Source of the DNA: Gammaproteobacteria bacterium
GTDB lineage: Bacteria > Pseudomonadota > Gammaproteobacteria > Pseudomonadales > Pseudohongiellaceae
DNA: 64,000 nt
Direction of reading: 5' to 3'
Assembly (NCBI GenBank): GCA_029244985.1
Contig: JAQWQD010000028.1
Span: forward strand, 1 to 64,000
Below, piece after piece: positions 1 through 64,000 of the stretch (position 1 is the stretch's first letter; every line of letters starts with the position of its first letter). Made by a program: the position numbers and the translations under genes. The notes under the pieces were generated by a model. That model searched no databases and was not told the origin of the DNA. It saw only the letters and a program-made list of their open reading frames with translations.

Positions 1-145
1 TGTTGAGATGGTAATGCCAGGTGACAACATTAAGATGACAGTTGAAATGATTGCACCGATTGCGATGGATGAAGGGTTACGTTTCGCTATTCGTGAAGGT
101 GGTCGCACAGTTGGTGCCGGCGTTGTCGCTAAGATAATCGAGTAG
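1..145 (+). CDS. tuf: Elongation factor Tu, C-terminal end (partial)
   Basis: The window opens inside a reading frame (frame of base 2) that encodes the last 47 residues of EF-Tu. These include [20 protein letters not shown] and the hallmark C-terminus [20 protein letters not shown], followed by TAG. EF-Tu is the GTPase that delivers aminoacyl-tRNA to the ribosome, and this end belongs to beta-barrel domain 3. Its position just upstream of rpsJ fits the end of the str operon (rpsL-rpsG-fusA-tuf), with a terminator following. The 5' part lies outside the window, so the copy cannot be called tufA or tufB from sequence alone. Confidence 0.97.
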
Positions 146-169
146 TAATTCAGCTCATTTTCAAGAAGT

Positions 170-200
170 CGGGGTGGTTTTAAAGCCACCCCGGTTTTTT
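170..200 (+). terminator. Rho-independent terminator after tuf
   Basis: A perfect inverted repeat CGGGGTGG / CCACCCCG with a short AT-rich loop is followed directly by a run of T. It starts 24 bases after the tuf stop and separates the str operon from the S10 operon. Confidence 0.92.
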
Positions 201-357
201 GTTGAGGCGCAGCCTGGAATGAAAGAAATAGGGTGCTTTTGTGTAAAGATATCCCGCAATCATAGTGTGGTGGTGAAGAGATCATTAACTCCTACTTTCG
301 AGATAGCCAAATTGCCGGAAAGCTAGTGTTTTTGGGGCTTTCAGAGCCTTAAATAGC

Positions 358-386
358 TTGACTTAAAGGGTTAAGACCACTAAAAT
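358..386 (+). promoter_or_regulatory. Predicted sigma70-type promoter of the S10 operon
   Basis: TTGACT (358-363) and TAAAAT (381-386) are separated by exactly 17 bases, which is close to the sigma70 consensus. Transcription would begin near base 393 and give a leader of about 83 nt before rpsJ. The region between the tuf terminator and this promoter (201-357) shows no gene. Confidence 0.75.
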
Positions 387-394
387 TCGGATCC

Positions 395-425
395 TTTTTG
401 GCGTTTAGAAATTGAGCGTCAAAAA
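395..425 (+). promoter_or_regulatory. S10 leader hairpin
   Basis: TTTTTGGCGT (395-404) can pair with GCGTCAAAAA (416-425) around an 11-nt loop. This gives a 10-bp stem with two G-U wobbles at the very 5' end of the predicted S10 transcript. No U-run follows, so it is not a terminator on this strand. In E. coli the S10 leader binds L4 for autogenous control; whether this shorter leader does so is inference. Confidence 0.45.
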
Positions 426-475
426 AAATAGCGGTAACTTGTTCTTTAATAAAGACTTTTTGGAGTTTTACGTAG

Positions 476-787
<312 letters not shown>

Positions 788-871
788 ATCAATAAAAATA
801 TAGCCAGGCGATAGAGCATTCAGTCCTCGTTGCCCTTTCTGACAAAGTTTTGGAGCACTGAAATATCCAAA

Positions 872-936
872 TTTCCCATGCGGGAAAGCATAAGTGCAAC
901 ACGTCAGTGGCCATAGCGGGTTTTAGCCCCTTGCAC
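872..936 (+). promoter_or_regulatory. Structured spacer between rpsJ and rplC
   Basis: The 166-nt gap holds a perfect stem TTTCCC-ATGC-GGGAAA (872-887) and a second pairing GTGCAA (894-899) with TTGCAC (931-936), enclosing a G/C-rich loop. A GAGG ribosome-binding site for rplC follows at 940-943. No ORF is present. A role in L3/L4 feedback or processing is inference. Confidence 0.45.
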
Positions 937-953
937 GATGAGGTTTATAAAAA

Positions 954-1595
954 ATGTCTATAGGATTAGTCGGTCGAAAGAGCGGCATGACGCGCGTCTT
1001 TACTGAAGAAGGCAACTCTGTTCCTGTTACTGTTGTCGAGGTTCAGCCGAACCGCGTTACTCAAATTAAAACTCCTGATTCTGACGGCTATAGTGCGATC
1101 CAGGTGACTACTGGTTCCCGCCGTGTGAGCCGTGTGAGTAAAGCAGCAGCTGGGCACTATGCAAAGGCAAACACGGAAGCAGGCGATGGTCTTTGGGAAT
1201 TTCGTACAACAGAACTAGAAGAAATTGAATTAGGTGGTGAGATCAAAGTTGATCGCTTCGAAGCTGGCCAAAAAGTAGATGTAACTGGTACTTCGAAAGG
1301 TAAAGGGTTCCAAGGTGGCGTTAAGCGTCACAACTTCCAAATGCAAGATGCGACTCACGGCAACTCCATTTCTCACCGTGCGCCAGGATCAATTGGTCAA
1401 TGTCAGACCCCTGGAAAAGTCTGGAAAGGCAAAAAGATGGCCGGCCAAATGGGAAATGTGCGCAAGACTACTCAATCCCTGGAAGTTGTAAGAGTCGATG
1501 TAGAAAACAACCTGCTTTTAATTAAGGGCGCTGTGCCTGGAGCACCGGGATCAAGCGTAATCATTAAACCTGCAATTAAGACGCGAGGTAACTAA
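954..1595 (+). CDS. rplC: 50S ribosomal protein L3
   Basis: This is a 213-residue L3 with the family start [18 protein letters not shown] and the central [19 protein letters not shown] loop that reaches the peptidyl-transferase centre. L3 is an early-assembly 50S protein. The start has GAGG about 10 bases upstream. It is followed after 3 bases by rplD, as in the canonical S10 operon. The glutamine in the conserved loop is the residue methylated by PrmB in E. coli. Confidence 0.98.
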
Positions 1596-1598
1596 GCG

Positions 1599-2219
1599 AT
1601 GGAATTAGCATTAGCTTTACCTGGCAAGACAGCAGGGAAAGAAAAAATATCGATTTCAGATGAATCTTTTGGCCGTGAATACAATGAGTCATTAGTGCAT
1701 CAAACAGTTGTTACTTATTTAGCGGGTGCACGTCAGGGCAGCGTCAAACAGAAGACTCGTTCAGAGGTTCGTGGTGGTGGGCGCAAGCCATGGCGCCAAA
1801 AAGGAACCGGTCGCGCACGTGCTGGAACAATTAGAAGTCCAATTTGGCGCTCAGGAGGAGTGACATTTGCAGCAAGACCACAAGATCATTCGAAAAAACT
1901 CAATAAGAAAATGTACCGCGGAGCAATGCAGTGCATTCTTTCCGAACTAATCCGACAAGACCGATTGATTGTCGTAAATGATTTCACGATTGAAACATAC
2001 AAAACCAAAGACTTAGTCAACAAGCTCAAAGAATTTGATCTAGACAGCGTACTAATAGTTTCAGATCAAATCGAACAGAATCTTTTTCTCGCCGCAAGAA
2101 ACCTCCATAAAGTAGATGCGCTGGATGTCTCCGGACTTGATCCAGTCAGTCTTATCGGTTTTGAGAAAGTGTTGATCACTGTGCCTGCGTTAAAAAAGGT
2201 TGAGGAGATGCTTTCATGA
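1599..2219 (+). CDS. rplD: 50S ribosomal protein L4
   Basis: The 206-residue product includes the L4 extended loop ([20 protein letters not shown]) that lines the peptide exit tunnel. In E. coli L4 also represses its own S10 operon by binding the leader RNA. The start ATG sits 3 bases after rplC, and the 3' end overlaps rplW by 4 bases, so translational coupling is likely. Confidence 0.98.
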
Positions 2220-2515
2220 ATGAAGAACGCATTTATGCCGTCATTTTAGCGCCGCATGTTTCAGAGAAAGCTACATTAGCTGGTGAGTTAAGTAACCAGT
2301 ACACGTTTAAGGTGGCGAATGACGCTACCAAGCCTGAAATTAAAAAAGCCGTTGAAATTATTTTTAATGTTGTTGTTGCCGATCTGCAGGTGTTAAACGT
2401 GAAGGGAAAAACCAAGCGTAATAATCGTGGCAAGATTCGCCGGCGTCCGAGTTGGAAGAAAGCTTATGTCCGACTAGAGGAAGGCCACGAAATTGATTTT
2501 GCGGATATAGGCTAA
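2216..2515 (+). CDS. rplW: 50S ribosomal protein L23
   Basis: This is a 99-residue L23 with the pattern [20 protein letters not shown] and the basic C-terminal stretch [21 protein letters not shown]23 sits at the exit tunnel and docks trigger factor and SRP. The start overlaps the rplD stop (ATGA). Confidence 0.98.
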
Positions 2516-2535
2516 TTGAGGTGAGGGGTTAAATC

Positions 2536-3369
2536 ATGCCAGTAGTTAAGTGTAAACCTACATCTCCAGGGCGCCGTTTTGTCGTCAAGGTTGTGAATCC
2601 TGATTTGCATAAAGGCGAACCATATGGGCCTTTAACAGCACCAAAATCTAAATCTGGTGGTCGCAACAATAAGGGGCGCATTACTCGGCGCCATGAGGGT
2701 GGAGGGCATAAGCAAAAGTATCGCATTATCGATTTCCGTCGTAACAAAGACGGTATCGAAGCTAAAGTTGAGCGACTTGAGTATGATCCGAACCGCTCTG
2801 CAAATATTGCATTGTTGCTATATGCGGATGGTGAGCGCCGTTACATAATTGCGCCGGCAAAAGTTAACAAAGATGATGTGTTGCAGTCTGGAGATGAAGC
2901 TCCTATTAAAGAAGGAAATTGCTTGCCTCTACGCAATATTCCATTGGGTAGCACCGTGCACTGTGTGGAAATGAAGCCAGGTAAAGGTGCTCAGATTGCT
3001 CGTAGTGCTGGTACTTCATTGCAGCTCGTTGCAAGAGAAGGTGATTATGCAACACTAAGACTCCGTTCAGGAGAGATGCGAAAAGTATTAAGTGAATGCC
3101 GAGCGACTCTTGGAGAAGTTTCTAATTCAGAGCACTCGCTAAGATCACTAGGTAAGGCCGGAGCGAAACGTTGGCGTGGAGTTCGCCCAACCGTGCGCGG
3201 TGTTGCCATGAATCCAGTTGATCACCCGCATGGCGGCGGTGAAGGGAGAACATCTGGTGGGCGTCACCCCGTATCACCTTGGGGTACGCCAACTAAGGGA
3301 TATAAAACTCGAACAAACAAGCGAACTGATAATATGATCGTTCGTCGTAGAAATGCCAGTCGCAAATAG
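2536..3369 (+). CDS. rplB: 50S ribosomal protein L2
   Basis: The 277-residue product (usual length about 273) starts [19 protein letters not shown] and carries the C-terminal [17 protein letters not shown] motif with the histidine important for peptidyl transfer. L2 is a primary 23S rRNA binder needed for subunit association. A purine-rich GAGGTGAGGGG ribosome-binding site precedes the ATG. Confidence 0.98.
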
Positions 3370-3394
3370 CGACAAGTGATAGAGGATTAAATAC

Positions 3395-3667
3395 GTGCCA
3401 CGTTCACTGAAAAAAGGTCCATTCATTGATCTTCATCTTTTGAAGAAAGTGCAGACCGCAGCTGACAATAAAGACAAGCGACCTATTAAAACTTGGTCGC
3501 GCCGTTCAATGGTTTCACCAGACATGCTTGGGTTAACTATCGCCGTTCACAACGGCCGCCAGCATATTCCAGTGTTTATTACTGAGGATATGGTTGGTCA
3601 TAAATTGGGGGAATTTTCACAAACTCGAACTTATCGCGGCCACAATGCGGATAAAAAGGCACGCTAG
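3395..3667 (+). CDS. rpsS: 30S ribosomal protein S19
   Basis: The product is 90 residues, beginning [19 protein letters not shown] and containing [10 protein letters not shown] and HNGRQHIPV, all S19 hallmarks. S19 forms a complex with S13 in the 30S head. Initiation is at GTG, with AGAGGA upstream; no ATG fits the conserved N-terminus. Confidence 0.98.
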
Positions 3668-3676
3668 GAGATGGTT

Positions 3677-4009
3677 ATGGAAGTTCAGGCAAGATTAAAA
3701 GGCGCGCGCCTCTCTGCACAGAAAGCAAGATTGGTTGCGGATCAAGTTCGAGGTAAAGGTGTTGAAGAAGCATTGGAGCTTCTTTCTTATAGCTCCAAAA
3801 AAGGCGCTGCCATTATTAAGAAAGTTTTAAACTCCGCGATTGCGAATGCTGAACATAACGAAGGTGCAGACGTGGATGAACTTAAAATATCAACGATTTG
3901 TGTTGATGAAGGTATGACTATGAAACGCATAATGCCGAGAGCCAAGGGTCGCGCCGATCGTATTCTCAAGCGTTCTTGTCACATAACAATTACAGTCGCT
4001 GATAGTTAG
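3677..4009 (+). CDS. rplV: 50S ribosomal protein L22
   Basis: L22 is marked by the motif [15 protein letters not shown] near the N-terminus and [21 protein letters not shown], the exit-tunnel hairpin. The ORF track starts two codons earlier at 3671. There AGGAG abuts the ATG with no spacing. The ATG at 3677 has AGGAG six bases upstream and gives 110 residues, the E. coli length, so I prefer it. Confidence 0.96.
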
Positions 4010-4018
4010 GAAATAGCT

Positions 4019-4690
4019 ATGGGTCAAAAAGTACATCCAACTGGTATTCGCCTTGGAATCGTTAAGAAGCACACTTCAGTGTGGTTTGCAGAAGGGCAAG
4101 AATATGCTGATAACTTATTAGTTGATTTGCAAGTTCGAGAATTTGTAAAGAAACGCTTGGCCAGCGCTTCCGTATCTAGAGTAGATATTGAGCGCCCAGC
4201 GCAAACCGCGAAAATTACGATCTACACTGCACGACCAGGTATCGTTATTGGTAAAAAAGGCGAAGATGTAGAAAGATTAAGAGGTGTTCTTACAAAAAAA
4301 ATGGGAATTCCTGTGCAAATCAACATTGAAGAAATCAGGAAGCCAGATTTAGATGCGCAACTGGTTGCAGACAGTGTTGCATCACAGCTAGAGCGTCGTG
4401 TGATGTTTCGCCGAGCAATGAAGCGTGCAGTGCAGAATGCTATGCGACAAGGTGCTGAAGGAATCAAAGTACAAGTTGGCGGTCGTTTAGGTGGCGCTGA
4501 AATTGCTCGTTCAGAATGGTATCGGGAAGGGCGCGTGCCTTTGCATACATTGAGAGCGGATATCGATTACGCAACTTCAGAAGCAAGCACTACCTATGGA
4601 ATTATTGGTGTGAAAGTTTGGATCTTTAAAGGTGAAATATTGGACCTTGACGAAGCTATTTTTCCAAAGCAGCAGCCAGCGTCAAGTTAA
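4019..4690 (+). CDS. rpsC: 30S ribosomal protein S3
   Basis: The 223-residue product begins [18 protein letters not shown], with a KH domain around [18 protein letters not shown]. The second domain contains [28 protein letters not shown]3 lies at the mRNA entry channel. It is slightly shorter than the 233-residue E. coli protein but complete. Confidence 0.98.
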
Positions 4691-4717
4691 GCGAAAGCAG
4701 AATAGAGGAAGAACTAC

Positions 4718-5131
4718 GTGTTACAACCTAAGCGCACAAAATTTCGCAAGATGATGAAGGGGCGTAATCGAGGTCTAGCTCATCGAGGCAGCAAGGTGGA
4801 TTTTGGCGAGTATGGTCTTAAAGCCATTTCGCGTGGTCGTTTGACAGCACGTCAAATTGAAGCAGCTCGACGAGCAATGACACGTCATATTAAGCGAGGC
4901 GGAAAAGTCTGGATTCGAGTTTTCCCAGATAAACCAATTACCCAAAAGCCTCTTGAGGTTCGTCAGGGTAAGGGCAAAGGCAATGTTGAATATTGGGTAG
5001 CTCAAATTCAGCCGGGCCGAATCATGTTTGAAATCGAAGGTGTAGATGAGGTGGTAGCGCGAGAAGCATTTTCATTGGCTTCTGCAAAACTACCATTCGA
5101 AACATCTTTCGTAAGGCGTACAGTAATGTAA
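4718..5131 (+). CDS. rplP: 50S ribosomal protein L16
   Basis: L16 of 137 residues (usual 136-137) starts [19 protein letters not shown] at a GTG codon preceded by GAGGAAG. It contains the conserved [22 protein letters not shown]16 helps position the A-site tRNA elbow. Its stop overlaps the first base of a hairpin in the rplP-rpmC gap. Confidence 0.98.
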
Positions 5132-5164
5132 AAACTTGTTCTTAACTTTGTTGAACATAGTTTT
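5131..5164 (+). promoter_or_regulatory. Hairpin in the rplP-rpmC gap
   Basis: AAAACT-TGTTC (5131-5141) pairs with GAACA-t-AGTTTT (5153-5164). The result is an 11-bp stem with one bulged T and an 11-nt loop. It fills most of the 54-nt gap that separates rplP from rpmC. No T-run follows. It may be a processing or translational-control element (inference). Confidence 0.45.
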
Positions 5165-5185
5165 AAGATCCCTTTAGGTAATGTA

Positions 5186-5404
5186 ATGAAAGCGGAAGAA
5201 TTAAGAGACAAGACAGTGGAAGAATTGCAGTCACAACTGCAGGAACTTTATAAGGATCAGTTTAATAATCGTATGCAAAATAGCATGGGTCAACTTGGTC
5301 AAAATCATCTTGTCAAAGAAGTGCGAAAGGACATAGCAAGAATTAAGACAATTATTTCTGAAAAGAAGAATTCAGAAACAGAACATGATAAGAGTGAAAC
5401 TTAA
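5186..5404 (+). CDS. rpmC: 50S ribosomal protein L29
   Basis: The product is 72 residues with the L29 two-helix fold signature: [27 protein letters not shown] followed by [13 protein letters not shown]29 sits near the exit tunnel next to L23. The C-terminus ([15 protein letters not shown]) is about 8 residues longer than in E. coli and is polar. AGGT precedes the start. The stop is two bases before rpsQ. Confidence 0.97.
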
Positions 5405-5406
5405 TT

Positions 5407-5709
5407 ATGCCGGACACTGAAACTAAAGAGAGCCAAGCTAGTACAGACGGTCAAAAAGAGCGGTCGCGTACGGCGACGGGTAGGGTTGTATCCAACAAAA
5501 TGGATAAATCTATCGTTGTGCTCGTAGAGCGGCGTGTTAAACATCCTGTTTATGGGAAAATCATTAAGCGCTCAACAAAAATTCATGCCCACGATGCAAA
5601 TAACGATTGTTTGCCAGGGGATGAGGTAACGATTAAAGAAGTTCGTCCAATATCAAAAACTAAGAGCTGGTCTCTAGTTTCAATTGATGAGCGGGCAACA
5701 CAGGTTTAA
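5407..5709 (+). CDS. rpsQ: 30S ribosomal protein S17 with N-terminal extension
   Basis: The S17 core ([23 protein letters not shown], then SKTKSWSLV) begins near residue 25. Before it is a polar stretch, [20 protein letters not shown], about 16 residues longer than in E. coli S17 (100 versus 84 residues in total). No internal ATG, GTG or TTG codon lies at the usual start point, so the extension appears genuine. S17 is a primary 16S rRNA binder. Confidence 0.96.
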
Positions 5710-5723
5710 TTAAGAATTTGGTT

Positions 5724-5746
5724 TTGTATTTGCTAAGCAAGTACAA
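5724..5746 (+). promoter_or_regulatory. Hairpin at the S10/spc boundary before rplN
   Basis: TTGTATTTGC (5724-5733) pairs with GCAAGTACAA (5737-5746) around a TAA loop: 10 bp including one G-U pair. It ends a few bases before the GGAG ribosome-binding site of rplN. No T-run follows, so it does not look like an intrinsic terminator. rplN is the first spc gene in E. coli, which makes a role at the operon boundary plausible. Confidence 0.5.
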
Positions 5747-5760
5747 ATTGGAGTGAATCG

Positions 5761-6129
5761 ATGATTCAAGTGCAGTCTTACTTAGACGTCGCAGATAATA
5801 GCGGCGCTAGACGCGTAATGTGTATCAAAGTGTTAGGTGGTTCTCACCGACGTTATGCGCGTATTGGTGACATTATTAAAGTTACTGTTAAGGAAGCGAT
5901 TCCTAGAGGCAAAGTTAAGAAAGGTCAGGTGTTGACTGCCTTGGTGGTAAGAACGAAGAAAGGCGTGCGTCGCGGTGATGGTTCTTTAATTCGATTCGAT
6001 GATAATGCAGCAATCTTGTTAAATAATCAGGAAGCACCAATTGGTACACGAGTATTTGGCCCAGTAACGCGTGAACTTCGAAATGAGAAGTTCATGCGAA
6101 TAATTTCACTGGCTCCTGAAGTTCTATAA
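5761..6129 (+). CDS. rplN: 50S ribosomal protein L14
   Basis: The 122-residue L14 starts [27 protein letters not shown] and ends [12 protein letters not shown], both diagnostic. L14 lies at the subunit interface and in many bacteria is the docking site of the silencing factor RsfS. A GGAG ribosome-binding site precedes the ATG. In E. coli it is the first gene of the spc operon. Confidence 0.98.
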
Positions 6130-6172
6130 AGAATTAAGTGAGAAGAAGTAGCGAGCGCAAGCGAGAGAATAG

Positions 6173-6484
6173 ATGAATAAGTTAAAGCGTGATGATGAAG
6201 TAATAGTAGTCACAGGAAAGGACAAAGGTAAGCGCGGAACTGTTTCTCAGATAGCAGGAGACAGAGTAGTTGTCGCTGGTGTAAATATGGTCAAGCGACA
6301 CACTAAGCCAAATCCTAACGCAGGCGTGCAAGGCGGCATAATGGAAAAGGAAGCAGCGCTGCATGTTTCTAATGTCGCGATTTTTAACCCAGAAACTAAT
6401 ACGGCTGACCGAGTTGGGATTCAGATAGACGAAGATGGCAATAAGCAGCGCATCTTTAAGTCCAACGGTCAGGTTATAGATTAA
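6173..6484 (+). CDS. rplX: 50S ribosomal protein L24
   Basis: The product is 103 residues with the KOW motif near the N-terminus ([20 protein letters not shown]) and the following [13 protein letters not shown], which identify L24, an assembly initiator of the 50S subunit. It is followed by rplE after 9 bases. Confidence 0.98.
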
Positions 6485-6493
6485 GAGACGATC

Positions 6494-7207
6494 ATGGCTC
6501 AGTTTAAAGATTATTATCATAAAGAAGTCGTGCCCATATTAGCGAAACAATTTAGTTTCACTAATACAATGCGTGTGCCCAAGATTACAAAAGTTGTTCT
6601 CAATATGGGCGTGGGTGAAGCGGTATCTGATAAGAAAATATTAGAGAACGCTACAAATGATCTACAGGTGATTAGTGGTCAAAAAGTAGTAATTACGAAG
6701 GCTCGTAAAAGTATTGCTGGTTTTAAGATTCGCGAAGGTTGGCCAATTGGTTGTAAAGTTACTTTACGCGGTGATCGTATGTATGAGTTTCTAGAAAGAC
6801 TCGTCAGTATTGCGATTCCAAGAATTAGAGATTTTCGCGGTTTAAGCCCAAAGTCATTTGATGGGCGTGGTAATTTTGCGATGGGCGTAAATGAACAGAT
6901 CATTTTTCCTGAAATTGATTATGACAAGATTGATACTTTGCGCGGCCTTGACATAACTATTACTACTACCGCTCAGAATGATGATGAAGGTCGTGCATTA
7001 CTCACTGCAATGCGATTTCCTTTTCGTGGTATGGGTCCTGACGCAGAGGAAAATGCTTCTACAAATAAAGAATTAGTAGAAGAGGTAGCTGAAGAAGCGC
7101 CAGTTGTAGAAGCCGGGGAAACTGTCGCTGAAACCGAAAAAGCTGAAGAGGCGCCAGCAAAAGAAGCTGCTGACAACTCATCCGAAGAAAATAAAGAGGA
7201 ACCATAG
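6494..7207 (+). CDS. rplE: 50S ribosomal protein L5 with long acidic C-terminal tail
   Basis: Residues 1-178 are a complete L5: the 5S rRNA-binding protein of the central protuberance, with [36 protein letters not shown] and [11 protein letters not shown]. Bacterial L5 normally ends at FPFRK near residue 179. Here FPFRGMG runs on for about 59 residues rich in Glu and Ala, such as [15 protein letters not shown]. The tail is in frame, ends at TAG, and the next gene starts one base later. It is predicted to be disordered and negatively charged. Confidence 0.97.
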
Positions 7208-7208
7208 T

Positions 7209-7514
7209 ATGGCTAAAGCATCTATGATAGCCAGGGAAGATAAGCGATCCAAAATTGTTGCTAAATATGCTGAAAAGCGAGCAGCTCTGCGAGCTGTTCT
7301 CAGGGATGCAAACGCATCTGATGATGAGAAGTGGGTAGCGCAAGTGAAGTTACAAAAACTTCCAAGAGATGCAAGCCCAATTAGGCAGCAACGTCGCTGC
7401 CGAATCACTGGCCGCCCACATGGTGTTTATCGAAAATTTGGTCTTTGTAGAAACAAATTACGTGAAGCTGCAATGCGCGGCGATGTGCCTGGTTTAACCA
7501 AGGCAAGCTGGTAG
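7209..7514 (+). CDS. rpsN: 30S ribosomal protein S14
   Basis: This 101-residue S14 is of the long zinc-free type, with the conserved C-terminal [27 protein letters not shown] and [12 protein letters not shown]14 stabilises the 30S head. GAGGA precedes the ATG. It lies immediately after the extended rplE. Confidence 0.98.
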
Positions 7515-7528
7515 GTGGGAGTAGAGAT

Positions 7529-7924
7529 ATGAGTATGTCAGACCCAATTGCAGATTTCTTAACTCGCATTCGTAATGCGCAAATGGCGCAAATGCCACTT
7601 GTCAGCAGCCCTTCATCAAAAATTAAAGTGGCTATTAGCAAAGTGCTGCAAGACGAAGGTTACATTAACGGTTATGAGGTTAATAACGAAGACGGGAAGT
7701 CAGTCATTAATGTTGATCTTAAATATTTCCAAGGCAAACCTGTCATTGAGGAAATTAAACGAGTTAGTCGACCCGGTCTCCGCAATTACAAAGGGAAAGA
7801 AGATATACCGAAGAATCGAGCCGGCCTTGGTATTGCGATACTAACAACTAATCAAGGACTAATGACTGATAAACAGGCTGATGCTGCCGGAGTTGGCGGT
7901 GAGGTACTTTGTACTGTTTTCTAA
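7529..7924 (+). CDS. rpsH: 30S ribosomal protein S8
   Basis: The 131-residue product has [20 protein letters not shown] at the N-terminus and a C-terminal GGEVLCTVF, both typical of S8. S8 binds the central domain of 16S rRNA, and in E. coli it represses the spc operon at the rplX-rplE junction. I did not find an obvious copy of that target here by eye. Confidence 0.98.
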
Positions 7925-7965
7925 CACGGTGCTAACTAAGCTAACTAAGAAAGAGTAACGAGAAG

Positions 7966-8499
7966 ATGTCTAGAATTGCAAACGCACCAGTGGCTATACC
8001 TAAGGGTGTTGAAACATCATTAAGTGATAGCAAGATCTCTGTTAAAGGGTCGAAAGGTAATTTAAACCTTGCGCTCCATAACTTGGTTGCTGTTGCACAA
8101 GATGGTGAAGAGCTTAAGGTTTCTGCTAGAAACACGTCGCGAGAAGCAGGGGCGATGGCAGGGACTTTTCGTTCATTGATAAATAATATGTTTTTAGGTG
8201 TAACTGAAGGGTTTCAAAAGAAACTAGAATTGCAAGGTGTTGGTTATCGCGCTAAGGCGGGCGGCAAGTCAGTTAATTTGACTGTAGGTTACTCGCATCC
8301 AATAGACTACAAATTGCCAGATGGTGTGACTGCTGAAACTCCTTCCCAAACCGAAATTGTAATTTCTGGTGCGGATAAGCAATTAGTAGGGCAGGTTGCT
8401 GCTGAAATTAGAAAATTCCGACCACCTGAGCCTTATAAAGGGAAAGGTATTCGCTACGCTGATGAGCGTGTTTTTAGAAAAGAAGCGAAGAAAAAATAG
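7966..8499 (+). CDS. rplF: 50S ribosomal protein L6
   Basis: The 177-residue L6 starts MSRIANAPVAIPKGVE and has the signature RKFRPPEPYKGKGIRYADE near the C-terminus. L6 lies at the base of the factor-binding region. AACGAGAAG precedes the ATG. Confidence 0.98.
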   Translation: MSRIANAPVAIPKGVETSLSDSKISVKGSKGNLNLALHNLVAVAQDGEELKVSARNTSREAGAMAGTFRSLINNMFLGVTEGFQKKLELQGVGYRAKAGGKSVNLTVGYSHPIDYKLPDGVTAETPSQTEIVISGADKQLVGQVAAEIRKFRPPEPYKGKGIRYADERVFRKEAKKK

Positions 8500-8508
8500 G
8501 TTATAAAG

Positions 8509-8859
8509 ATGAGTGTTAAAAAGACAGCTCGCTTAAGAAGAGCAAAACGAGCAAGAGCAAAGATTAGTGAGCTGCGAATTAATCGCCTCTGTGTATATCG
8601 TTCGCCTCGGCACATCTACGCGCAGATTATTTCGCCAGCTGGCGATGCAGTTATAGCAAGTGCTTCCACTGTTGAGAAAGACAGTAAGAAAGGAGCTACT
8701 GGCAATATTGAGGCGGCGGTTAAGGTTGGTACATTAATAGCTGAGCGGGCTAAAAAAGCAGGTATCGAGGAAGTAGCCTTTGATCGCTCTGGTTATGCCT
8801 ATCACGGAAGAGTAAAAGCGTTAGCTGATGCTGCACGTGAAGGCGGATTGCAATTCTAA
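8509..8859 (+). CDS. rplR: 50S ribosomal protein L18
   Basis: The product is 116 residues, with [20 protein letters not shown] and the C-terminal [26 protein letters not shown]. This is L18, which binds 5S rRNA together with L5. It sits in canonical spc order between rplF and rpsE. Confidence 0.98.
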
Positions 8860-8871
8860 GGAATTAAAAAT

Positions 8872-9384
8872 ATGGCATTTAAAGACGAGCCAGGTAAAAA
8901 CAACGAAGAGGGCATGCAAGAGAAACTCATTCAAGTTAATCGTGTAGCCAAAGTTGTAAAAGGTGGCAGAATATTTGGTTTTACTGCTCTAACAGCAGTT
9001 GGCGATGGTAATGGTCGTGTGGGGTTTGGTCGTGGTAAGGCTCGTGAAGTGCCTTTGGCAATTCAGAAAGCGATGGAATCAGCTAGACGCAACATGATCA
9101 CTGTGAATTTGGATGGGAATACCCTGCAATACCCTATTAAGTCTCGCCACGGCGCATCAAAAGTGTATATGCAGCCGGCTTCTGAAGGTACTGGCGTAAT
9201 TGCTGGCGGAGCAATGAGGTCGATTTTGGAATTAGCCGGTGTTCAGAACGTATTAGCTAAGTGTTATGGCTCTACAAATCCGGTAAACGTTGTTCACGCT
9301 ACATTTAAGGGTCTGCGCGATATGCGTTCGCCAGAAGATATAGCAGCAAAACGCGGAAAGGCTCTAGAAGAAGTAGCAGGCTAG
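8872..9384 (+). CDS. rpsE: 30S ribosomal protein S5
   Basis: The 170-residue S5 has the N-terminal double-stranded RNA-binding fold ([25 protein letters not shown]) and SAGxG-like features further on. S5 acts in decoding fidelity and in mRNA helicase activity at the entry site. AGGAATT precedes the ATG. Confidence 0.98.
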
Positions 9385-9403
9385 CTGGATAAGGATTAGA
9401 ACG

Positions 9404-9595
9404 ATGGCAAAAAAGAAGACTGTCAAAGTTGTTTTAGTGAAAAGCCCAATTGGCATTTTGCCGAAGCACAAGCTTTGTTTGAAAGGGCTTGGTCTTCGAC
9501 GTATGCGTCAATCTGTAGAAGTAGAAGATACGCCTGCAGTGCGCGGTATGATCAATAAAGTTAACTATATGTTAGCTATTGAAGGTGAGAGTTAG
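9404..9595 (+). CDS. rpmD: 50S ribosomal protein L30
   Basis: This 63-residue product has the L30 pattern [33 protein letters not shown], interrupted only by usual variation. L30 is a small 50S protein. It lies between rpsE and rplO as in other proteobacteria. Confidence 0.97.
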
Positions 9596-9597
9596 TC

Positions 9598-10200
9598 ATG
9601 GAACTTAATACATTAAGCCCAGCTAAGGGCAGTACCAGAGCAAAAAAGCGTGTCGGTCGAGGTATAGGTAGCGGTTCGGGGAAAACCTGCGGAACAGGGC
9701 ATAAAGGTCAAAAATCTCGCAGTGGTGGTTCGGTAAAGCCTGGATTTGAAGGCGGACAAATGCCTTTGCAAATGCGCTTGCCGAAGTTTGGTTTTAGCTC
9801 AAGGGTAGGTCGTATTACCGCAGAAGTTCGGACTTCAGAGTTGAATAAAGTAGATGGCAGTTTAATAACTATTGAGAGTTTACGGAAAGCACGAGTTATT
9901 ACCGCAAATATTAAGCGCGTTAAAGTCATGCTTTCTGGTGAAGTAGCAAAGAAATTCACTGTAGAGGGTGTTGGCGTCTCTAAAGGTGCAAAAGAAGCTA
10001 TTGAAAAAGCTGGCGGCAAAGTTATTGAAGTAAAAGCTACTGAACCTGCTAAGAAAACTGAACCAGAACCAGAACCAGAAGCTAAAGCAAAGAAGGCGGC
10101 GGAAAAAGTAAAAGTAGCGGAGGCAAAATATGCAGCACCTGCTGGGGAAAGTCCCGCAGATAAATCATCTGAAGGCGAAGATAAAGCTGACAAAGAATAA
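9598..10200 (+). CDS. rplO: 50S ribosomal protein L15 with charged C-terminal tail
   Basis: Residues 1-146 are a normal L15 ([22 protein letters not shown], then [15 protein letters not shown], ending [12 protein letters not shown]). L15 is a late-assembly 50S protein that contacts many rRNA segments. The family normally stops near residue 144. This protein continues for 54 low-complexity residues that alternate Lys and Glu ([16 protein letters not shown] and then an acidic end). The tail is continuous with the core and ends 34 bases before secY. Confidence 0.97.
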
Positions 10201-10234
10201 GTAATTGACTAATTAGTGATACTAAAATTTAAAT

Positions 10235-11560
10235 ATGGCAAATAAACCTAACATCAACCCAGAAAATATCGGCGCCGGCCTTGGCGAGCTGAAGTCGCGA
10301 CTATTATTTTTGTTGTTTGCTATTTTTGTTTATCGAGTTGGTACACATATTCCTGTGCCAGGGATTGATCCCTTGCAGCTACAGGCTTTTTTCCAACAAA
10401 ACGAAGGCACCTTTGCTGGCATGTTTAATATGTTTTCTGGTGGTGCCTTGGAGCGGATGAGCATTGTCGCCCTTGGCATCATGCCGTACATCTCCGCATC
10501 GATCATCATGCAATTGCTGACAGCAGTAAGTCCGCAATTAGAGCAGCTAAAGAAAGAAGGAGAGTCCGGTCGTCGCAAGATTACTCAGTACACCCGGTAT
10601 GGTGCGCTAGTACTAGCAACAGTACAGGGAACAGGTATGACAGTTGGTTTGTTGTCGCCGATGGCCTATAGCCCAGGCATAGCATTTAATTTGACAGCAA
10701 TTATTTCGCTGGTTACAGGTGCTATGTTTCTCATGTGGTTAGGTGAACAGATTACAGAAAAAGGTATAGGCAATGGCATATCTATGCTTATCTTTGCAGG
10801 TATTGTTGCAGGATTCCCGGCTGCTGTGGGCACATCTCTAACCCAGGCCTATGAAGGACAAATTAGTGGTGTACTGCTGTTGGTCGTTGCGCTTATCGCG
10901 GTTGGTGTTGTTGCTGGTATTGTTTATGTAGAGAGGGCTCAACGTCGTATTACGGTTAATTATGCGAAACGTCAACAGGGTCGAAAAATGTATCAGGCTC
11001 AGGCCAGTCATTTGCCGCTTAAAATTAATATGGCTGGGGTAATTCCAGCAATTTTTGCTAGCTCAATCTTATTGTTTCCAGCCTCATTGGGGCAGTGGTT
11101 CGGCCAATCGGAAGGCTCCGAATGGTTACAAGATCTTGCTCTACTCATAGGTCCAGGCCAGCCACTTTACATAATAATTTTTAGCGCAATGATTATATTT
11201 TTCTGCTTCTTTTATACCGCGTTAGTTTTTAATCCACGGGATGTTGCAGAGAACTTGAAGCGTTCTGGTGCATTTATTCCAGGTATACGTCCGGGTGAAC
11301 AAACTGCTAGGTATATTGATGGGGTTATTACCCGCTTAACAATGTTTGGGGCGATATACATTACGCTAGTTTGTTTGCTACCAAATTTCATGCAGATGAT
11401 GGCAAATGTGCCATTTAATTTAGGTGGGACTGCGTTACTAATTTCCGTTGTGGTTACTATGGATTTCTGGTCCCAAGTGCAATCTCACTTGATGTCTCAT
11501 CAATATGATTCACTTATGAAGAAATCAAAATTAGGTAGCTACGGTAGTAGTGGTATTTAA
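10235..11560 (+). CDS. secY: Protein translocase subunit SecY
   Basis: The 441-residue polytopic membrane protein contains the SecY patterns [38 protein letters not shown]-like [15 protein letters not shown], and [18 protein letters not shown]. With SecE and SecG it forms the protein-conducting channel of the inner membrane. About ten hydrophobic segments are visible. The start has no obvious purine-rich ribosome-binding site. Its position between rplO and rpmJ is canonical. Confidence 0.98.
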
Positions 11561-11598
11561 GTATAGATTTTAAATCTGTCGCTGGCAGGAGTAAGAAA

Positions 11599-11715
11599 AT
11601 GAAAGTTAGAGCTTCAGTGAAAAAGATTTGCCGTAACTGTAAAGTCATACGACGTAATGGTTCGGTTCGGGTTATTTGTAGTGCAGAGCCTCGACATAAG
11701 CAACGTCAAGGTTAA
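11599..11715 (+). CDS. rpmJ: 50S ribosomal protein L36
   Basis: This 38-codon gene is too short for the ORF track. It translates to [20 protein letters not shown], then [18 protein letters not shown]. The Cys-X2-Cys, third Cys and His are the zinc-binding set of the C+ form of L36. GGCAGGAG lies upstream at good spacing. It sits between secY and rpsM, as in E. coli. Confidence 0.97.
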
Positions 11716-11741
11716 CGCGGAAAAGAGAACGGAGTAAATCT

Positions 11742-12098
11742 ATGGCACGTATTGCCGGGGTTAACATACCAGATCATAAGCACATCGTGATTTCGTTAAG
11801 TTACGTATATGGCATTGGTCCAACTATTGCAAAAAATATTTGTGATACAACTGGTATTGAACCCTCAACTAAAGTTTCTGAATTGAGTCCAGAACAGCTC
11901 GATGGTATTAGAGCTGAAGTAGCGAAAGTCCCTACTGAAGGTGATTTGCGTCGCGAAGTCTCAATGAATATTAAGCGCTTGATGGATCTAGGTTGTAACC
12001 GAGGCATCCGTCACCGTCGATCTTTGCCTGTAAGAGGGCAACGGACTAAAACGAATGCACGGACTCGTAAGGGTCCGCGCAAGCCAATTAGAAAATAA
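11742..12098 (+). CDS. rpsM: 30S ribosomal protein S13
   Basis: The 118-residue S13 begins [26 protein letters not shown] and ends with [26 protein letters not shown]13 sits in the 30S head and contacts the P-site tRNA and L5. It is the first gene of the alpha operon, with CGGAGTAAA before the ATG. Confidence 0.98.
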
Positions 12099-12154
12099 AT
12101 AAGCGTTCACGAATGATGGGCTAGTTAAGCCGTCAGGAGTATTTGGGAAAGAAC

Positions 12155-12547
12155 ATGGCCACACCAAAAGCAACGACAAAGAAGAAAACACGTACCCCTG
12201 TCATTGACGGGATTGCGTTTATACACGCTTCTTTTAATAACACCATTATTACGATTACAGATCGTCAAGGTAACGCTCTTGCCTGGGCAACAGCTGGTGG
12301 ATCTGGCTTCAGAGGCTCTAGAAAGAGTACTCCATTCGCGGCGCAGGTTGCAGCTGAGAAAGCAGGTAAACAAGCGATTGAATTATATGGTCTTAAGAGT
12401 TTGGATGTAAAAGTAAACGGACCTGGTCCGGGTCGCGAGTCAGCAGTTCGCGCACTAAATTCCTGTGGGCTAAAGGTTGGTAATATCACCGATGTTACTC
12501 CAATTCCACACAACGGTTGCCGTCCGCCTAAGAAGCGGCGTGTTTAA
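12155..12547 (+). CDS. rpsK: 30S ribosomal protein S11
   Basis: S11 is recognised by [27 protein letters not shown] and the C-terminus [21 protein letters not shown]. The ORF track starts at a TTG at 12143, but AGGAG would then lie only 3 bases upstream. The ATG at 12155 gives 130 residues (E. coli 129) with a basic N-terminus [13 protein letters not shown], so I use it. S11 forms the platform near the E site. Confidence 0.95.
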
Positions 12548-12562
12548 ACTAGGAGAGAAAGT

Positions 12563-13183
12563 ATGGCCCGTTATTTAGGCCCCAAGTGTAAGCTATCTCG
12601 TCGTGAAGGTACGGATCTGTTCTTAAAGAGCGGTGTTCGTCCTATAGACAGTAAGTGCAAGACCGATGTCATTCCTGGTCAACATGGTCAGCGACGTGGT
12701 CGCCTTTCCGACTATGGGGTTCAGCTTCGAGAGAAACAAAAAGTTCGCCGTATTTATGGGGTACTTGAAAAACAATTTCGTGGTTACTACAAAGAAGCTG
12801 CGCGACTTAAAGGGGCTACAGGTGAAAATCTCTTGCAGCTACTTGAATGTCGATTAGATAACGTTGTTTATCGTATGGGTTTTGGATCAACTCGCGCTGA
12901 GTCACGCCAACTTGTATCGCACAAATCGATTTGCGTTAACGGCGTAGTAGTAAATATTCCTTCTTACCAAATCTCTGAAGGTGATGTTGTTACGGTTCGA
13001 GGAAAATCCAAGGAACAGCTAAGAATTAAATCTGCATTGGAATTAGCAGCTCAACGTTCGGAAATAGATTGGGTGTCGGTTGATTCATCAAAGATGGAAG
13101 GGCAGTTTGCTCGCAAGCCAGATCGAACTGATTTGCCTTCTGAAATTAATGAAAGCTTGATCGTCGAACTTTATTCCAAGTAG
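12563..13183 (+). CDS. rpsD: 30S ribosomal protein S4
   Basis: The 206-residue S4 starts [23 protein letters not shown] and has an S4 RNA-binding domain ([30 protein letters not shown]). S4 is a primary 16S binder and, in E. coli, the translational repressor of the alpha operon. AGGAGAGAAAGT precedes the ATG. Confidence 0.98.
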
Positions 13184-13211
13184 TGACTTAATCACACAGA
13201 GGGTGGATTAC

Positions 13212-14210
13212 ATGCAAATTTCTTTATCAGACTTCTTAACACCACAAGTGATACAGGTTGATGAATTCGACAAGTGTCATTCTAAAGTGGTTTTAGAACC
13301 CCTTGAGCGGGGTTTTGGGCACACCTTGGGCAATGCATTGCGTCGGATCCTTCTGTCATCCATGCCTGGTTGCGCTATAGAAGAAGTTGAAATCGATGGT
13401 GTTGTTCATGAATACAGCACAATTGAAGGTGTTCGTGAGGATGTTATTGAGATTCTTCTAAATCTGAAAGGTGTGGCGGTTGTTTTGAATAACAATGATG
13501 AAGCCATACTCACTCTTTCGAAAAAAGGTTCGGGAACTGTTACTGCTGGAGATATTGCTGAAGATCACGACGTTGAAATCGTGAATCCTGATCATGTCAT
13601 AGCTCATCTGAATACTAATGGTGAACTAAACATGCGTCTCACAGTTCGTAAGGGTAGGGGCTATTCTCCTGCTGATAGCCGGGTAGGGGAAGAAGATGAA
13701 ACCCGGTCTGTAGGCAAGCTCCTATTGGATGCTTCTTACAGCCCAGTTATGAGAATTTCATATTCAGTTGAAAACGCTCGTGTGGAGCAGCGCACTGATT
13801 TGGACAAGTTGATTATTGATCTTGAAACTAACGGCACTATTGACCCAGAAGAATCTATCCGCAGGGCAGCTACTATTCTTCAGCATCAATTAAGTGTATT
13901 TGTTGATCTTCAGAGCGAGATTATTGCTGAGCCTGAAGAGCTTGAAGATGAAATTGACCCTATTCTATTAAGACCTGTTGATGATCTCGAACTTACGGTT
14001 CGATCAGCAAACTGTTTGAAAGCGGAAGACATTTACTATATCGGTGATCTTATACAGCGCACAGAAGTTGAGTTGTTGAAGACTCCAAATCTAGGTAAGA
14101 AGTCGCTAACTGAAATCAAAGATGTTTTGGCTACTCGCGGTCTTTCTTTAGGTTTGCGCCTGGAGAATTGGCCTCCATCAAGCCTGAAATCTGACGATCG
14201 AGCAGCTTAG
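13212..14210 (+). CDS. rpoA: RNA polymerase alpha subunit
   Basis: From ATG 13212 this is a 332-residue alpha subunit very similar in pattern to Pseudomonas RpoA. The N-terminal assembly domain has [21 protein letters not shown] linker contains [20 protein letters not shown], and the C-terminal domain [20 protein letters not shown] binds UP elements and activators. The ORF track uses an upstream GTG (13203). GAGGGTGG lies 5 bases before the ATG, and the family N-terminus is MQIS, so the ATG is preferred. Confidence 0.97.
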
Positions 14211-14242
14211 TCAGAGAAAGATAAAGATAAAGGTATAATCTT

Positions 14243-14662
14243 ATGCGCCATCGACAAAGCGGTCGCCAACTAAACAGAAATAGTTCGCACCGATCAGCTA
14301 TGTTTCGCAACATGACTACGTCATTGGTCGAACATGAAATAATTAAAACTACCCTGATAAAAGCGAAAGAGTTACGTTCTGTGGCCGAGCCTTTAATTAC
14401 TCTTGCCAAGAAGGATTCAGTCGCGAATCGCCGGTTAGCTTTTAATCGAACTCGCAGTAAAGCCACCGTGGGTAAATTATTCACTGAACTGGGTCCGCGC
14501 TATGTAGATCGCCCTGGTGGTTATATTCGTATTCTTAAATGTGGTGAAAGGGCAGGTGACAAAGCAACGATGGCTTACGTCGAGCTTGTGGATCGTCCGC
14601 TTCATAACAGCAATGATTTAAATGAAGAAGTTGAAACAGTAGCCGAAGTAGATGATGAATAA
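14243..14662 (+). CDS. rplQ: 50S ribosomal protein L17
   Basis: The 139-residue product starts [24 protein letters not shown] and contains [25 protein letters not shown], diagnostic of L17. It has a short acidic C-terminal tail ([13 protein letters not shown]), about 10 residues beyond the E. coli core. It is the last gene of the alpha operon, with a terminator 25 bases downstream. Confidence 0.98.
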
Positions 14663-14687
14663 ACTCTCGATCACACTTTAGCATTTC

Positions 14688-14722
14688 AAAACCCGACTAC
14701 TTGCAACTGGTCGGGTTTTTCA
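14688..14722 (+). terminator. Terminator of the alpha operon
   Basis: AAAACCCGAC pairs with GTCGGGTTTT around a 12-nt loop, and the T-run continues. It lies directly after rplQ. The A/T flanks could let it work in both directions. Confidence 0.92.
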
Positions 14723-14758
14723 GTTTTAGGCCCCAGAAATTTATCAGTATTTCCTAAC

Positions 14759-15658
14759 ATGCAAAAAATAACCTCAAGAGACTTCATTGAACTCCTGATT
14801 CTCTCGGCAATATGGGGCTCATCTTTTTTATTTCTTAGAATTGCAGCGCCTGTGTTTGGTCCTGTATTTTTGATAGAAATGCGTGTAGCTAGCGGATTAG
14901 TTGTAATGCTGCCTATGTGTCTATTACTCGGAAAGGTCACTGAACTGAAACAACATTGGAAAATGATATTTGTTGTTAGTCTCACCAATATGGCAGTTCC
15001 ATTCTGCTTCTTTGCCTACTCTGCACTTAACGCTGGAGCTGGGTTGCTCTCAATACTGAATGCTACAGTGCCATTTTTTACGGCTTTGATAGCATTCATC
15101 TTTTTTCAACAAAGGCTCGTCAAACTAGGTTTTTTCGGCCTACTTGTGGGTTTTTGCGGTGTAGTTGTGTTGATGTTTGAGCCTTCGGAGTCCTCTGGAA
15201 TCACTAGTCATCTCGCGATTCCATCGGCGTTACTAGCTTGTGTGTTGTACGGAATTGCCCTGAATTTGGTAGCTCATAAACTTCAAGGAGTTTCTGGTGT
15301 TGCCATCACCACTGGTGGCTTGTTTTTCTCCAGTCTAATTCTTCTGCCATTCGCACTAATAGAGCAACCCGAAGTGATGCCGCAAGGCTCTGTTTGGTTC
15401 AGTGTGCTGGCATTAGGGGTTGTTTGTACTGGCTTTGGTTATCTACTTTTCTATCGATTAATTGCCAGAATCGGATCCCAGCAAGCTATTATGACTACGT
15501 ACTTAATTCCACTTTTCAGTATCCTATGGGGGAATTTGTTTCTTGCAGAAAGCATCACGTTATTCATGGTCTTTGGCGGTATGCTGATACTTTCGGGAGT
15601 TGGCATGACCACCGGCAGGTTTCCAGGGATTGCTTTATTAACTAGAACAACAAACTAA
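14759..15658 (+). CDS. EamA/DMT-family permease
   Basis: The 299-residue protein has about ten hydrophobic helices in two repeats. Each repeat has the drug/metabolite transporter pattern: LILSAIWGSSFLFLRIAAP at the start, and a second half with VLYGIALNLVAHKL. EamA permeases export or import amino acids and other metabolites; the substrate cannot be read from sequence. The ATG lacks a clear ribosome-binding site. It stands alone between two terminators. The stretch from its stop to the next gene (15659-15936) holds only a bidirectional terminator. Confidence 0.85.
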   Translation: MQKITSRDFIELLILSAIWGSSFLFLRIAAPVFGPVFLIEMRVASGLVVMLPMCLLLGKVTELKQHWKMIFVVSLTNMAVPFCFFAYSALNAGAGLLSILNATVPFFTALIAFIFFQQRLVKLGFFGLLVGFCGVVVLMFEPSESSGITSHLAIPSALLACVLYGIALNLVAHKLQGVSGVAITTGGLFFSSLILLPFALIEQPEVMPQGSVWFSVLALGVVCTGFGYLLFYRLIARIGSQQAIMTTYLIPLFSILWGNLFLAESITLFMVFGGMLILSGVGMTTGRFPGIALLTRTTN

Positions 15659-15881
15659 AGGATACTAAAAATCAACCAGTATCTTTGACGCAACGGTTGC
15701 TATCTGCTTCCACATTATCTAATGTCGACTGCTTGAAAAATCCGTCTATTTTCGAAATCGAACATCCTCTGGACACAAGAATATCAGTTAGGTCAATGAG
15801 CAATAGATACTCGTCCGACGGAGCGCAGAGGAACCATGAGTTAACACCGCTAAACTTATCGGAGACTATAGTTATAGACAC

Positions 15882-15921
15882 AAAAAAACCCGACCACTTC
15901 ACTTCCATGATCGGGTTTTTG
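15882..15921 (-). terminator. Terminator shared by the EamA and PQQ dehydrogenase genes
   Basis: AAAAACCCGA and TCGGGTTTTT are complementary, flanked by an A-run on one side and a T-run on the other. It lies 16 bases past the stop of the minus-strand dehydrogenase. It would also end plus-strand transcripts. Confidence 0.85.
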
Positions 15922-15936
15922 TAGTCGACTTATAAC

Positions 15937-17961
15937 TTAGTGAGCGCCACCTGCAGCAGGAGCTGCACCAGGTAGTGCTACAGCAGTTAATTTTGAACCC
16001 GTTTGCAGCATGATGTATTGATGACCATCATGTGTCCAAGAGCTCATGCCATAGCGGCTACGATCCGGCAATTCGATAGAACTTATAGTCTCACCGTTTG
16101 CTTTATCTATAGCGTAAAGCATGGGTGTGCCATCAGTTTTAGTATCTGAGTAAACCAGCATGGTCGGAGTGACTACCATCGGTACAAGTGCGCCAGTGCC
16201 AGTGTTCTCTATATCAAGATTATTGTCATTAATAACTTGCTGCACTCGCGCCGGTGTTTCGCCAGTTGGGATCATCCATGCATGTTCCCCAGTATTCATA
16301 TCTATAGCTGTAATGCGACTATAGGGTGGCTTGTAAAGTGGAATGCCTGCTGCATGACGCGGTGCGCCTGCTCCAGGGCCATTCGCATACTGAGAGTAGG
16401 TTGTTCCCGTTGGATATTCATACTGCAAGTCTGCCTCTTCACCTGGAACTAGCTGAATTGGGCTACATGCCGAATGGGATGAAACATAGAGATAACCAGT
16501 CGTTGGGTCTGCAACTGCTGGTGCAGTAATGTTTGCTCCACCACCACCTCCTGGGCAGAACATTGCAGCGCGTTTACCAGATTCGTGGCCGCGCTGAATT
16601 GGAGGGTTAAACAAAGGCCCCATTTGATAATCAGCAAATGCATTAATCGCTTGCTGCCTTAACTCCGGGGTCCAATCAACTAAGTCATTAATGGATACGC
16701 CCTGAATATCATAAGGCTCAGGTTTGGTAGGAAATGGCTGCGTATTAGAAAGCACCTCCCCAGGTACGGTAGATTGAGGAACTGGTCTTTCAATAATAGG
16801 CCAGATTGGTTCGCCGGTTAGTCTATTAAAAGCATAGACGAAACTTTGTTTCGTCACCTGCATCACAGCTGGAACTTCCCCTTGACCTTCAACATTTAAA
16901 TCCATAAGCACGGGCGCCGTAGGATTGTCATAGTTCCAGATATCATGATGGACCATCTGAAAGTGCCATGCTCTTTCGCCAGTGCTGGCATTCAGTGCAA
17001 TCAGGCTAGTTCCATAAAGATTATCACCAGGCCGGAAACCACCGTAGTAATCTATAGTTGCCCCGTTAGTAGGAATGTACACTATGTCGTTTTCAACATC
17101 AGCCGAAATTGGGGCCCATGAAGAAACGTCACCAGTCCATTGCCAGGCATCGTTTTCCCAAGTTTCATGACCATATTCGCCAGGCTTTGGGATTACATTA
17201 AACTTCCACTTAAAATCCCCTGTTTTCTTATCGTAAGCAAGAATGTCACCTGGCACGTTTTCAATTCGGGACTGATGATAGCCTTGCTCTGCTGAATTCC
17301 CCACAATAATTGTGTCGTTTACAACAATAGGTGGAGATGATCCGGTGATGTAGCCGGTTTCGAGAGGAATACCTTCATAGGGGTCATATGGATGGCCTAA
17401 ATCTGCCAGTAGATCAACGACTCCCGATTCAGGAAAGCCATCAATTGGCACCGGTTTGCCAAATCCTTGTAAAGGAGCGCCAGTTTCAGCATCCAAAGCA
17501 GTCAGAAAAAATCCAGGTGTAATCATATAAATTACGCCTTTGCCGTCAACTTCTGAATAACCAATCCCTTTGCCGTAGTCCGCGCGCATGGAATATTCCC
17601 ATCGACCAGTATTCGGTAAGCGGTAGCTCCAAAGTGTTTCGCCAGTTTTAGGGTCAATCGCAACGACACTGCGACGAGCACCGGCGACCGTATAAAGGGT
17701 GCCATTGATATAGCTCGGAGTTGAACGGCCGCTTACTGCTCCTAAACTAGCTCCATCCCATTCCCACACAACTTCCAGTTCACTGAAGTTTTCTGATGAA
17801 ATTTCAGAGGAACTGGTGTAACGGGTATGAGCGTAGTCATTACCTAGAGTGAACCATTCCACATCGTCCTGAGCAGCGAAAAGGCTGCCAGAGCCGCTCA
17901 GCAACGAACTAATCAGAGCGACGGTTTTAATGCGTTTCCAGATATCTATTTTTATTATCAT
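15937..17961 (-). CDS. Periplasmic PQQ-dependent dehydrogenase (quinoprotein)
   Basis: This is an approximately 674-residue secreted beta-propeller enzyme. After a signal peptide (TVALISSLLSGSGSLFAAQ) comes the typical opening EWFTLGNDYAHTRYTSSSEI. Repeated propeller blades follow with VVAIDPKTGETLWSYRLP, LTALDAETGAPLQGFG, LAYDKKTGDFKWKF and YAFNRLTGEPIWPIIERPVP. These match PQQ alcohol/glucose-type dehydrogenases. No C-terminal cytochrome c domain is present. The end is AAPAAGGAH. The start is set at the twelfth codon of the track ORF because GAGG lies 7 bases before that ATG and nothing precedes the first. The substrate is unknown; no PQQ biosynthesis genes are in the window. Confidence 0.88.
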   Translation of the reverse strand: MIIKIDIWKRIKTVALISSLLSGSGSLFAAQDDVEWFTLGNDYAHTRYTSSSEISSENFSELEVVWEWDGASLGAVSGRSTPSYINGTLYTVAGARRSVVAIDPKTGETLWSYRLPNTGRWEYSMRADYGKGIGYSEVDGKGVIYMITPGFFLTALDAETGAPLQGFGKPVPIDGFPESGVVDLLADLGHPYDPYEGIPLETGYITGSSPPIVVNDTIIVGNSAEQGYHQSRIENVPGDILAYDKKTGDFKWKFNVIPKPGEYGHETWENDAWQWTGDVSSWAPISADVENDIVYIPTNGATIDYYGGFRPGDNLYGTSLIALNASTGERAWHFQMVHHDIWNYDNPTAPVLMDLNVEGQGEVPAVMQVTKQSFVYAFNRLTGEPIWPIIERPVPQSTVPGEVLSNTQPFPTKPEPYDIQGVSINDLVDWTPELRQQAINAFADYQMGPLFNPPIQRGHESGKRAAMFCPGGGGGANITAPAVADPTTGYLYVSSHSACSPIQLVPGEEADLQYEYPTGTTYSQYANGPGAGAPRHAAGIPLYKPPYSRITAIDMNTGEHAWMIPTGETPARVQQVINDNNLDIENTGTGALVPMVVTPTMLVYSDTKTDGTPMLYAIDKANGETISSIELPDRSRYGMSSWTHDGHQYIMLQTGSKLTAVALPGAAPAAGGAH

Positions 17962-18182
17962 TTTTCGCCTCGTTGATAAAAATTTGTATCGCATTCGAAG
18001 AGTTTTGAATCCACTAAAGTGTAATGGATTTACAGTTAAATCTAATTGAATATTATCTAGTAAAAACAGCTAGTTATATAACATCAATCATGATCTTAAC
18101 TGGTTAGAGTACTCAACTGAGGCTACCGCAAGGAGAGGGTATTGTCCACGATGAAAAAGTGACGAGATTTGTCAGAAAACAT

Positions 18183-19094
18183 CTAAATGTCTGGCATCTG
18201 AAATTGGGAGGAAGAGAGCGCCGCAGTGAGTTCTGAAAGCTGGGTATTATTTAGTTTGGTGAGAGGAGGCCGTACTCGAAACCACTGGGAATCCTTCGTG
18301 CATATTGCAGTTGCTGCTTTTAATGCAGGAATCATTGGATAACTCTGGAAAATATTTCTGATTTGATCAAGTCCTACTTGTTTCTGCTCCGCGTCTTCGC
18401 CCTGCCAAGCCGAACAAAGACTACTAATCGCAGCTGGATTGACATTGGCAGTAGCAGAGATGCAGCCAGCTCCTCCAGCCTTCATGTTCTGTAGCAGGAA
18501 GCTCTCGGATCCGCAGAACACTCGGAAATTGTCTATAGATAATTCGTTAAACGCTTGGGTTTGATTCCAATCCCCTGAGCTGTCTTTTATGCCAGCTATG
18601 TTTTTGGGATAGCTATACGCTAACTTTTCTATTAGATCGAGAGTTAAAGGAATCTGTGAAATAGGAGGAATGTGGTATAGATAAATTTTAAGATCTTCAT
18701 TATTAACTGCTTCAATTACCTCAGCATAATAGTTAAAGAGCCCTTGGTCAGATACACCTTTGTAATAAAATGGCGGCAGCATTAGGACACCGGCGCAGCC
18801 CAGTTCGACTGCCTTCCGAGTTAATTCGATGGTGTCACTAAGGGCGCAGCAACCTGTCCCAGGCATTAGGGAGTGCGATTCTATGCCGCCTTCGATTAAA
18901 TCATCCAACAGACTAATTTTTTCATTAACACTTAAAGAGTTTGCTTCACTGTTAGTGCCGAAGACTGCAAGATTCGCTCCTTGGGAAACTATCCATCGGC
19001 AATGTTTTATGAAGCGAGAAGAGTCGGGTGATAAATCTTCATTAAATGGGGTAATTACTGGAGCTAATACCCCGCTGAATCGAGATTGGGACAC
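18183..19094 (-). CDS. DapA/NanA-family aldolase (class I, not typical DapA)
   Basis: The 303-residue TIM-barrel protein begins with the family pattern GVLAPVITPFNEDLSPD. The Schiff-base lysine is K170 (IAGIKDSSGDW) and the proton-relay tyrosine is Y140 (YLYHIPP). The DapA carboxylate-binding arginine region (YNVPSRTG) is replaced by YHIPPISQIPL, and TTGES is replaced by TNSEA. I therefore do not call it dihydrodipicolinate synthase; it may act on another 2-keto acid. It follows lspA on the same strand after 65 bases. Confidence 0.85.
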   Translation of the reverse strand: MSQSRFSGVLAPVITPFNEDLSPDSSRFIKHCRWIVSQGANLAVFGTNSEANSLSVNEKISLLDDLIEGGIESHSLMPGTGCCALSDTIELTRKAVELGCAGVLMLPPFYYKGVSDQGLFNYYAEVIEAVNNEDLKIYLYHIPPISQIPLTLDLIEKLAYSYPKNIAGIKDSSGDWNQTQAFNELSIDNFRVFCGSESFLLQNMKAGGAGCISATANVNPAAISSLCSAWQGEDAEQKQVGLDQIRNIFQSYPMIPALKAATAICTKDSQWFRVRPPLTKLNNTQLSELTAALSSSQFQMPDI

Positions 19095-19159
19095 TTCAAA
19101 ATTCCTTTTGTACTTAATTAAAAAGCTTGAAATACCAAGGTCCGTGGAGTGGTTTTCAA

Positions 19160-19639
19160 CTATGCTTTTTCTGACGGATTGAATAAAAAACTAAATAACA
19201 ACATAGGCCAAATGCCCACATGCACCATGACATCCGCGGTATTGAATATATAGTTCCAGTAGGGAATATGCTGAATATCGATAAAGTCAATAACGCTTCC
19301 ATAGACTAATCGATCGAGAATATTACTAGCACCGCCTCCAACAATAAATCCAAAGCAAATGTATTCGTAACGATATATGTTTTTGCCTATCCATAAATAC
19401 GCTGAAACGGCAATTAATAAAGTAATTGATATAAGGCCAAATAACCAACCCATGCCCTGACCCATGCCAAAAATACCGCCATAATTTCGAATATGCGTAA
19501 AATGAATGAATGAATTAATCTCCATGCTAGAATTTATTTCAATCGAGCTGTTCACCCAATAGCCAATAAGTTGGGATAGGAATAGAGCCACAAAGGCAAT
19601 GCCGCCATAAAGAGATATATTTCGCATTCTTGTATTCAT
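19160..19639 (-). CDS. lspA: LspA-like signal peptidase II
   Basis: The 159-residue protein has four hydrophobic segments and the two LspA aspartate motifs: GGASNILDRLVYGSVIDFID (D118) and YIFNTADVMVHVG (D136). HIRNYGGIFGMGQG corresponds to the family N-x-G-x-x-F motif. LspA cleaves prolipoprotein signal peptides in the inner membrane. The expected neighbours ileS, fkpB and ispH are absent, so this is probably a second, divergent paralog. The N-terminal periplasmic loop (SSIEINSSMEINSFIHF) is unusual. Confidence 0.82.
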   Translation of the reverse strand: MNTRMRNISLYGGIAFVALFLSQLIGYWVNSSIEINSSMEINSFIHFTHIRNYGGIFGMGQGMGWLFGLISITLLIAVSAYLWIGKNIYRYEYICFGFIVGGGASNILDRLVYGSVIDFIDIQHIPYWNYIFNTADVMVHVGIWPMLLFSFLFNPSEKA

Positions 19640-19743
19640 AGACTGTTGGCAACTTAAATTGCTCTGTAGGTATAGAAAATTAGCATAAAATAATCGTGAT
19701 TAAGTAATTTACATCTCGCTAAACCCTGAATAGCAGAACCAAA

Positions 19744-20361
19744 TTATCGAGTGAGCTCTGCATAAGGCACATCGGCATACTGAGTGATCTGGCCTAGCCC
19801 GCTATCAGAAAAACTTACTATACTATGAGCACAATTATGCATGCGGGGCGGTGTCCATAGTTCGCACATAGGTTTATCTTCGATATGGCATAGAAATGTT
19901 TTAATCAGTGCGCCATGACTTATCAAGACGACTTTTTTGTTGAGGTTACTCTCCATTATTTTCTTAATTGTAGCGATTGCTCTGGATTGAAGCTTAAAAA
20001 ATGATTCAGCACCCTTGACACTGAACAGGTGTGGCTCTTGCCAAAAATGTTGATAAGATTCTGGCTCCCGCCGCTCTATTTCCTCATAGAGAGTGCCTTC
20101 CCAAGGCCCAAGAAAGATTTCTCTAAGAGAGTCCAAATACTCAATGTCTAAATGGTTTGCCGGAAAGAGGTTTGCAGCGGTTTGACGTGTTCGTAATGAG
20201 CTACTACAAAAAACTTTATCGAATTTTATAGCGCTAATCCGTTCACCTAAAGCGATAGCTTGGTTGATGCCGAGTTGCGTCAACTGCGAGTCACTTTGCC
20301 CTTGAACTCGCCGTTCTTCATTCCAGTCTGTCTGACCGTGACGAATTAAATGCAATTCCAT
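19744..20361 (-). CDS. Histidine phosphatase family protein
   Basis: The 205-residue protein has the RHG motif at residues 7-9 (HLIRHGQTDWNEERRVQGQSD), the second catalytic histidine H149 (VVLISHGALIKTF), and the acidic residue of LREIFLGPWEG. These place it in the phosphoglycerate mutase-like branch (GpmB/CobC type). The true substrate is not predictable. It starts 8 bases after the glpK stop, so the two are very likely cotranscribed. Confidence 0.9.
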   Translation of the reverse strand: MELHLIRHGQTDWNEERRVQGQSDSQLTQLGINQAIALGERISAIKFDKVFCSSSLRTRQTAANLFPANHLDIEYLDSLREIFLGPWEGTLYEEIERREPESYQHFWQEPHLFSVKGAESFFKLQSRAIATIKKIMESNLNKKVVLISHGALIKTFLCHIEDKPMCELWTPPRMHNCAHSIVSFSDSGLGQITQYADVPYAELTR

Positions 20362-20369
20362 TTGTTCTG

Positions 20370-21854
20370 CTATTCCTGTGTTCTGGTTTTTTTTACAGCG
20401 GCGTTCCAGCCGGAATATTGAGTGTCTCGCCAGCTTTGGTCTTTCGCTGGCTCAAACGCCTGATCTAATTGCCACTTCTGGTTAATTTCCTCGAGAGATG
20501 AAAAAACACCAGCTTGTAAGCCTGCAATATAGGCTACCCCTAATGCGGTAGTTTCGGTAATTGTCGGCCTTTGCACTTCACAACCCAAAAGATCTGCAAG
20601 CTTTTGGGTTACAAAATTATTGTTCGCCATACCCCCATCAACTTTTAGACTGCTTAAGCTGGCGCCGTCTGCAGCGATGGCTTCGACTAGATCTTTTGTT
20701 TGATAGCAAACAGACATAAGTCCGGCAGTGACAATTTCCTTGATACCGGTGTCGCGAGTCATGCCAAAAATTGAGCCCCTTGCATTAGTATCCCAGTAAG
20801 GTGCACCCAAGCCAGTGAAGGCAGGAACCAGATAGACCTTTAAGTCATCAGCAGTTCCCCTAGCTAGTTGCTCGGATTCTTCGACAGTCGCTATTAGTTT
20901 TAATTCATCTCTTAACCACTGTATTGTGGCTCCAGCCATAAATATACTGCCCTCTATGGCATAGCAGGTTTTATTAGCTAGTCTATAAGCAACCGTAGAC
21001 AGTAATTTATTAGAAGATCTAACTATTTGCTCGCCGGTATTAAGTAATAGAAAACAACCAGTACCATAAGTGCTTTTTGCAGAGCCACTAGTAAAACAAC
21101 CCTGGCCAAAGGCAGCAGATTGTTGGTCTCCGATCATTCCAGTAATAGGAATGGCAGCACCAAAAAGTTCAGTGGCAGAGTTACCATAGTCTGCGGCACA
21201 GTCTTTTACTTCTGGAAGTACAGCTGCAGGTATGTCAAACATTGTTAGCAGATCAGAATCCCATCGCTGCTCTACAATATTGAATAGCATAGTACGAGAA
21301 GCGTTTGTCGCATCTGTACAGTGGCTTTGGCCATCAGTAAGTTTCCACAACAGAAAACTATCAACTGTGCCGAAGGCTAATTCACCATTTTCTGCGCGAG
21401 CCCGTGTATCTGGCACATTTTCTAAAATCCAACGTAATTTTGTTGCAGAGAAATAAGGATCTAAAAGTAATCCAGTTTTATTTTGGATCACCTCTGAATG
21501 GCCTATTTCTCTCAATGAGTCACAATAGCCGCTAGTTCGTCGATCTTGCCAAACAATCGCATTACTAATCGGCTTGCCTGTTTTCCTATCCCAAACAATT
21601 GTTGTCTCTCTTTGATTTGTGATGCCAATGCAGATGATATCATTGGCATCTGCACCCGCTTCTGACATGGCTATATGACAGCAGCTTAATGTTGTTTGCC
21701 AAATTTCATCTGCGTCATGCTCCACCCAGCCATCAGCGGGAAAATGTTGCTGGAACTCCTGCTGCCCAACACTAACTGGGGCCCCTTCTTTGTCGAAAAG
21801 AAGGGCTCGACTACTAGTTGTACCTTGATCAATGGCAAGAATGTATTTGCTCAT
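20370..21854 (-). CDS. glpK: Glycerol kinase
   Basis: The 494-residue FGGY-family kinase starts [21 protein letters not shown] and contains [46 protein letters not shown] and [20 protein letters not shown], all GlpK hallmarks. It phosphorylates glycerol to sn-glycerol 3-phosphate. The family length is about 500. No glpF, glpD or glpR is adjacent. It heads a minus-strand series with the histidine phosphatase. Confidence 0.96.
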
Positions 21855-22223
21855 AGGAAATATTTCGCTGGCTCACATAAAAATTGTCTAAGGTTAGTTA
21901 AAGCAGGTCAATCAGAAGCCATATTACACTATGTTAAGTGCTGTATGGCATGCTTTTCCTCGCTGAGAAGTTTCTGTAAATCAAGCTAACTCTCTTTATG
22001 ACTTCCTGATAATTGTGAGCGGATTTAACTGAGTGGTCAACACTGCTAAGTTTGCTCTCTGGATCAATCTTTCGGCTCAAGCACGATAGCGCTTGCAGTG
22101 TTGATTCTTAGAACCGCGAATCGCTCTCAGAATAATTTCTTTTAGTACTTATTCCGATGTGTGTTATTCAGACTGACATCGGTACAATACACCTCTAGTG
22201 CTCTCGAAAAGGTAGATCTCTAA
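21855..22223. other. Divergent intergenic region, glpK / CehA-like gene
   Basis: No gene is visible in these 369 bases. TCAACACTGC (22037-22046) and GCAGTGTTGA (22095-22104) form a perfect 10-bp inverted repeat around a 48-base loop. CCGATGT (22154-22160) and ACATCGG (22176-22182) form a second one closer to the plus-strand start. Either may be an operator. I found no match to the E. coli GlpR site. Confidence 0.35.
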
Positions 22224-24764
22224 ATGAGTCGTAATCACTCCACATGGTTTATTTGTTCCTGCTTGTCAATTTTTATCAGTGCCGTAGCTTCTCAGTCTCA
22301 AGCTCAGGGGAGTTTCTATCCTGACGCTCGCAGTGGCGGGAACTACATGCATAACTTTTATTTCCCGCCTTCCCCTAGTTCGACCCCTTGGTCTCCAGAC
22401 TGGTCCCCAGAGGGTGAATGGATTGCCGTGGCAATGCATGGATCCATTTGGAAAGTTAAACCAGAGACAGGCATTGCCTATGAAATTACCTATAGCGAGG
22501 ATGCTTATCATTCTTCACCAAATTATTCACCGGATGGGCACTGGATAGTGTTTACCGCTGATTATGATCATCGGCGGATTCAGTTGGAAATTTTAAATAC
22601 GGAAACCGGAGAGATAAGTAAACTAACTGATGATCAAGCTGTATACACTGATCCGGTTTTTTCTCCGGACGGTTCGAAAATAGCCTATGTGTCTACTAGC
22701 CCTAATGGTTACTTTAATCTCTACGTGCGATCAATTGTCGATGGGAAATGGAGCGGTGCCCCAATCGCCGTTTCGGTAGACAATGACTTCGGCCGCAGCC
22801 GCTTGTATTTCGGCAACTTTGACATGCATATCAGTCCATCTTGGTTGCCCAATGGCGATGAGCTGCTTGTCGTGTCTAATCGTAATGTACCACTTGGGTC
22901 TGGAAACGTATTACGAGTCCCTGCGATCGCAGGTGGAATTAGTCAGGCAGAAACGGTGTTAGCTGAGCAGTCCCTTTATCGAACCAGACCTGATGTTTCA
23001 ATTGATGGGAAAAGATTTGTTTATTCATCCACCAGTGGATCTGCCGATCAATACAATAATCTGTATGTGCAACCAACAATTGGAGGGGAGCCATACAAAC
23101 TCACTTTTTACAGTCATGATGCCTTCCACCCGCGTTGGTCAGCTGACGGCGAATGGATTGCTTTTATTTCTAATGAAGAAGGCCTATCACAACTTAATTT
23201 GTTGGAAACTTATGGTGGCAAGCTCATCCGGCGCGATATTACTGAATTGCATTATAAGCGCCCAATGGGAACCCTTGCTGTAAGAGTTCTGGATGCTGAC
23301 TTACAACTTCCTACCCATAATCGCATTCATCTAACTGCCAGTGACGGGAAATTATATGTGCCGAATGATGCTTATGCTCGTGCTGGTTCAAGAGGAGACC
23401 TTATCTTTCATAATAATGGGACATTTGAACTTACCTTGCCTGTTGGTGAAGTTCGTCTAACAGCTGTTAAAGGGTTTGAATTCACTCCTACTGAAGTTGA
23501 GGTTGATATAGAAGAAGGTGAAGTTGCTCAACTCACGATCGAGTTAAGTAGGCTAGCGGATATGGGCGTTAAAGGTTGGTATAGCGCTTCGACTCATGTC
23601 CATTCGAACTATGGTGGTAACTTACATAACACACTCGAAAACTTGATGATGATGTCGCGAGCAGAAGATCAAGATTTAGTATTGGAGCAAGTTGCAAATA
23701 AAGACAACCGCATTCTCGATTATCACTACTTTGAACCTGGTGGCGACCCTCACTCAGTTTCTGAGGAAGATCAAATAGTTGTAGTAGGGCAGGAGTATCG
23801 ACCCCCATTTTACGGCCACGTGTTTATGTTCGGACTTAAGGAACACTTAATTTCCCCTTTTGTCACTGGCTATGAAGGAACAGCGATTGAAAGTCTCTAT
23901 CCAAGCAATACCGACATGTTACTAAAGGCTAAGGCTCAAGGTGCCGTGACGGGTTATGTGCATCCGTTTCTCGGCGAAAATGATCCATTATCTGCGAACT
24001 TGGGGGGTGGCAAAGGTTTTATCGTGGATGCTGCGCTAGGCACCACTGATGCATTAGAGTGGTCCGATTCTAGTAGGGGTGCTTTCTATCCACTGTACGC
24101 AGTTTGGAACAATGGATTAGAGGTGACCGCCGTTGGAGGCGAAGATTCAATCAGTTCATTACACATAAGTAAGCTAGTGGGGTCTTTTCGAACTTATGTG
24201 TACACCGGTAATCAAGGCCTTAGTATGGAAGCTTGGTTCGATGGTTTAAAACGAGGGAGGGCGATGGTTAGCTCTGGCCCGCTGTTGGAGATGGAAGTTG
24301 GAAATGCACTGCCTGGAGATACCGTGCAACTGCCACCGAATGGTGGGAGCGTAGTTATTAGTGGTCGTCTGCGTTCAATAACTGAATTGGATGATGTTGC
24401 TTTATATTGTAATGGGAAAGAAGTGGAGCGATTTCCGTTAACAGGAAATGGAACAAGTCTCGATATTAATTACAGTGTAAGAATAGAAAGCTCAGGTTGG
24501 TGTCATTTGCGCGTAGAGGGTGATCCTGACCGGCGAGATGTATTGGATGTTGCGTATGCACAAGCGTTTACTAATCCAGTTTGGTTTCAAGTTGGCAATG
24601 AGCCAATTCAAGATAACGATTCGGCGAACTATGCGTTGAATTGGATAGATAAACTGCAAGAGCTTGCTGAAGCCTGGCCAGGCTGGCGCTCCCAGTCTGA
24701 AAAGGACCATGTTTTCGGTCAGTTCGATGACGCCCGAGCTGTTTATCGTAGCAAACTAGATTAA
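22224..24764 (+). CDS. Secreted beta-propeller / CehA-McbA family metallohydrolase fusion
   Basis: The 846-residue protein has a signal peptide (SIFISAVASQSQAQG) and several TolB/PD40-type repeats over roughly residues 50-370 (SPDWSPEGEWIAVAMHG, NYSPDGHWIVFTADYDH, PVFSPDGSKIAYVST). A carboxypeptidase-regulatory-like segment follows. The C-terminal PHP-fold domain starts near residue 450 with the metal motif THVHSNYGGN (H458, H460) and contains VTGYVHPF and AVGGEDS. CehA/McbA proteins hydrolyse carbaryl or amide-type substrates or are of unknown specificity. It is predicted to be periplasmic. A standalone plus-strand gene. Confidence 0.82.
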   Translation: MSRNHSTWFICSCLSIFISAVASQSQAQGSFYPDARSGGNYMHNFYFPPSPSSTPWSPDWSPEGEWIAVAMHGSIWKVKPETGIAYEITYSEDAYHSSPNYSPDGHWIVFTADYDHRRIQLEILNTETGEISKLTDDQAVYTDPVFSPDGSKIAYVSTSPNGYFNLYVRSIVDGKWSGAPIAVSVDNDFGRSRLYFGNFDMHISPSWLPNGDELLVVSNRNVPLGSGNVLRVPAIAGGISQAETVLAEQSLYRTRPDVSIDGKRFVYSSTSGSADQYNNLYVQPTIGGEPYKLTFYSHDAFHPRWSADGEWIAFISNEEGLSQLNLLETYGGKLIRRDITELHYKRPMGTLAVRVLDADLQLPTHNRIHLTASDGKLYVPNDAYARAGSRGDLIFHNNGTFELTLPVGEVRLTAVKGFEFTPTEVEVDIEEGEVAQLTIELSRLADMGVKGWYSASTHVHSNYGGNLHNTLENLMMMSRAEDQDLVLEQVANKDNRILDYHYFEPGGDPHSVSEEDQIVVVGQEYRPPFYGHVFMFGLKEHLISPFVTGYEGTAIESLYPSNTDMLLKAKAQGAVTGYVHPFLGENDPLSANLGGGKGFIVDAALGTTDALEWSDSSRGAFYPLYAVWNNGLEVTAVGGEDSISSLHISKLVGSFRTYVYTGNQGLSMEAWFDGLKRGRAMVSSGPLLEMEVGNALPGDTVQLPPNGGSVVISGRLRSITELDDVALYCNGKEVERFPLTGNGTSLDINYSVRIESSGWCHLRVEGDPDRRDVLDVAYAQAFTNPVWFQVGNEPIQDNDSANYALNWIDKLQELAEAWPGWRSQSEKDHVFGQFDDARAVYRSKLD

Positions 24765-24939
24765 GGTGCAGCCCTGCTTTCGTCGCTCCGCAAATCAATA
24801 ACTACCGCTTAAAGTTTTAGTGAAATGATTGGGACTGAAGTGAATTTTTGCTAAGCTCGAAAACCACCTAAAGTTTCTTTGCTAGCGAGTAAGTGAATTG
24901 GTAAATCTCAAATCAGGTCCTTCGAATTGGAGCGGTAAA

Positions 24940-26337
24940 ATGCGTATTTTACAAATGTTGGTTTCATTGCTGTTTGGACTGAATCTAATGGCGAGCACCT
25001 TCGCAGCAGTTCCGAATTCGACTATTGTTGGCCCAGTAGAAGCCGACTCGCCTGGTCATCCATCCCGTAATTCTATTTATGCGGCATCAGCTATTGAGCT
25101 AACGGACAAGGGCTATATCGAAGAAGAGTATTTTATTGAAGGGACGGCTAATCAATACACAAATCCTGAGCTTGAAAACTCTGAAGTTATTGATAGTGGC
25201 CATCGTTATCGCACGCGTCTGATCGTGCGTCGCCCTCAGGCAGATCAGTTCAATGGAATTGTTATAGTCGAATGGATCAATGTGACGGGCGGTCCCGATA
25301 AAGATATCGATTGGTGGCTCTCGGGAGCGCATTTCGTCCGTAATGGCTATGCGTATATTGCTGTATCGGCTCAGCAAATGGGCATTGACACTATGAAGGA
25401 ATGGAGTCCAAAACGTTATAGCAGCCTTGATACGACTCATGATGGAATGGTAAGCAGAGATGGCCTCTCTTATGACATTTTCTCTGCTGTCGGGAAAGCA
25501 ATTAGTAGAGTGGGGGAATCTATACCCTCAGGAAAAATCGATATCCTTGATGGATTAAAAGCCGAAATCATTATCGCTACAGGGCATTCGCAATCAGCGA
25601 GTCGCTTAGCTACCTATTTAAATAATGTGCACCCGCTTGAGCCAATCTATGACGGGGTAATGGTGCATGGTGGCGGCGGTCGCATTCGTGATGATCAGAA
25701 TACAAAAATATTTAAGATAATGGCTGAAACAGATATGCGCGGCCGTGCGGCATCACCACAACCGAATTCTAATACCTTTGTGCAATGGGAAGTGGCGGGA
25801 ACGTCTCACGCTGATTACGATTTTGAAATTGAATACTCTAAATTACGCTTGCTGCGCGATGGGCTTCCGCTTAGTCAGGCAGAGCCTCGCGATGTAGGCT
25901 GTGAACTACCATCGCATAGCCGAATTCCATTTCGTGATCCATTTAATGCCGCGTTCGAGCACTTAGTTAACTGGATTAAAGAGGATGTGCTACCACCCCG
26001 TGCAGATCCGCTCCAGGTTGCACGTATGTTGCCGGAACTTGAATTCGCCCGAGATGAGTTTGGTAATATTTTGGGAGGTATACGTTTAGCAGAGCATGTT
26101 GTTGCGACCGCTAAAAATACAGGGATGAACACTAGTGTTATCAATAGATTTTGTGGGTTATACGGCTCTCATGAGCCGTTTACTGAGGAAACACTTGATA
26201 ATCTATATCCGAGCCACGAAGCTTATGTACAAGCTGTGACTGAAGTTGTTCAAGGTAATTTAGAGGCGGGTTACATTCTTCCTTATGCTGCGGAAAGAAC
26301 AATTCAAGAAGCAGAAGCCTCTAGAATCGGACGTTAG
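24940..26337 (+). CDS. Secreted alpha/beta-hydrolase domain protein
   Basis: From ATG 24940 (GGAG 7 bases upstream) the 465-residue protein begins with a signal peptide (MRILQMLVSLLFGLNLMASTFAA). The ORF track uses a weak upstream TTG. It has a strand-turn FNGIVIVEWINVTGGPD and the nucleophile elbow ATGHSQSASRLATYL (S217). A candidate histidine occurs in VAGTSHADYDFE. This matches the large uncharacterised alpha/beta hydrolase domain family seen in marine bacteria; esterase or lyase activity is not predictable. It lies about 175 bases after the CehA-like gene on the same strand. Confidence 0.8.
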   Translation: MRILQMLVSLLFGLNLMASTFAAVPNSTIVGPVEADSPGHPSRNSIYAASAIELTDKGYIEEEYFIEGTANQYTNPELENSEVIDSGHRYRTRLIVRRPQADQFNGIVIVEWINVTGGPDKDIDWWLSGAHFVRNGYAYIAVSAQQMGIDTMKEWSPKRYSSLDTTHDGMVSRDGLSYDIFSAVGKAISRVGESIPSGKIDILDGLKAEIIIATGHSQSASRLATYLNNVHPLEPIYDGVMVHGGGGRIRDDQNTKIFKIMAETDMRGRAASPQPNSNTFVQWEVAGTSHADYDFEIEYSKLRLLRDGLPLSQAEPRDVGCELPSHSRIPFRDPFNAAFEHLVNWIKEDVLPPRADPLQVARMLPELEFARDEFGNILGGIRLAEHVVATAKNTGMNTSVINRFCGLYGSHEPFTEETLDNLYPSHEAYVQAVTEVVQGNLEAGYILPYAAERTIQEAEASRIGR

Positions 26338-26353
26338 ATAGATAGCAATAAAT

Positions 26354-26863
26354 CTAATTACATTTCTTAGCTAGAACTTTTAGTCGTGCTGTCCAGAGTT
26401 TCTTCGTGCTCTCTTTCTGATTGCCTAATTGAGCAGGAAGTCTAATTGAGACTTTAAGTTTAGTTTTCTCTTCGAGTGAATCAAATTGCGCGATAATTTG
26501 GCTTTGCTCATCAGGGTGGGTGCTTTCTCGCCAAGACATGGTTAAGCATTTTGGAATTTCTAATTCCAATAGTTCTCCGCTGATGATTAGATCCAGCCCC
26601 TTTCTGTTGAGTCTGAATTTAAAACCACCACCTTTCCTAACTTCGTTCTCTAAGTGAATTACTTTTTCTTGTTGAATTTTGGGCCCAAACATCCATTCCC
26701 CGATAAATACAGGGATTAGCCACTGATCAAATACTTGCTGAGCGGGAGCGATAATAGTTTTGGTGACTGTGATCGTTGTTGCTTTTAATTGGGGTGCCGG
26801 TTGTTCAATCAAACTTAGTTCACGATCATTTTTGTCAAAGAATGTCAGCTGATCAGAACGCAT
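26354..26863 (-). CDS. SRPBCC (AHSA1-like) domain protein
   Basis: The 169-residue soluble protein has the START/Bet v1-like pattern TVTKTIIAPAQQVFDQWLIP, then GEWMFGP, GGGFKFRL and a late ISGELLELEIPKCLTMSWR. Members bind hydrophobic ligands or act as co-chaperones. It has no signal peptide. Its start overlaps the stop of the cytochrome gene by one base (TAATG), so it is coupled to the sulfite-oxidase module. Its role there is unknown. Confidence 0.75.
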   Translation of the reverse strand: MRSDQLTFFDKNDRELSLIEQPAPQLKATTITVTKTIIAPAQQVFDQWLIPVFIGEWMFGPKIQQEKVIHLENEVRKGGGFKFRLNRKGLDLIISGELLELEIPKCLTMSWRESTHPDEQSQIIAQFDSLEEKTKLKVSIRLPAQLGNQKESTKKLWTARLKVLAKKCN

Positions 26864-27237
26864 TAATCAATTGATTCATAGGGGTTATCTGGCATTAGAG
26901 TTACCGCCAAGGAAGCTCGACGACTAGATTCTTTTTGCCCGTAATTTTGGGCAAGATAATTCAGAATTGATTCTTCTAATGATTCTTCTAATTGTTGTAG
27001 CCCTTGGGTTTCTTGCATCCATCTGATCCTGCTTTCCCACACAGTTTTGCTGCCAGAGTTCTGGGTAATTAATAATGTCGAATGACATTCCGTACAATTC
27101 TCCTGAACTGCCTGCCAGCCATCGTCAATGATCAGCCTTTCATCACTTTCAGTATCCTGAGCTGATGTATTTTGGAGCAATAAGCTAGCAGCAAACAGTC
27201 CTATCGAGAAAGAAAATAAAGCGAAATAGGGTTTCAT
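26863..27237 (-). CDS. Small periplasmic c-type cytochrome
   Basis: The 124-residue protein has an N-terminal signal peptide (FSIGLFAASLLLQNTSAQ) and one heme site CTECH (C48, C51, H52). A late Met (VTLMPDNP) could be the sixth ligand. Its start is coupled by TAATG to the Moco enzyme upstream. It is therefore the likely electron acceptor, analogous to SorB of SorAB sulfite dehydrogenase. Confidence 0.82.
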   Translation of the reverse strand: MKPYFALFSFSIGLFAASLLLQNTSAQDTESDERLIIDDGWQAVQENCTECHSTLLITQNSGSKTVWESRIRWMQETQGLQQLEESLEESILNYLAQNYGQKESSRRASLAVTLMPDNPYESID

Positions 27238-28550
27238 TAAACCGCCTGGACTGCTATTCGATGACAGGCATTATTCAAATATCCTCTTGGGTTCCAGCCT
27301 GGAACCACCATCGGTTGCGACTGACCTAAATTATCCATCGCGCGGACCCATACTTCGTAATAGCCTGGTTCAGGAAACTGTGCCCAGGATTGGAAACTCT
27401 GCCAAGCTAGCCTATTGGCAGCTGGGTTTAGCGCTGTTGGCAACCATGTTGCACCAAAATCGATAGATAAAAATACGCCACTGATCTGGCTATCGCCTGC
27501 CCAGGCATGGCCGCGCACGGTAAGTCGTTGTCTGGCATCATGACTAATCCCAGATTGAGGAAAAGTAATTAACGATTTAACTGGCATTGATTCAATAATA
27601 CGCATCTCTTCATTGGGTACGCGACTACCCGGTGCTACTGAGGCAGCAGGAACCGTATATGAGGGTGCCGCCATTTTTTCACCATCATGGACACGATCTC
27701 TTACCACTATTCGGTTTAGCCATTTGCCAGAGACTGAACCTGGCCATCCTGCGCAAACCATGCGTAAGGGATAGCCATTTTGTATTGGAATGTCCTCGCC
27801 GTTCATTGCCCAAGCAATTAAGGATTCCCTCTCCATTGCTTTAGTTATTGGAACTCCGCGAGAGATAGGGTCTAGCTCAGGGTTCCCACTGGCATGCGTG
27901 TCAGCCCCATAATAACCAACATAAACAGCGTCTCGGGCAACGCCACAGAAATTTAGTACATCGCGCAACCTTACGCCGGTGAATGTAGGGCAGCCGATGG
28001 CGCCAGTAGTCCACTGATTGCCACTGGCAGCGGGCACAAATTCGGCGCGGCCATTACCGCCACATTCAAGCTGCAACTGTAAGGTCACTTCTTCAAAGCG
28101 AGTTTTTAAATCAGCTATAGAAAAAGTAGTTGGTGTAACACAAGATTCTCCTCCGATTTCCAATCGCCAATTTTCAGGGTCAATATTCTCTGGGGGGATC
28201 CCATTGTTGCGAATAAACATGTAGCGATTTGGGGTAACTTCATCATCAAGCAAATGCGCTGGAGTTTCAGCGTTCACCGGGCGATCATTTAATAGGATTA
28301 GACCTTCCTTACCTTCGATAGTTGTATCTGCATTATCTGCGGCGAATGCTGCTGGAACTAGCCCTGCTGGCATAAAACGAGAAAAAGGAATGGTCATCCC
28401 TAGCGCAGTCGACAAGGCTAACAGTCCAGATTTCTTCAAAAAACCGCGCCTGGAAACTGCTTTGGATTCTCTTCCCCAAGCTATTTTATCCGCCGCAATT
28501 GGATCTTGCTGGTAGAGCTCATTGATAGAAATTACTTTTTTGCTAGTCAT
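27237..28550 (-). CDS. Sulfite oxidase-family molybdenum enzyme (SorA/SoxC-like)
   Basis: The 437-residue protein has a twin-arginine signal (SRRGFLKKSGLLALS, R34-R35) and the molybdopterin domain with the Mo-ligand cysteine C163 (LQLECGGNGRAEF). A dimerisation domain follows at the C-terminus (ISGVFLSIDFGATWLPTAL). Such enzymes oxidise sulfite to sulfate in the periplasm and pass electrons to a cytochrome c. It is followed directly by the cytochrome gene. A second, different enzyme of the family lies at 56.8-58.1 kb. Other sulfur substrates are possible. Confidence 0.88.
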   Translation of the reverse strand: MTSKKVISINELYQQDPIAADKIAWGRESKAVSRRGFLKKSGLLALSTALGMTIPFSRFMPAGLVPAAFAADNADTTIEGKEGLILLNDRPVNAETPAHLLDDEVTPNRYMFIRNNGIPPENIDPENWRLEIGGESCVTPTTFSIADLKTRFEEVTLQLQLECGGNGRAEFVPAASGNQWTTGAIGCPTFTGVRLRDVLNFCGVARDAVYVGYYGADTHASGNPELDPISRGVPITKAMERESLIAWAMNGEDIPIQNGYPLRMVCAGWPGSVSGKWLNRIVVRDRVHDGEKMAAPSYTVPAASVAPGSRVPNEEMRIIESMPVKSLITFPQSGISHDARQRLTVRGHAWAGDSQISGVFLSIDFGATWLPTALNPAANRLAWQSFQSWAQFPEPGYYEVWVRAMDNLGQSQPMVVPGWNPRGYLNNACHRIAVQAV

Positions 28551-28639
28551 GGTTTAGCCTTGATGGGTAAGGAGGTAGTTTTGCCTGAGGTTATCAAAAT
28601 AGGTGGTAGAGGTCCAAAGCCTGACTAGCCAAAATAGAA

Positions 28640-29401
28640 CTAAGGTTTAGTTAGTTTTAGTAAAAACCTATCAGTATTGCGCGCTAAACGTGGGTCGAAG
28701 ATGCTGCGGCGATGATCATCACCGAGGTTCCGCAGCAGATCACTGGATTCCACACTAAAGCCAGCCTGCTCCGCGATAGCGATTGCTTGTGGGATTTCCA
28801 TTCGGTGCATTTCTCGGTTATTGCTACCACCAATACCGACGTGATCTGTTACCACAATAAATCCTCCAGGTTTTAGTAAGATTTTTAGTCCCTGTAGTAA
28901 GTTTAGTGCTCGATCTGGATTCGAGTTGTATGAGTCATGCAGTGTTTGGGCCAACATCACTGCATCGAGGGATTCGTCTGCAAGACTTAAGCTTCTTATT
29001 GGCCCAATAAGTTGAGTAACATTCTTTAAATTACCTTCTTCGATTTTTTCCTTAAGAGCCTCGCCTTGTGTTCGATTCTGACGATCCTCTACGAAGCGAA
29101 GACCCCGCTCAGTGTTTTGAGCATAGACTGTACCTGTATCACCTACCGCTTTGGAAAGAATAAACGTGTAGTACCCACCTGCTGCATAGAGATCCAGCAC
29201 AGTCATTCCTTTAGCAATGCCAGCGAAAGCTATCACCTCTATTGGTTTGCGCACAGAGTCACGTGCAAAGTCAGAAACGTCACGCCCTGAATTAGAGAGC
29301 AATAGCCGTAACTCTTCAGTATCTAATGTGGCTGATATTTTTGAGGTTATGACTATCGCGCATAGACCAAGAGTAATAAATTTAAAGAGTTTAGTTGCCA
29401 T
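28640..29401 (-). CDS. Exported SAM-dependent methyltransferase-like protein
   Basis: The 253-residue protein starts with a hydrophobic signal-like segment (LFKFITLGLCAIVITSKISA). It then has the class I methyltransferase motif I VLDLYAAGGYYTFILSKA, and DAVMLAQTLHD and LKPGGFIVVTDHVG as later motifs. It belongs to a family of predicted methyltransferases with signal peptides, whose substrates are unknown. It lies 89 bases upstream of the Moco enzyme on the same strand. Confidence 0.78.
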   Translation of the reverse strand: MATKLFKFITLGLCAIVITSKISATLDTEELRLLLSNSGRDVSDFARDSVRKPIEVIAFAGIAKGMTVLDLYAAGGYYTFILSKAVGDTGTVYAQNTERGLRFVEDRQNRTQGEALKEKIEEGNLKNVTQLIGPIRSLSLADESLDAVMLAQTLHDSYNSNPDRALNLLQGLKILLKPGGFIVVTDHVGIGGSNNREMHRMEIPQAIAIAEQAGFSVESSDLLRNLGDDHRRSIFDPRLARNTDRFLLKLTKP

Positions 29402-29441
29402 TATTCACCCAATGCGTGATCAGAAGACCATATAAAATCTG

Positions 29442-29879
29442 TTAAGGTGTAAGACCGATACCTTGTGCTGCCATAAAAGCAAGTACTGGAATGATTAACA
29501 GCGCAATCAATTCGAGTTTTAGTAAAATTGGAACCATTCGAGGTACTTCGATTGCTTCAGATTCTGAATTACGATGCTTAATAAAAAAACTAGTGGGGTA
29601 GGTTGAAGCTAGAACAATGGTGATAAATAACAGAATCTTTCCCTGAAATACTGGATTGTCTGTGTAAAATTCACTTGGCTTTCCTACTCCCAACCAGAGG
29701 ACCAGCCCCAACGCGAAGACTAGTACGGCACTAATTCCATAGGCTGCAGCTACTTTTGCAATATTTCGAGCGTCTTCCCCGTTAATTGTTGGCTTTAGTG
29801 CCATGTTTTCAATCACAAGCGAACCGGCGAATACGAATATTGCCAGAAAATGAAGGTACCTGAACAAGGTGTAGAGCAT
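29442..29879 (-). CDS. DUF2214-family inner-membrane protein
   Basis: The 145-residue protein has four hydrophobic helices and begins MLYTLFRYLHFLAIFVFAGSLV, with a conserved His in the first helix. It also has VFALGLVLWLGVGKPSEFYT and FQGKILLFITIVLAS. This matches the DUF2214 / CopD-like integral membrane group. The function is unknown; conserved histidines could bind heme or copper (inference). It is the first gene of the minus-strand series leading to the sulfite-oxidase module. Confidence 0.72.
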   Translation of the reverse strand: MLYTLFRYLHFLAIFVFAGSLVIENMALKPTINGEDARNIAKVAAAYGISAVLVFALGLVLWLGVGKPSEFYTDNPVFQGKILLFITIVLASTYPTSFFIKHRNSESEAIEVPRMVPILLKLELIALLIIPVLAFMAAQGIGLTP

Positions 29880-29990
29880 AAATCTGATGATACTGGAAAT
29901 TCGAGATAAATAGATGAAGATTCTAGCGTATTCTTGTTATGCTTCGAGAGCTTGAATTACAACCAGCAATTATCAGGTAATGGGGGAGAC

Positions 29991-31355
29991 ATGTCAGAAA
30001 TGAACACTAATGACCAATCGGTGGGTAATGATGCGAATCTAAAATCCAATATGCGTAAAGTATCGCTAACAGCGCTCGCTGGGGCCAGTATTGAGTGGTA
30101 TGACTTCTTCCTTTATGCAACCGCCGCTGCTTTAGTATTTCCCGCTGCGTTTTTCCCTGAATCAACACCCACAATGGGCTTAATTCTTTCATTTGGTACC
30201 TTTGCTTTTGGTTTTATTGCTCGGCCAGTTGGCGGCATTCTTTTCGGACATTTTGGAGACCGTGTTGGCCGTAAGAAGACTTTAGTAATCGCTCTTATGT
30301 TAATGGGTGTGGCATCCACATTGATTGGCTTGCTACCAACCTATGCAACTATAGGGATTGCAGCACCAATCCTTTTGTCAGTATTGCGTTTCGCTCAAGG
30401 CTTGGCAATCGGTGGGCAGTGGGGTGGTGCTATGTTGTTGGTTACAGAAAGCGCACCTGACGACAAGCGTGGCTATTACGGAGCATTTGCCCAAGCTGGT
30501 GCCCCGGTGGGTGTAATTTTGGCGAACCTGGCCTTCATCATTATTAGTGCCTCAGTATCTGAGGATTTTTTCCAAGCTTGGGGGTGGCGTATTCCATTCC
30601 TCTCCAGTGTGATACTCATTGGAATATCCATGTATGTGCAGTTGAACCTGGAAGACACTGATGCATTTAAGGAATTGGAATCTCTTAAAAAAGAACGCCT
30701 TGAGAATTCTTCTGATACTCCCATGCCAGCTAGACGTTCTCCTGTGCTTGAAGCAATTGTGAAATATCCTAAACGCATCACTTTGGCTGCGGCAGCCTTT
30801 CTTTCCGTGCAGGTAAATTTTTACATTCTTATTGGTTTTATAATTGCCTACGGGAGTGATCCTGATGGCGGAGGTATGAGTCGAAATACCATATTATGGG
30901 CAGTGCTAGTAGCCTCTGCTATTCAAATCCCTGCACAATTTTGGGCGTCTTCCTATTCGGATCGACATGGAAGGCGAGGTATTTTTATGCTGGGTGCTGC
31001 ACTAACCGGTGTGGCTGCTTTTGCTCTCTTTCCTTTGGTAGATACAGGAAATTTCTGGCTGAGTGTGTTGGGAATAAGTGCAGGCCTAAGTGCTCTTGGA
31101 ATGATGTATGGGCCGCAAGCGGCTTTCTTCACAGAATTGTTTTCCACTGAAGTAAGATATTCAGGCGCTTCGCTTGGCTATCAGCTTGGGGCTATCGTCG
31201 GGGGAGCCTTCGCGCCAACCATTGCAACTATTCTGTGGACCGAGTACTCCATTATCTGGGTTTCTGTATATATGGCTCTTGCGTCGGTAGCGTCAATAAT
31301 TGCTGTAGGGATGCTTACAGAAACCTACAAAACCAGCCTGTCTGATGCTGTTTAG
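29991..31355 (+). CDS. MFS metabolite:H+ symporter (MHS family)
   Basis: From ATG 29991 (GGGGGA upstream; the track starts 19 codons earlier without a site) the protein has 454 residues and about 12 membrane helices. MHS signatures are ASIEWYDFFLYATAAALVFP, the loop motif GHFGDRVGRKKTLVIALMLMG, and LRFAQGLAIGGQWGGAMLLV. Relatives such as ShiA, ProP and KgtP carry organic acids or osmolytes with protons. The substrate cannot be assigned. It converges on ydbL. Confidence 0.88.
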   Translation: MSEMNTNDQSVGNDANLKSNMRKVSLTALAGASIEWYDFFLYATAAALVFPAAFFPESTPTMGLILSFGTFAFGFIARPVGGILFGHFGDRVGRKKTLVIALMLMGVASTLIGLLPTYATIGIAAPILLSVLRFAQGLAIGGQWGGAMLLVTESAPDDKRGYYGAFAQAGAPVGVILANLAFIIISASVSEDFFQAWGWRIPFLSSVILIGISMYVQLNLEDTDAFKELESLKKERLENSSDTPMPARRSPVLEAIVKYPKRITLAAAAFLSVQVNFYILIGFIIAYGSDPDGGGMSRNTILWAVLVASAIQIPAQFWASSYSDRHGRRGIFMLGAALTGVAAFALFPLVDTGNFWLSVLGISAGLSALGMMYGPQAAFFTELFSTEVRYSGASLGYQLGAIVGGAFAPTIATILWTEYSIIWVSVYMALASVASIIAVGMLTETYKTSLSDAV

Positions 31356-31366
31356 AATTTAGCGTT

Positions 31367-31702
31367 TTACTTGCGGACCCATGAGCCGCTGGCATTCTGG
31401 AAAAAATGACCAGCTTGTGTTGCCTCAACAGCACGTTCATAGGCTAACGCAGCAACTTGGTCTACCGATAGGCCATTTTGTTGAGCAATTTGTTGGTAGC
31501 GTTGACGACGTTGAGAATTCACATCATTCAGTAAAGTCTGTATTTCAGTGGAAGCGCTATTGTTCACTATGCCCACATAGCCGTCTCTCTGTTCTCCAAC
31601 AAACCCCTCCGATTTGGCTTCTTGCAAAGTAATAGCATGAGCAACCGAAACGAGCATCATGGTAAAAACAAATATAGTTATTAAGTAATTAATTTTTTTC
31701 AT
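31367..31702 (-). CDS. ydbL: YdbL-family periplasmic protein (DUF1318)
   Basis: From the ATG at 31702 (GGAG 6 bases upstream; the track start is four codons earlier) the product is 111 residues. It has a signal peptide (YLITIFVFTMMLVSVAHA) and the family segments AKSEGFVGEQRDGYVG and ALAYERAVEATQAG. In E. coli YdbL is a periplasmic chaperone-like regulator of the YdbH-YnbE bridge. It follows ynbE directly. Confidence 0.9.
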   Translation of the reverse strand: MKKINYLITIFVFTMMLVSVAHAITLQEAKSEGFVGEQRDGYVGIVNNSASTEIQTLLNDVNSQRRQRYQQIAQQNGLSVDQVAALAYERAVEATQAGHFFQNASGSWVRK

Positions 31703-31713
31703 GGTCGCCTCCA

Positions 31714-31905
31714 TTAAAATAAACCGCTATCGGCTGAAAAAATATCATCAAGTTCTTCTTCAACTTGCACTCTAATCTCATGTTCTATGCGGACGTTGAG
31801 ATTTATAGTAATAGGTTCGTTGGGAACAGCTACTTGCACTGTTGGTGTACAGGCTATCAGGAAGCCTGCAGTACATATTAAGCTCAAAATCGGTATTTTT
31901 TTCAT
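31714..31905 (-). CDS. ynbE: YnbE-family outer-membrane lipoprotein
   Basis: This short product of about 63 residues has a lipoprotein signal peptide ending in the lipobox FLIAC, then TPTVQVAVPNEPITINLNVRIEHEI, the YnbE signature. YnbE multimerises through beta-strands on the YdbH C-terminus to complete an inner-to-outer membrane lipid bridge. The track starts at a TTG three codons earlier (31914); neither start has a clear ribosome-binding site. Confidence 0.88.
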   Translation of the reverse strand: MKKIPILSLICTAGFLIACTPTVQVAVPNEPITINLNVRIEHEIRVQVEEELDDIFSADSGLF

Positions 31906-32074
31906 AGCAGACAAATCTCTTTCTATACTTATGTTATTTCTATCACTAAATTCATTTCAATTAATTGCGAAGATTATTATTTGAAGGATTAAGATTAATA
32001 CTCGTTGAGCCTTTACCTTATTAGACGTTCTTTTAACGAAAATGTTACCGCTCTATTTACTATTCCTTTAGTAA

Positions 32075-34459
32075 TTATTCTAAGGATTTTTTCAAAGCGT
32101 CAGTGATTACGCTACTTGCGCGTAAACTTCTTAACAACGTTGGAATATTATCGGTTATATTTACATTTAAGTTAATTGGCTGGCCGCCATTCATGTCAGG
32201 GTTGAAACCTTGTAATTGGACTTCCATTGTTAGATCTCCATTATTATCGTAGTCCACTTCGGTATTCATAGTTTGATACTGATAATTCGAGAGTGCGTCA
32301 TTGACTAACTGAATGCTAGGATTTCCGCTAGAGAGAGGATTAGTTGGGGTATAGCGGATAGTCCCGCCGGGGTTTATCGCCCCTACCAAACCTTCTTCGA
32401 TAGTTATGCCATTATCAGAAATTATTAAGGGCAGGTAGCCACTTATTAATCCGTCTACTGCGACCCCGGGGTAATCAGCAAAGTCTACGATGGACTCCAG
32501 ATCTAGGCTAGTCATTACGACTGCGAGTTGGTTCTCAGCATTGGCAGCGGTGAAATTAAAATCGGAAATGGTTATATTGCCCCCTAAGACTTCTGAATTT
32601 AGATCCTTAAGATAATAGTCACCTAGGGCGGTATTGAATCCATAGTTCCAATTGATTTGTTCAATCGCAAGACCAGTATCTAGCTTTGTAATAGAGGCGC
32701 TCTGTTCATCTAAAGTTCTGAGGCCTAGTGGGTTGGTAATTTCAGCGGTTAATTCCGAAGTCAGTTTGACAAAGAAATTATCTTCAACGAATCCACTGAG
32801 CTCCGCAAGATTAAAATTAATCTGACCTGCATAGAGCCTAGTTTTATCTTCTTGTTGCTTCCAAGTTATAGATGCTTTGCCGGAGAGACTCCCCGAAAAA
32901 ACATCTCCTTTTACTAGACGCTGACTGGTTAAAGAAGATAGAGGGACTAGATCGCCAAACTGGAACTCCCTTAAATCAATCTCTAAAGATCCCTGGCTAT
33001 TTTGCAAATTATGGTTAGCAAGAATAGCTGTATCTACTTGATTATTAGTGCGCAGCATAAGCGATGTAGAAATAGATTTGTCATGAAATTCAATGTTTCC
33101 GAATAGTCTTGGTTCGATTAAAGAAATTTGGTCAAGCTCGATCTCAAGGTTTTGTGAGTTGAGGTAAGCGCCCACTTGAAGGCGGTCATTAAATGAAGCA
33201 ACAATATTGTCGAGAGATGCCTCGATAGAAGTTTGGACTGCTCCATATTCTAAAGAAGGAACTGTAACTCGAAGCTGCGAAGGCGAAAGCCGAATTTCTG
33301 AGCCATTCAGAACTGCCTGGAAATTCCCTTTGGCGGTTGCCGAAGCTACCCTTATCTGATCAAAACTTAAGTCTTCTAGTTGAGCTGAAATATCTCCGAC
33401 GACTTCACAATTCTCAAAACTTTCACACTGAATAGAAACTCCATCTAAACGGCCCTCGAAATGTGCTTCCAGGGGGCTTTGTAATTCTGTCGTAAGTAAC
33501 ACATCTGACAATGTTGCACGGAATCCAGTCAAAGGTTGTGAGTTGACAGCTATTGTCAGTGGCAGATTAATTTTGGTAGTTGAAGTAAAGTTATTCGAGA
33601 ACACAATGGATTGGTCTGCTTCAGAGTCGATAATGGTTAGAACTTCGTTGAGCGTGATTGTGCTGCTTAAATTTGAGATTTGCGCATGAGTTTCCAGCTG
33701 CAGTGCTTGATTATTGGAAGAAATACCAGCTAAAAGCTCTGCTTGGGCCAAGAAGTGTAAAAATGCATCGGGAACAATAATACTGTTTGCAGTGACCGTT
33801 GCATCATCTTCTTTGATGACTATGTTGATGTCTGACTTAGCGATACTTGTTTCAGGTTCAGAGATAGAGGAAAAAATTATTTCTGCGGTGACAACTTCAA
33901 AATCGGTTGTATCAATTGAAGACGTAATCAGATAAGAGGGAGATTCTTCAGCCTGAAGGCGGGTATTAAGTTCGATGGCTCCTTGATCAAGTGTTATATT
34001 GCCTGTTGCGAAAAAATTCTGAAAATCTAGCTCGTAGGAAAAAACAGTTAGCAGGTCTACTGGTAGGCTCTTTATCTGATTTTGAAGTTGATAAATATCG
34101 AAGTTACTTAGGCCATTATTTCCTTCATTTTCTTCACCGCTGATTTCATTGAAAGATATTTTCATCGAATCAATGTCTAAAAAGGATAATCTTCCTCTTA
34201 ATAGTTCGAATAATGAGAAGCTAGAATTCAGCGAATCAATCAAGATGCTGTAGCGAGAGGAATTTATTTCTATAGATTCCAGGCTGACTGAGGTCGGAGA
34301 AATACTTAACCCGGCTACATTGCTTAACCGTATGTCACGATCATTCAAGACATGATTTGATATTGATACAAGGGGTGCTGTTGGCGCGGCGCGTAACAGA
34401 CCAACAATCAAGACAACAAATAGAAGAAGCCCTATAAGGCTGCGCCTTAGAATTTTCAT
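32075..34459 (-). CDS. ydbH: YdbH-family AsmA-like intermembrane lipid-transfer protein
   Basis: The 794-residue protein has one N-terminal transmembrane anchor (LIGLLLFVVLIVGLLRAAP), a very long beta-rich body with alternating polar and hydrophobic residues, and a conserved C-terminal end (GGTIRYTPTNPLSSGNPS and MEVQLQGFNPDMNGGQPINL). These fit YdbH, one of the AsmA-like proteins that move phospholipids to the outer membrane with TamB and YhdP. It is the first gene of ydbH-ynbE-ydbL, with 160-170 bases before ynbE. The 302 bases upstream up to the TonB receptor stop hold only that gene's terminator and no visible ORF. Confidence 0.9.
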   Translation of the reverse strand: MKILRRSLIGLLLFVVLIVGLLRAAPTAPLVSISNHVLNDRDIRLSNVAGLSISPTSVSLESIEINSSRYSILIDSLNSSFSLFELLRGRLSFLDIDSMKISFNEISGEENEGNNGLSNFDIYQLQNQIKSLPVDLLTVFSYELDFQNFFATGNITLDQGAIELNTRLQAEESPSYLITSSIDTTDFEVVTAEIIFSSISEPETSIAKSDINIVIKEDDATVTANSIIVPDAFLHFLAQAELLAGISSNNQALQLETHAQISNLSSTITLNEVLTIIDSEADQSIVFSNNFTSTTKINLPLTIAVNSQPLTGFRATLSDVLLTTELQSPLEAHFEGRLDGVSIQCESFENCEVVGDISAQLEDLSFDQIRVASATAKGNFQAVLNGSEIRLSPSQLRVTVPSLEYGAVQTSIEASLDNIVASFNDRLQVGAYLNSQNLEIELDQISLIEPRLFGNIEFHDKSISTSLMLRTNNQVDTAILANHNLQNSQGSLEIDLREFQFGDLVPLSSLTSQRLVKGDVFSGSLSGKASITWKQQEDKTRLYAGQINFNLAELSGFVEDNFFVKLTSELTAEITNPLGLRTLDEQSASITKLDTGLAIEQINWNYGFNTALGDYYLKDLNSEVLGGNITISDFNFTAANAENQLAVVMTSLDLESIVDFADYPGVAVDGLISGYLPLIISDNGITIEEGLVGAINPGGTIRYTPTNPLSSGNPSIQLVNDALSNYQYQTMNTEVDYDNNGDLTMEVQLQGFNPDMNGGQPINLNVNITDNIPTLLRSLRASSVITDALKKSLE

Positions 34460-34706
34460 GTGGAGTTGATGTTTAAGCTCAAAGTTGGCCTATTCGACGG
34501 TGCTTATTAAGTAGACTGAGAACTTGATCTTAAGTTTCATGGTAATAGTGTACTTAAGTGATCGGCCAAATCATTCTTTCCTTCCCTTAAATTAATAAAG
34601 AGTTAGGTTCTTTTCAACGAATCAAAAGATGCGGATCCCAATTTACTCTACCTTTAGAGATAGTCTGAGAAATTCTTCTATGGGTTCGACTTAGATACGT
34701 AAAGCA

Positions 34707-34741
34707 AAAAAAAAGGCCCACTTTCGTGAGCCTTTTTTTAT
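34707..34741 (-). terminator. Terminator of the TonB-dependent receptor gene
   Basis: Read on the minus strand, AAAAGGCTCAC and GTGGGCCTTTT form a stem with one G-U pair and a 4-nt loop, followed by T residues. It starts about 20 bases after the receptor stop codon. Confidence 0.88.
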
Positions 34742-34761
34742 ACTTATTGTGGACAGCCTGT

Positions 34762-37700
34762 TTACAGCCTATAAGTTCCACCTATGAAGATCATACGACC
34801 GCGAGGACTCGTAGGGAACGCATTTTCAGTCATGAACGGGTCTTCTTCGTTCAGATTCCTTATGCCGCCGTAAAGAGTGACTTCATCGCTATAGTTGTAA
34901 CTGGCGCTGATATTGTGAATCCAGGTTTCATCCATAAAAACCTTCTTACCATATAAGGTTTCAGCGGTTTCTATCTCAAGCGTGCCAAGCAGCATTTCAC
35001 CAAGGTACTGCGACTGGAAGGAAACATTAATGTCACCATAGTCCCAGCTCAGGTAGACATTACCCGCCTCTTCTGGGCGCAGGATTTGCCCGAGCTGTGG
35101 GTTTACTTCACTTAAATCTGCAGGGTTTGTATAGAAATCAATTTCATTTACTTTTGTTCCCTGAACAGTTGCCCCGAAGTTGTGAGCACCAATACTGAAA
35201 TCATAGCTTAGCGCTAGATCGATACCGCTGGTTTCTAGGGTGGCAAAGTTAATGTCAGTAGAGGTTAGGAAGTTGAAGCCGCCATGTTGCATAGACGTGG
35301 AGTCAGCGTTGCGAGTAAACAAATTACAGAAGGCACCATTTAGAGCCTTTTCTTTATAGCAACCATCCACAATATCCTGAGCAGATACTGAAGAAATAGC
35401 ATCTTCGATTTCAATCTCCCAGTAGTCGACAGTGAAGCTTAGACCTTCCAGAAAATTTGGCTGGTAAACTAACCCGTACGTTATTGTATCTGCTGTTTCT
35501 TCTGTTAAGTTGCGGTTACCGCCGGCAACACCGCCAAAGGAAGCAGAAAGCGGGTCGGCAAACGCGTAGTTACCGCTACTGTCGAATGGGTCAACGCCAA
35601 TAGCCTGTAAAGACGTCACACAGTTACTCTGGTAGTTGGCTGCCAAGCCAGGTTGATCACCTGCCAAAGCTGTAATCTGCGCTGCATCACAAGGGTCATT
35701 AGGTCGGTAGTTTTGGCCGATTGCCGGACCAAACAATTCAGTGATATTCGGTGCGCGAACCGCTTGAGACAGACTGCCGCGGAATGCGAGATCATCGATA
35801 GGCGCCCATACCATACTAGTCTTCCAGGATGTGCTGTTGCCTATAGTTGAGTAATCTGCAATGCGGCCCGCAGCATCTACTGTTAGCTCTCGAACAAAAG
35901 GGAGATCAGAAAGTAATGGTAGGGAAACTTCAAGAAACACGTCAGTCGTATCGTACTTGCCGGTCTCATTCTTGTTGCCGAGTTGCGGTCTGAACACCAA
36001 GTTAGAGTTATCAGAATGCTCTTCCAAAAGTGTTCCAGCTGCAAATGGGGATCCAGCAGGAATTACACCAAGCTGCCACGAATCGTACTTGGCAGTTGCC
36101 TTTTCTTCACGCCACTCGATTCCAGTCGCGAATCCAATCGGTCCTCCGGGAAGATTAACAAAATTCTCGGTATCTCCGACTAATGAAGCAGCAAAAACAG
36201 TTTGTTCCAACTGTAAACTATTCCAAGTAGGGGTAGTAACCCATGCGGCTGCTTCGGGAGTAATTCCTCCTTGTCCAGCCCAGATATTGATCGGCACACA
36301 GTCTCCTGCCCCTGGAGTGAAGGAGAAGTAGCCAGCGTCGTAGGAAGGAATTTTAAATGGAGTATTCATTGCAGCAGCAGTTGGATCAACATCTGCGCGG
36401 CAAGCTGGTTGGCCAGTTGCAGGATCAGTTACAGCGTCAACTCCCGCAAACCATCTATCGTTGATAACTGATCCAGTGGTATTCCTCTCCTGGTCGAAAC
36501 GTCCATAATTGGCGCTGGCTTCCCAGCTCCAACCGTTGTCTAACTCACCTTCAAGTCCAGCTACTAAGCGATACGTATCTCGCTCTGTTGTCGTATGCGA
36601 ATCAAAGAAGATAGGGTCAACTGTATTAGCAACGGCTCCAGTTTGATTGGCTACCCCTTGGATAAATGAGGGTAGGTAAGGATTATCTTTAAAACCAACC
36701 ATTAAATCCCAAAAAGAGTTTGGTCGTGAGTCAGTATCAGTCTCCTGAGTCACGTATTTTAATTCACCGAATAGAGTCGTCTGATCAGTTAGGTCATAGT
36801 GTGACAGCATATTAAGTGTAAGCTTCTCATCGGGCAGAAGTATGTCGAAGTTATCGTTCCCATAGACATTCCAAGAGTCACCTCCGAAACCTGCAAAATT
36901 GCCTGCTACCAATCCGTCTTGAATCGGCGCATAGGATCCGTCTGGGCCTATATTCCAGCAACCACCAACAACACCAAAGGCGCCTGCTCCAAATGAGGAG
37001 TTGTAACCGGTAAAAGAATCTAGACAGTCGGGATTTCCATTACCGTCTAGATCAATTGGCGTTGCCGCATCGAACCCAGAAAAGGTTAAGGGATTACCTG
37101 GAATTATGTATCCATAGCCTGAAGTAAACGGGAAGGTTCGCTGAGGCAGGACTGCCCTTTGGGGAGCGTTAGCTGCCCTGTTTATCAATGCAGATTCTGC
37201 TGCTGTTAAGGATGGGGCAGAGCCGAACTGGCTAGTGTAATCAGAGGTAAAAGCTGACGCAGTAGGAATTGTTAAACCAAAATTAGTTAAGCCTGTATTG
37301 GCATAGTTATAGTACTGCGCAAAATTCGGAGTAGCCGAACCAATTTCGCCCTGCTGGAAGCGCAAGTCTGGGTTCACCCAATTGTTAGCAGAGCCTATCG
37401 AATAGTTGGAACGCTCGCCCATTGTTAGGCCATCGTCGTTTCTAATATCTAATGCCACAGTTACATTTCCGCGGCCATTGTCAAAATTTTCTCCAAACAC
37501 AACAGATAGAGCGCTTTGCTCTCCATCACCACGGTCTGAAAGGCCATAGTTTGCGTTAACTTCAATGCCTTCAAAATCATCTTTAAGTATGAAGTTAACT
37601 ACACCACTTACAGCATCTGCACCGTATACCGCCGAAGCACCGCCGCTCAAAACTTCGACTCGCTCAATTAGGGGCATTGGGATGGACCCCACGTCAACGG

Positions 37701-38094
37701 CGGAAGATCCTTGAAGTCCGCCAACATGGCGTCGGCCATCTACTAGCACCAATGTTCTGTTGGCTCCTAGGCCACGCAAATTCAACGTGTTTTGCCCATC
37801 AATTCCGCCATCGATAGATTGTTCTGCAGTTACAGAGGTTAATAAAGCAGGTATGTCATTAACTACATCTGCTATGGAAAATTCACCAGACCTGCGGATA
37901 TCCTCGGCGTTAACTGATTGAACAGGCAATGCACCAGTTAGGTTAGAATCCCTTGAAATTCTCGAGCCAGTGACGATGACTTCTTCAATCAATTCGTCCT
38001 GAGCAACGACTTGACCACTAAAAGGAAGCGCGCTTGCAGCGAAGAGCGCTACAGCACCGCCATTTACTTGGTGGCGGAAGTTTTTCTTCTTCAT
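34762..38094 (-). CDS. TonB-dependent outer-membrane receptor
   Basis: From the ATG at 38094 (GGGGC upstream; the track starts four codons earlier) this is a 1110-residue receptor. It has a signal peptide ending SGQVVAQ, a TonB-box/plug region (DELIEEVIVTGSRISRDSN, VLVDGRRHVGG, VEVLSGGASAVYGADAVSGVVNF) and a long barrel ending SPRGRMIFIGGTYRL. The style is that of the Caulobacter/Sphingomonas-type receptors for sugars or peptides, not a siderophore receptor. It is divergent from a secreted S9 peptidase, which suggests peptide uptake (inference). Confidence 0.93.
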   Translation of the reverse strand: MKKKNFRHQVNGGAVALFAASALPFSGQVVAQDELIEEVIVTGSRISRDSNLTGALPVQSVNAEDIRRSGEFSIADVVNDIPALLTSVTAEQSIDGGIDGQNTLNLRGLGANRTLVLVDGRRHVGGLQGSSAVDVGSIPMPLIERVEVLSGGASAVYGADAVSGVVNFILKDDFEGIEVNANYGLSDRGDGEQSALSVVFGENFDNGRGNVTVALDIRNDDGLTMGERSNYSIGSANNWVNPDLRFQQGEIGSATPNFAQYYNYANTGLTNFGLTIPTASAFTSDYTSQFGSAPSLTAAESALINRAANAPQRAVLPQRTFPFTSGYGYIIPGNPLTFSGFDAATPIDLDGNGNPDCLDSFTGYNSSFGAGAFGVVGGCWNIGPDGSYAPIQDGLVAGNFAGFGGDSWNVYGNDNFDILLPDEKLTLNMLSHYDLTDQTTLFGELKYVTQETDTDSRPNSFWDLMVGFKDNPYLPSFIQGVANQTGAVANTVDPIFFDSHTTTERDTYRLVAGLEGELDNGWSWEASANYGRFDQERNTTGSVINDRWFAGVDAVTDPATGQPACRADVDPTAAAMNTPFKIPSYDAGYFSFTPGAGDCVPINIWAGQGGITPEAAAWVTTPTWNSLQLEQTVFAASLVGDTENFVNLPGGPIGFATGIEWREEKATAKYDSWQLGVIPAGSPFAAGTLLEEHSDNSNLVFRPQLGNKNETGKYDTTDVFLEVSLPLLSDLPFVRELTVDAAGRIADYSTIGNSTSWKTSMVWAPIDDLAFRGSLSQAVRAPNITELFGPAIGQNYRPNDPCDAAQITALAGDQPGLAANYQSNCVTSLQAIGVDPFDSSGNYAFADPLSASFGGVAGGNRNLTEETADTITYGLVYQPNFLEGLSFTVDYWEIEIEDAISSVSAQDIVDGCYKEKALNGAFCNLFTRNADSTSMQHGGFNFLTSTDINFATLETSGIDLALSYDFSIGAHNFGATVQGTKVNEIDFYTNPADLSEVNPQLGQILRPEEAGNVYLSWDYGDINVSFQSQYLGEMLLGTLEIETAETLYGKKVFMDETWIHNISASYNYSDEVTLYGGIRNLNEEDPFMTENAFPTSPRGRMIFIGGTYRL

Positions 38095-38505
38095 GTTGAG
38101 CCCCATTATATAACGTTAATTAGCATGTTCACGGTATACCGCGAAGAACCGCGTATTATAGGTGTATGCTAGGGAGATTCAAAGTTAGCTTAGTGATAAA
38201 TGAACCAAATTTACCTGTTTTTAGGCTAATTTTAGCCACATAGGCCTTTATTTGAGAATCTAACTACGTCAGAGTTCTAATTTCAACTAGCATAAGAATC
38301 TTTAATAAATCGGGGAGAGGTGTTCAATTGAACCAAAATAGTGCAGAAAATTTGAGCATTGATAGCATTATTGCCTCAAGATTCCAAAAAAAAGGAGCAT
38401 TAGTTAATTTTTTGCTTAAGGGTTACATAATGAGCGTTAAGCGCTTTTTCTGAATTCACTGGTCCAGAAGTTTTTAACTAAAATTTAATTTGAAGGTGTC
38501 AGCTT
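38095..38505. other. Divergent control region, TonB receptor / S9 peptidase
   Basis: These 411 bases contain no gene. Three clear dyads are seen: CGGTATACCG (38132-38141), GGCTAA-TT-TTAGCC (38224-38237) and GTTCAATTGAAC (38322-38333). They lie about 95 bases apart. The region is AT-rich. The dyads differ in sequence, so they would not be sites for one protein. Confidence 0.4.
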
Positions 38506-40458
38506 GTGAGAATGTTCAATTTCATTTTTTTTGTTAGTGGCTTAATGTTTCAGCCATTAGTTTTAGCTCAACAAAACCCCTTGTCCGAGCTTTCCTATGT
38601 CGCGCCAGAAAATGAACCGATAGTCGTTGGTCAGGCTGGAGATAATCCTGCGGACATAGGTAGATATCTCTTAGCCCGAGGCGCGCGGTCTGCTCGTGTA
38701 TCCCCCGATGGAAACTCAATTGCATTTAGTTATTCGGTGACTGGGGCGCCGCAGCTTTGGACTCTGTCAACTAATAAGGGTCAGATGAAACAATTAACAT
38801 TTGGTAACGGTATTACCTTTTTCCGGTGGGCTCCAGATAGTACACGTCTTTTATATGGCGCTGATAACGACGGCAATGAACAAGAATCCTACGCGCTGAT
38901 AAACGTTGATGGCGGTGATGAAAAAATAGTACGGCCTCCTGTCTCTGGTGGATTTAGGTCGTTTGGAGATTTCTCTGCAGATGGGCGGACAATTTATTTT
39001 GCTTCTACCGAGAGAAACGGATTAGATTTTGATATTTATAAAGCCGATCTCGAATCTGGAGCAAGTGAATTATTGTTTGAAGGAACTTACGGGTATTACG
39101 CTCGCTCGCTTTCTCCTAACGGCAGATATTTGCTTGTTAGTGAAACTGTGGGTGAGGATGGAGACAATCTTTATCTTTTAAATACATCGTCTACTGAATT
39201 AACTACGATCTCTGCGCCAGAGTCTAGAGCAAATCATGCCGATGGTGGCTTCGCCTGGTTGCCAGATAGTTCAGGATTTTACTTAACCTCAAATCTTAAT
39301 CGGGAGTTTAGCGCAGTGGTTAAGTACGATTTAAGTAGTGCTCGATTTTCAACTATCGAATCGACTAGTCATGATGCGGCTAACATTGAGTTATGTGGCG
39401 AAACTAGTGGTTTTTTAGCCTGGACAGAGAACATTGACGGTTTCCACGAACTCAAAGTCCGGAATTTATCGACAGGCAGTAATGTTGAAACGCCGAGGCT
39501 TCCAGAAGGGACTTATAACATCAGTTGTTCGGCCAAATCATCCAAACTGGTAATTACTACCAATGGGTGGCGGACGCCTGGCGATATTCACACCTGGGAT
39601 ATTAATAACGGAGAATTTCAACAGAGTTTCGAATCAAACCTGGCAGGATTAGATCCTGAGCGACTGGTCCGCCCCGAAAGTATTCGGATTACTGCGCGAG
39701 ACGGAGTTGAGTTACAAGGCTTGCTGTATTTGCCAGATACTAGCTCCAGAACTGAAGCAGGAGCGCCTCCAGTAGTATTTGAGGTTCATGGTGGTCCCTC
39801 GAGGCAATCTGTCGCTAATTTTGATGCTGTTGTTCAGTATCATGTTGACCGGGGAGTGGCGGTATTCGAGCCCAATGTCAGAGGTTCTTCCGGTTTTGGA
39901 CGAACTTATGTCACTCTCGATGACCGCACGAATCGCCTGGACAGTGTAAGGGATTTAATCGATATGTTGCAGTTCTTTGAAAACGATGGAAGAGTGGATT
40001 CAGAAAGGGCAGCAGTATCTGGGCAATCTTATGGTGGCTATATGGTGAACGCTGTTCTTGCTGCTTACCCTGGATATTTTAAAGCTGGAGTTTCCCGTTA
40101 TGGTGTTGCAGATTGGGTCACGGCCTTGGAAATTGCATCACCTGCCCTAAAGGCTTCTGACCGCATAGAGTATGGAGACATCACTTTGCCTGAGTGGCGC
40201 AGTTTCTATGAAGTAAATTCGCCTATCGCCCAGGCGGATCGAATCAATGTGCCGGTAATGTACTCCCATGGCGTAATGGATCCACGTATCGATATGGATG
40301 AAACAGAAACTATGGTTCGAGCATTGCGTGAAAACGACGTTGAAGCACCCTATATCCTGATACCGGATGAGGGCCACGGTTGGCGAAAAATGTCGAATCG
40401 CTTGTTTTACTACCGAAGGCAGGCAGAATTTCTCGAATCGCAGCTTGGTGTTGAATAG
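38506..40458 (+). CDS. Secreted S9-family prolyl oligopeptidase
   Basis: The 650-residue enzyme starts at GTG 38506 (GAAGG nine bases upstream) and has a signal peptide (FIFFVSGLMFQPLVLAQ). The N-terminal propeller has repeats such as RVSPDGNSIAFSYS and FFRWAPDSTRLLYG. The catalytic alpha/beta domain has the nucleophile S508 (SGQSYGGYM), D592 (SHGVMDPRID) and H624 (DEGHGW). It cleaves short peptides, probably in the periplasm. Its divergent partner is a TonB receptor. Confidence 0.92.
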   Translation: MRMFNFIFFVSGLMFQPLVLAQQNPLSELSYVAPENEPIVVGQAGDNPADIGRYLLARGARSARVSPDGNSIAFSYSVTGAPQLWTLSTNKGQMKQLTFGNGITFFRWAPDSTRLLYGADNDGNEQESYALINVDGGDEKIVRPPVSGGFRSFGDFSADGRTIYFASTERNGLDFDIYKADLESGASELLFEGTYGYYARSLSPNGRYLLVSETVGEDGDNLYLLNTSSTELTTISAPESRANHADGGFAWLPDSSGFYLTSNLNREFSAVVKYDLSSARFSTIESTSHDAANIELCGETSGFLAWTENIDGFHELKVRNLSTGSNVETPRLPEGTYNISCSAKSSKLVITTNGWRTPGDIHTWDINNGEFQQSFESNLAGLDPERLVRPESIRITARDGVELQGLLYLPDTSSRTEAGAPPVVFEVHGGPSRQSVANFDAVVQYHVDRGVAVFEPNVRGSSGFGRTYVTLDDRTNRLDSVRDLIDMLQFFENDGRVDSERAAVSGQSYGGYMVNAVLAAYPGYFKAGVSRYGVADWVTALEIASPALKASDRIEYGDITLPEWRSFYEVNSPIAQADRINVPVMYSHGVMDPRIDMDETETMVRALRENDVEAPYILIPDEGHGWRKMSNRLFYYRRQAEFLESQLGVE

Positions 40459-40613
40459 TATTTTTTCATATTTTGTTATCGAAAATTTAGACCATTACTC
40501 TAAAGTCCCTGCGAATTTTAGTGCAACACCTGTTAGATAAAAGTGGATTCTAGTTTAAAAACAAGACATTCATTAAGTTAAAAGGTCGTGTGGCTAGAGC
40601 AGCTTTCTATGTC

Positions 40614-41117
40614 TCAATCGGGAGAGGGCGCTGCGTTACCTTTTAGGGTATTCAACTCCACTGCTTCAAAGGCTTTGTTCTCTTTCATTACCACGTAGGA
40701 ATTAATAGTAACCTGGTAGCTACTAGCACTAACCAGCTGATCATTAATCTCTAAGTAACGATTCATGTCAGCACAAATTATGCGAATTAAAAAGTCTGAT
40801 TCACCGCTAACGGTATAACACTCCACGATTTCAGGAACTGAGGCGATTAGACTTTCAAATGTCTTGAATTCTTGCTGTGTATGATTTTTGAGGGAAACCG
40901 TGGCGATGCACATGATGTGTCGAGCGATGCGCGAGAGGTTTATTCGGGCGTGATAAGATTGGATGACTTGTTCTTTTTGGAGTCGACGCACCCGCTGTAA
41001 ACACGAGCTGGGAGATAAACATACTTTCTCTGCCAGGTCTTGATTAGTAATGCGACCATCTCGCTGCAATGTCTGCAATATCTTCAGGTCGATCTTGTCG
41101 ATTTTCAGCTCTGTCAT
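40614..41117 (-). CDS. Lrp/AsnC-family transcriptional regulator
   Basis: The 167-residue protein has the N-terminal helix-turn-helix of the family (DLKILQTLQRDGRITNQDLAEKVCLSPSSCLQRVRRLQ) and a RAM ligand-binding domain (VPEIVECYTVSGESDFLIRI). It is transcribed divergently from astC with 173 bases between them. It is the likely arginine- or ornithine-responsive regulator of the ast operon, possibly also autoregulated through the dyads next to its start. E. coli uses ArgR and NtrC for ast, so this would be a different control. Confidence 0.9.
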   Translation of the reverse strand: MTELKIDKIDLKILQTLQRDGRITNQDLAEKVCLSPSSCLQRVRRLQKEQVIQSYHARINLSRIARHIMCIATVSLKNHTQQEFKTFESLIASVPEIVECYTVSGESDFLIRIICADMNRYLEINDQLVSASSYQVTINSYVVMKENKAFEAVELNTLKGNAAPSPD

Positions 41118-41150
41118 TGGGGCAAGTTCTTTAAAATAGTCCGGATTATT

Positions 41151-41189
41151 GCCAAACCTAGATTTGGCCGAATTATATTCGGATAATTC
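41151..41189. promoter_or_regulatory. Candidate Lrp/AsnC operators in the ast control region
   Basis: Two perfect dyads sit side by side: GCCAAA-N6-TTTGGC (41151-41168) and GAATTAT-N6-ATAATTC (41170-41189). Their centres are exactly 20 bases apart. The position is 34-72 bases upstream of the regulator start and 100-140 upstream of astC. Assignment to the adjacent regulator is inference. Confidence 0.5.
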
Positions 41190-41290
41190 TGCAAATAAAA
41201 CAGCTTATTTATCAGTTAGAAAAAGATAGATAAGTCCTTTGGTTACGTTCTTGGTACTCTATTGCTAAATATTATTCGCTGGAGGTTAAA

Positions 41291-42499
41291 GTGTCTGACA
41301 ATGCCATTGAAACTGGATTTCAAACAGATCCAAGAGCTGCCCTGTGGCCCAACTATAGTCCTCCTGGTGAGCTAGTTTTTAGGCGCGGTAGTGGCAGTGA
41401 GTTGTTTACGGAGGAAGGCTTGGCTTATCTCGACTTTCTCTCAGGTATCGCGGTAACGAGTTTTGGTCATTCCCACCCGCATTTAGTGTCTGCGCTTACG
41501 AATCAAGCGAACGATCTTTGGCATCTGTCAAATGTGTTTCGCATACCCGCCGCAGAGGAATTGGCGCGACGTTTGGTTGCGGTTAGCTTTGCAGATAGTC
41601 TCTTCTTAGCTAACTCGGGCACCGAAGCAGTTGAAGCGGGTATAAAAGCAATTCGGGGTTATCAAGCATCAAAAGGACATCCCCAGCGAACGCGGATAAT
41701 AGGGTTTAGCGAGAGCTTTCATGGTCGGTCATTGGCTGCGCTAGCCGCCGCTGGCAACCAGGCACATATGAAAAATTTTATTCCGGGTGACTATGGCTTT
41801 GATCATGTGCCTTGGGAAGATCTTGCCGCACTAGACAGTGCAATTGATGCTGAAACAGCTGGCATAATACTGGAGCCCATTCAGGGTGAGGGCGGCATAC
41901 GGCCAATCAACAAAGAGTTTCTGGAATCAGTACGGAAACTCTGTGATGAGCATGGCTTGTTACTTATGTTTGATGAAGTTCAGTGTGGAGTTGGTCGTTC
42001 AGGGCATTTATTTGCTCATGAAAATTTCGGCGTATTTCCAGATGTAATGGCACTTGCTAAAGGTTTGGGAGGAGGTTTCCCAATTGGTGTTTGTCTTACC
42101 ACCAAGGCTGTCGCAGAGCCAATGGTTGTTGGCACTCATGGCAGCACCTTTGGGGGGAACTCGTTAGCAGCAGCCGTGGGGAATGCGGTTCTAGATTTAG
42201 TACTTGAAAACGGTTTGCTGGATGACGTTAAAACAAAGAGTCAGTTCTTTGTTCAGGCATTGGAGCAGCTAATCAATAAGCACCCTAACAAGATTGAATC
42301 AGTTCATGGTTTAGGTTTTATGCTTGGCGTCAAATGCGTCGTTCCCAGTGCTGAATTATTAGTGGCATTGCGCGACAAGCAATTACTCGTTGGTAAATCT
42401 GGATCAAACATGATCAGACTTTTGCCGCCGTTGAATGTTTCTCGAGAACACCTTGAAAAAGCGATTTCTATCATGGATGAAACTCTAGGAGAAATGTAG
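41291..42499 (+). CDS. astC: Succinylornithine / acetylornithine aminotransferase
   Basis: The 402-residue PLP enzyme of the ArgD/AstC family has LDFLSGIAVTSFGHSHP, SFHGRSLAALAAAGN, LMFDEVQCGVGRSG and the PLP lysine K257 (ALAKGLGGGFPIG). It starts at GTG, with GGAGG five bases upstream. In the AST pathway it converts succinylornithine to succinylglutamate semialdehyde. As first gene of the astA/D/B cluster it is best called AstC, although it could also serve ArgD in biosynthesis. Confidence 0.92.
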   Translation: MSDNAIETGFQTDPRAALWPNYSPPGELVFRRGSGSELFTEEGLAYLDFLSGIAVTSFGHSHPHLVSALTNQANDLWHLSNVFRIPAAEELARRLVAVSFADSLFLANSGTEAVEAGIKAIRGYQASKGHPQRTRIIGFSESFHGRSLAALAAAGNQAHMKNFIPGDYGFDHVPWEDLAALDSAIDAETAGIILEPIQGEGGIRPINKEFLESVRKLCDEHGLLLMFDEVQCGVGRSGHLFAHENFGVFPDVMALAKGLGGGFPIGVCLTTKAVAEPMVVGTHGSTFGGNSLAAAVGNAVLDLVLENGLLDDVKTKSQFFVQALEQLINKHPNKIESVHGLGFMLGVKCVVPSAELLVALRDKQLLVGKSGSNMIRLLPPLNVSREHLEKAISIMDETLGEM

Positions 42500-42504
42500 A
42501 GAAA

Positions 42505-43767
42505 ATGAATTTCAGCGAAGGATGTAGTTGGATCGATTCTCGACAAGAAGATTTGTTGAGTAACCTAATGCAGTTGTCTGAAATTAATTCAGGTACTGGT
42601 AATTTGAGTGGTATCAATAAAGTCAGCCAATTCTTCAATACCTATTTTTCTGATACAGCAGATACATTCTCTACAATAAATTCTAACCCTAGAGAGCATG
42701 TAGACATTTCAGGAGAATTAGTCCGAGAAGAATTTGGAAATATTTTGACGTTCCAGAAAAGAGTTGAAGCGCCATTGCAGGTTTTGTTAGTTGGCCATAT
42801 GGATACAGTATTTCCTGAATCACATAGTTTTCAGTCACCAAGTCGAATTGATGAGCAAACGTTGTTAGGGCCTGGTGTGGCAGACATGAAAGGCGGAATA
42901 TTGGTAATGATGACAGCATTGCAAGCCTTTGAATCCTCAAATCATTCATCCCAGCTAGGTTGGCAAGTAATGCTAAATGCCGATGAAGAAACCGGCTCTC
43001 ATGGCTCAATGGAATGCTTGGTGCAAGCGGCTAAGAATGCCGATGCTGGACTAATCTATGAGCCAGCCTTGTCTGATGGAACCATGTCAAGGGCACGGAA
43101 GGGGTCAGGCAACTACACGGTAGTAGCAAAAGGACAAGCGGCTCACGCCGGAAGAGAGTTTGCTAAAGGTCGCAATGCTATTTCCGCGCTTTGTAATCTG
43201 GCAATGAATTTAGAACAGCTTACTGACTTGAAAAATGGTATTACCTTGAATATTGCAAAAGTATCGGGTGGCACTGCGCTAAATGTTGTTCCCGAAAATG
43301 CAGTGTTGCAATTTAATGTGCGCTGCGAATCTTCTGAGCAACAGCAAGGTCTAGAAGAATCGTTAGCAGCAATAATTGAAAAAGCTTCACTGGAACATGC
43401 TACGGAGCTGAAACTGACGGGAGGTTTCTCTCGTCCGCCAAAGATAATTTCTCGCACTAATCAGTTGTTAATGGATTGGCTATCTGAAGGCGGAAAACAA
43501 TTAGAAATAGATGTAAGGTTTAAAGATACTGGCGGTTGTTGTGATGGCAACAATCTCGCGGCAGCGGGATTGCCAAATATTGATACGTTAGGAGTTTGTG
43601 GAGGGCGTATACACACTGCAGATGAGTTTATGTTGATCAACAGTCTAGCCGAGCGCGCGAAATTGAGCTTGAACTTGTTGCATAAAATATCTGAACAAGG
43701 TGAGCAGCTAAAAAAACTAAATGAACAAGAGTCGACTTCGACTAGATTGATCAGCGAGAAGAGCTGA
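42505..43767 (+). CDS. M20-family metallohydrolase inside the ast operon (AstE substitute?)
   Basis: The 420-residue protein has the full M20 metal set: LLVGHMDTVF (H98, D100), GPGVADMKGG (D127), NADEETGS (E161/E162), IYEPAL and a late GRIHTADE histidine. It also has the lid/dimerisation domain (GQAAHAGREFAKGRNA). The closest named groups are glutamate carboxypeptidase and ArgE/DapE deacylases. It has no signal peptide and starts 5 bases after astC. Because astE is missing from the operon, it may remove succinate from succinylglutamate (inference). Confidence 0.88.
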   Translation: MNFSEGCSWIDSRQEDLLSNLMQLSEINSGTGNLSGINKVSQFFNTYFSDTADTFSTINSNPREHVDISGELVREEFGNILTFQKRVEAPLQVLLVGHMDTVFPESHSFQSPSRIDEQTLLGPGVADMKGGILVMMTALQAFESSNHSSQLGWQVMLNADEETGSHGSMECLVQAAKNADAGLIYEPALSDGTMSRARKGSGNYTVVAKGQAAHAGREFAKGRNAISALCNLAMNLEQLTDLKNGITLNIAKVSGGTALNVVPENAVLQFNVRCESSEQQQGLEESLAAIIEKASLEHATELKLTGGFSRPPKIISRTNQLLMDWLSEGGKQLEIDVRFKDTGGCCDGNNLAAAGLPNIDTLGVCGGRIHTADEFMLINSLAERAKLSLNLLHKISEQGEQLKKLNEQESTSTRLISEKS

Positions 43768-43769
43768 GG

Positions 43770-44795
43770 ATGTTAATTCGTACCGCACGCCCCGATGATC
43801 TGCCGAGCTTATTGAAGTTATCTGCAAAGTTGCCAGGTGGTATGACGTCCATGCCTTTTGATAAAAAGACCTGGGAAAAAAAGCTGGCTCTTGTTGTTGA
43901 GAGTCTAAGGGGTTTGGAGCGTAAAGACTCAGAGTCAGTCTATCTTTTAGTGCTTGAAGACCCAGAAACTGGAAATATTGTAGGTACCGCAGGCATCGTA
44001 GCAGGTGTTGGTCTTACGCGACCATTTTATAACTATAAACTTAGTAAAGAATCAAAGTATTCAGAATCATTGGATATTCGAGTTAATAGTAATTTGCTCA
44101 ACCTTGTAAACAACTTTACTGGCGAAACAGAACTTATTTCGCTTTTCTTAATGCCGGAGTATCGAAAGAATAATATTGGACAGTTTTTATCACGGTGTCG
44201 CTATTTGTTTATGAGCGACTTTCCAGATCGTTTCAGTGATATTGTTTTTGCTGAAATCAGAGGCTGGCTGAATGAAAATGAAAAGTCACCTTTTTGGCAA
44301 AATCTAGGAGAAAAATTTTTTAATCTTCCCTTTGCCCGCGCTGATTTCATAAGCGCGGTTAATGGGTCTCAATTTATTTCAGATTTAATGCCTAGATTTC
44401 CAGTTTATCTAGAGCTACTGGATCAAGAAGCTGTCGATGTGGTTGGAAAATCTCATAAAGACTCTATTGCGGCGAGGAAGCTGCTAGAACATGAAGGGTT
44501 TAGCTACCAAGGAACTGTTGACATATTTGATGCGGGACCGGTCATGGAGTGTGAACGCGCAAATATAGCATCAATCAAAAATGCTAGAACGGCTTCCATT
44601 AGTAGCTTGATCTCGCAGCAGAGTGATAATGAAGCAACGTTGTGCATCGTTAGCAATCGCAAATTAACGGACTACCGTTTGATTTTGGCTAAGGTGAGTC
44701 ACAGTAACGGAGAAGAAGTTTCTATTCTGGAAAAAGATGCATCGGTATTGGGAGTCAGTGTAGGTGCTCAAATACAAATCTTGGAATTACGGTGA
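43770..44795 (+). CDS. astA: Arginine N-succinyltransferase
   Basis: The 341-residue protein starts MLIRTARPDDLPSLLKLSAK and contains LPGGMTSMPFDKKTWEKKL, ETELISLFLMPEYRKNNIGQFLSRCRY and the late DIFDAGPVMECERANIASI, which are AstA signatures. It transfers succinyl from succinyl-CoA to arginine, the first step of the pathway. It starts 2 bases after the M20 gene and ends 4 bases before astD. Confidence 0.96.
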   Translation: MLIRTARPDDLPSLLKLSAKLPGGMTSMPFDKKTWEKKLALVVESLRGLERKDSESVYLLVLEDPETGNIVGTAGIVAGVGLTRPFYNYKLSKESKYSESLDIRVNSNLLNLVNNFTGETELISLFLMPEYRKNNIGQFLSRCRYLFMSDFPDRFSDIVFAEIRGWLNENEKSPFWQNLGEKFFNLPFARADFISAVNGSQFISDLMPRFPVYLELLDQEAVDVVGKSHKDSIAARKLLEHEGFSYQGTVDIFDAGPVMECERANIASIKNARTASISSLISQQSDNEATLCIVSNRKLTDYRLILAKVSHSNGEEVSILEKDASVLGVSVGAQIQILELR

Positions 44796-44799
44796 AGTT

Positions 44800-46266
44800 A
44801 TGAGTCAGGTAACGCAAAAACACTATGTGGGTGGTGAATGGCTACCGGATAACGGCGAGGATTTTTCTTCAGAAAACCCTGCCACAGGCGAACTCCTTTG
44901 GAAAGGGAGTGCAGCCAGTAACAACTTTGTCGAGCGAGCAATACAAACAGCCAGGTCAGCTTTTGTCGAGTGGAAATTGCTCACCTTTGAACAAAGATCT
45001 TCCTATGTCTCTGCTTTTATCGGCCAAATAGAAAAGCGGTCAGAAGAATTAGCAACGGCAATACATAGAGAAACAGGCAAGCCATTCTGGGAAAGTAAGA
45101 CGGAAATTGCCACTATGATTGGCAAAGCTGCTATTTCGGTCAAGGCTTATCATGACCGAACGGGAAGTTTTGGCAAAGAGAACAACAATATTTCTGTTCA
45201 GTTAGAACATCGAGCAATTGGTGTGTTCACTGTCTTAGGCCCATACAACTTTCCAGGGCATCTTCCTAATGGGCATATTATTCCAGCGCTATTGGCAGGT
45301 AACACTGTGGTCTTTAAGCCCTCGGAGTTAACACCATTGGTTGGTGAATTGATGGTTCAATGTTGGGCTGAAACAGGCATTCCTTCAGGGGTTCTAAATC
45401 TGGTTCAAGGTGGTGGGGAGACAGGAGAAGCATTAATTAATGCTGAGGGTGTTGATGGAGTATTGTTCACCGGCAGCTCGAAAACGGGTCATGCTATTCA
45501 TCGGGCTTTGGCCGGTCAGCCTCATAAGATGTTGGCCCTGGAGATGGGTGGAAACAATCCACTGGTTGTAGACGAAGTAAGGGATAGCAGGGCGGCCGTC
45601 TATATGATTCTTCAATCAGCTTTTATTTCGGCGGGTCAGCGCTGTACTTGTGCTCGTCGATTAATATTAGTGCGTAACTCAGGAAATGAAGAACTAGTAA
45701 AGACTTTAGCGGAAGCTACAAAGAAAATTCGGGTTGGTACAGGGGACGATTGTTTCATGGGTCCAGTAATATCGAATGTAGCAGCCGATAATATCTTGAA
45801 ATTCGAAACCACGCTTACTGAAAATGGTGCTATTCCTATTGTTGCATTGCATAGACCTGACAAAAACTTCCCCTTTCTTCGGCCGGGCTTAATAGATATT
45901 ACTACAGCAAAGGATTTGCCGGATGAAGAATGTTTTGGACCGTTGTTGCAAGTTGAATGGGCAGAAAGCCTCGATTCAGCTATCGAAAAATCCAATAACA
46001 CTTGTTATGGGCTTTCTGCAGGGCTTTTAAGTGATAATCAAGAATCATGGAAAACTTTCTTTAGCCTAATTAGAGCAGGTATTGTTAATTTCAACCGCCC
46101 AATTACGGGAGCCAGTGGCGCTGCGCCGTTTGGTGGCGTCGGTGCGAGTGGAAACTATCGACCAGGTGCCTATTATGCCGCCGACTACAGCGCATACCCC
46201 ATCGCCAGTATGCTCAGTCAATCTGTCGAATTACCTGAGTCGCTTGCTCCTGGCATTTCTTTATGA
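44800..46266 (+). CDS. astD: Succinylglutamate-semialdehyde dehydrogenase
   Basis: The 488-residue aldehyde dehydrogenase has HYVGGEWLPDNGEDFSSENPATGE, LGPYNFPGHLPNGHI, LEMGGNNPLVV and the catalytic C282 (SAGQRCTCARRL). The ORF track starts at a TTG inside astA (44764). The ATG at 44800 has GGTGA four bases upstream and matches the family length, so it is used. It oxidises the semialdehyde to succinylglutamate with NAD. Confidence 0.96.
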   Translation: MSQVTQKHYVGGEWLPDNGEDFSSENPATGELLWKGSAASNNFVERAIQTARSAFVEWKLLTFEQRSSYVSAFIGQIEKRSEELATAIHRETGKPFWESKTEIATMIGKAAISVKAYHDRTGSFGKENNNISVQLEHRAIGVFTVLGPYNFPGHLPNGHIIPALLAGNTVVFKPSELTPLVGELMVQCWAETGIPSGVLNLVQGGGETGEALINAEGVDGVLFTGSSKTGHAIHRALAGQPHKMLALEMGGNNPLVVDEVRDSRAAVYMILQSAFISAGQRCTCARRLILVRNSGNEELVKTLAEATKKIRVGTGDDCFMGPVISNVAADNILKFETTLTENGAIPIVALHRPDKNFPFLRPGLIDITTAKDLPDEECFGPLLQVEWAESLDSAIEKSNNTCYGLSAGLLSDNQESWKTFFSLIRAGIVNFNRPITGASGAAPFGGVGASGNYRPGAYYAADYSAYPIASMLSQSVELPESLAPGISL

Positions 46267-47612
46267 GCGACGCTACAAGTTGCGAAGTTAACTTTGATGG
46301 TATCGTTGGCTTGAGTCACAATTATTCCGGTTTGTCCTATGGGAATGTGGCGTCATCGGCTCATGGCGGCTTAATTTCGTCGCCTCGGGCGGCTGCTTTG
46401 CAAGGTCTCGAGAAGATGATGGAATTGCATCGACTTGGCCTTAAACAGGCAGTGTTGCCGCCTCAAGAAAGGCCCCATATTCCAACTTTAAGAAGCTTGG
46501 GTTTTTCTGCTGAAGATGATATTGGGCTAATAGCTAAGGTTGCTAAAACTGCTCCAGAGATCCTTGCCTCCGTTTGTTCAGCCTCTTCAATGTGGGTGGC
46601 GAATGCAGCCACTGTTAGTCCTTCTTTTGATACTAGCGATGGGAAAACTCATATTACTCCCGCTAACTTAACTAGCATGTTCCATCGCTCTATCGAGATT
46701 GACACGACTTCCCGAGTTCTGAGATCTATATTCAGTGATCAAAGCTATGTTCATCACAAAGCATTGCCTTCAGGGCCACTCTTTGCCGATGAAGGTGCTG
46801 CCAATCATACTCGATTCTGTAATAACTATGGCGACGAAGGCGCAGAACTCTTCGTTTATGGAAGCAGTAGGAAATACAACTCTAGGAAACCATTAAAATT
46901 TCCGGCCAGACAAACGTTGGATTCTTGTGAGGCAATAGCGCGAAGCCACTGTCTACTGGAGAATAAAACGGTTTATGCGCAGCAGAATCCAGCAGCGATT
47001 GATGCAGGCGTATTTCATAATGATGTTATTGCAGTTGGAAATCAAAGCTTACTATTTTTTCATGAGGAAGCTTTTTTGGATAAAAGTAAACTTAAAGAAG
47101 ACCTGAATTCTGCTTTTTTCGGTAAAGAATTGTCTTACATCGAAGTTCCAAGTAGCAAGGTTAGTCTGGAAAATGCAGTTTCTTCTTATTTATTTAACTC
47201 ACAATTAGTAAGTATTCCAGGTTCTCAAGGAACTTCTATTGTTGTGCCAGCAGAGTGTAAAGAGGTAGAGCCAGTTTATAATTATCTAACTGAGCTGGAA
47301 TCAGCGCATGAGGAAATCGATAGAGTGATCTATTTTGATTTGCGTCAAAGTATGAATAATGGTGGAGGACCCGCTTGTTTGCGCTTGCGCGTGGTAATGA
47401 GTGAAGAACAAATTACGAATTGCAAAGCACGGGTCTTTCTGTCCGATGCGCTCTATCGTGATCTAAAAAAATGGATTGAAGCTAATTATCGTACGCGGTT
47501 GGCTCCGGAAGACTTGGCCGATCCTGCGCTGCTTAATGAATGTAGACAAGCTCTGGATCAGCTTACTACGATTCTGAAGTTAGGTCCGGTTTATGATTTT
47601 CAACTCAATTAA
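46263..47612 (+). CDS. astB: N-succinylarginine dihydrolase
   Basis: The 449-residue amidinotransferase-fold enzyme has EVNFDGIVGLSHNYSGLSYGN at the N-terminus, FHNDVIAVGN and the nucleophile C372 (NGGGPACLRLRV). It releases two ammonia and CO2 from succinylarginine to give succinylornithine. It overlaps astD by 4 bases (ATGA) and is the last ast gene. Its 3' end overlaps the convergent phosphatase stop by 4 bases. Confidence 0.97.
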   Translation: MSDATSCEVNFDGIVGLSHNYSGLSYGNVASSAHGGLISSPRAAALQGLEKMMELHRLGLKQAVLPPQERPHIPTLRSLGFSAEDDIGLIAKVAKTAPEILASVCSASSMWVANAATVSPSFDTSDGKTHITPANLTSMFHRSIEIDTTSRVLRSIFSDQSYVHHKALPSGPLFADEGAANHTRFCNNYGDEGAELFVYGSSRKYNSRKPLKFPARQTLDSCEAIARSHCLLENKTVYAQQNPAAIDAGVFHNDVIAVGNQSLLFFHEEAFLDKSKLKEDLNSAFFGKELSYIEVPSSKVSLENAVSSYLFNSQLVSIPGSQGTSIVVPAECKEVEPVYNYLTELESAHEEIDRVIYFDLRQSMNNGGGPACLRLRVVMSEEQITNCKARVFLSDALYRDLKKWIEANYRTRLAPEDLADPALLNECRQALDQLTTILKLGPVYDFQLN

Positions 47613-49168
47613 CGAGACTCTAACTGAGATGCTTCCATCATGACGTGAAAGATGACGTTCTGCTCCATTACCCCACGGATTAAATCCGCACCTGGTCCAA
47701 TAGCATAAATTGCCACATCCTCACCGGCGTGAGTTTCATCTCCTAAAGGCACAAGTGCTTCGGAATGAAAACCTTCATGAGTGGTATCAACTTCACTAAG
47801 GTCGTTCCGTCGCTCATCACTAATTGGCATCGTGTAAATAGCATCTGCAGTATTGCGGTCGGGTAACTCGTAATGACCCCGGCCGTTAGCATAACCTAAT
47901 GTGGTGTAAGGTTTGCCGTCTGCTGCGAGACTGGGCTCGGTTCTAGGTTCGCCTGCGCTGTCGAGTCCAACTACTTTTCCAAGAATTGGATTGCCGCGCT
48001 TTGGGTATCCCGCAATAGTAAAAACATGACTATGATCTGCCGTCACAATGATCAAAGTTTCTTCGAGATCGACCATTTCTGCGGCAGTTTGAACGGCGTT
48101 GGCAAGTTCAATCGTATCGGTTAAGGCACGATAGGGGTTTAAGGCATGATGGGCGTGATCGATACGGCCGGCTTCAACATTTAGGAAGAAACCGTCTTCA
48201 TTTTTACTGAGCAACTCTATGGCTTTTTCAGTCATTTCACTTAAGCTTGGCTCGCCACCCTGGTCACTGGCTGTGTCATGCGAGTACTGCATATTGGAAG
48301 CATTAAAAAGTCCTAACAAGTGATCTACGCTACTAACATCTATTGCATCAAATTGTTCTTTATTCCAGACATAGGCACTATTGCTCAGAGTGTTTAACCA
48401 TTCATCAGTCAAATTTCTTCCATCAAGCCGTTCTCCCTGTCTGTTATTTTCAGGGTCAGCCCCTTCAACACGCGGAATAAAGCTTCGGCGGCCGCCACCC
48501 ATAGCTACTTCGATGCCATTACTGCCAGGAAAATTATCGACAAACTCAATTAATTGTCTGGCAATATCAGCGCAGTCTCCGACTACGCGCAAGGTTTCGG
48601 CATCTCTGTCATCCTCATAGTTTCGTTCCATGGTATGAGCATAGTTAGCCGCAGGTGTGGCGTGAGTAAGCCTCGCGGTGCTTACAACACCTGTTGATAA
48701 ACCTTTTAGCTCGGCGTGTTCCAGAAAAGTTTGAGTGTGATTACCTTGAGTTGAATTGCAATCGCCTCGGGAAACATTCTGATTGATACTTATCACGCCA
48801 CGATCAGTTTTTATGCCGGTTACCATTGCTGACATAGTGCCCGCTGAATCAGGTACTTGAGCGTCGGTGTTGTAAGTTTTTGAAAGCGCTACATTTGGGA
48901 ATGTTTCGAAGAAAAGCTCGTTTTCTTCGCCAGGATTACCTTCTAATTGACCTGCCAGTATTCTTGCCGCTGTTACGGTGGAAACACCCATGCCATCCCC
49001 AACAAACAAAATGACATTCTTGGCAATTGCGTTTGAAGACGCCAAATTACGGTAGGCGAGGTTGCGCTCTACAACATTGCGCCCATCTTCATACCAGCTA
49101 TCCGGAGTTTCTTGGGCAAGGCAAGTTAAAGAAAGAGTGCTAAGAGCAAAGACAGTGCTGCGGAACAT
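47609..49168 (-). CDS. Secreted alkaline phosphatase
   Basis: From the ATG at 49168 (AGGT upstream; track start eight codons earlier) the protein has 519 residues and a signal peptide (FALSTLSLTCLAQ). Metal and nucleophile motifs are NVILFVGDGMGVST (D58), VPDSAGTMSAMVTG (S108), TADHSHVFTIAGY and THAGEDVAIYAIGPG. This is the PhoA-type fold with one zinc/magnesium centre, acting on phosphomonoesters in the periplasm. No Pho box was recognised. It converges on astB. Confidence 0.93.
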   Translation of the reverse strand: MFRSTVFALSTLSLTCLAQETPDSWYEDGRNVVERNLAYRNLASSNAIAKNVILFVGDGMGVSTVTAARILAGQLEGNPGEENELFFETFPNVALSKTYNTDAQVPDSAGTMSAMVTGIKTDRGVISINQNVSRGDCNSTQGNHTQTFLEHAELKGLSTGVVSTARLTHATPAANYAHTMERNYEDDRDAETLRVVGDCADIARQLIEFVDNFPGSNGIEVAMGGGRRSFIPRVEGADPENNRQGERLDGRNLTDEWLNTLSNSAYVWNKEQFDAIDVSSVDHLLGLFNASNMQYSHDTASDQGGEPSLSEMTEKAIELLSKNEDGFFLNVEAGRIDHAHHALNPYRALTDTIELANAVQTAAEMVDLEETLIIVTADHSHVFTIAGYPKRGNPILGKVVGLDSAGEPRTEPSLAADGKPYTTLGYANGRGHYELPDRNTADAIYTMPISDERRNDLSEVDTTHEGFHSEALVPLGDETHAGEDVAIYAIGPGADLIRGVMEQNVIFHVMMEASQLESR

Positions 49169-49346
49169 GATTCTACCTGTAGATGACGTCATAGGGCTGA
49201 TCCATTTTGAAAGTTTGCTATGAATTTCGCTATGTTACATGAAAATCAGACAGAGGGAATTGTGTAAGCTCAATCAAGAATGGCACCTATCCCCTAGAAT
49301 AGAATATGATCTCCCATACCGTTACTAAAACACAGAGTTAAGATAA

Positions 49347-49565
49347 ATGAATATCGAAATTACTTATTGCATGGCCTGAAACTATCAACCTGATGCTGAC
49401 CGTGTGTCGGCTGAAATCAAAGAAGCGACCGGAGAAGATGCCTCTTTAGTTCCCAGCAGTGGTGGTATCTTCGACGTTAAAGTTGACGGTAATCTTGTGT
49501 TTTCGAAACACAAAGTAGCCAGATTTCCGCAACCAGGGGAAATAAGCCAATTGTTAGCGGAGTGA
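49347..49565 (+). CDS. SelW-like (Rdx family) selenoprotein with in-frame TGA
   Basis: This gene is absent from the ORF track because codon 11 is TGA (49377-49379). Reading TGA as selenocysteine gives a 72-residue protein: MNIEITYCMAU, then NYQPDADRVSAEIKEATGE, LVPSSGGIFDVKVDG and a C-terminal FPQPGEISQLLAE. The Cys-X-X-Sec site after the first strand and the GG-x-F-x-V turn are the signatures of the SelT/SelW/SelH (Rdx) thioredoxin-like family. The coding frame and the family pattern continue well past the TGA to a TGA stop at 49563. GAG lies 9 bases before the ATG. The likely role is thiol redox chemistry in the cytoplasm. selA, selB, selC and selD are not in the window. Confidence 0.85.
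49395..49411 (+). promoter_or_regulatory. Candidate bacterial SECIS hairpin
   Basis: GCTGAC (49395-49400) pairs with GTCGGC (49406-49411), one G-U pair included, around the loop CGTGT. The loop begins 21 bases after the TGA and has a G at its second position. This distance and the small G-bearing apical loop fit the known bacterial SECIS layout bound by SelB. The structure was found by eye and not folded by computer. Confidence 0.6.
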
Positions 49566-49601
49566 GTAAATTTACCACCGCTAATGTTGAGCTCTTCGTT
49601 C

Positions 49602-51290
49602 TCAGTTTTCGATCAGATGATGCTTTGGATCAACCGGGCGCATTAAGGCATTGCTTACCAACGCAATTGCTAACAATCCCGCCATAAGAAACATGGTTGA
49701 GTTGTAGAGGCTGCTAGTTGGGTCATTAGTTCCTATTGGCGCGATTTCCATGAGTCTTGAAATTGTGACTGTATTGGATGCTACCAAAGCTTCTAATTGG
49801 TCGATACCTGCTCCGAATTGTGTCTGAAATGCTGCAGGCTCTACAACGGCAACCAGATCATTGATGGCTTTATTTACTGAGTTTTGGCGCAAGGAGGTAA
49901 TTGCTAGTGGACCGAGCACGCCCGCAGTACTCCATGCTGTTAACAAGCGTCCGTGAATTCCACCTACATACTTCGTACCGAAAATGTCAGCAAGGTATGC
50001 TGGGATGGTTGCGAAACCACCTCCATACATCGTAAAAATAATCATGGTAGCGCCGTAGAAATAAATGAGCCAAATCATGGATGGGCTTGCGCTAACTTGT
50101 TGCGCAGCAAAAGGCACCGAGAGATAAAGTACTATGCCGAGTAAGAAAAAGATCCAATAAGTATTGCGCCTGCCTATGTAGTCTGATGCGCTAGCCCAGA
50201 TAAACCGGCCAACCATATTGAATGCGCTAATCATCACAACATAGGTTGCAGCAAAGGCTGTATCAACAATTTGTGGAAGGGAAGAACCAAAAATTTCTGT
50301 AATCATAGTGCGTGCAACACCAAGCACGCCGATGCCAGCGGTCACATTGAAGCAAAGCACGATCCATAGTTGATAAAACTGCCGGGTCTTTAATGCCTCA
50401 TCAATATGAACATTATGCTTGGATACCAGTTTTCCGCGTTCTTCTTCATTAGGTTCTTTCCACCCGGATGGCTTCCATCCTTCCGCAGGGATACGGTAGG
50501 AAAACGCGGCTATCAACATCACCACAAGATAAATGAGACCTATAACCAAGAATGTTTCTGCTACACCTGTAGCGCCTGTATCAACTACATAGACACCTTC
50601 GGGCCCTGGAATGGCCATGTCTCTGACTTCGCTCGCCCCAACAACAACAACTTCTCTCAGCGCTCCGCCCACTTCAGCAAATCGGCGCCCAGCTTCGGTC
50701 ACTAGATTGACATCGGCAATTGTGCCTAAATAATCTGGTGCTTGATAAAACATACGCATGAAATATTCTTTCATTGGTGTGCCGATCATTGCGCCGCCAC
50801 CAAATCCCATGATCGCCATGCCAGTAGCCATGCCTCTTCGGTCTGGAAACCAGCGAATGAGAGTGCTTACTGGGGAAACATATCCCATGCCTAACCCACA
50901 TCCGCCTATCACGCCATAACCCAGGTACAGCAACCATAGTTGGTGAGTGAAAATACCGATTGCTCCCACCATATAGCCACCGCCCCAGCAGCAGGCAGCA
51001 ACAACACCTACCTTTCGCGGGCCTGCTTCTTCCAACCACCTACCCGCGAAGGCCGCTGCTAAACCCAATGAAACGATAGCAACTGTGAAGACCCATACCA
51101 CGGCACTCAAACTCCAATCATCAGCCGCACTGGTAACAACCCCAAATACACGGGTTAGTGGGGGATTGTAGATACTCCAAGCATAAACTGAGCCTATACA
51201 AAGGTGTATCGCCACAGATGCAATAGGGACCCGCCATCGGTTGTAGTCAGAGGGCGCGATAATGCGTTCTTTAGATAGGAGTCCAGCCAT
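49602..51290 (-). CDS. OFA-family MFS transporter
   Basis: The 562-residue membrane protein has the oxalate/formate antiporter-type signatures HLCIGSVYAWSIYNPPLTR, GGCGLGMGYVSPVSTLIRWFPDRRGMATGMAIMGFGGG and GRFIWASASDYIGRRNTYW. It is longer than the basic 12-helix form. One insert between helices 6 and 7 spans roughly MRMFYQAPDYLG to VVDTGATGV, and a second lies near the C-terminus (KAINDLVAVVEP). Long OFA members with these inserts are known. The substrate is a small carboxylate by family analogy only. Confidence 0.87.
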   Translation of the reverse strand: MAGLLSKERIIAPSDYNRWRVPIASVAIHLCIGSVYAWSIYNPPLTRVFGVVTSAADDWSLSAVVWVFTVAIVSLGLAAAFAGRWLEEAGPRKVGVVAACCWGGGYMVGAIGIFTHQLWLLYLGYGVIGGCGLGMGYVSPVSTLIRWFPDRRGMATGMAIMGFGGGAMIGTPMKEYFMRMFYQAPDYLGTIADVNLVTEAGRRFAEVGGALREVVVVGASEVRDMAIPGPEGVYVVDTGATGVAETFLVIGLIYLVVMLIAAFSYRIPAEGWKPSGWKEPNEEERGKLVSKHNVHIDEALKTRQFYQLWIVLCFNVTAGIGVLGVARTMITEIFGSSLPQIVDTAFAATYVVMISAFNMVGRFIWASASDYIGRRNTYWIFFLLGIVLYLSVPFAAQQVSASPSMIWLIYFYGATMIIFTMYGGGFATIPAYLADIFGTKYVGGIHGRLLTAWSTAGVLGPLAITSLRQNSVNKAINDLVAVVEPAAFQTQFGAGIDQLEALVASNTVTISRLMEIAPIGTNDPTSSLYNSTMFLMAGLLAIALVSNALMRPVDPKHHLIEN

Positions 51291-51400
51291 TTTTGAAGCC
51301 CATTCTGTCGATCTCAGTTAAGGAGACAGCCTTTGTTATTTTTCTAACCTATAAAACTAGCGTATTCATTTGATTCTGTAAAAGGTAAGCAAAGTTATTT

Positions 51401-53680
51401 TTAGCGTTGAAATAGATAGGAGAATTTCACAAAGAACTGATCGCCTTCGCGGCGCAGATCATTAGCTATAATTAATTCTCTTTCACCTTCAATGTCTACA
51501 ATATCAAAATTACTTTGGTTAGAGTTGTAGCCCACATAGAAAGCTGACCACGGATTAATGACATAGCGAAGTAGAATGTCAAAATTTAAATTTTCATCAT
51601 CCTTTAGGCGCGTTGCCGGGCCCGCTTCGGTTTTGTCATATTGGGCTATAAACCGTAAAGAAAGCTCTTTCGTAAATTGATAGTTCCAATTTGATCGAAC
51701 AATCTCATTAGAAAAAACTTTCGTCCCACCTTGAGTTTCAAGCTCAGTAAGAAAATAAGTGTTAGCTATGCTTAATTGGTCCATGGGTCTAACAAGTATG
51801 TTTAGATCTATTCTGCTTGTGTCTGCAACAGCTGGCAGATACCCAACTTGCGGAACTAAGTTTAAGGTAGAGCCTTGCTGGTATCTTCCTCGTATCTGAA
51901 CCGCTTCAAATGTATTATTGTTCAGGCCCACTTGCCAAGTATCATAATCGTAAGATCTGACTGAGTTTAATCCCGGAAAATCAATAGGTCTGAGTATTTC
52001 TTCAATATCGCTCCAATTGAAATTCAAGGTCGTCGTCTCAAAACGAAAATCAATTCTTGGCTGAAGTTGTGTATAAATTTTTTCTCCTTGCCTGTCCTCT
52101 AGATAGACTCCGAAAACACTTCCACCCCATCTAGTTAAGGCTGAGTTTTCGGGATAGAAATTCAAACCTGAACTCTGGTGAACACCCGAGGTGTTTGGCT
52201 TTGACCAGCGGTTCTGGAAACCTAACTCCGTTCTGAAATCTGAAGTTGTTTCTAAAAAGTGAGTGTGGTTTGTATACGTTCGGCCCTCACGGTTTATCAT
52301 CATGTTGCGCTGGTAGCCGGTAGTTTCAGAACCTCCAGCGGAAGGCTCACTCTCGGTTCCAATCAGTTGCATTTGAGTTGACCAATTTTCGTTTAGTAAG
52401 AAGCGGCCATCAAAGCTGAGCACTCTGTTGTAGCCATCTCCCAGCTGACGCTCGGTGGCTAAGAAGCCTATTCGATCTTGATCACCAAGGTCTCTGAATC
52501 CGCGAATTATAGCAATGTTGGCTTTTTCGCCTCTAAGCGGGTCATCAGTATCTCTATTCATTCCTGGTGCGGCATCATTGATTAGAATGCTGCCAAAGCC
52601 ATATTCACCAGACCTTCCGGTCAATCTTATTCCGCCCTCTGGATCGACAATTCTTCTGGTAAATACGAGAGTTGAATCAGTTGCAAAGAAGTCGGCATTC
52701 TCAATAAAGAACGGTCGACGTTCTGGGAATTGAACTTCATAACGTTCATTCACGGTGACCTGTGGTTCATCAGATTCAATTTGACTAAAGTCAGGGTTTA
52801 GCGTTAGGTCCAGTGCCCAGCTGTCATTGAAAACAAATTTAGCATCCAGTCCAACTTCTTGCTCTGAATATGTATCAAATTTGGGTCCACCAAAAGCCGA
52901 ACGGTCGAGGGCATCAACTTCTCGAGCAAAGAAGAAAGGTATAACTTGATAATTATTTCCAGGGGAAACATCTTTAATGCCAGTAAGCGGAGCAGCCTGA
53001 TTTAATCGGCCCTCGACATTCACAGAATATTCAGGCCAATGTGCCTCTTCCCCATATCTGGGGATGCGCCTATTAAACTGAATACGCCATGTTTGCTCAT
53101 CGGATTCATCAAAACGAAGACTTCTAAGCGGTATCGCAAACGAGACCATATATCCCTGATTGGTTAACTCACCCTCGCTGAACCAAACTGCATCAAAAGT
53201 TGAATCAAAGCCTCCTCTCCTGGAAGAGCTTTCCGTCCACCTTGAATCAGATTGGATACCCCGGGAGTTTGAATAGAAAGCAAATGCAGACCGTTGATCG
53301 TTAAAGGTATCCACCATAAATCCCACATGATCATCTTGAAAAATATTCTCCCGGGGAGACAGGTTGGATCTTATAAGTTCCGGATTGGAATCAAATGCCA
53401 GAAAAACGACGTGGAGATTATTTTGATCGTAGCCTGCATAAACTTCAGTTCGTTGTGTCGAGGCTTGACCAGGATATGGCTCGCGCTGGATGAAATTCTC
53501 AATTTTACTCATTGATCTAGCGAGAGGAGTGTTAGGTTGCATCCCTTCAAAATCTGCTAGTGTTGGTTCTCCTTCAACACGCGGTATCGTCAGGCTGGGT
53601 TCCGCGGCGTTATTAGGAATGGCTATGGATATTATTAAAACTGCGAATAGTGAATAAGACAAAAACTTCACTGAGTTCAT
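51401..53680 (-). CDS. DUF5916 outer-membrane protein, copy 1
   Basis: The 759-residue protein has a signal peptide (LFAVLIISIAIPNNAA). An N-terminal carbohydrate-binding-like domain (CBM9 type) lies over about residues 30-230 (TEVYAGYDQNNLHVVFLAFDS, FAIPLRSLRFDE). The rest is beta-barrel-like and ends in FFVKFSYLFQR. A strongly conserved block is FPERRPFFIENADFFATDS. The DUF5916 family is unassigned in function. It is the downstream member of a tandem pair and has the same length as copy 2. Confidence 0.83.
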   Translation of the reverse strand: MNSVKFLSYSLFAVLIISIAIPNNAAEPSLTIPRVEGEPTLADFEGMQPNTPLARSMSKIENFIQREPYPGQASTQRTEVYAGYDQNNLHVVFLAFDSNPELIRSNLSPRENIFQDDHVGFMVDTFNDQRSAFAFYSNSRGIQSDSRWTESSSRRGGFDSTFDAVWFSEGELTNQGYMVSFAIPLRSLRFDESDEQTWRIQFNRRIPRYGEEAHWPEYSVNVEGRLNQAAPLTGIKDVSPGNNYQVIPFFFAREVDALDRSAFGGPKFDTYSEQEVGLDAKFVFNDSWALDLTLNPDFSQIESDEPQVTVNERYEVQFPERRPFFIENADFFATDSTLVFTRRIVDPEGGIRLTGRSGEYGFGSILINDAAPGMNRDTDDPLRGEKANIAIIRGFRDLGDQDRIGFLATERQLGDGYNRVLSFDGRFLLNENWSTQMQLIGTESEPSAGGSETTGYQRNMMINREGRTYTNHTHFLETTSDFRTELGFQNRWSKPNTSGVHQSSGLNFYPENSALTRWGGSVFGVYLEDRQGEKIYTQLQPRIDFRFETTTLNFNWSDIEEILRPIDFPGLNSVRSYDYDTWQVGLNNNTFEAVQIRGRYQQGSTLNLVPQVGYLPAVADTSRIDLNILVRPMDQLSIANTYFLTELETQGGTKVFSNEIVRSNWNYQFTKELSLRFIAQYDKTEAGPATRLKDDENLNFDILLRYVINPWSAFYVGYNSNQSNFDIVDIEGERELIIANDLRREGDQFFVKFSYLFQR

Positions 53681-53807
53681 TCGGTTATCCTTTCTAAATC
53701 GTGATGCGAATACTACGGATTATTTAGGACACTTCAAGAAGCGGTTTAAATTAATCGTAGGTCTGGAACTGGGGATAGCTGTGATAGATTCATTTGCCAC
53801 CAGGCTT

Positions 53808-53841
53808 CTCTGCCAAAACATTATTTAATTGTGAGGCAGAG
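53808..53841 (-). repeat. Inverted repeat between the DUF5916 copies
   Basis: CTCTGCC (53808-53814) and GGCAGAG (53835-53841) form a perfect 7-bp inverted repeat around 20 bases. It begins about 20 bases after the copy 2 stop. No T-run follows on the minus strand, so terminator function is doubtful. Confidence 0.35.
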
Positions 53842-53859
53842 GTAACCAAAGCTTTTTTC

Positions 53860-56139
53860 CTAGCGCTGAAAAAGGTAAGAGAATTTGACAAAAAATTGAT
53901 CCCCATCACGGCGCAGATCATTAGCTACTATTAACTCTCTTTCTCCTTCCATATCTACAATATCAAAATTACTTTGATTTGAATTGTAACCAACATAAAA
54001 AGCTGACCAAGGATTAATTACATAGCGGAGGAGGACGTCGAAATTTAAATTTTCATCATCTTTTAGTCGTGTTGCTGGACCTGCTTCGGTTTTATCGTAT
54101 TGCGCAATAAGCCGTAAAGAAAGTTCTTTTGTGAACTGATAATTCCAATTAGAGCGAACAATCTCATTAGAGAAGATTTTAGTACCACCTTGAGTTTCGA
54201 GCTCAGTTAGAAAATAAGTATTATCTATGCTCAGCTGCTCAATTGGCCTGATCAATACATTGAAATCTATCCGGGTAGTATCAGCGACAGATGGGAGGTA
54301 GCCGATTTGTGGAACTAGGTTTAGTGTGGAGCCTTGTCTATAGTTAGCATCGAACTGCAATCTCTCAAGAGTGTTATTATCGAATCCAATTTGCCAAGAA
54401 TCATAATCGTATGCGCGAGTCGTATTTAGGCCAGGAAATTCTCCTGCCTTAATAACTTCGGCATATTCAGTCCATCGCAAATCTAACCCGGCTGTATCAA
54501 ACCTAAGGCTGAGGCCGGGCTCAAGTTCTGAATAAATCTTCGCACCTTGTATGTCTTCAAGATAAGCACCATTTGCCATCACACTCCAACGGTTTATCAA
54601 AGAATCCTGGGGATAGAAATTTATTGTTGATCTTTGGTGTGCGCCAGAGGTATTAGGTTTGAACCAGCGGTTCTGAAAACCTAATTCCGTTCTGAAATCT
54701 GAAGTCGTCTCTACAAAGTGCGTGTGATTAGTGTAGGTTCGCCCTTGACGATTGAGACTTATATTCCGCTGATATCCGGTAGTTTCAGAGCCTTCAGTCG
54801 ACGGCTCACTCTCGGTTCCAACTAACTGCATTTGAGTTGACCAGTTTTCGTTCAATAAGAAGCGACTATCAAAGCTGAGAACTCTGTTATAGCCATCTCC
54901 CAATTGACGCTCAGTCGCCAGGAAACCGATACGATCTTGGTCGCCTATGTCTCTAAACCCTCTAATTATGGCGATATTAGCTTTTTCGCCTCTAAGTGGA
55001 TCATCGGCACCCCTATTTAGACCTGGCGCAGCGTCATTTATAAGGATGCCGCCAAATCCGTATTCTCCCGATCGTCCCGTCAGTCGGATTCCGCCTTCCG
55101 GATCTACTATCCTTCTGGTAAATACGAGGGTTGAATCTGTTGAGAAAAAATCCGCATTCTCGATGAAGAAGGGCCGGCGCTCAGGAAATTGAACTTCGAA
55201 TCGTTCGTTGACAGTAACTTGCGGTTCATCTGATTCAATTTGACTGAAGTCAGGGTTAAGCGTGAGGTCTACCGCCCAGCTGTCGTTGAAAACGAATTTC
55301 GCGTCGAGCCCAATCTCCTGTTCAGATGAGGTATCAAATTTGGGCCCGCCAGAAGCGTTTCTATTTAGAGAATCAAGTTCTCGTGCGAAGAAGAAGGGAA
55401 TGATCTGGGAATTATTCCCGGGAGAGACGTCTCGAATTCCTGTTAGGGTTGCTGCTTGGTTTAAGCGACCGTCAATATTTATTGAGTATTCTGGCCAGTA
55501 GACGCTTTCCCCATATCTTGGGATATCCCTTCTAAATTGAACACGCCAAATTTGCTCTTCCGATTCGTCAAAGCGTAGACTTCTTAAAGGAATCGTAATT
55601 GCTACTATATAGCCTTGTTCATTTATTGTGCCCTCGCTAAACCAAACTGCATCAAACGTGCGATCAAACCCAGAACGCCTTCCCGAGCCTTCTGTCCACC
55701 TAGCATCCAATTGAATTCCGTTAGGATTAGAGGCAAAGGCGAACGACGATCTTTGATCATTAAAGGTATCGAACATTACGGAAATCCTATCATCCTCAAA
55801 GATGCTTTCCCGCGGAGCTAGATTAGATCTAATTAGTTCCGGGTTAGTATCAAAGGAAAGAAAAATTACGTGAATGTTCTCTTGGTTGTAGCCAATGTAG
55901 GCTTCGGTAGATTGAGTAGGCATCTCGCCGTCATATGGTTCCCGCTGGATAAAGTCTTCAACCTTAGCCATTGATCTCGCTAGTGGTGTGATGGGTTGCA
56001 TCCCTTCAAAATCGGAAAGTGCAGGTTCACCATCGATACGCGGTATCATTAACTCGCTTTCAGCGGCATAATTTAGCGTGGCGATTGACATTGTTAATAC
56101 TGTGAAAAGTGAGTAAGACAAAAACTTCACTGAATTCAT
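53860..56139 (-). CDS. DUF5916 outer-membrane protein, copy 2
   Basis: A second 759-residue DUF5916 protein with the same domain layout and signal peptide start (MNSVKFLSYSLF) as copy 1. The middle block around FPERRPFFIENADFFSTDS and the last 90 residues are nearly identical to copy 1, while residues of roughly 495-620 differ widely. The first 40 bases upstream of both starts are also similar (for example GCGAATA and GGATTATT elements), so the duplication included the promoter region. Function unknown; probably in the outer membrane. Confidence 0.83.
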   Translation of the reverse strand: MNSVKFLSYSLFTVLTMSIATLNYAAESELMIPRIDGEPALSDFEGMQPITPLARSMAKVEDFIQREPYDGEMPTQSTEAYIGYNQENIHVIFLSFDTNPELIRSNLAPRESIFEDDRISVMFDTFNDQRSSFAFASNPNGIQLDARWTEGSGRRSGFDRTFDAVWFSEGTINEQGYIVAITIPLRSLRFDESEEQIWRVQFRRDIPRYGESVYWPEYSINIDGRLNQAATLTGIRDVSPGNNSQIIPFFFARELDSLNRNASGGPKFDTSSEQEIGLDAKFVFNDSWAVDLTLNPDFSQIESDEPQVTVNERFEVQFPERRPFFIENADFFSTDSTLVFTRRIVDPEGGIRLTGRSGEYGFGGILINDAAPGLNRGADDPLRGEKANIAIIRGFRDIGDQDRIGFLATERQLGDGYNRVLSFDSRFLLNENWSTQMQLVGTESEPSTEGSETTGYQRNISLNRQGRTYTNHTHFVETTSDFRTELGFQNRWFKPNTSGAHQRSTINFYPQDSLINRWSVMANGAYLEDIQGAKIYSELEPGLSLRFDTAGLDLRWTEYAEVIKAGEFPGLNTTRAYDYDSWQIGFDNNTLERLQFDANYRQGSTLNLVPQIGYLPSVADTTRIDFNVLIRPIEQLSIDNTYFLTELETQGGTKIFSNEIVRSNWNYQFTKELSLRLIAQYDKTEAGPATRLKDDENLNFDVLLRYVINPWSAFYVGYNSNQSNFDIVDMEGERELIVANDLRRDGDQFFVKFSYLFQR

Positions 56140-56284
56140 TCAATTCTCTCTCCTAAATCTCGAGGCGAATAATATGGATTATTAGGAGTGGTGCAAGACT
56201 AGGTTTCAATTTATTGCAGAATCCCGGCTAACAGATATCAACGCATAAAACATGCGCCGTAACTTAGGATTTAGTAGTTATATA

Positions 56285-56815
56285 TTATTGGATATCGCTT
56301 CTATCGATAAAGCCATCAGCATTTGGCATTTCTATGCCAGCTAAGTTGGCAGCATTAAGTTCCATGTCCTCAGTGATAATATTATTCATATATAGGACGT
56401 AAGCTGTAACTTGATACACTTGCTCATTAGTGAGGGATTTAGGGGCAATTGCGGGCATTGCTCGTCGAATAAAATCAAATAAAGTACTAGCATGAGGCCA
56501 ATAGCTTCCTACCGTTCTTAACGGGGGCCCCTCCGATTGCATATCGCCGCCTACGATTATGGTATTACCTGAGGTTCCTTCACCATTGGCTCCATGGCAG
56601 ACTGCGCAATTAACGTCGAACACCTCCTTTCCTTGTCTAGCTGTGCCGCTGCCAGAGGGAAATCCACTCCCATCTGGTCCTGCGATCAAATCAAACTGAC
56701 TGAGATCTTCTTCGCTTACTGGAATACCTAACCTCACGCCTTCTTGGGAATTTACAACTGCTGTATAGGTGCTGATAGAAAAAAGAACCGCCGATAACAA
56801 GAATGTTTTATACAT
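56285..56815 (-). CDS. Periplasmic c-type cytochrome (SoxD-like partner)
   Basis: The 176-residue protein has a signal peptide (LLSAVLFSISTYTAVVNSQ) and one heme motif CAVCH (C70, C73, H74) followed by GANGEGTSGN. A likely axial Met is M120 (FIRRAMPAIAP). It overlaps the upstream SoxC-like gene by 8 bases, so the two are coupled. It is much shorter than the diheme SoxD, so it acts as a monoheme acceptor for the Moco enzyme. Confidence 0.87.
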   Translation of the reverse strand: MYKTFLLSAVLFSISTYTAVVNSQEGVRLGIPVSEEDLSQFDLIAGPDGSGFPSGSGTARQGKEVFDVNCAVCHGANGEGTSGNTIIVGGDMQSEGPPLRTVGSYWPHASTLFDFIRRAMPAIAPKSLTNEQVYQVTAYVLYMNNIITEDMELNAANLAGIEMPNADGFIDRSDIQ

Positions 56816-58076
56816 AAACGTTTGTTACCTCACCTTGTGTGTTTACGCCCCAACTTTGTATACACGGCGTATGATAAAAACTTAGCGTGCCTTTTTGCGC
56901 AATTAAAGCCTCACGGGTTGGTTGCACGTTACCTTGGCTATCTGTCGCTCGGCTTTGCAATATTGCTCTGCCTCCATTCCATTCCCAAGGTATAGTAAAT
57001 CGAGTGAGAGCCCTATCAAGCTGGTGCCCCTGAATCGCCGCTTCAGCCCAGGTTTGACCTCCATCTGCGCTTACCTCTACCCTTCTGATGCTCCCGCTTC
57101 CACTCCATGCGATGCCGGTTACTTGATAAATGCCCCTTTGGTCCAAGGTCATTTCCCCCGATGGGGATGTGATAAGGGACTTTGTGCCCATGGGGAAGGT
57201 AAATTGGTAACTTGACCTATCTGGCAGAGTATCAGTGTATTTGCTTGTCTCATCCCGAAATTGAGCAGGTTCAGCCGTGAGCTTCAATTGAGTCAGCCAC
57301 TTGACGCTGATATTGCCCTCCCAGCCAGGACAGAATAAGCGCATAGGGTAACCTTGCTCAGGCCTAACAGCTTCTCCATTTTGATATAAAGCTACCATAA
57401 CGTCATCAAGCGCCTTGGAAATGGGCACAGACCTTCCCATGCTTGCGGCATCGGCACCGACCGCTGCCACCCATTTTGCTTCAGGAAGCACGCCAGCTTC
57501 ATCTAAAAGAGTAGACAGAGGTATGCCAGTCCATTCGGCGCAGGATACTAATCCGTGCAAGCTTTGAGCAGACCCTCCTACCTCGCCTCGCATCAATGCT
57601 CCACTATTACCTGAACATTCGAGGAAATGAATATGGCTTACCATTTGGTACTTTAAGAGATCTTCGTATCGGAACACGAGGGGTTGTCTTACCAGGCCAT
57701 TTATAACCAAATTATGTTGTGACGGGTCAATATTTGGGATGCCGGCGTGGTGTCTTTCGAAATGCAAGCTATTCGGGGTGATTGTTCCTTGTAAATGTTG
57801 TAAAGGTGAGCGTGAGGCGCCCCCGCCAGGATAGGTGGGGTTTGGTGCTCCCGAGAGTCTCTCAAGGTTTTCAGCGTATGAGGAGCGGGCGCCATAAGCG
57901 CTCGCTCCGGGGCCGGGTTGACGAGACCAAGAAGGGATTTGAAAGTTTATCCCGGAGTCTGCGCCAAGAGCTGCGCCAGACAAAGCCAGACCGGTGCCAG
58001 AAACCCCGAGACCAAGAAGGTGTCTCCGGCTAATCAGTCCATTAGCTGCAACTTTCTCAAAAACTTTGTCGGACAT
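56808..58076 (-). CDS. SoxC-like sulfite dehydrogenase (molybdenum)
   Basis: The 422-residue protein has a twin-arginine signal (ISRRHLLGLGVSGTGLALSG, R17-R18). The Mo-ligand cysteine is C154 (HIHFLECSGNSGALMRGE). The middle contains YPMRLFCPGWEGNISVKWLTQL and the C-terminal dimer domain IRRVEVSADGGQTWAEA. These are SoxC signatures. SoxC works with SoxD in thiosulfate oxidation, but no soxXYZAB genes are here, so it may act alone as a sulfite dehydrogenase. It follows the TPR gene after 19 bases. Confidence 0.9.
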   Translation of the reverse strand: MSDKVFEKVAANGLISRRHLLGLGVSGTGLALSGAALGADSGINFQIPSWSRQPGPGASAYGARSSYAENLERLSGAPNPTYPGGGASRSPLQHLQGTITPNSLHFERHHAGIPNIDPSQHNLVINGLVRQPLVFRYEDLLKYQMVSHIHFLECSGNSGALMRGEVGGSAQSLHGLVSCAEWTGIPLSTLLDEAGVLPEAKWVAAVGADAASMGRSVPISKALDDVMVALYQNGEAVRPEQGYPMRLFCPGWEGNISVKWLTQLKLTAEPAQFRDETSKYTDTLPDRSSYQFTFPMGTKSLITSPSGEMTLDQRGIYQVTGIAWSGSGSIRRVEVSADGGQTWAEAAIQGHQLDRALTRFTIPWEWNGGRAILQSRATDSQGNVQPTREALIAQKGTLSFYHTPCIQSWGVNTQGEVTNVYV

Positions 58077-58095
58077 AGTTGCTCCTTCCTATTTC

Positions 58096-59676
58096 TTAAA
58101 TGCCGAGAAAACCCTTGGCTTCGGTTACTTCGCTAAGGCTGTCATCCTGCCATAGAGTGTAAAAAGCCTGATAACTTTGTCGGGCATTCTGGGCGTCATC
58201 CATGCCGGCGTAACTTCTTGCTGCTCCTAGTAGTGCTCGCGGCCGGTTTGCCATGCGGCCTAGAGAGGCCTCATAAAGTTCTGCTGCTTTTCCGTGATTT
58301 CCCATCTCTAGCAACATGTCGCCAGCTAGTTCGTGAACCGGCTTTAGTGGGCTTGCTGCGCCTCTTGGAGGTGATTGATTTTCAGCAATCGATACCGCGT
58401 CCATAATCATAGAGATTGCCTCATCTTCCTGCCCTTTCTTAAACTTAGTCAGAGCTCTCACTTCCGTGGCTATAAGGCTAAGAGAAGTATTGTTGGGGCT
58501 CTGAGAAGAAAGCTCTTCTAGTCTATCTGAAACCGATTGCGCTAGATCAAGGTTCCCTAGGTTCGCAGCACTCAAGCCAAGCGCTAATAATTCATCAGCA
58601 TTTAACGAATCTGTCAGCTCGTAAGTATCCCATTTCTCAGTCTCTATTATGTGGCGCGCTTTCATAGTTTTGAGGGTACCTGTTGATCTTGGATCTCCAT
58701 TCTTCTCCAAAACTTCACTTGCTCTCCCTATCCACATGTTAGATCGGTCAAAATCTCCGCGCTGAAGGTCTCCGTATTGTCCCCAGTCAGATGAATGGTT
58801 TTGGTCACCAGCAGCATCACCGGGCTCCCAAAGATCCCAGCCTGCCTGGAAGGCGGAATCATTCCATTCAGATACCCTGTCCCACATGCCATGTTGAATA
58901 AAGATATGCGTGGGCATATGGCGCGCGTGAGATACCGCGGGAGCAATACTTGCGTATTTTTCTGCAGCCGTCAGCGCTAAGGGGGCGTAGGTAGGGTGGT
59001 CGAACGAGTGGATTATGTAGTGAGCAGCACCCGGATGGTTAGGGTTTTCTCGAAACAAATCCATTGCGATTGCTCCAGCCCTCATGCTGATTTCTGTGCC
59101 TGACTCTGTGAGGAAGTTATTTAGCACTCGATCGTCTTCAGAGACAGTTGCGCCACTTAACATAGATACTGCTGTAAAGGCGGCTACTTCTCGGTCTTGA
59201 GGAAAATCTTCATAGAGGTCCAGCATGGCATACATCCATGCCAACCTTTTATCGCCCAGAGAACCTTCCGTAAATGCAAATGCCTCTGCCGCTCTTACAA
59301 ATCCTTTTTCCCTAGCTGTCGGTGCTTTTGACAATCTTTCTTCTGAAGTTGAACCAAGGCGATTCAATGTTTCTTTAGGCGAATCAGGGTCTTGCAGAAC
59401 CGGTATTAAAGGGTGGTTGTAAGTTAAAGATTCCCCCCAATAAGCAAGAGCAAAATCAGGATCAATTTCCTGGGCTTTACGGAATTCACCCCTAGCTTGC
59501 TTCCAGCCAAAACTATGTAGATATCCGACTCCCAGCGTGAAGTGTTGCTGAGCTTCCCCTGAGGCGGAAGTTGGGAAGTCGAAAGTCCCTACTTGTTCGA
59601 GTTCCGCACCGAGTGCATTTGCAGAGAATGTCCCGCAAAGCAGAATGGATAAAACCAAATTGATGCAGTTTTTCAT
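58096..59676 (-). CDS. Secreted TPR protein of the HMPTHIF type
   Basis: The 526-residue protein has a signal peptide (LVLSILLCGTFSANALGAE) and TPR repeats (GVGYLHSFGWKQARGEFRKA, IDPDFALAYWGESLTYNHP, a C-terminal AAELYEASLGRMANRPRALLG). In the middle is a His-rich segment, NHPGAAHYIIHSFDHPTYAP and ARHMPTHIFIQHGMWDRV, which recurs in a widespread uncharacterised TPR family. Bound metal or cofactor is possible but unproved. It is the first gene of the operon with the SoxC-like enzyme and its cytochrome. Confidence 0.8.
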   Translation of the reverse strand: MKNCINLVLSILLCGTFSANALGAELEQVGTFDFPTSASGEAQQHFTLGVGYLHSFGWKQARGEFRKAQEIDPDFALAYWGESLTYNHPLIPVLQDPDSPKETLNRLGSTSEERLSKAPTAREKGFVRAAEAFAFTEGSLGDKRLAWMYAMLDLYEDFPQDREVAAFTAVSMLSGATVSEDDRVLNNFLTESGTEISMRAGAIAMDLFRENPNHPGAAHYIIHSFDHPTYAPLALTAAEKYASIAPAVSHARHMPTHIFIQHGMWDRVSEWNDSAFQAGWDLWEPGDAAGDQNHSSDWGQYGDLQRGDFDRSNMWIGRASEVLEKNGDPRSTGTLKTMKARHIIETEKWDTYELTDSLNADELLALGLSAANLGNLDLAQSVSDRLEELSSQSPNNTSLSLIATEVRALTKFKKGQEDEAISMIMDAVSIAENQSPPRGAASPLKPVHELAGDMLLEMGNHGKAAELYEASLGRMANRPRALLGAARSYAGMDDAQNARQSYQAFYTLWQDDSLSEVTEAKGFLGI

Positions 59677-59926
59677 GATCTACCCTCTAGTATAAATATT
59701 CCAATATGTAAGTTAGCTAAGCCTTGCAATCAATGATCTCTGGGTTGCAAAAACAACTCCTAACGCAGGCTAGCCGATACCTTAACCATCATTTTGACAG
59801 GAACTATGCTCTATGAGAAGGGTATTGGCGGTTTCAGTAACGTAGTTTTCAGACTTGCACGACTTCCGGCTTAAAATTAGCGCTCAGGATATTCCAGAGA
59901 ACTATTTATGAATTGGCGGAGATTAT

Positions 59927-60550
59927 TTAAATGCCATGAATTCCGGTAACTTTTTTTACAGATTCTCGCTGCCGCATACGTTTGTGGTGTTTGTGTATTT
60001 TTGGAAAATCTTCAATATTAACTTTATCTCCAGCAAGCCAGGTTGAAATACAAAACACATAACAATCACAGACACTAAAGTTTTCACCCAGCACCCAGGG
60101 GCCAGAAAACATTTCCTTTTCGATTAAAGTGAAAGATTCGGCCATGGTTTTTGGCACTTTTGCCTTCATTGCTGCTTGGGATACTTTGTCTTCATCTTCC
60201 ACCCATCTATTACCTCTAATCTTATGCGCATGATTTACATGAACAGTTGAGCTGAGGTAATTGTTAAAGGCCTGCATTTTGGCGAACTGGAAGTGATCAT
60301 TTAGCGGAGCTAATTTTGCCTTGGGGTATGTTTGCGCGATGTAAACCAAAATCGCAGGTGTTTCGGTGATTATCCCGTGTTTAGTTGCGAGAGCAGGTAC
60401 GCGGCCCTTGGGATTAACATTTAAATAATCATTTGATTGCTGTTCTGTTGTTGAAAAATCTAATTCATGTAGGTCGTAATCTGCCCCTGCTTCTTCTAGA
60501 GCAATTTGAGAAGCCACAGAAACAGTCTTTAATGCATAATAAAAAATCAT
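59927..60550 (-). CDS. Glutathione S-transferase
   Basis: From the ATG at 60550 the product is 207 residues and starts MIFYYALKTVSVASQIALEEAGADYD like other beta-type GSTs. It has the cis-proline motif NPKGRVPAL and the TETPAILVYIAQ helix. The ORF track adds 37 residues in front (start 60661). They do not resemble a GST and are probably not translated, although neither start has a strong ribosome-binding site. It conjugates glutathione to electrophiles. It follows the GMC oxidoreductase on the same strand. Confidence 0.82.
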   Translation of the reverse strand: MIFYYALKTVSVASQIALEEAGADYDLHELDFSTTEQQSNDYLNVNPKGRVPALATKHGIITETPAILVYIAQTYPKAKLAPLNDHFQFAKMQAFNNYLSSTVHVNHAHKIRGNRWVEDEDKVSQAAMKAKVPKTMAESFTLIEKEMFSGPWVLGENFSVCDCYVFCISTWLAGDKVNIEDFPKIHKHHKRMRQRESVKKVTGIHGI

Positions 60551-60679
60551 AGTTTGAGCTACTTTTAGTAAGTTTGAGACCTTCGTTTTATATACAATAT
60601 CATTATGAGTGAAATTGTCGATTTCGTTTACACTCAAATATGGATGGAGAAATTTTTCCAAGTGTCTCCACTTAGTGTT

Positions 60680-62299
60680 TTAATTTTCCTTTTTGCTTTT
60701 TAAAATAAATTCTGCCCCTTTCTCTGCGATCATTACCGTTGGCGCATTCGTGTTGCCCGAGGTTATGCGCGGCATTACAGAAGCGTCTATTACTCTCAAA
60801 TTTTTGATACCATGAACCTGCAGTCGATCATTAACCACTGCCATATTATCATTACCCATCTTACAGGTTCCCACTGGATGAAAAATAGTAGTACCTAGAT
60901 CTCTTGCTGCGCTTAACAGTTGTTCATCCGTTTGAATGTCTGAACCTGGTTTTAATTCTTTTGGTTTGAATTTTTCTAGTGCTTTAGCAGCCATTATTTT
61001 TCTGGTGAATTGCAACCCTCTCACTGCTACAGTTTCATCTTCAGAAGTAGAGAGATAATTTAGAGAAATCGCCGGGTAGTCTTCTGCATTGCGGGTTTTT
61101 ATTCGCACATGCCCGCGACTACTTGGGCGTAAGTTACATACAGAGGGTGTTATCGCATTAAATGTATGTAATGGGTCGCCAAACTTATCCAAAGACAGTG
61201 GTTGTACATGCCATTCTATATTTGCAGACGGCTGATCAGGATCACTCTTTGCAAATGCGCCCAATTGTGACGGAGGCATGGTCAGCGGACCAGACTTAAA
61301 GAACAGGTATTCGGCACCCATGGCCAGTTTTCCAAATAAGGAGTTTGCTCTTTGGTTCAGAGTCACTGTGTTTTTTACTTCGTAAACGCTGCGGACTTGT
61401 AAGTGGTCATGCAGGTTCTCACCCACGCCAGCTAATTCGGCGCGCACTGTTATTTCCTTCCCTTGCAATAGTTTGCCTGAGCCAATTCCTGATAATTGCA
61501 GTAGCTGTGGTGATCCAATAGCGCCTGCAGCTAGCAGCACTTCTTGATGAGCATGGAATAAATGCGATGGATTATTTCCAACTCGTGCATGAATACCAGT
61601 AGCTTGCAATTGGCCCGTATGGGTCGAAAATTCGATCCGTTCTACGTGTGCATGAGTCAGAACAGTTAGATTGGGGCGATTAGCAGCAGGGCGCAAATAA
61701 GCTTTGGTTGCACTCCAACGCTTACCTCTTCGTTGATTCATTTGAAAATAGGCATTGCCAAAGTTATCACCGCGATTAAATTCAGCAATTTTTGGAATAC
61801 CACTTTGTTCTGCGGCTTCGCGCCATGCGTCAAGGATTTCCCAGTTCACTCTTCGTTCTTCTACTCTGAGCTCTCCGCCACTTCCATGAAACGTCCCTGC
61901 GCCATGCTGGTAATCTTCAGATTTTTTAAAAATTGGCAAGACTTCGTCCCAGCTCCAGCCCCGGTTTCCCAAATCTGCCCAGTGATCATAGTCACTTTTC
62001 TGGCCGCGCATATAAATCATCGCGTTAATAGAGGAGCAGCCACCTAAGACTTTGCCTCTTGCATAACCTATTGTTCTGCCATTTAACCCTGGATCAGGTT
62101 CAGTCTGATAGCACCAGTCAGTTCGCGTATTGCCAATGGTGTACAGATAACCAACTGGGATATCAATCCAGAAATAATTATCCTTGTCGCCTGCTTCTAA
62201 CAATAGCACTTCGGTCTGAGGGTTTGCTGAAAGTCTGTTAGCAAGCACACACCCTGCCGTGCCAGCCCCAACGATTATATAGTCATATTCTTTTGTCAT
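60680..62299 (-). CDS. GMC-family FAD oxidoreductase
   Basis: The 539-residue flavoenzyme has the dinucleotide fold DYIIVGAGTAGCVLANRLSA, the GMC signature RGKVLGGCSSINAMIYMRG, and the C-terminal catalytic His region (TTIFHPVGTCKMGND) plus SGNTNAPTVMIAEKGAEFIL. Closest named relatives are choline and alcohol dehydrogenases such as BetA and AlkJ. It probably oxidises an alcohol at the membrane surface. Its start is 9 bases after the metallophosphoesterase stop. Confidence 0.92.
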   Translation of the reverse strand: MTKEYDYIIVGAGTAGCVLANRLSANPQTEVLLLEAGDKDNYFWIDIPVGYLYTIGNTRTDWCYQTEPDPGLNGRTIGYARGKVLGGCSSINAMIYMRGQKSDYDHWADLGNRGWSWDEVLPIFKKSEDYQHGAGTFHGSGGELRVEERRVNWEILDAWREAAEQSGIPKIAEFNRGDNFGNAYFQMNQRRGKRWSATKAYLRPAANRPNLTVLTHAHVERIEFSTHTGQLQATGIHARVGNNPSHLFHAHQEVLLAAGAIGSPQLLQLSGIGSGKLLQGKEITVRAELAGVGENLHDHLQVRSVYEVKNTVTLNQRANSLFGKLAMGAEYLFFKSGPLTMPPSQLGAFAKSDPDQPSANIEWHVQPLSLDKFGDPLHTFNAITPSVCNLRPSSRGHVRIKTRNAEDYPAISLNYLSTSEDETVAVRGLQFTRKIMAAKALEKFKPKELKPGSDIQTDEQLLSAARDLGTTIFHPVGTCKMGNDNMAVVNDRLQVHGIKNLRVIDASVMPRITSGNTNAPTVMIAEKGAEFILKSKKEN

Positions 62300-62308
62300 A
62301 GATTGTAA

Positions 62309-63997
62309 TTAATCGTTTGTAATTTCAAAACTAAATGTACCTTGCTGGATTTGACCGAATTCATCTGTACTCGATACAACGATGTGATGAAGCCCAATAT
62401 TAAGACCAGCAGGGAGAGGTAGTTCCCAGATATGAGATGAGCGATCTGGAGTAGGGTAAGCGTCATCAGAGTTAAGAAACTCCTCAAAAAGTAACTCAAT
62501 AAAAGGGTCGGTTCTCACTGTATAAGTCATTAGTTGGTCAGCGGCACCATCAAGTGAGGCCCAAACCATATCTCTTACCCCGCCATCAAATAAATTTACT
62601 ACGATTTTGGTATCATCTGAGAGAGAGCCGCGGTGAATGCTGCTACCTTCTGCTTGGTCAATAATCGGATCTAACATAATTCGCATTCTGTTAGTTCCGT
62701 CTGGGCCAGAAGGAAAAGGTATAAATTCTGGGGTTAGCTTCGTATTATTAAATTTAAGTACGTAAAACCCATTCGGATTGCCGTCTTCCATCATTGCATC
62801 TCGCACACCTCGCAGATCTTTTGGACCCCTAACCCAACCACTGCCTCGAACTTCAGCGAGCGTATGGGCAATCCAGGGAGAGCCAGTCCAGCCATGATTA
62901 TGATTCACTTCAACCTTAAAGCTGTTACTGGTGTCATGCCCTGCTAAACCATATATATGCTCAAAAGGCTCAAGTATTTGGAGTAATTCAGAGAAATTCT
63001 CTGTATTCGGGCCTGTCGTTGGTTCGGAGATGCCATCGTTTGCTTCCGCAATTAAAGGAATGTGGCTCGCGATCACCAGCAATTTTTCTGGTGGAATATG
63101 GTTAAGATCACTTTGTAACCATTGCAATTGAATTGGATTGATATAGCCACGGTATTCGCTACGACCGAAATCTTTGCCTTCGCCTGCATACTCAACATTA
63201 TTGAGCATCACGAAATGCACATTACCGTAATCGAAGGAGTAATAGGTAGGGCCAAAATGTTTTTTGTAAGTTTCATTAGCAAAATATCCATTCGGCGATT
63301 CAAAGTTCATGTCATGATTGCCGGGTAAATACCACTGTGGAATATCCATTAAACCCATCATGGCTTTATGGCGCTCGTAAAGATCTAAATTATCGAACAC
63401 AACATCCCCAACTGTTAGACCAAATTTTACGCCATAAGGGTTCCCAATTAATGGATTCACTAATTCTTCTCGCACCATATCTTGACCAGTCCCGTACTGG
63501 GCTTGGGTATCAGCAAAAGCATGGGCTAAAAAATTTTCGTTAGCCATGGTAGATGGAAATAGTGGGAAATCTATTGAGTCGGGTAAGATCCCAGTGGGTT
63601 CAATTACTGGCCAAAGCCATTCTACTGAAGTTCCAGTAATCTCATTTGGTGTCCCATTAGGGTAATGGCGATAGAAGAATTGTGGGATATTGTTCTCATC
63701 AACAGGGGTGGAGTAGTCTGCAGGTTTAGATATAAATAATATTTCAGTCGGGGCAAGACTAATTTGGTAGTCGCCAGCGCTATCCGTAAGTACAGTATTG
63801 CAGCCGTTTGATACCACCACTCCAGCGACACCAAATTCAACCGGCTCTTTTAGTAAATTCTGATTTGCGTCAAGAAAGACTGTTCCCCGCGCAATTTCGG
63901 CGTCTGCTCGCGTATTATTGCACTGGGCTAACACCACGCTACTTGCAAATATCACAGAACAAGAAGATAGAATCAAAAATGAAAGCTTGATAGACAT
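62309..63997 (-). CDS. Secreted calcineurin-like phosphoesterase
   Basis: The 562-residue protein starts at the window edge with a signal peptide (FLILSSCSVIFASSVVLAQ). An N-terminal Ig-like/SdrD-like segment follows (ARGTVFLDANQNLLKEP). The phosphoesterase core has ADTQAQ, LTVGDVVFDNLDLYERH, YLPGNHDMNF, IASHIPL and GLAGHD. A C-terminal beta domain ends in a FSFEI strand. The first motif is D-x-Q instead of D-x-H, a variant seen in this MetallophosN/C type. It is likely to be periplasmic. It opens the three-gene set with GMC and GST. Confidence 0.88.
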   Translation of the reverse strand: MSIKLSFLILSSCSVIFASSVVLAQCNNTRADAEIARGTVFLDANQNLLKEPVEFGVAGVVVSNGCNTVLTDSAGDYQISLAPTEILFISKPADYSTPVDENNIPQFFYRHYPNGTPNEITGTSVEWLWPVIEPTGILPDSIDFPLFPSTMANENFLAHAFADTQAQYGTGQDMVREELVNPLIGNPYGVKFGLTVGDVVFDNLDLYERHKAMMGLMDIPQWYLPGNHDMNFESPNGYFANETYKKHFGPTYYSFDYGNVHFVMLNNVEYAGEGKDFGRSEYRGYINPIQLQWLQSDLNHIPPEKLLVIASHIPLIAEANDGISEPTTGPNTENFSELLQILEPFEHIYGLAGHDTSNSFKVEVNHNHGWTGSPWIAHTLAEVRGSGWVRGPKDLRGVRDAMMEDGNPNGFYVLKFNNTKLTPEFIPFPSGPDGTNRMRIMLDPIIDQAEGSSIHRGSLSDDTKIVVNLFDGGVRDMVWASLDGAADQLMTYTVRTDPFIELLFEEFLNSDDAYPTPDRSSHIWELPLPAGLNIGLHHIVVSSTDEFGQIQQGTFSFEITND

Positions 63998-64000
63998 AAT

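Follow-up and report, generated by a model that had tools for sequence, protein, structure and literature searches.

A SelW-like gene with an in-frame TGA, predicted to encode a selenoprotein, in an OM182-like gammaproteobacterium

The SelW-like locus

The window, i.e., the whole stretch of 64,000 nucleotides that was analyzed, carries on its forward strand a SelW-like (Rdx family) gene for a predicted selenoprotein (49347–49565, 72 residues, terminal stop TGA), which contains an in-frame TGA at codon 11 (49377–49379). The gene stands alone in the interval from 49192 to 49602, in a neighborhood where an alkaline phosphatase gene and an MFS transporter gene converge, and its surroundings are ordinary: astA, an aldehyde dehydrogenase that is astD-like judging by its position, astB, and the alkaline phosphatase and MFS transporter genes themselves. 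No tRNA was found in the window, and a search of its entire length against Rfam at gathering thresholds gave no match. Further along, two very similar DUF5916-type genes of 759 residues each lie in tandem on the reverse strand (51401–53680 and 53860–56139), a tandem duplication of what is likely an outer-membrane protein.

The first-pass annotation had described a 72-codon frame whose codon 11 is TGA, in the context C-M-A-(TGA), and which keeps the pattern of the Rdx family, and both points are borne out. Translated with TGA as U, the product reads MNIEITYCMAUNYQPDADRVSAEIKEATGEDASLVPSSGGIFDVKVDGNLVFSKHKVARFPQPGEISQLLAE and is intact up to the terminal TGA. With codon 11 entered as Cys, it matches the Pfam profile Rdx (PF10262) over residues 2–70 (E = 3.6e-18, 66 bits for a cut-off of 22.6), TIGR02174 (53.3 bits, cut-off 34.2) and, as an equivalog, NCBIfam NF041051 (SelT/SelW/SelH family (seleno)protein; 89.2 bits, cut-off 88); given the Pfam and NF041051 matches, the frame is not a chance one. 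By sequence comparison the product also matches solved Rdx proteins, including 2fa8, from which we infer a thioredoxin-like fold. The redox motif lies near the N-terminus as C8-M-A-U11, and the CxxU form is found in all 37 sequences that we compared (36 relatives and the window gene).

Conservation of the TGA codon in relatives

One scan of GTDB genomes yielded the 36 relatives, which are spread over Gammaproteobacteria, Deltaproteobacteria, Planctomycetota, Verrucomicrobia, Gemmatimonadetes, Holophagae, SAR324, Dehalococcoidia, Actinomycetes, and others. The first-pass annotation expected Cys or Sec at codon 11; we found TGA at this position in 37/37 sequences and Cys in none. As codon 11 was absent from the search patterns and the alignment step penalizes stops, the sampling was not biased toward TGA. 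The closest record, OM182 bacterium MED-G28, has an identical gene (0 differences over 219 nt), with an upstream flank that diverges from the window by 0.6–0.7%. When the codons after the TGA are compared with those of the four closest divergent homologs (L021–L024), dN amounts to 0.20–0.22 and dS to 1.2–2.7, dS thus being about six to twelve times dN, which points to strong purifying selection 3′ of the TGA.

These comparisons bear on two other ways to read the locus. In the first, the gene would be a decaying SelW-like pseudogene whose codon 11 either mutated to a stop or was misread in sequencing; the TGA does break the frame in the window sequence, yet each of the 36 relatives, across phyla, has it at this codon too, and this conservation refutes the pseudogene reading, whose probability we consider negligible. 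A dN far below dS after the TGA excludes decay, no other disruption is present, and the genome encodes the sel machinery (see below). The decay among relatives that the first-pass annotation had named as speaking against its proposal was not seen either, since all 37 frames are open with a TGA solely at codon 11. In the second, UGA would be an ordinary stop and the conserved frame downstream would be expressed separately from an internal start. An open frame does exist there, and nothing further speaks for it, but the Rdx profile match begins at residue 2, codons 1–10, among them the one for the invariant Cys, are conserved in frame with the rest, and a product begun after the TGA would have neither the redox motif nor the first strand. 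We therefore give this second reading hardly any credence.

Within the same order, the TGA form of SelW was detected in 3 of 116 genomes, all three of them selA-positive, and selA itself in 13 of the 116; random chance would place three picks all within the selA genomes with a probability of ∼0.001, a figure that ignores kinship. Eighteen other genomes of this set encode more distant Rdx proteins that have no internal stop, and those that were aligned display CxxC. No SelW match was found in a genome of the same genus (G082) or in one of the same family (G045), both selA-positive, and the SelW-like gene is thus dispensable in this group, its presence being patchy. The viral contigs searched for SelW-like relatives contained none, and the plasmids searched contained distant Rdx relatives only (<45% identity).

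A covarying SECIS hairpin downstream of the TGA

The evidence extends beyond that of the first-pass annotation, as the TGA is followed by a predicted bacterial SECIS hairpin (49394–49412, forward strand) that shows covariation. It consists of a 6-bp stem (GCUGAC/GUCGGC) and an apical loop CGUGU placed 21 nt after the TGA, with a minimum free energy of -7.8 kcal/mol, values which all agree with the published constraints on bacterial SECIS elements (PMC13188914); the outer pair between 49394 and 49412 is unformed in the window sequence. The bacterial SECIS model requires a guanine at the first or second position of the loop (PMC13188914), and the only invariant loop letter across relatives, the G at column 26, is precisely this guanine.

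Folding of a single sequence proved too weak to serve as proof of the element: tested alone against shuffles, the window hairpin is unremarkable over 40 nt (z = -1.8), and z is ∼0 for longer stretches and from ∼0 to a mean of -0.8 with synonymous-codon shuffles, a poor control in this case since the codon pool is drawn from the same constrained stretch. The case for the SECIS consequently rests on the comparison across relatives. Among 32 distinct sequences, the seven column pairs of the stem are paired in 86.6% of cells, and 29 cells are changed on both sides, a level reached by none of 500 shuffles. When the stem partner is slid by 1–3 nt, pairing drops to 18–57%, and covariation, 0.43 in the true register, is at most 0.13.

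Selenocysteine machinery and further selenoprotein candidates in the host genome

The host assembly (3.2 Mb, 76 contigs, 95.7% complete) is probably a metagenome-assembled genome, and we assume that the contig with the sel genes and that with the SelW-like gene belong to one organism. Based on the gene match to MED-G28, we refer to this organism as an OM182-like gammaproteobacterium. The first-pass annotation had argued that selA, selB, selD and tRNA-Sec should be needed, and all four were found above cut-off on a single contig (C50): selA with 576 bits, selB with 398, selD with 289, and one tRNA-Sec with 61.3 bits (cut-off 47), to which ARAGORN assigns the anticodon TCA. A lack of sel genes, which the first-pass annotation had named as speaking against its proposal, is thereby ruled out for this genome. 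The SelD (L018 1393–3666, contig C50) is a Cys form (CAGCG) with an FAD-dependent oxidoreductase fused to its N-terminus, Ndh-type by resemblance; Ndh-SelD fusions are common in the sea and always of the Cys form (PMC2398784). A tRNA 2-selenouridine synthase is encoded beside the selenocysteine pathway, and selenium is therefore probably used in two ways by this host.

At least seven further genes of the host have exactly one internal TGA each, a lower bound, as the tally comes from a few redox families searched with stops read through. Six are of the AhpC/TSA type (peroxiredoxin-like; L082, L083, L084, L085, L086, and L087, on contigs C22, C26, C5, C47, C71, and C49, respectively) and very probably encode selenoproteins, the TGA lying in WUPYC (L083, L084, L087), WUPFC (L085), GGUTMQC (L082), or WUGC (L086). 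The seventh, an AhpD-like gene with its TGA in CFYU (L088 1–1500, contig C47, match at 538–693), is a probable selenoprotein gene. No Sec-type formate dehydrogenase was found above cut-off in the host genome, nor a thioredoxin family member with an internal TGA.

With several host genes open through a TGA, one could also suppose that the genetic code itself has changed and that TGA stands for Trp or another residue. Yet TGA ends 6 of the 41 long ORFs of the window, where read-through would add only 2–35 codons; as an ordinary stop of these ORFs, it indicates a standard code with selenocysteine recoding. Moreover, the internal TGAs occupy sites of redox-active Cys in such proteins and their homologs (CMAU, WUPYC, GGUTMQC), and the tRNA-Sec(TCA) of the genome is canonical, so that a changed code appears extremely improbable.

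The likely selenoprotein genes also share a type of loop. In six of the eight, among them SelW (49401–49404 in the window), CGTG follows the TGA at a distance of 20 or 21 nt, as compared to 9 of the 2390 TGA triplets on both strands of the window, although the motif was picked after inspection and some of the eight genes are paralogs, which makes this enrichment a lead only. The two exceptions are L087, with GGTC in place of CGTG, and L088, whose CGTG lies at 24 nt. The loops of SelW relatives in other phyla are mostly AGUC, AGUU, or GGUC. A CGUG loop 20–21 nt after the UGA, unlike the loops in most other bacteria with the same SelW gene, may be common to nearly all selenoprotein genes of this lineage, which encode partly unrelated proteins, and this might suggest that the RNA-binding domain of SelB has co-adapted to a clade-specific loop, a tentative idea that we hold to be rather unlikely.

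Proposed function and comparison with known selenoproteins

In bacterial selenocysteine decoding, SelB and Sec-tRNA-Sec bind the SECIS hairpin at the ribosome, selenocysteine is inserted, and termination is avoided. Taking the sequence evidence together, the SelW-like (Rdx) gene almost certainly encodes a small thioredoxin-fold thiol/selenol oxidoreductase whose codon-11 UGA would be decoded as selenocysteine by means of its SECIS. SelB with Sec-tRNA-Sec would bind the hairpin 3′ of this UGA at the ribosome, leading to selenocysteine instead of termination, and, by likeness to other CxxU redox proteins, the Cys8–Sec11 pair could then form a reversible selenenylsulfide. The decoding proposed by the first-pass annotation is thus supported by the TGA conserved in 37/37 sequences, the sel genes, and the covarying SECIS.

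The gene leaves the picture of selenocysteine decoding unchanged. What it adds is an OM182-like genome that has a full selenocysteine pathway and in which eight or more genes likely encode selenoproteins; we found no mention of OM182 together with selenocysteine or selenoproteins in open-access papers. Since standard gene callers can truncate or miss such genes, the use of selenium by uncultured marine gammaproteobacteria may be under-counted.

Among known proteins, those of NCBIfam NF041051 (SelTWH_Campy) are matched over the full length of the window protein, barely above the equivalog cut-off, and the name of this family points to Campylobacter, whereas the host here is a gammaproteobacterium. 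The Rdx proteins of the Cys type from the same order (L059–L076) and the solved Atu0228 (2fa8) share with the window protein the family and the position of the Cys-x-x-Cys motif, but they are 28–37% identical to it, encode CxxC by TGC or TGT, are longer, and have other conserved stretches after the motif. A third close parallel is found in the marine SelW-like selenoproteins. In 2008, Zhang and Gladyshev reported on this family and how abundant it is in the sea, and also on the Ndh-SelD fusion (PMC2398784); with 427 Sec versus 56 Cys forms in the GOS data, the SelW-like family was the most abundant prokaryotic selenoprotein family (PMC2398784), and the scarcity of Cys forms in Sec-using organisms had been noted in 2006 (PMC1794560). 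Like the window gene, these genes have CxxU, a bacterial SECIS after the UGA, and a Sec form that is commoner than the Cys form (PMC2398784), and only the OM182-like host is newly assigned here. The reading of the window gene is right and has good support, but its kind is an ordinary one, the SelW-like family being already known among the commonest marine selenoproteins.
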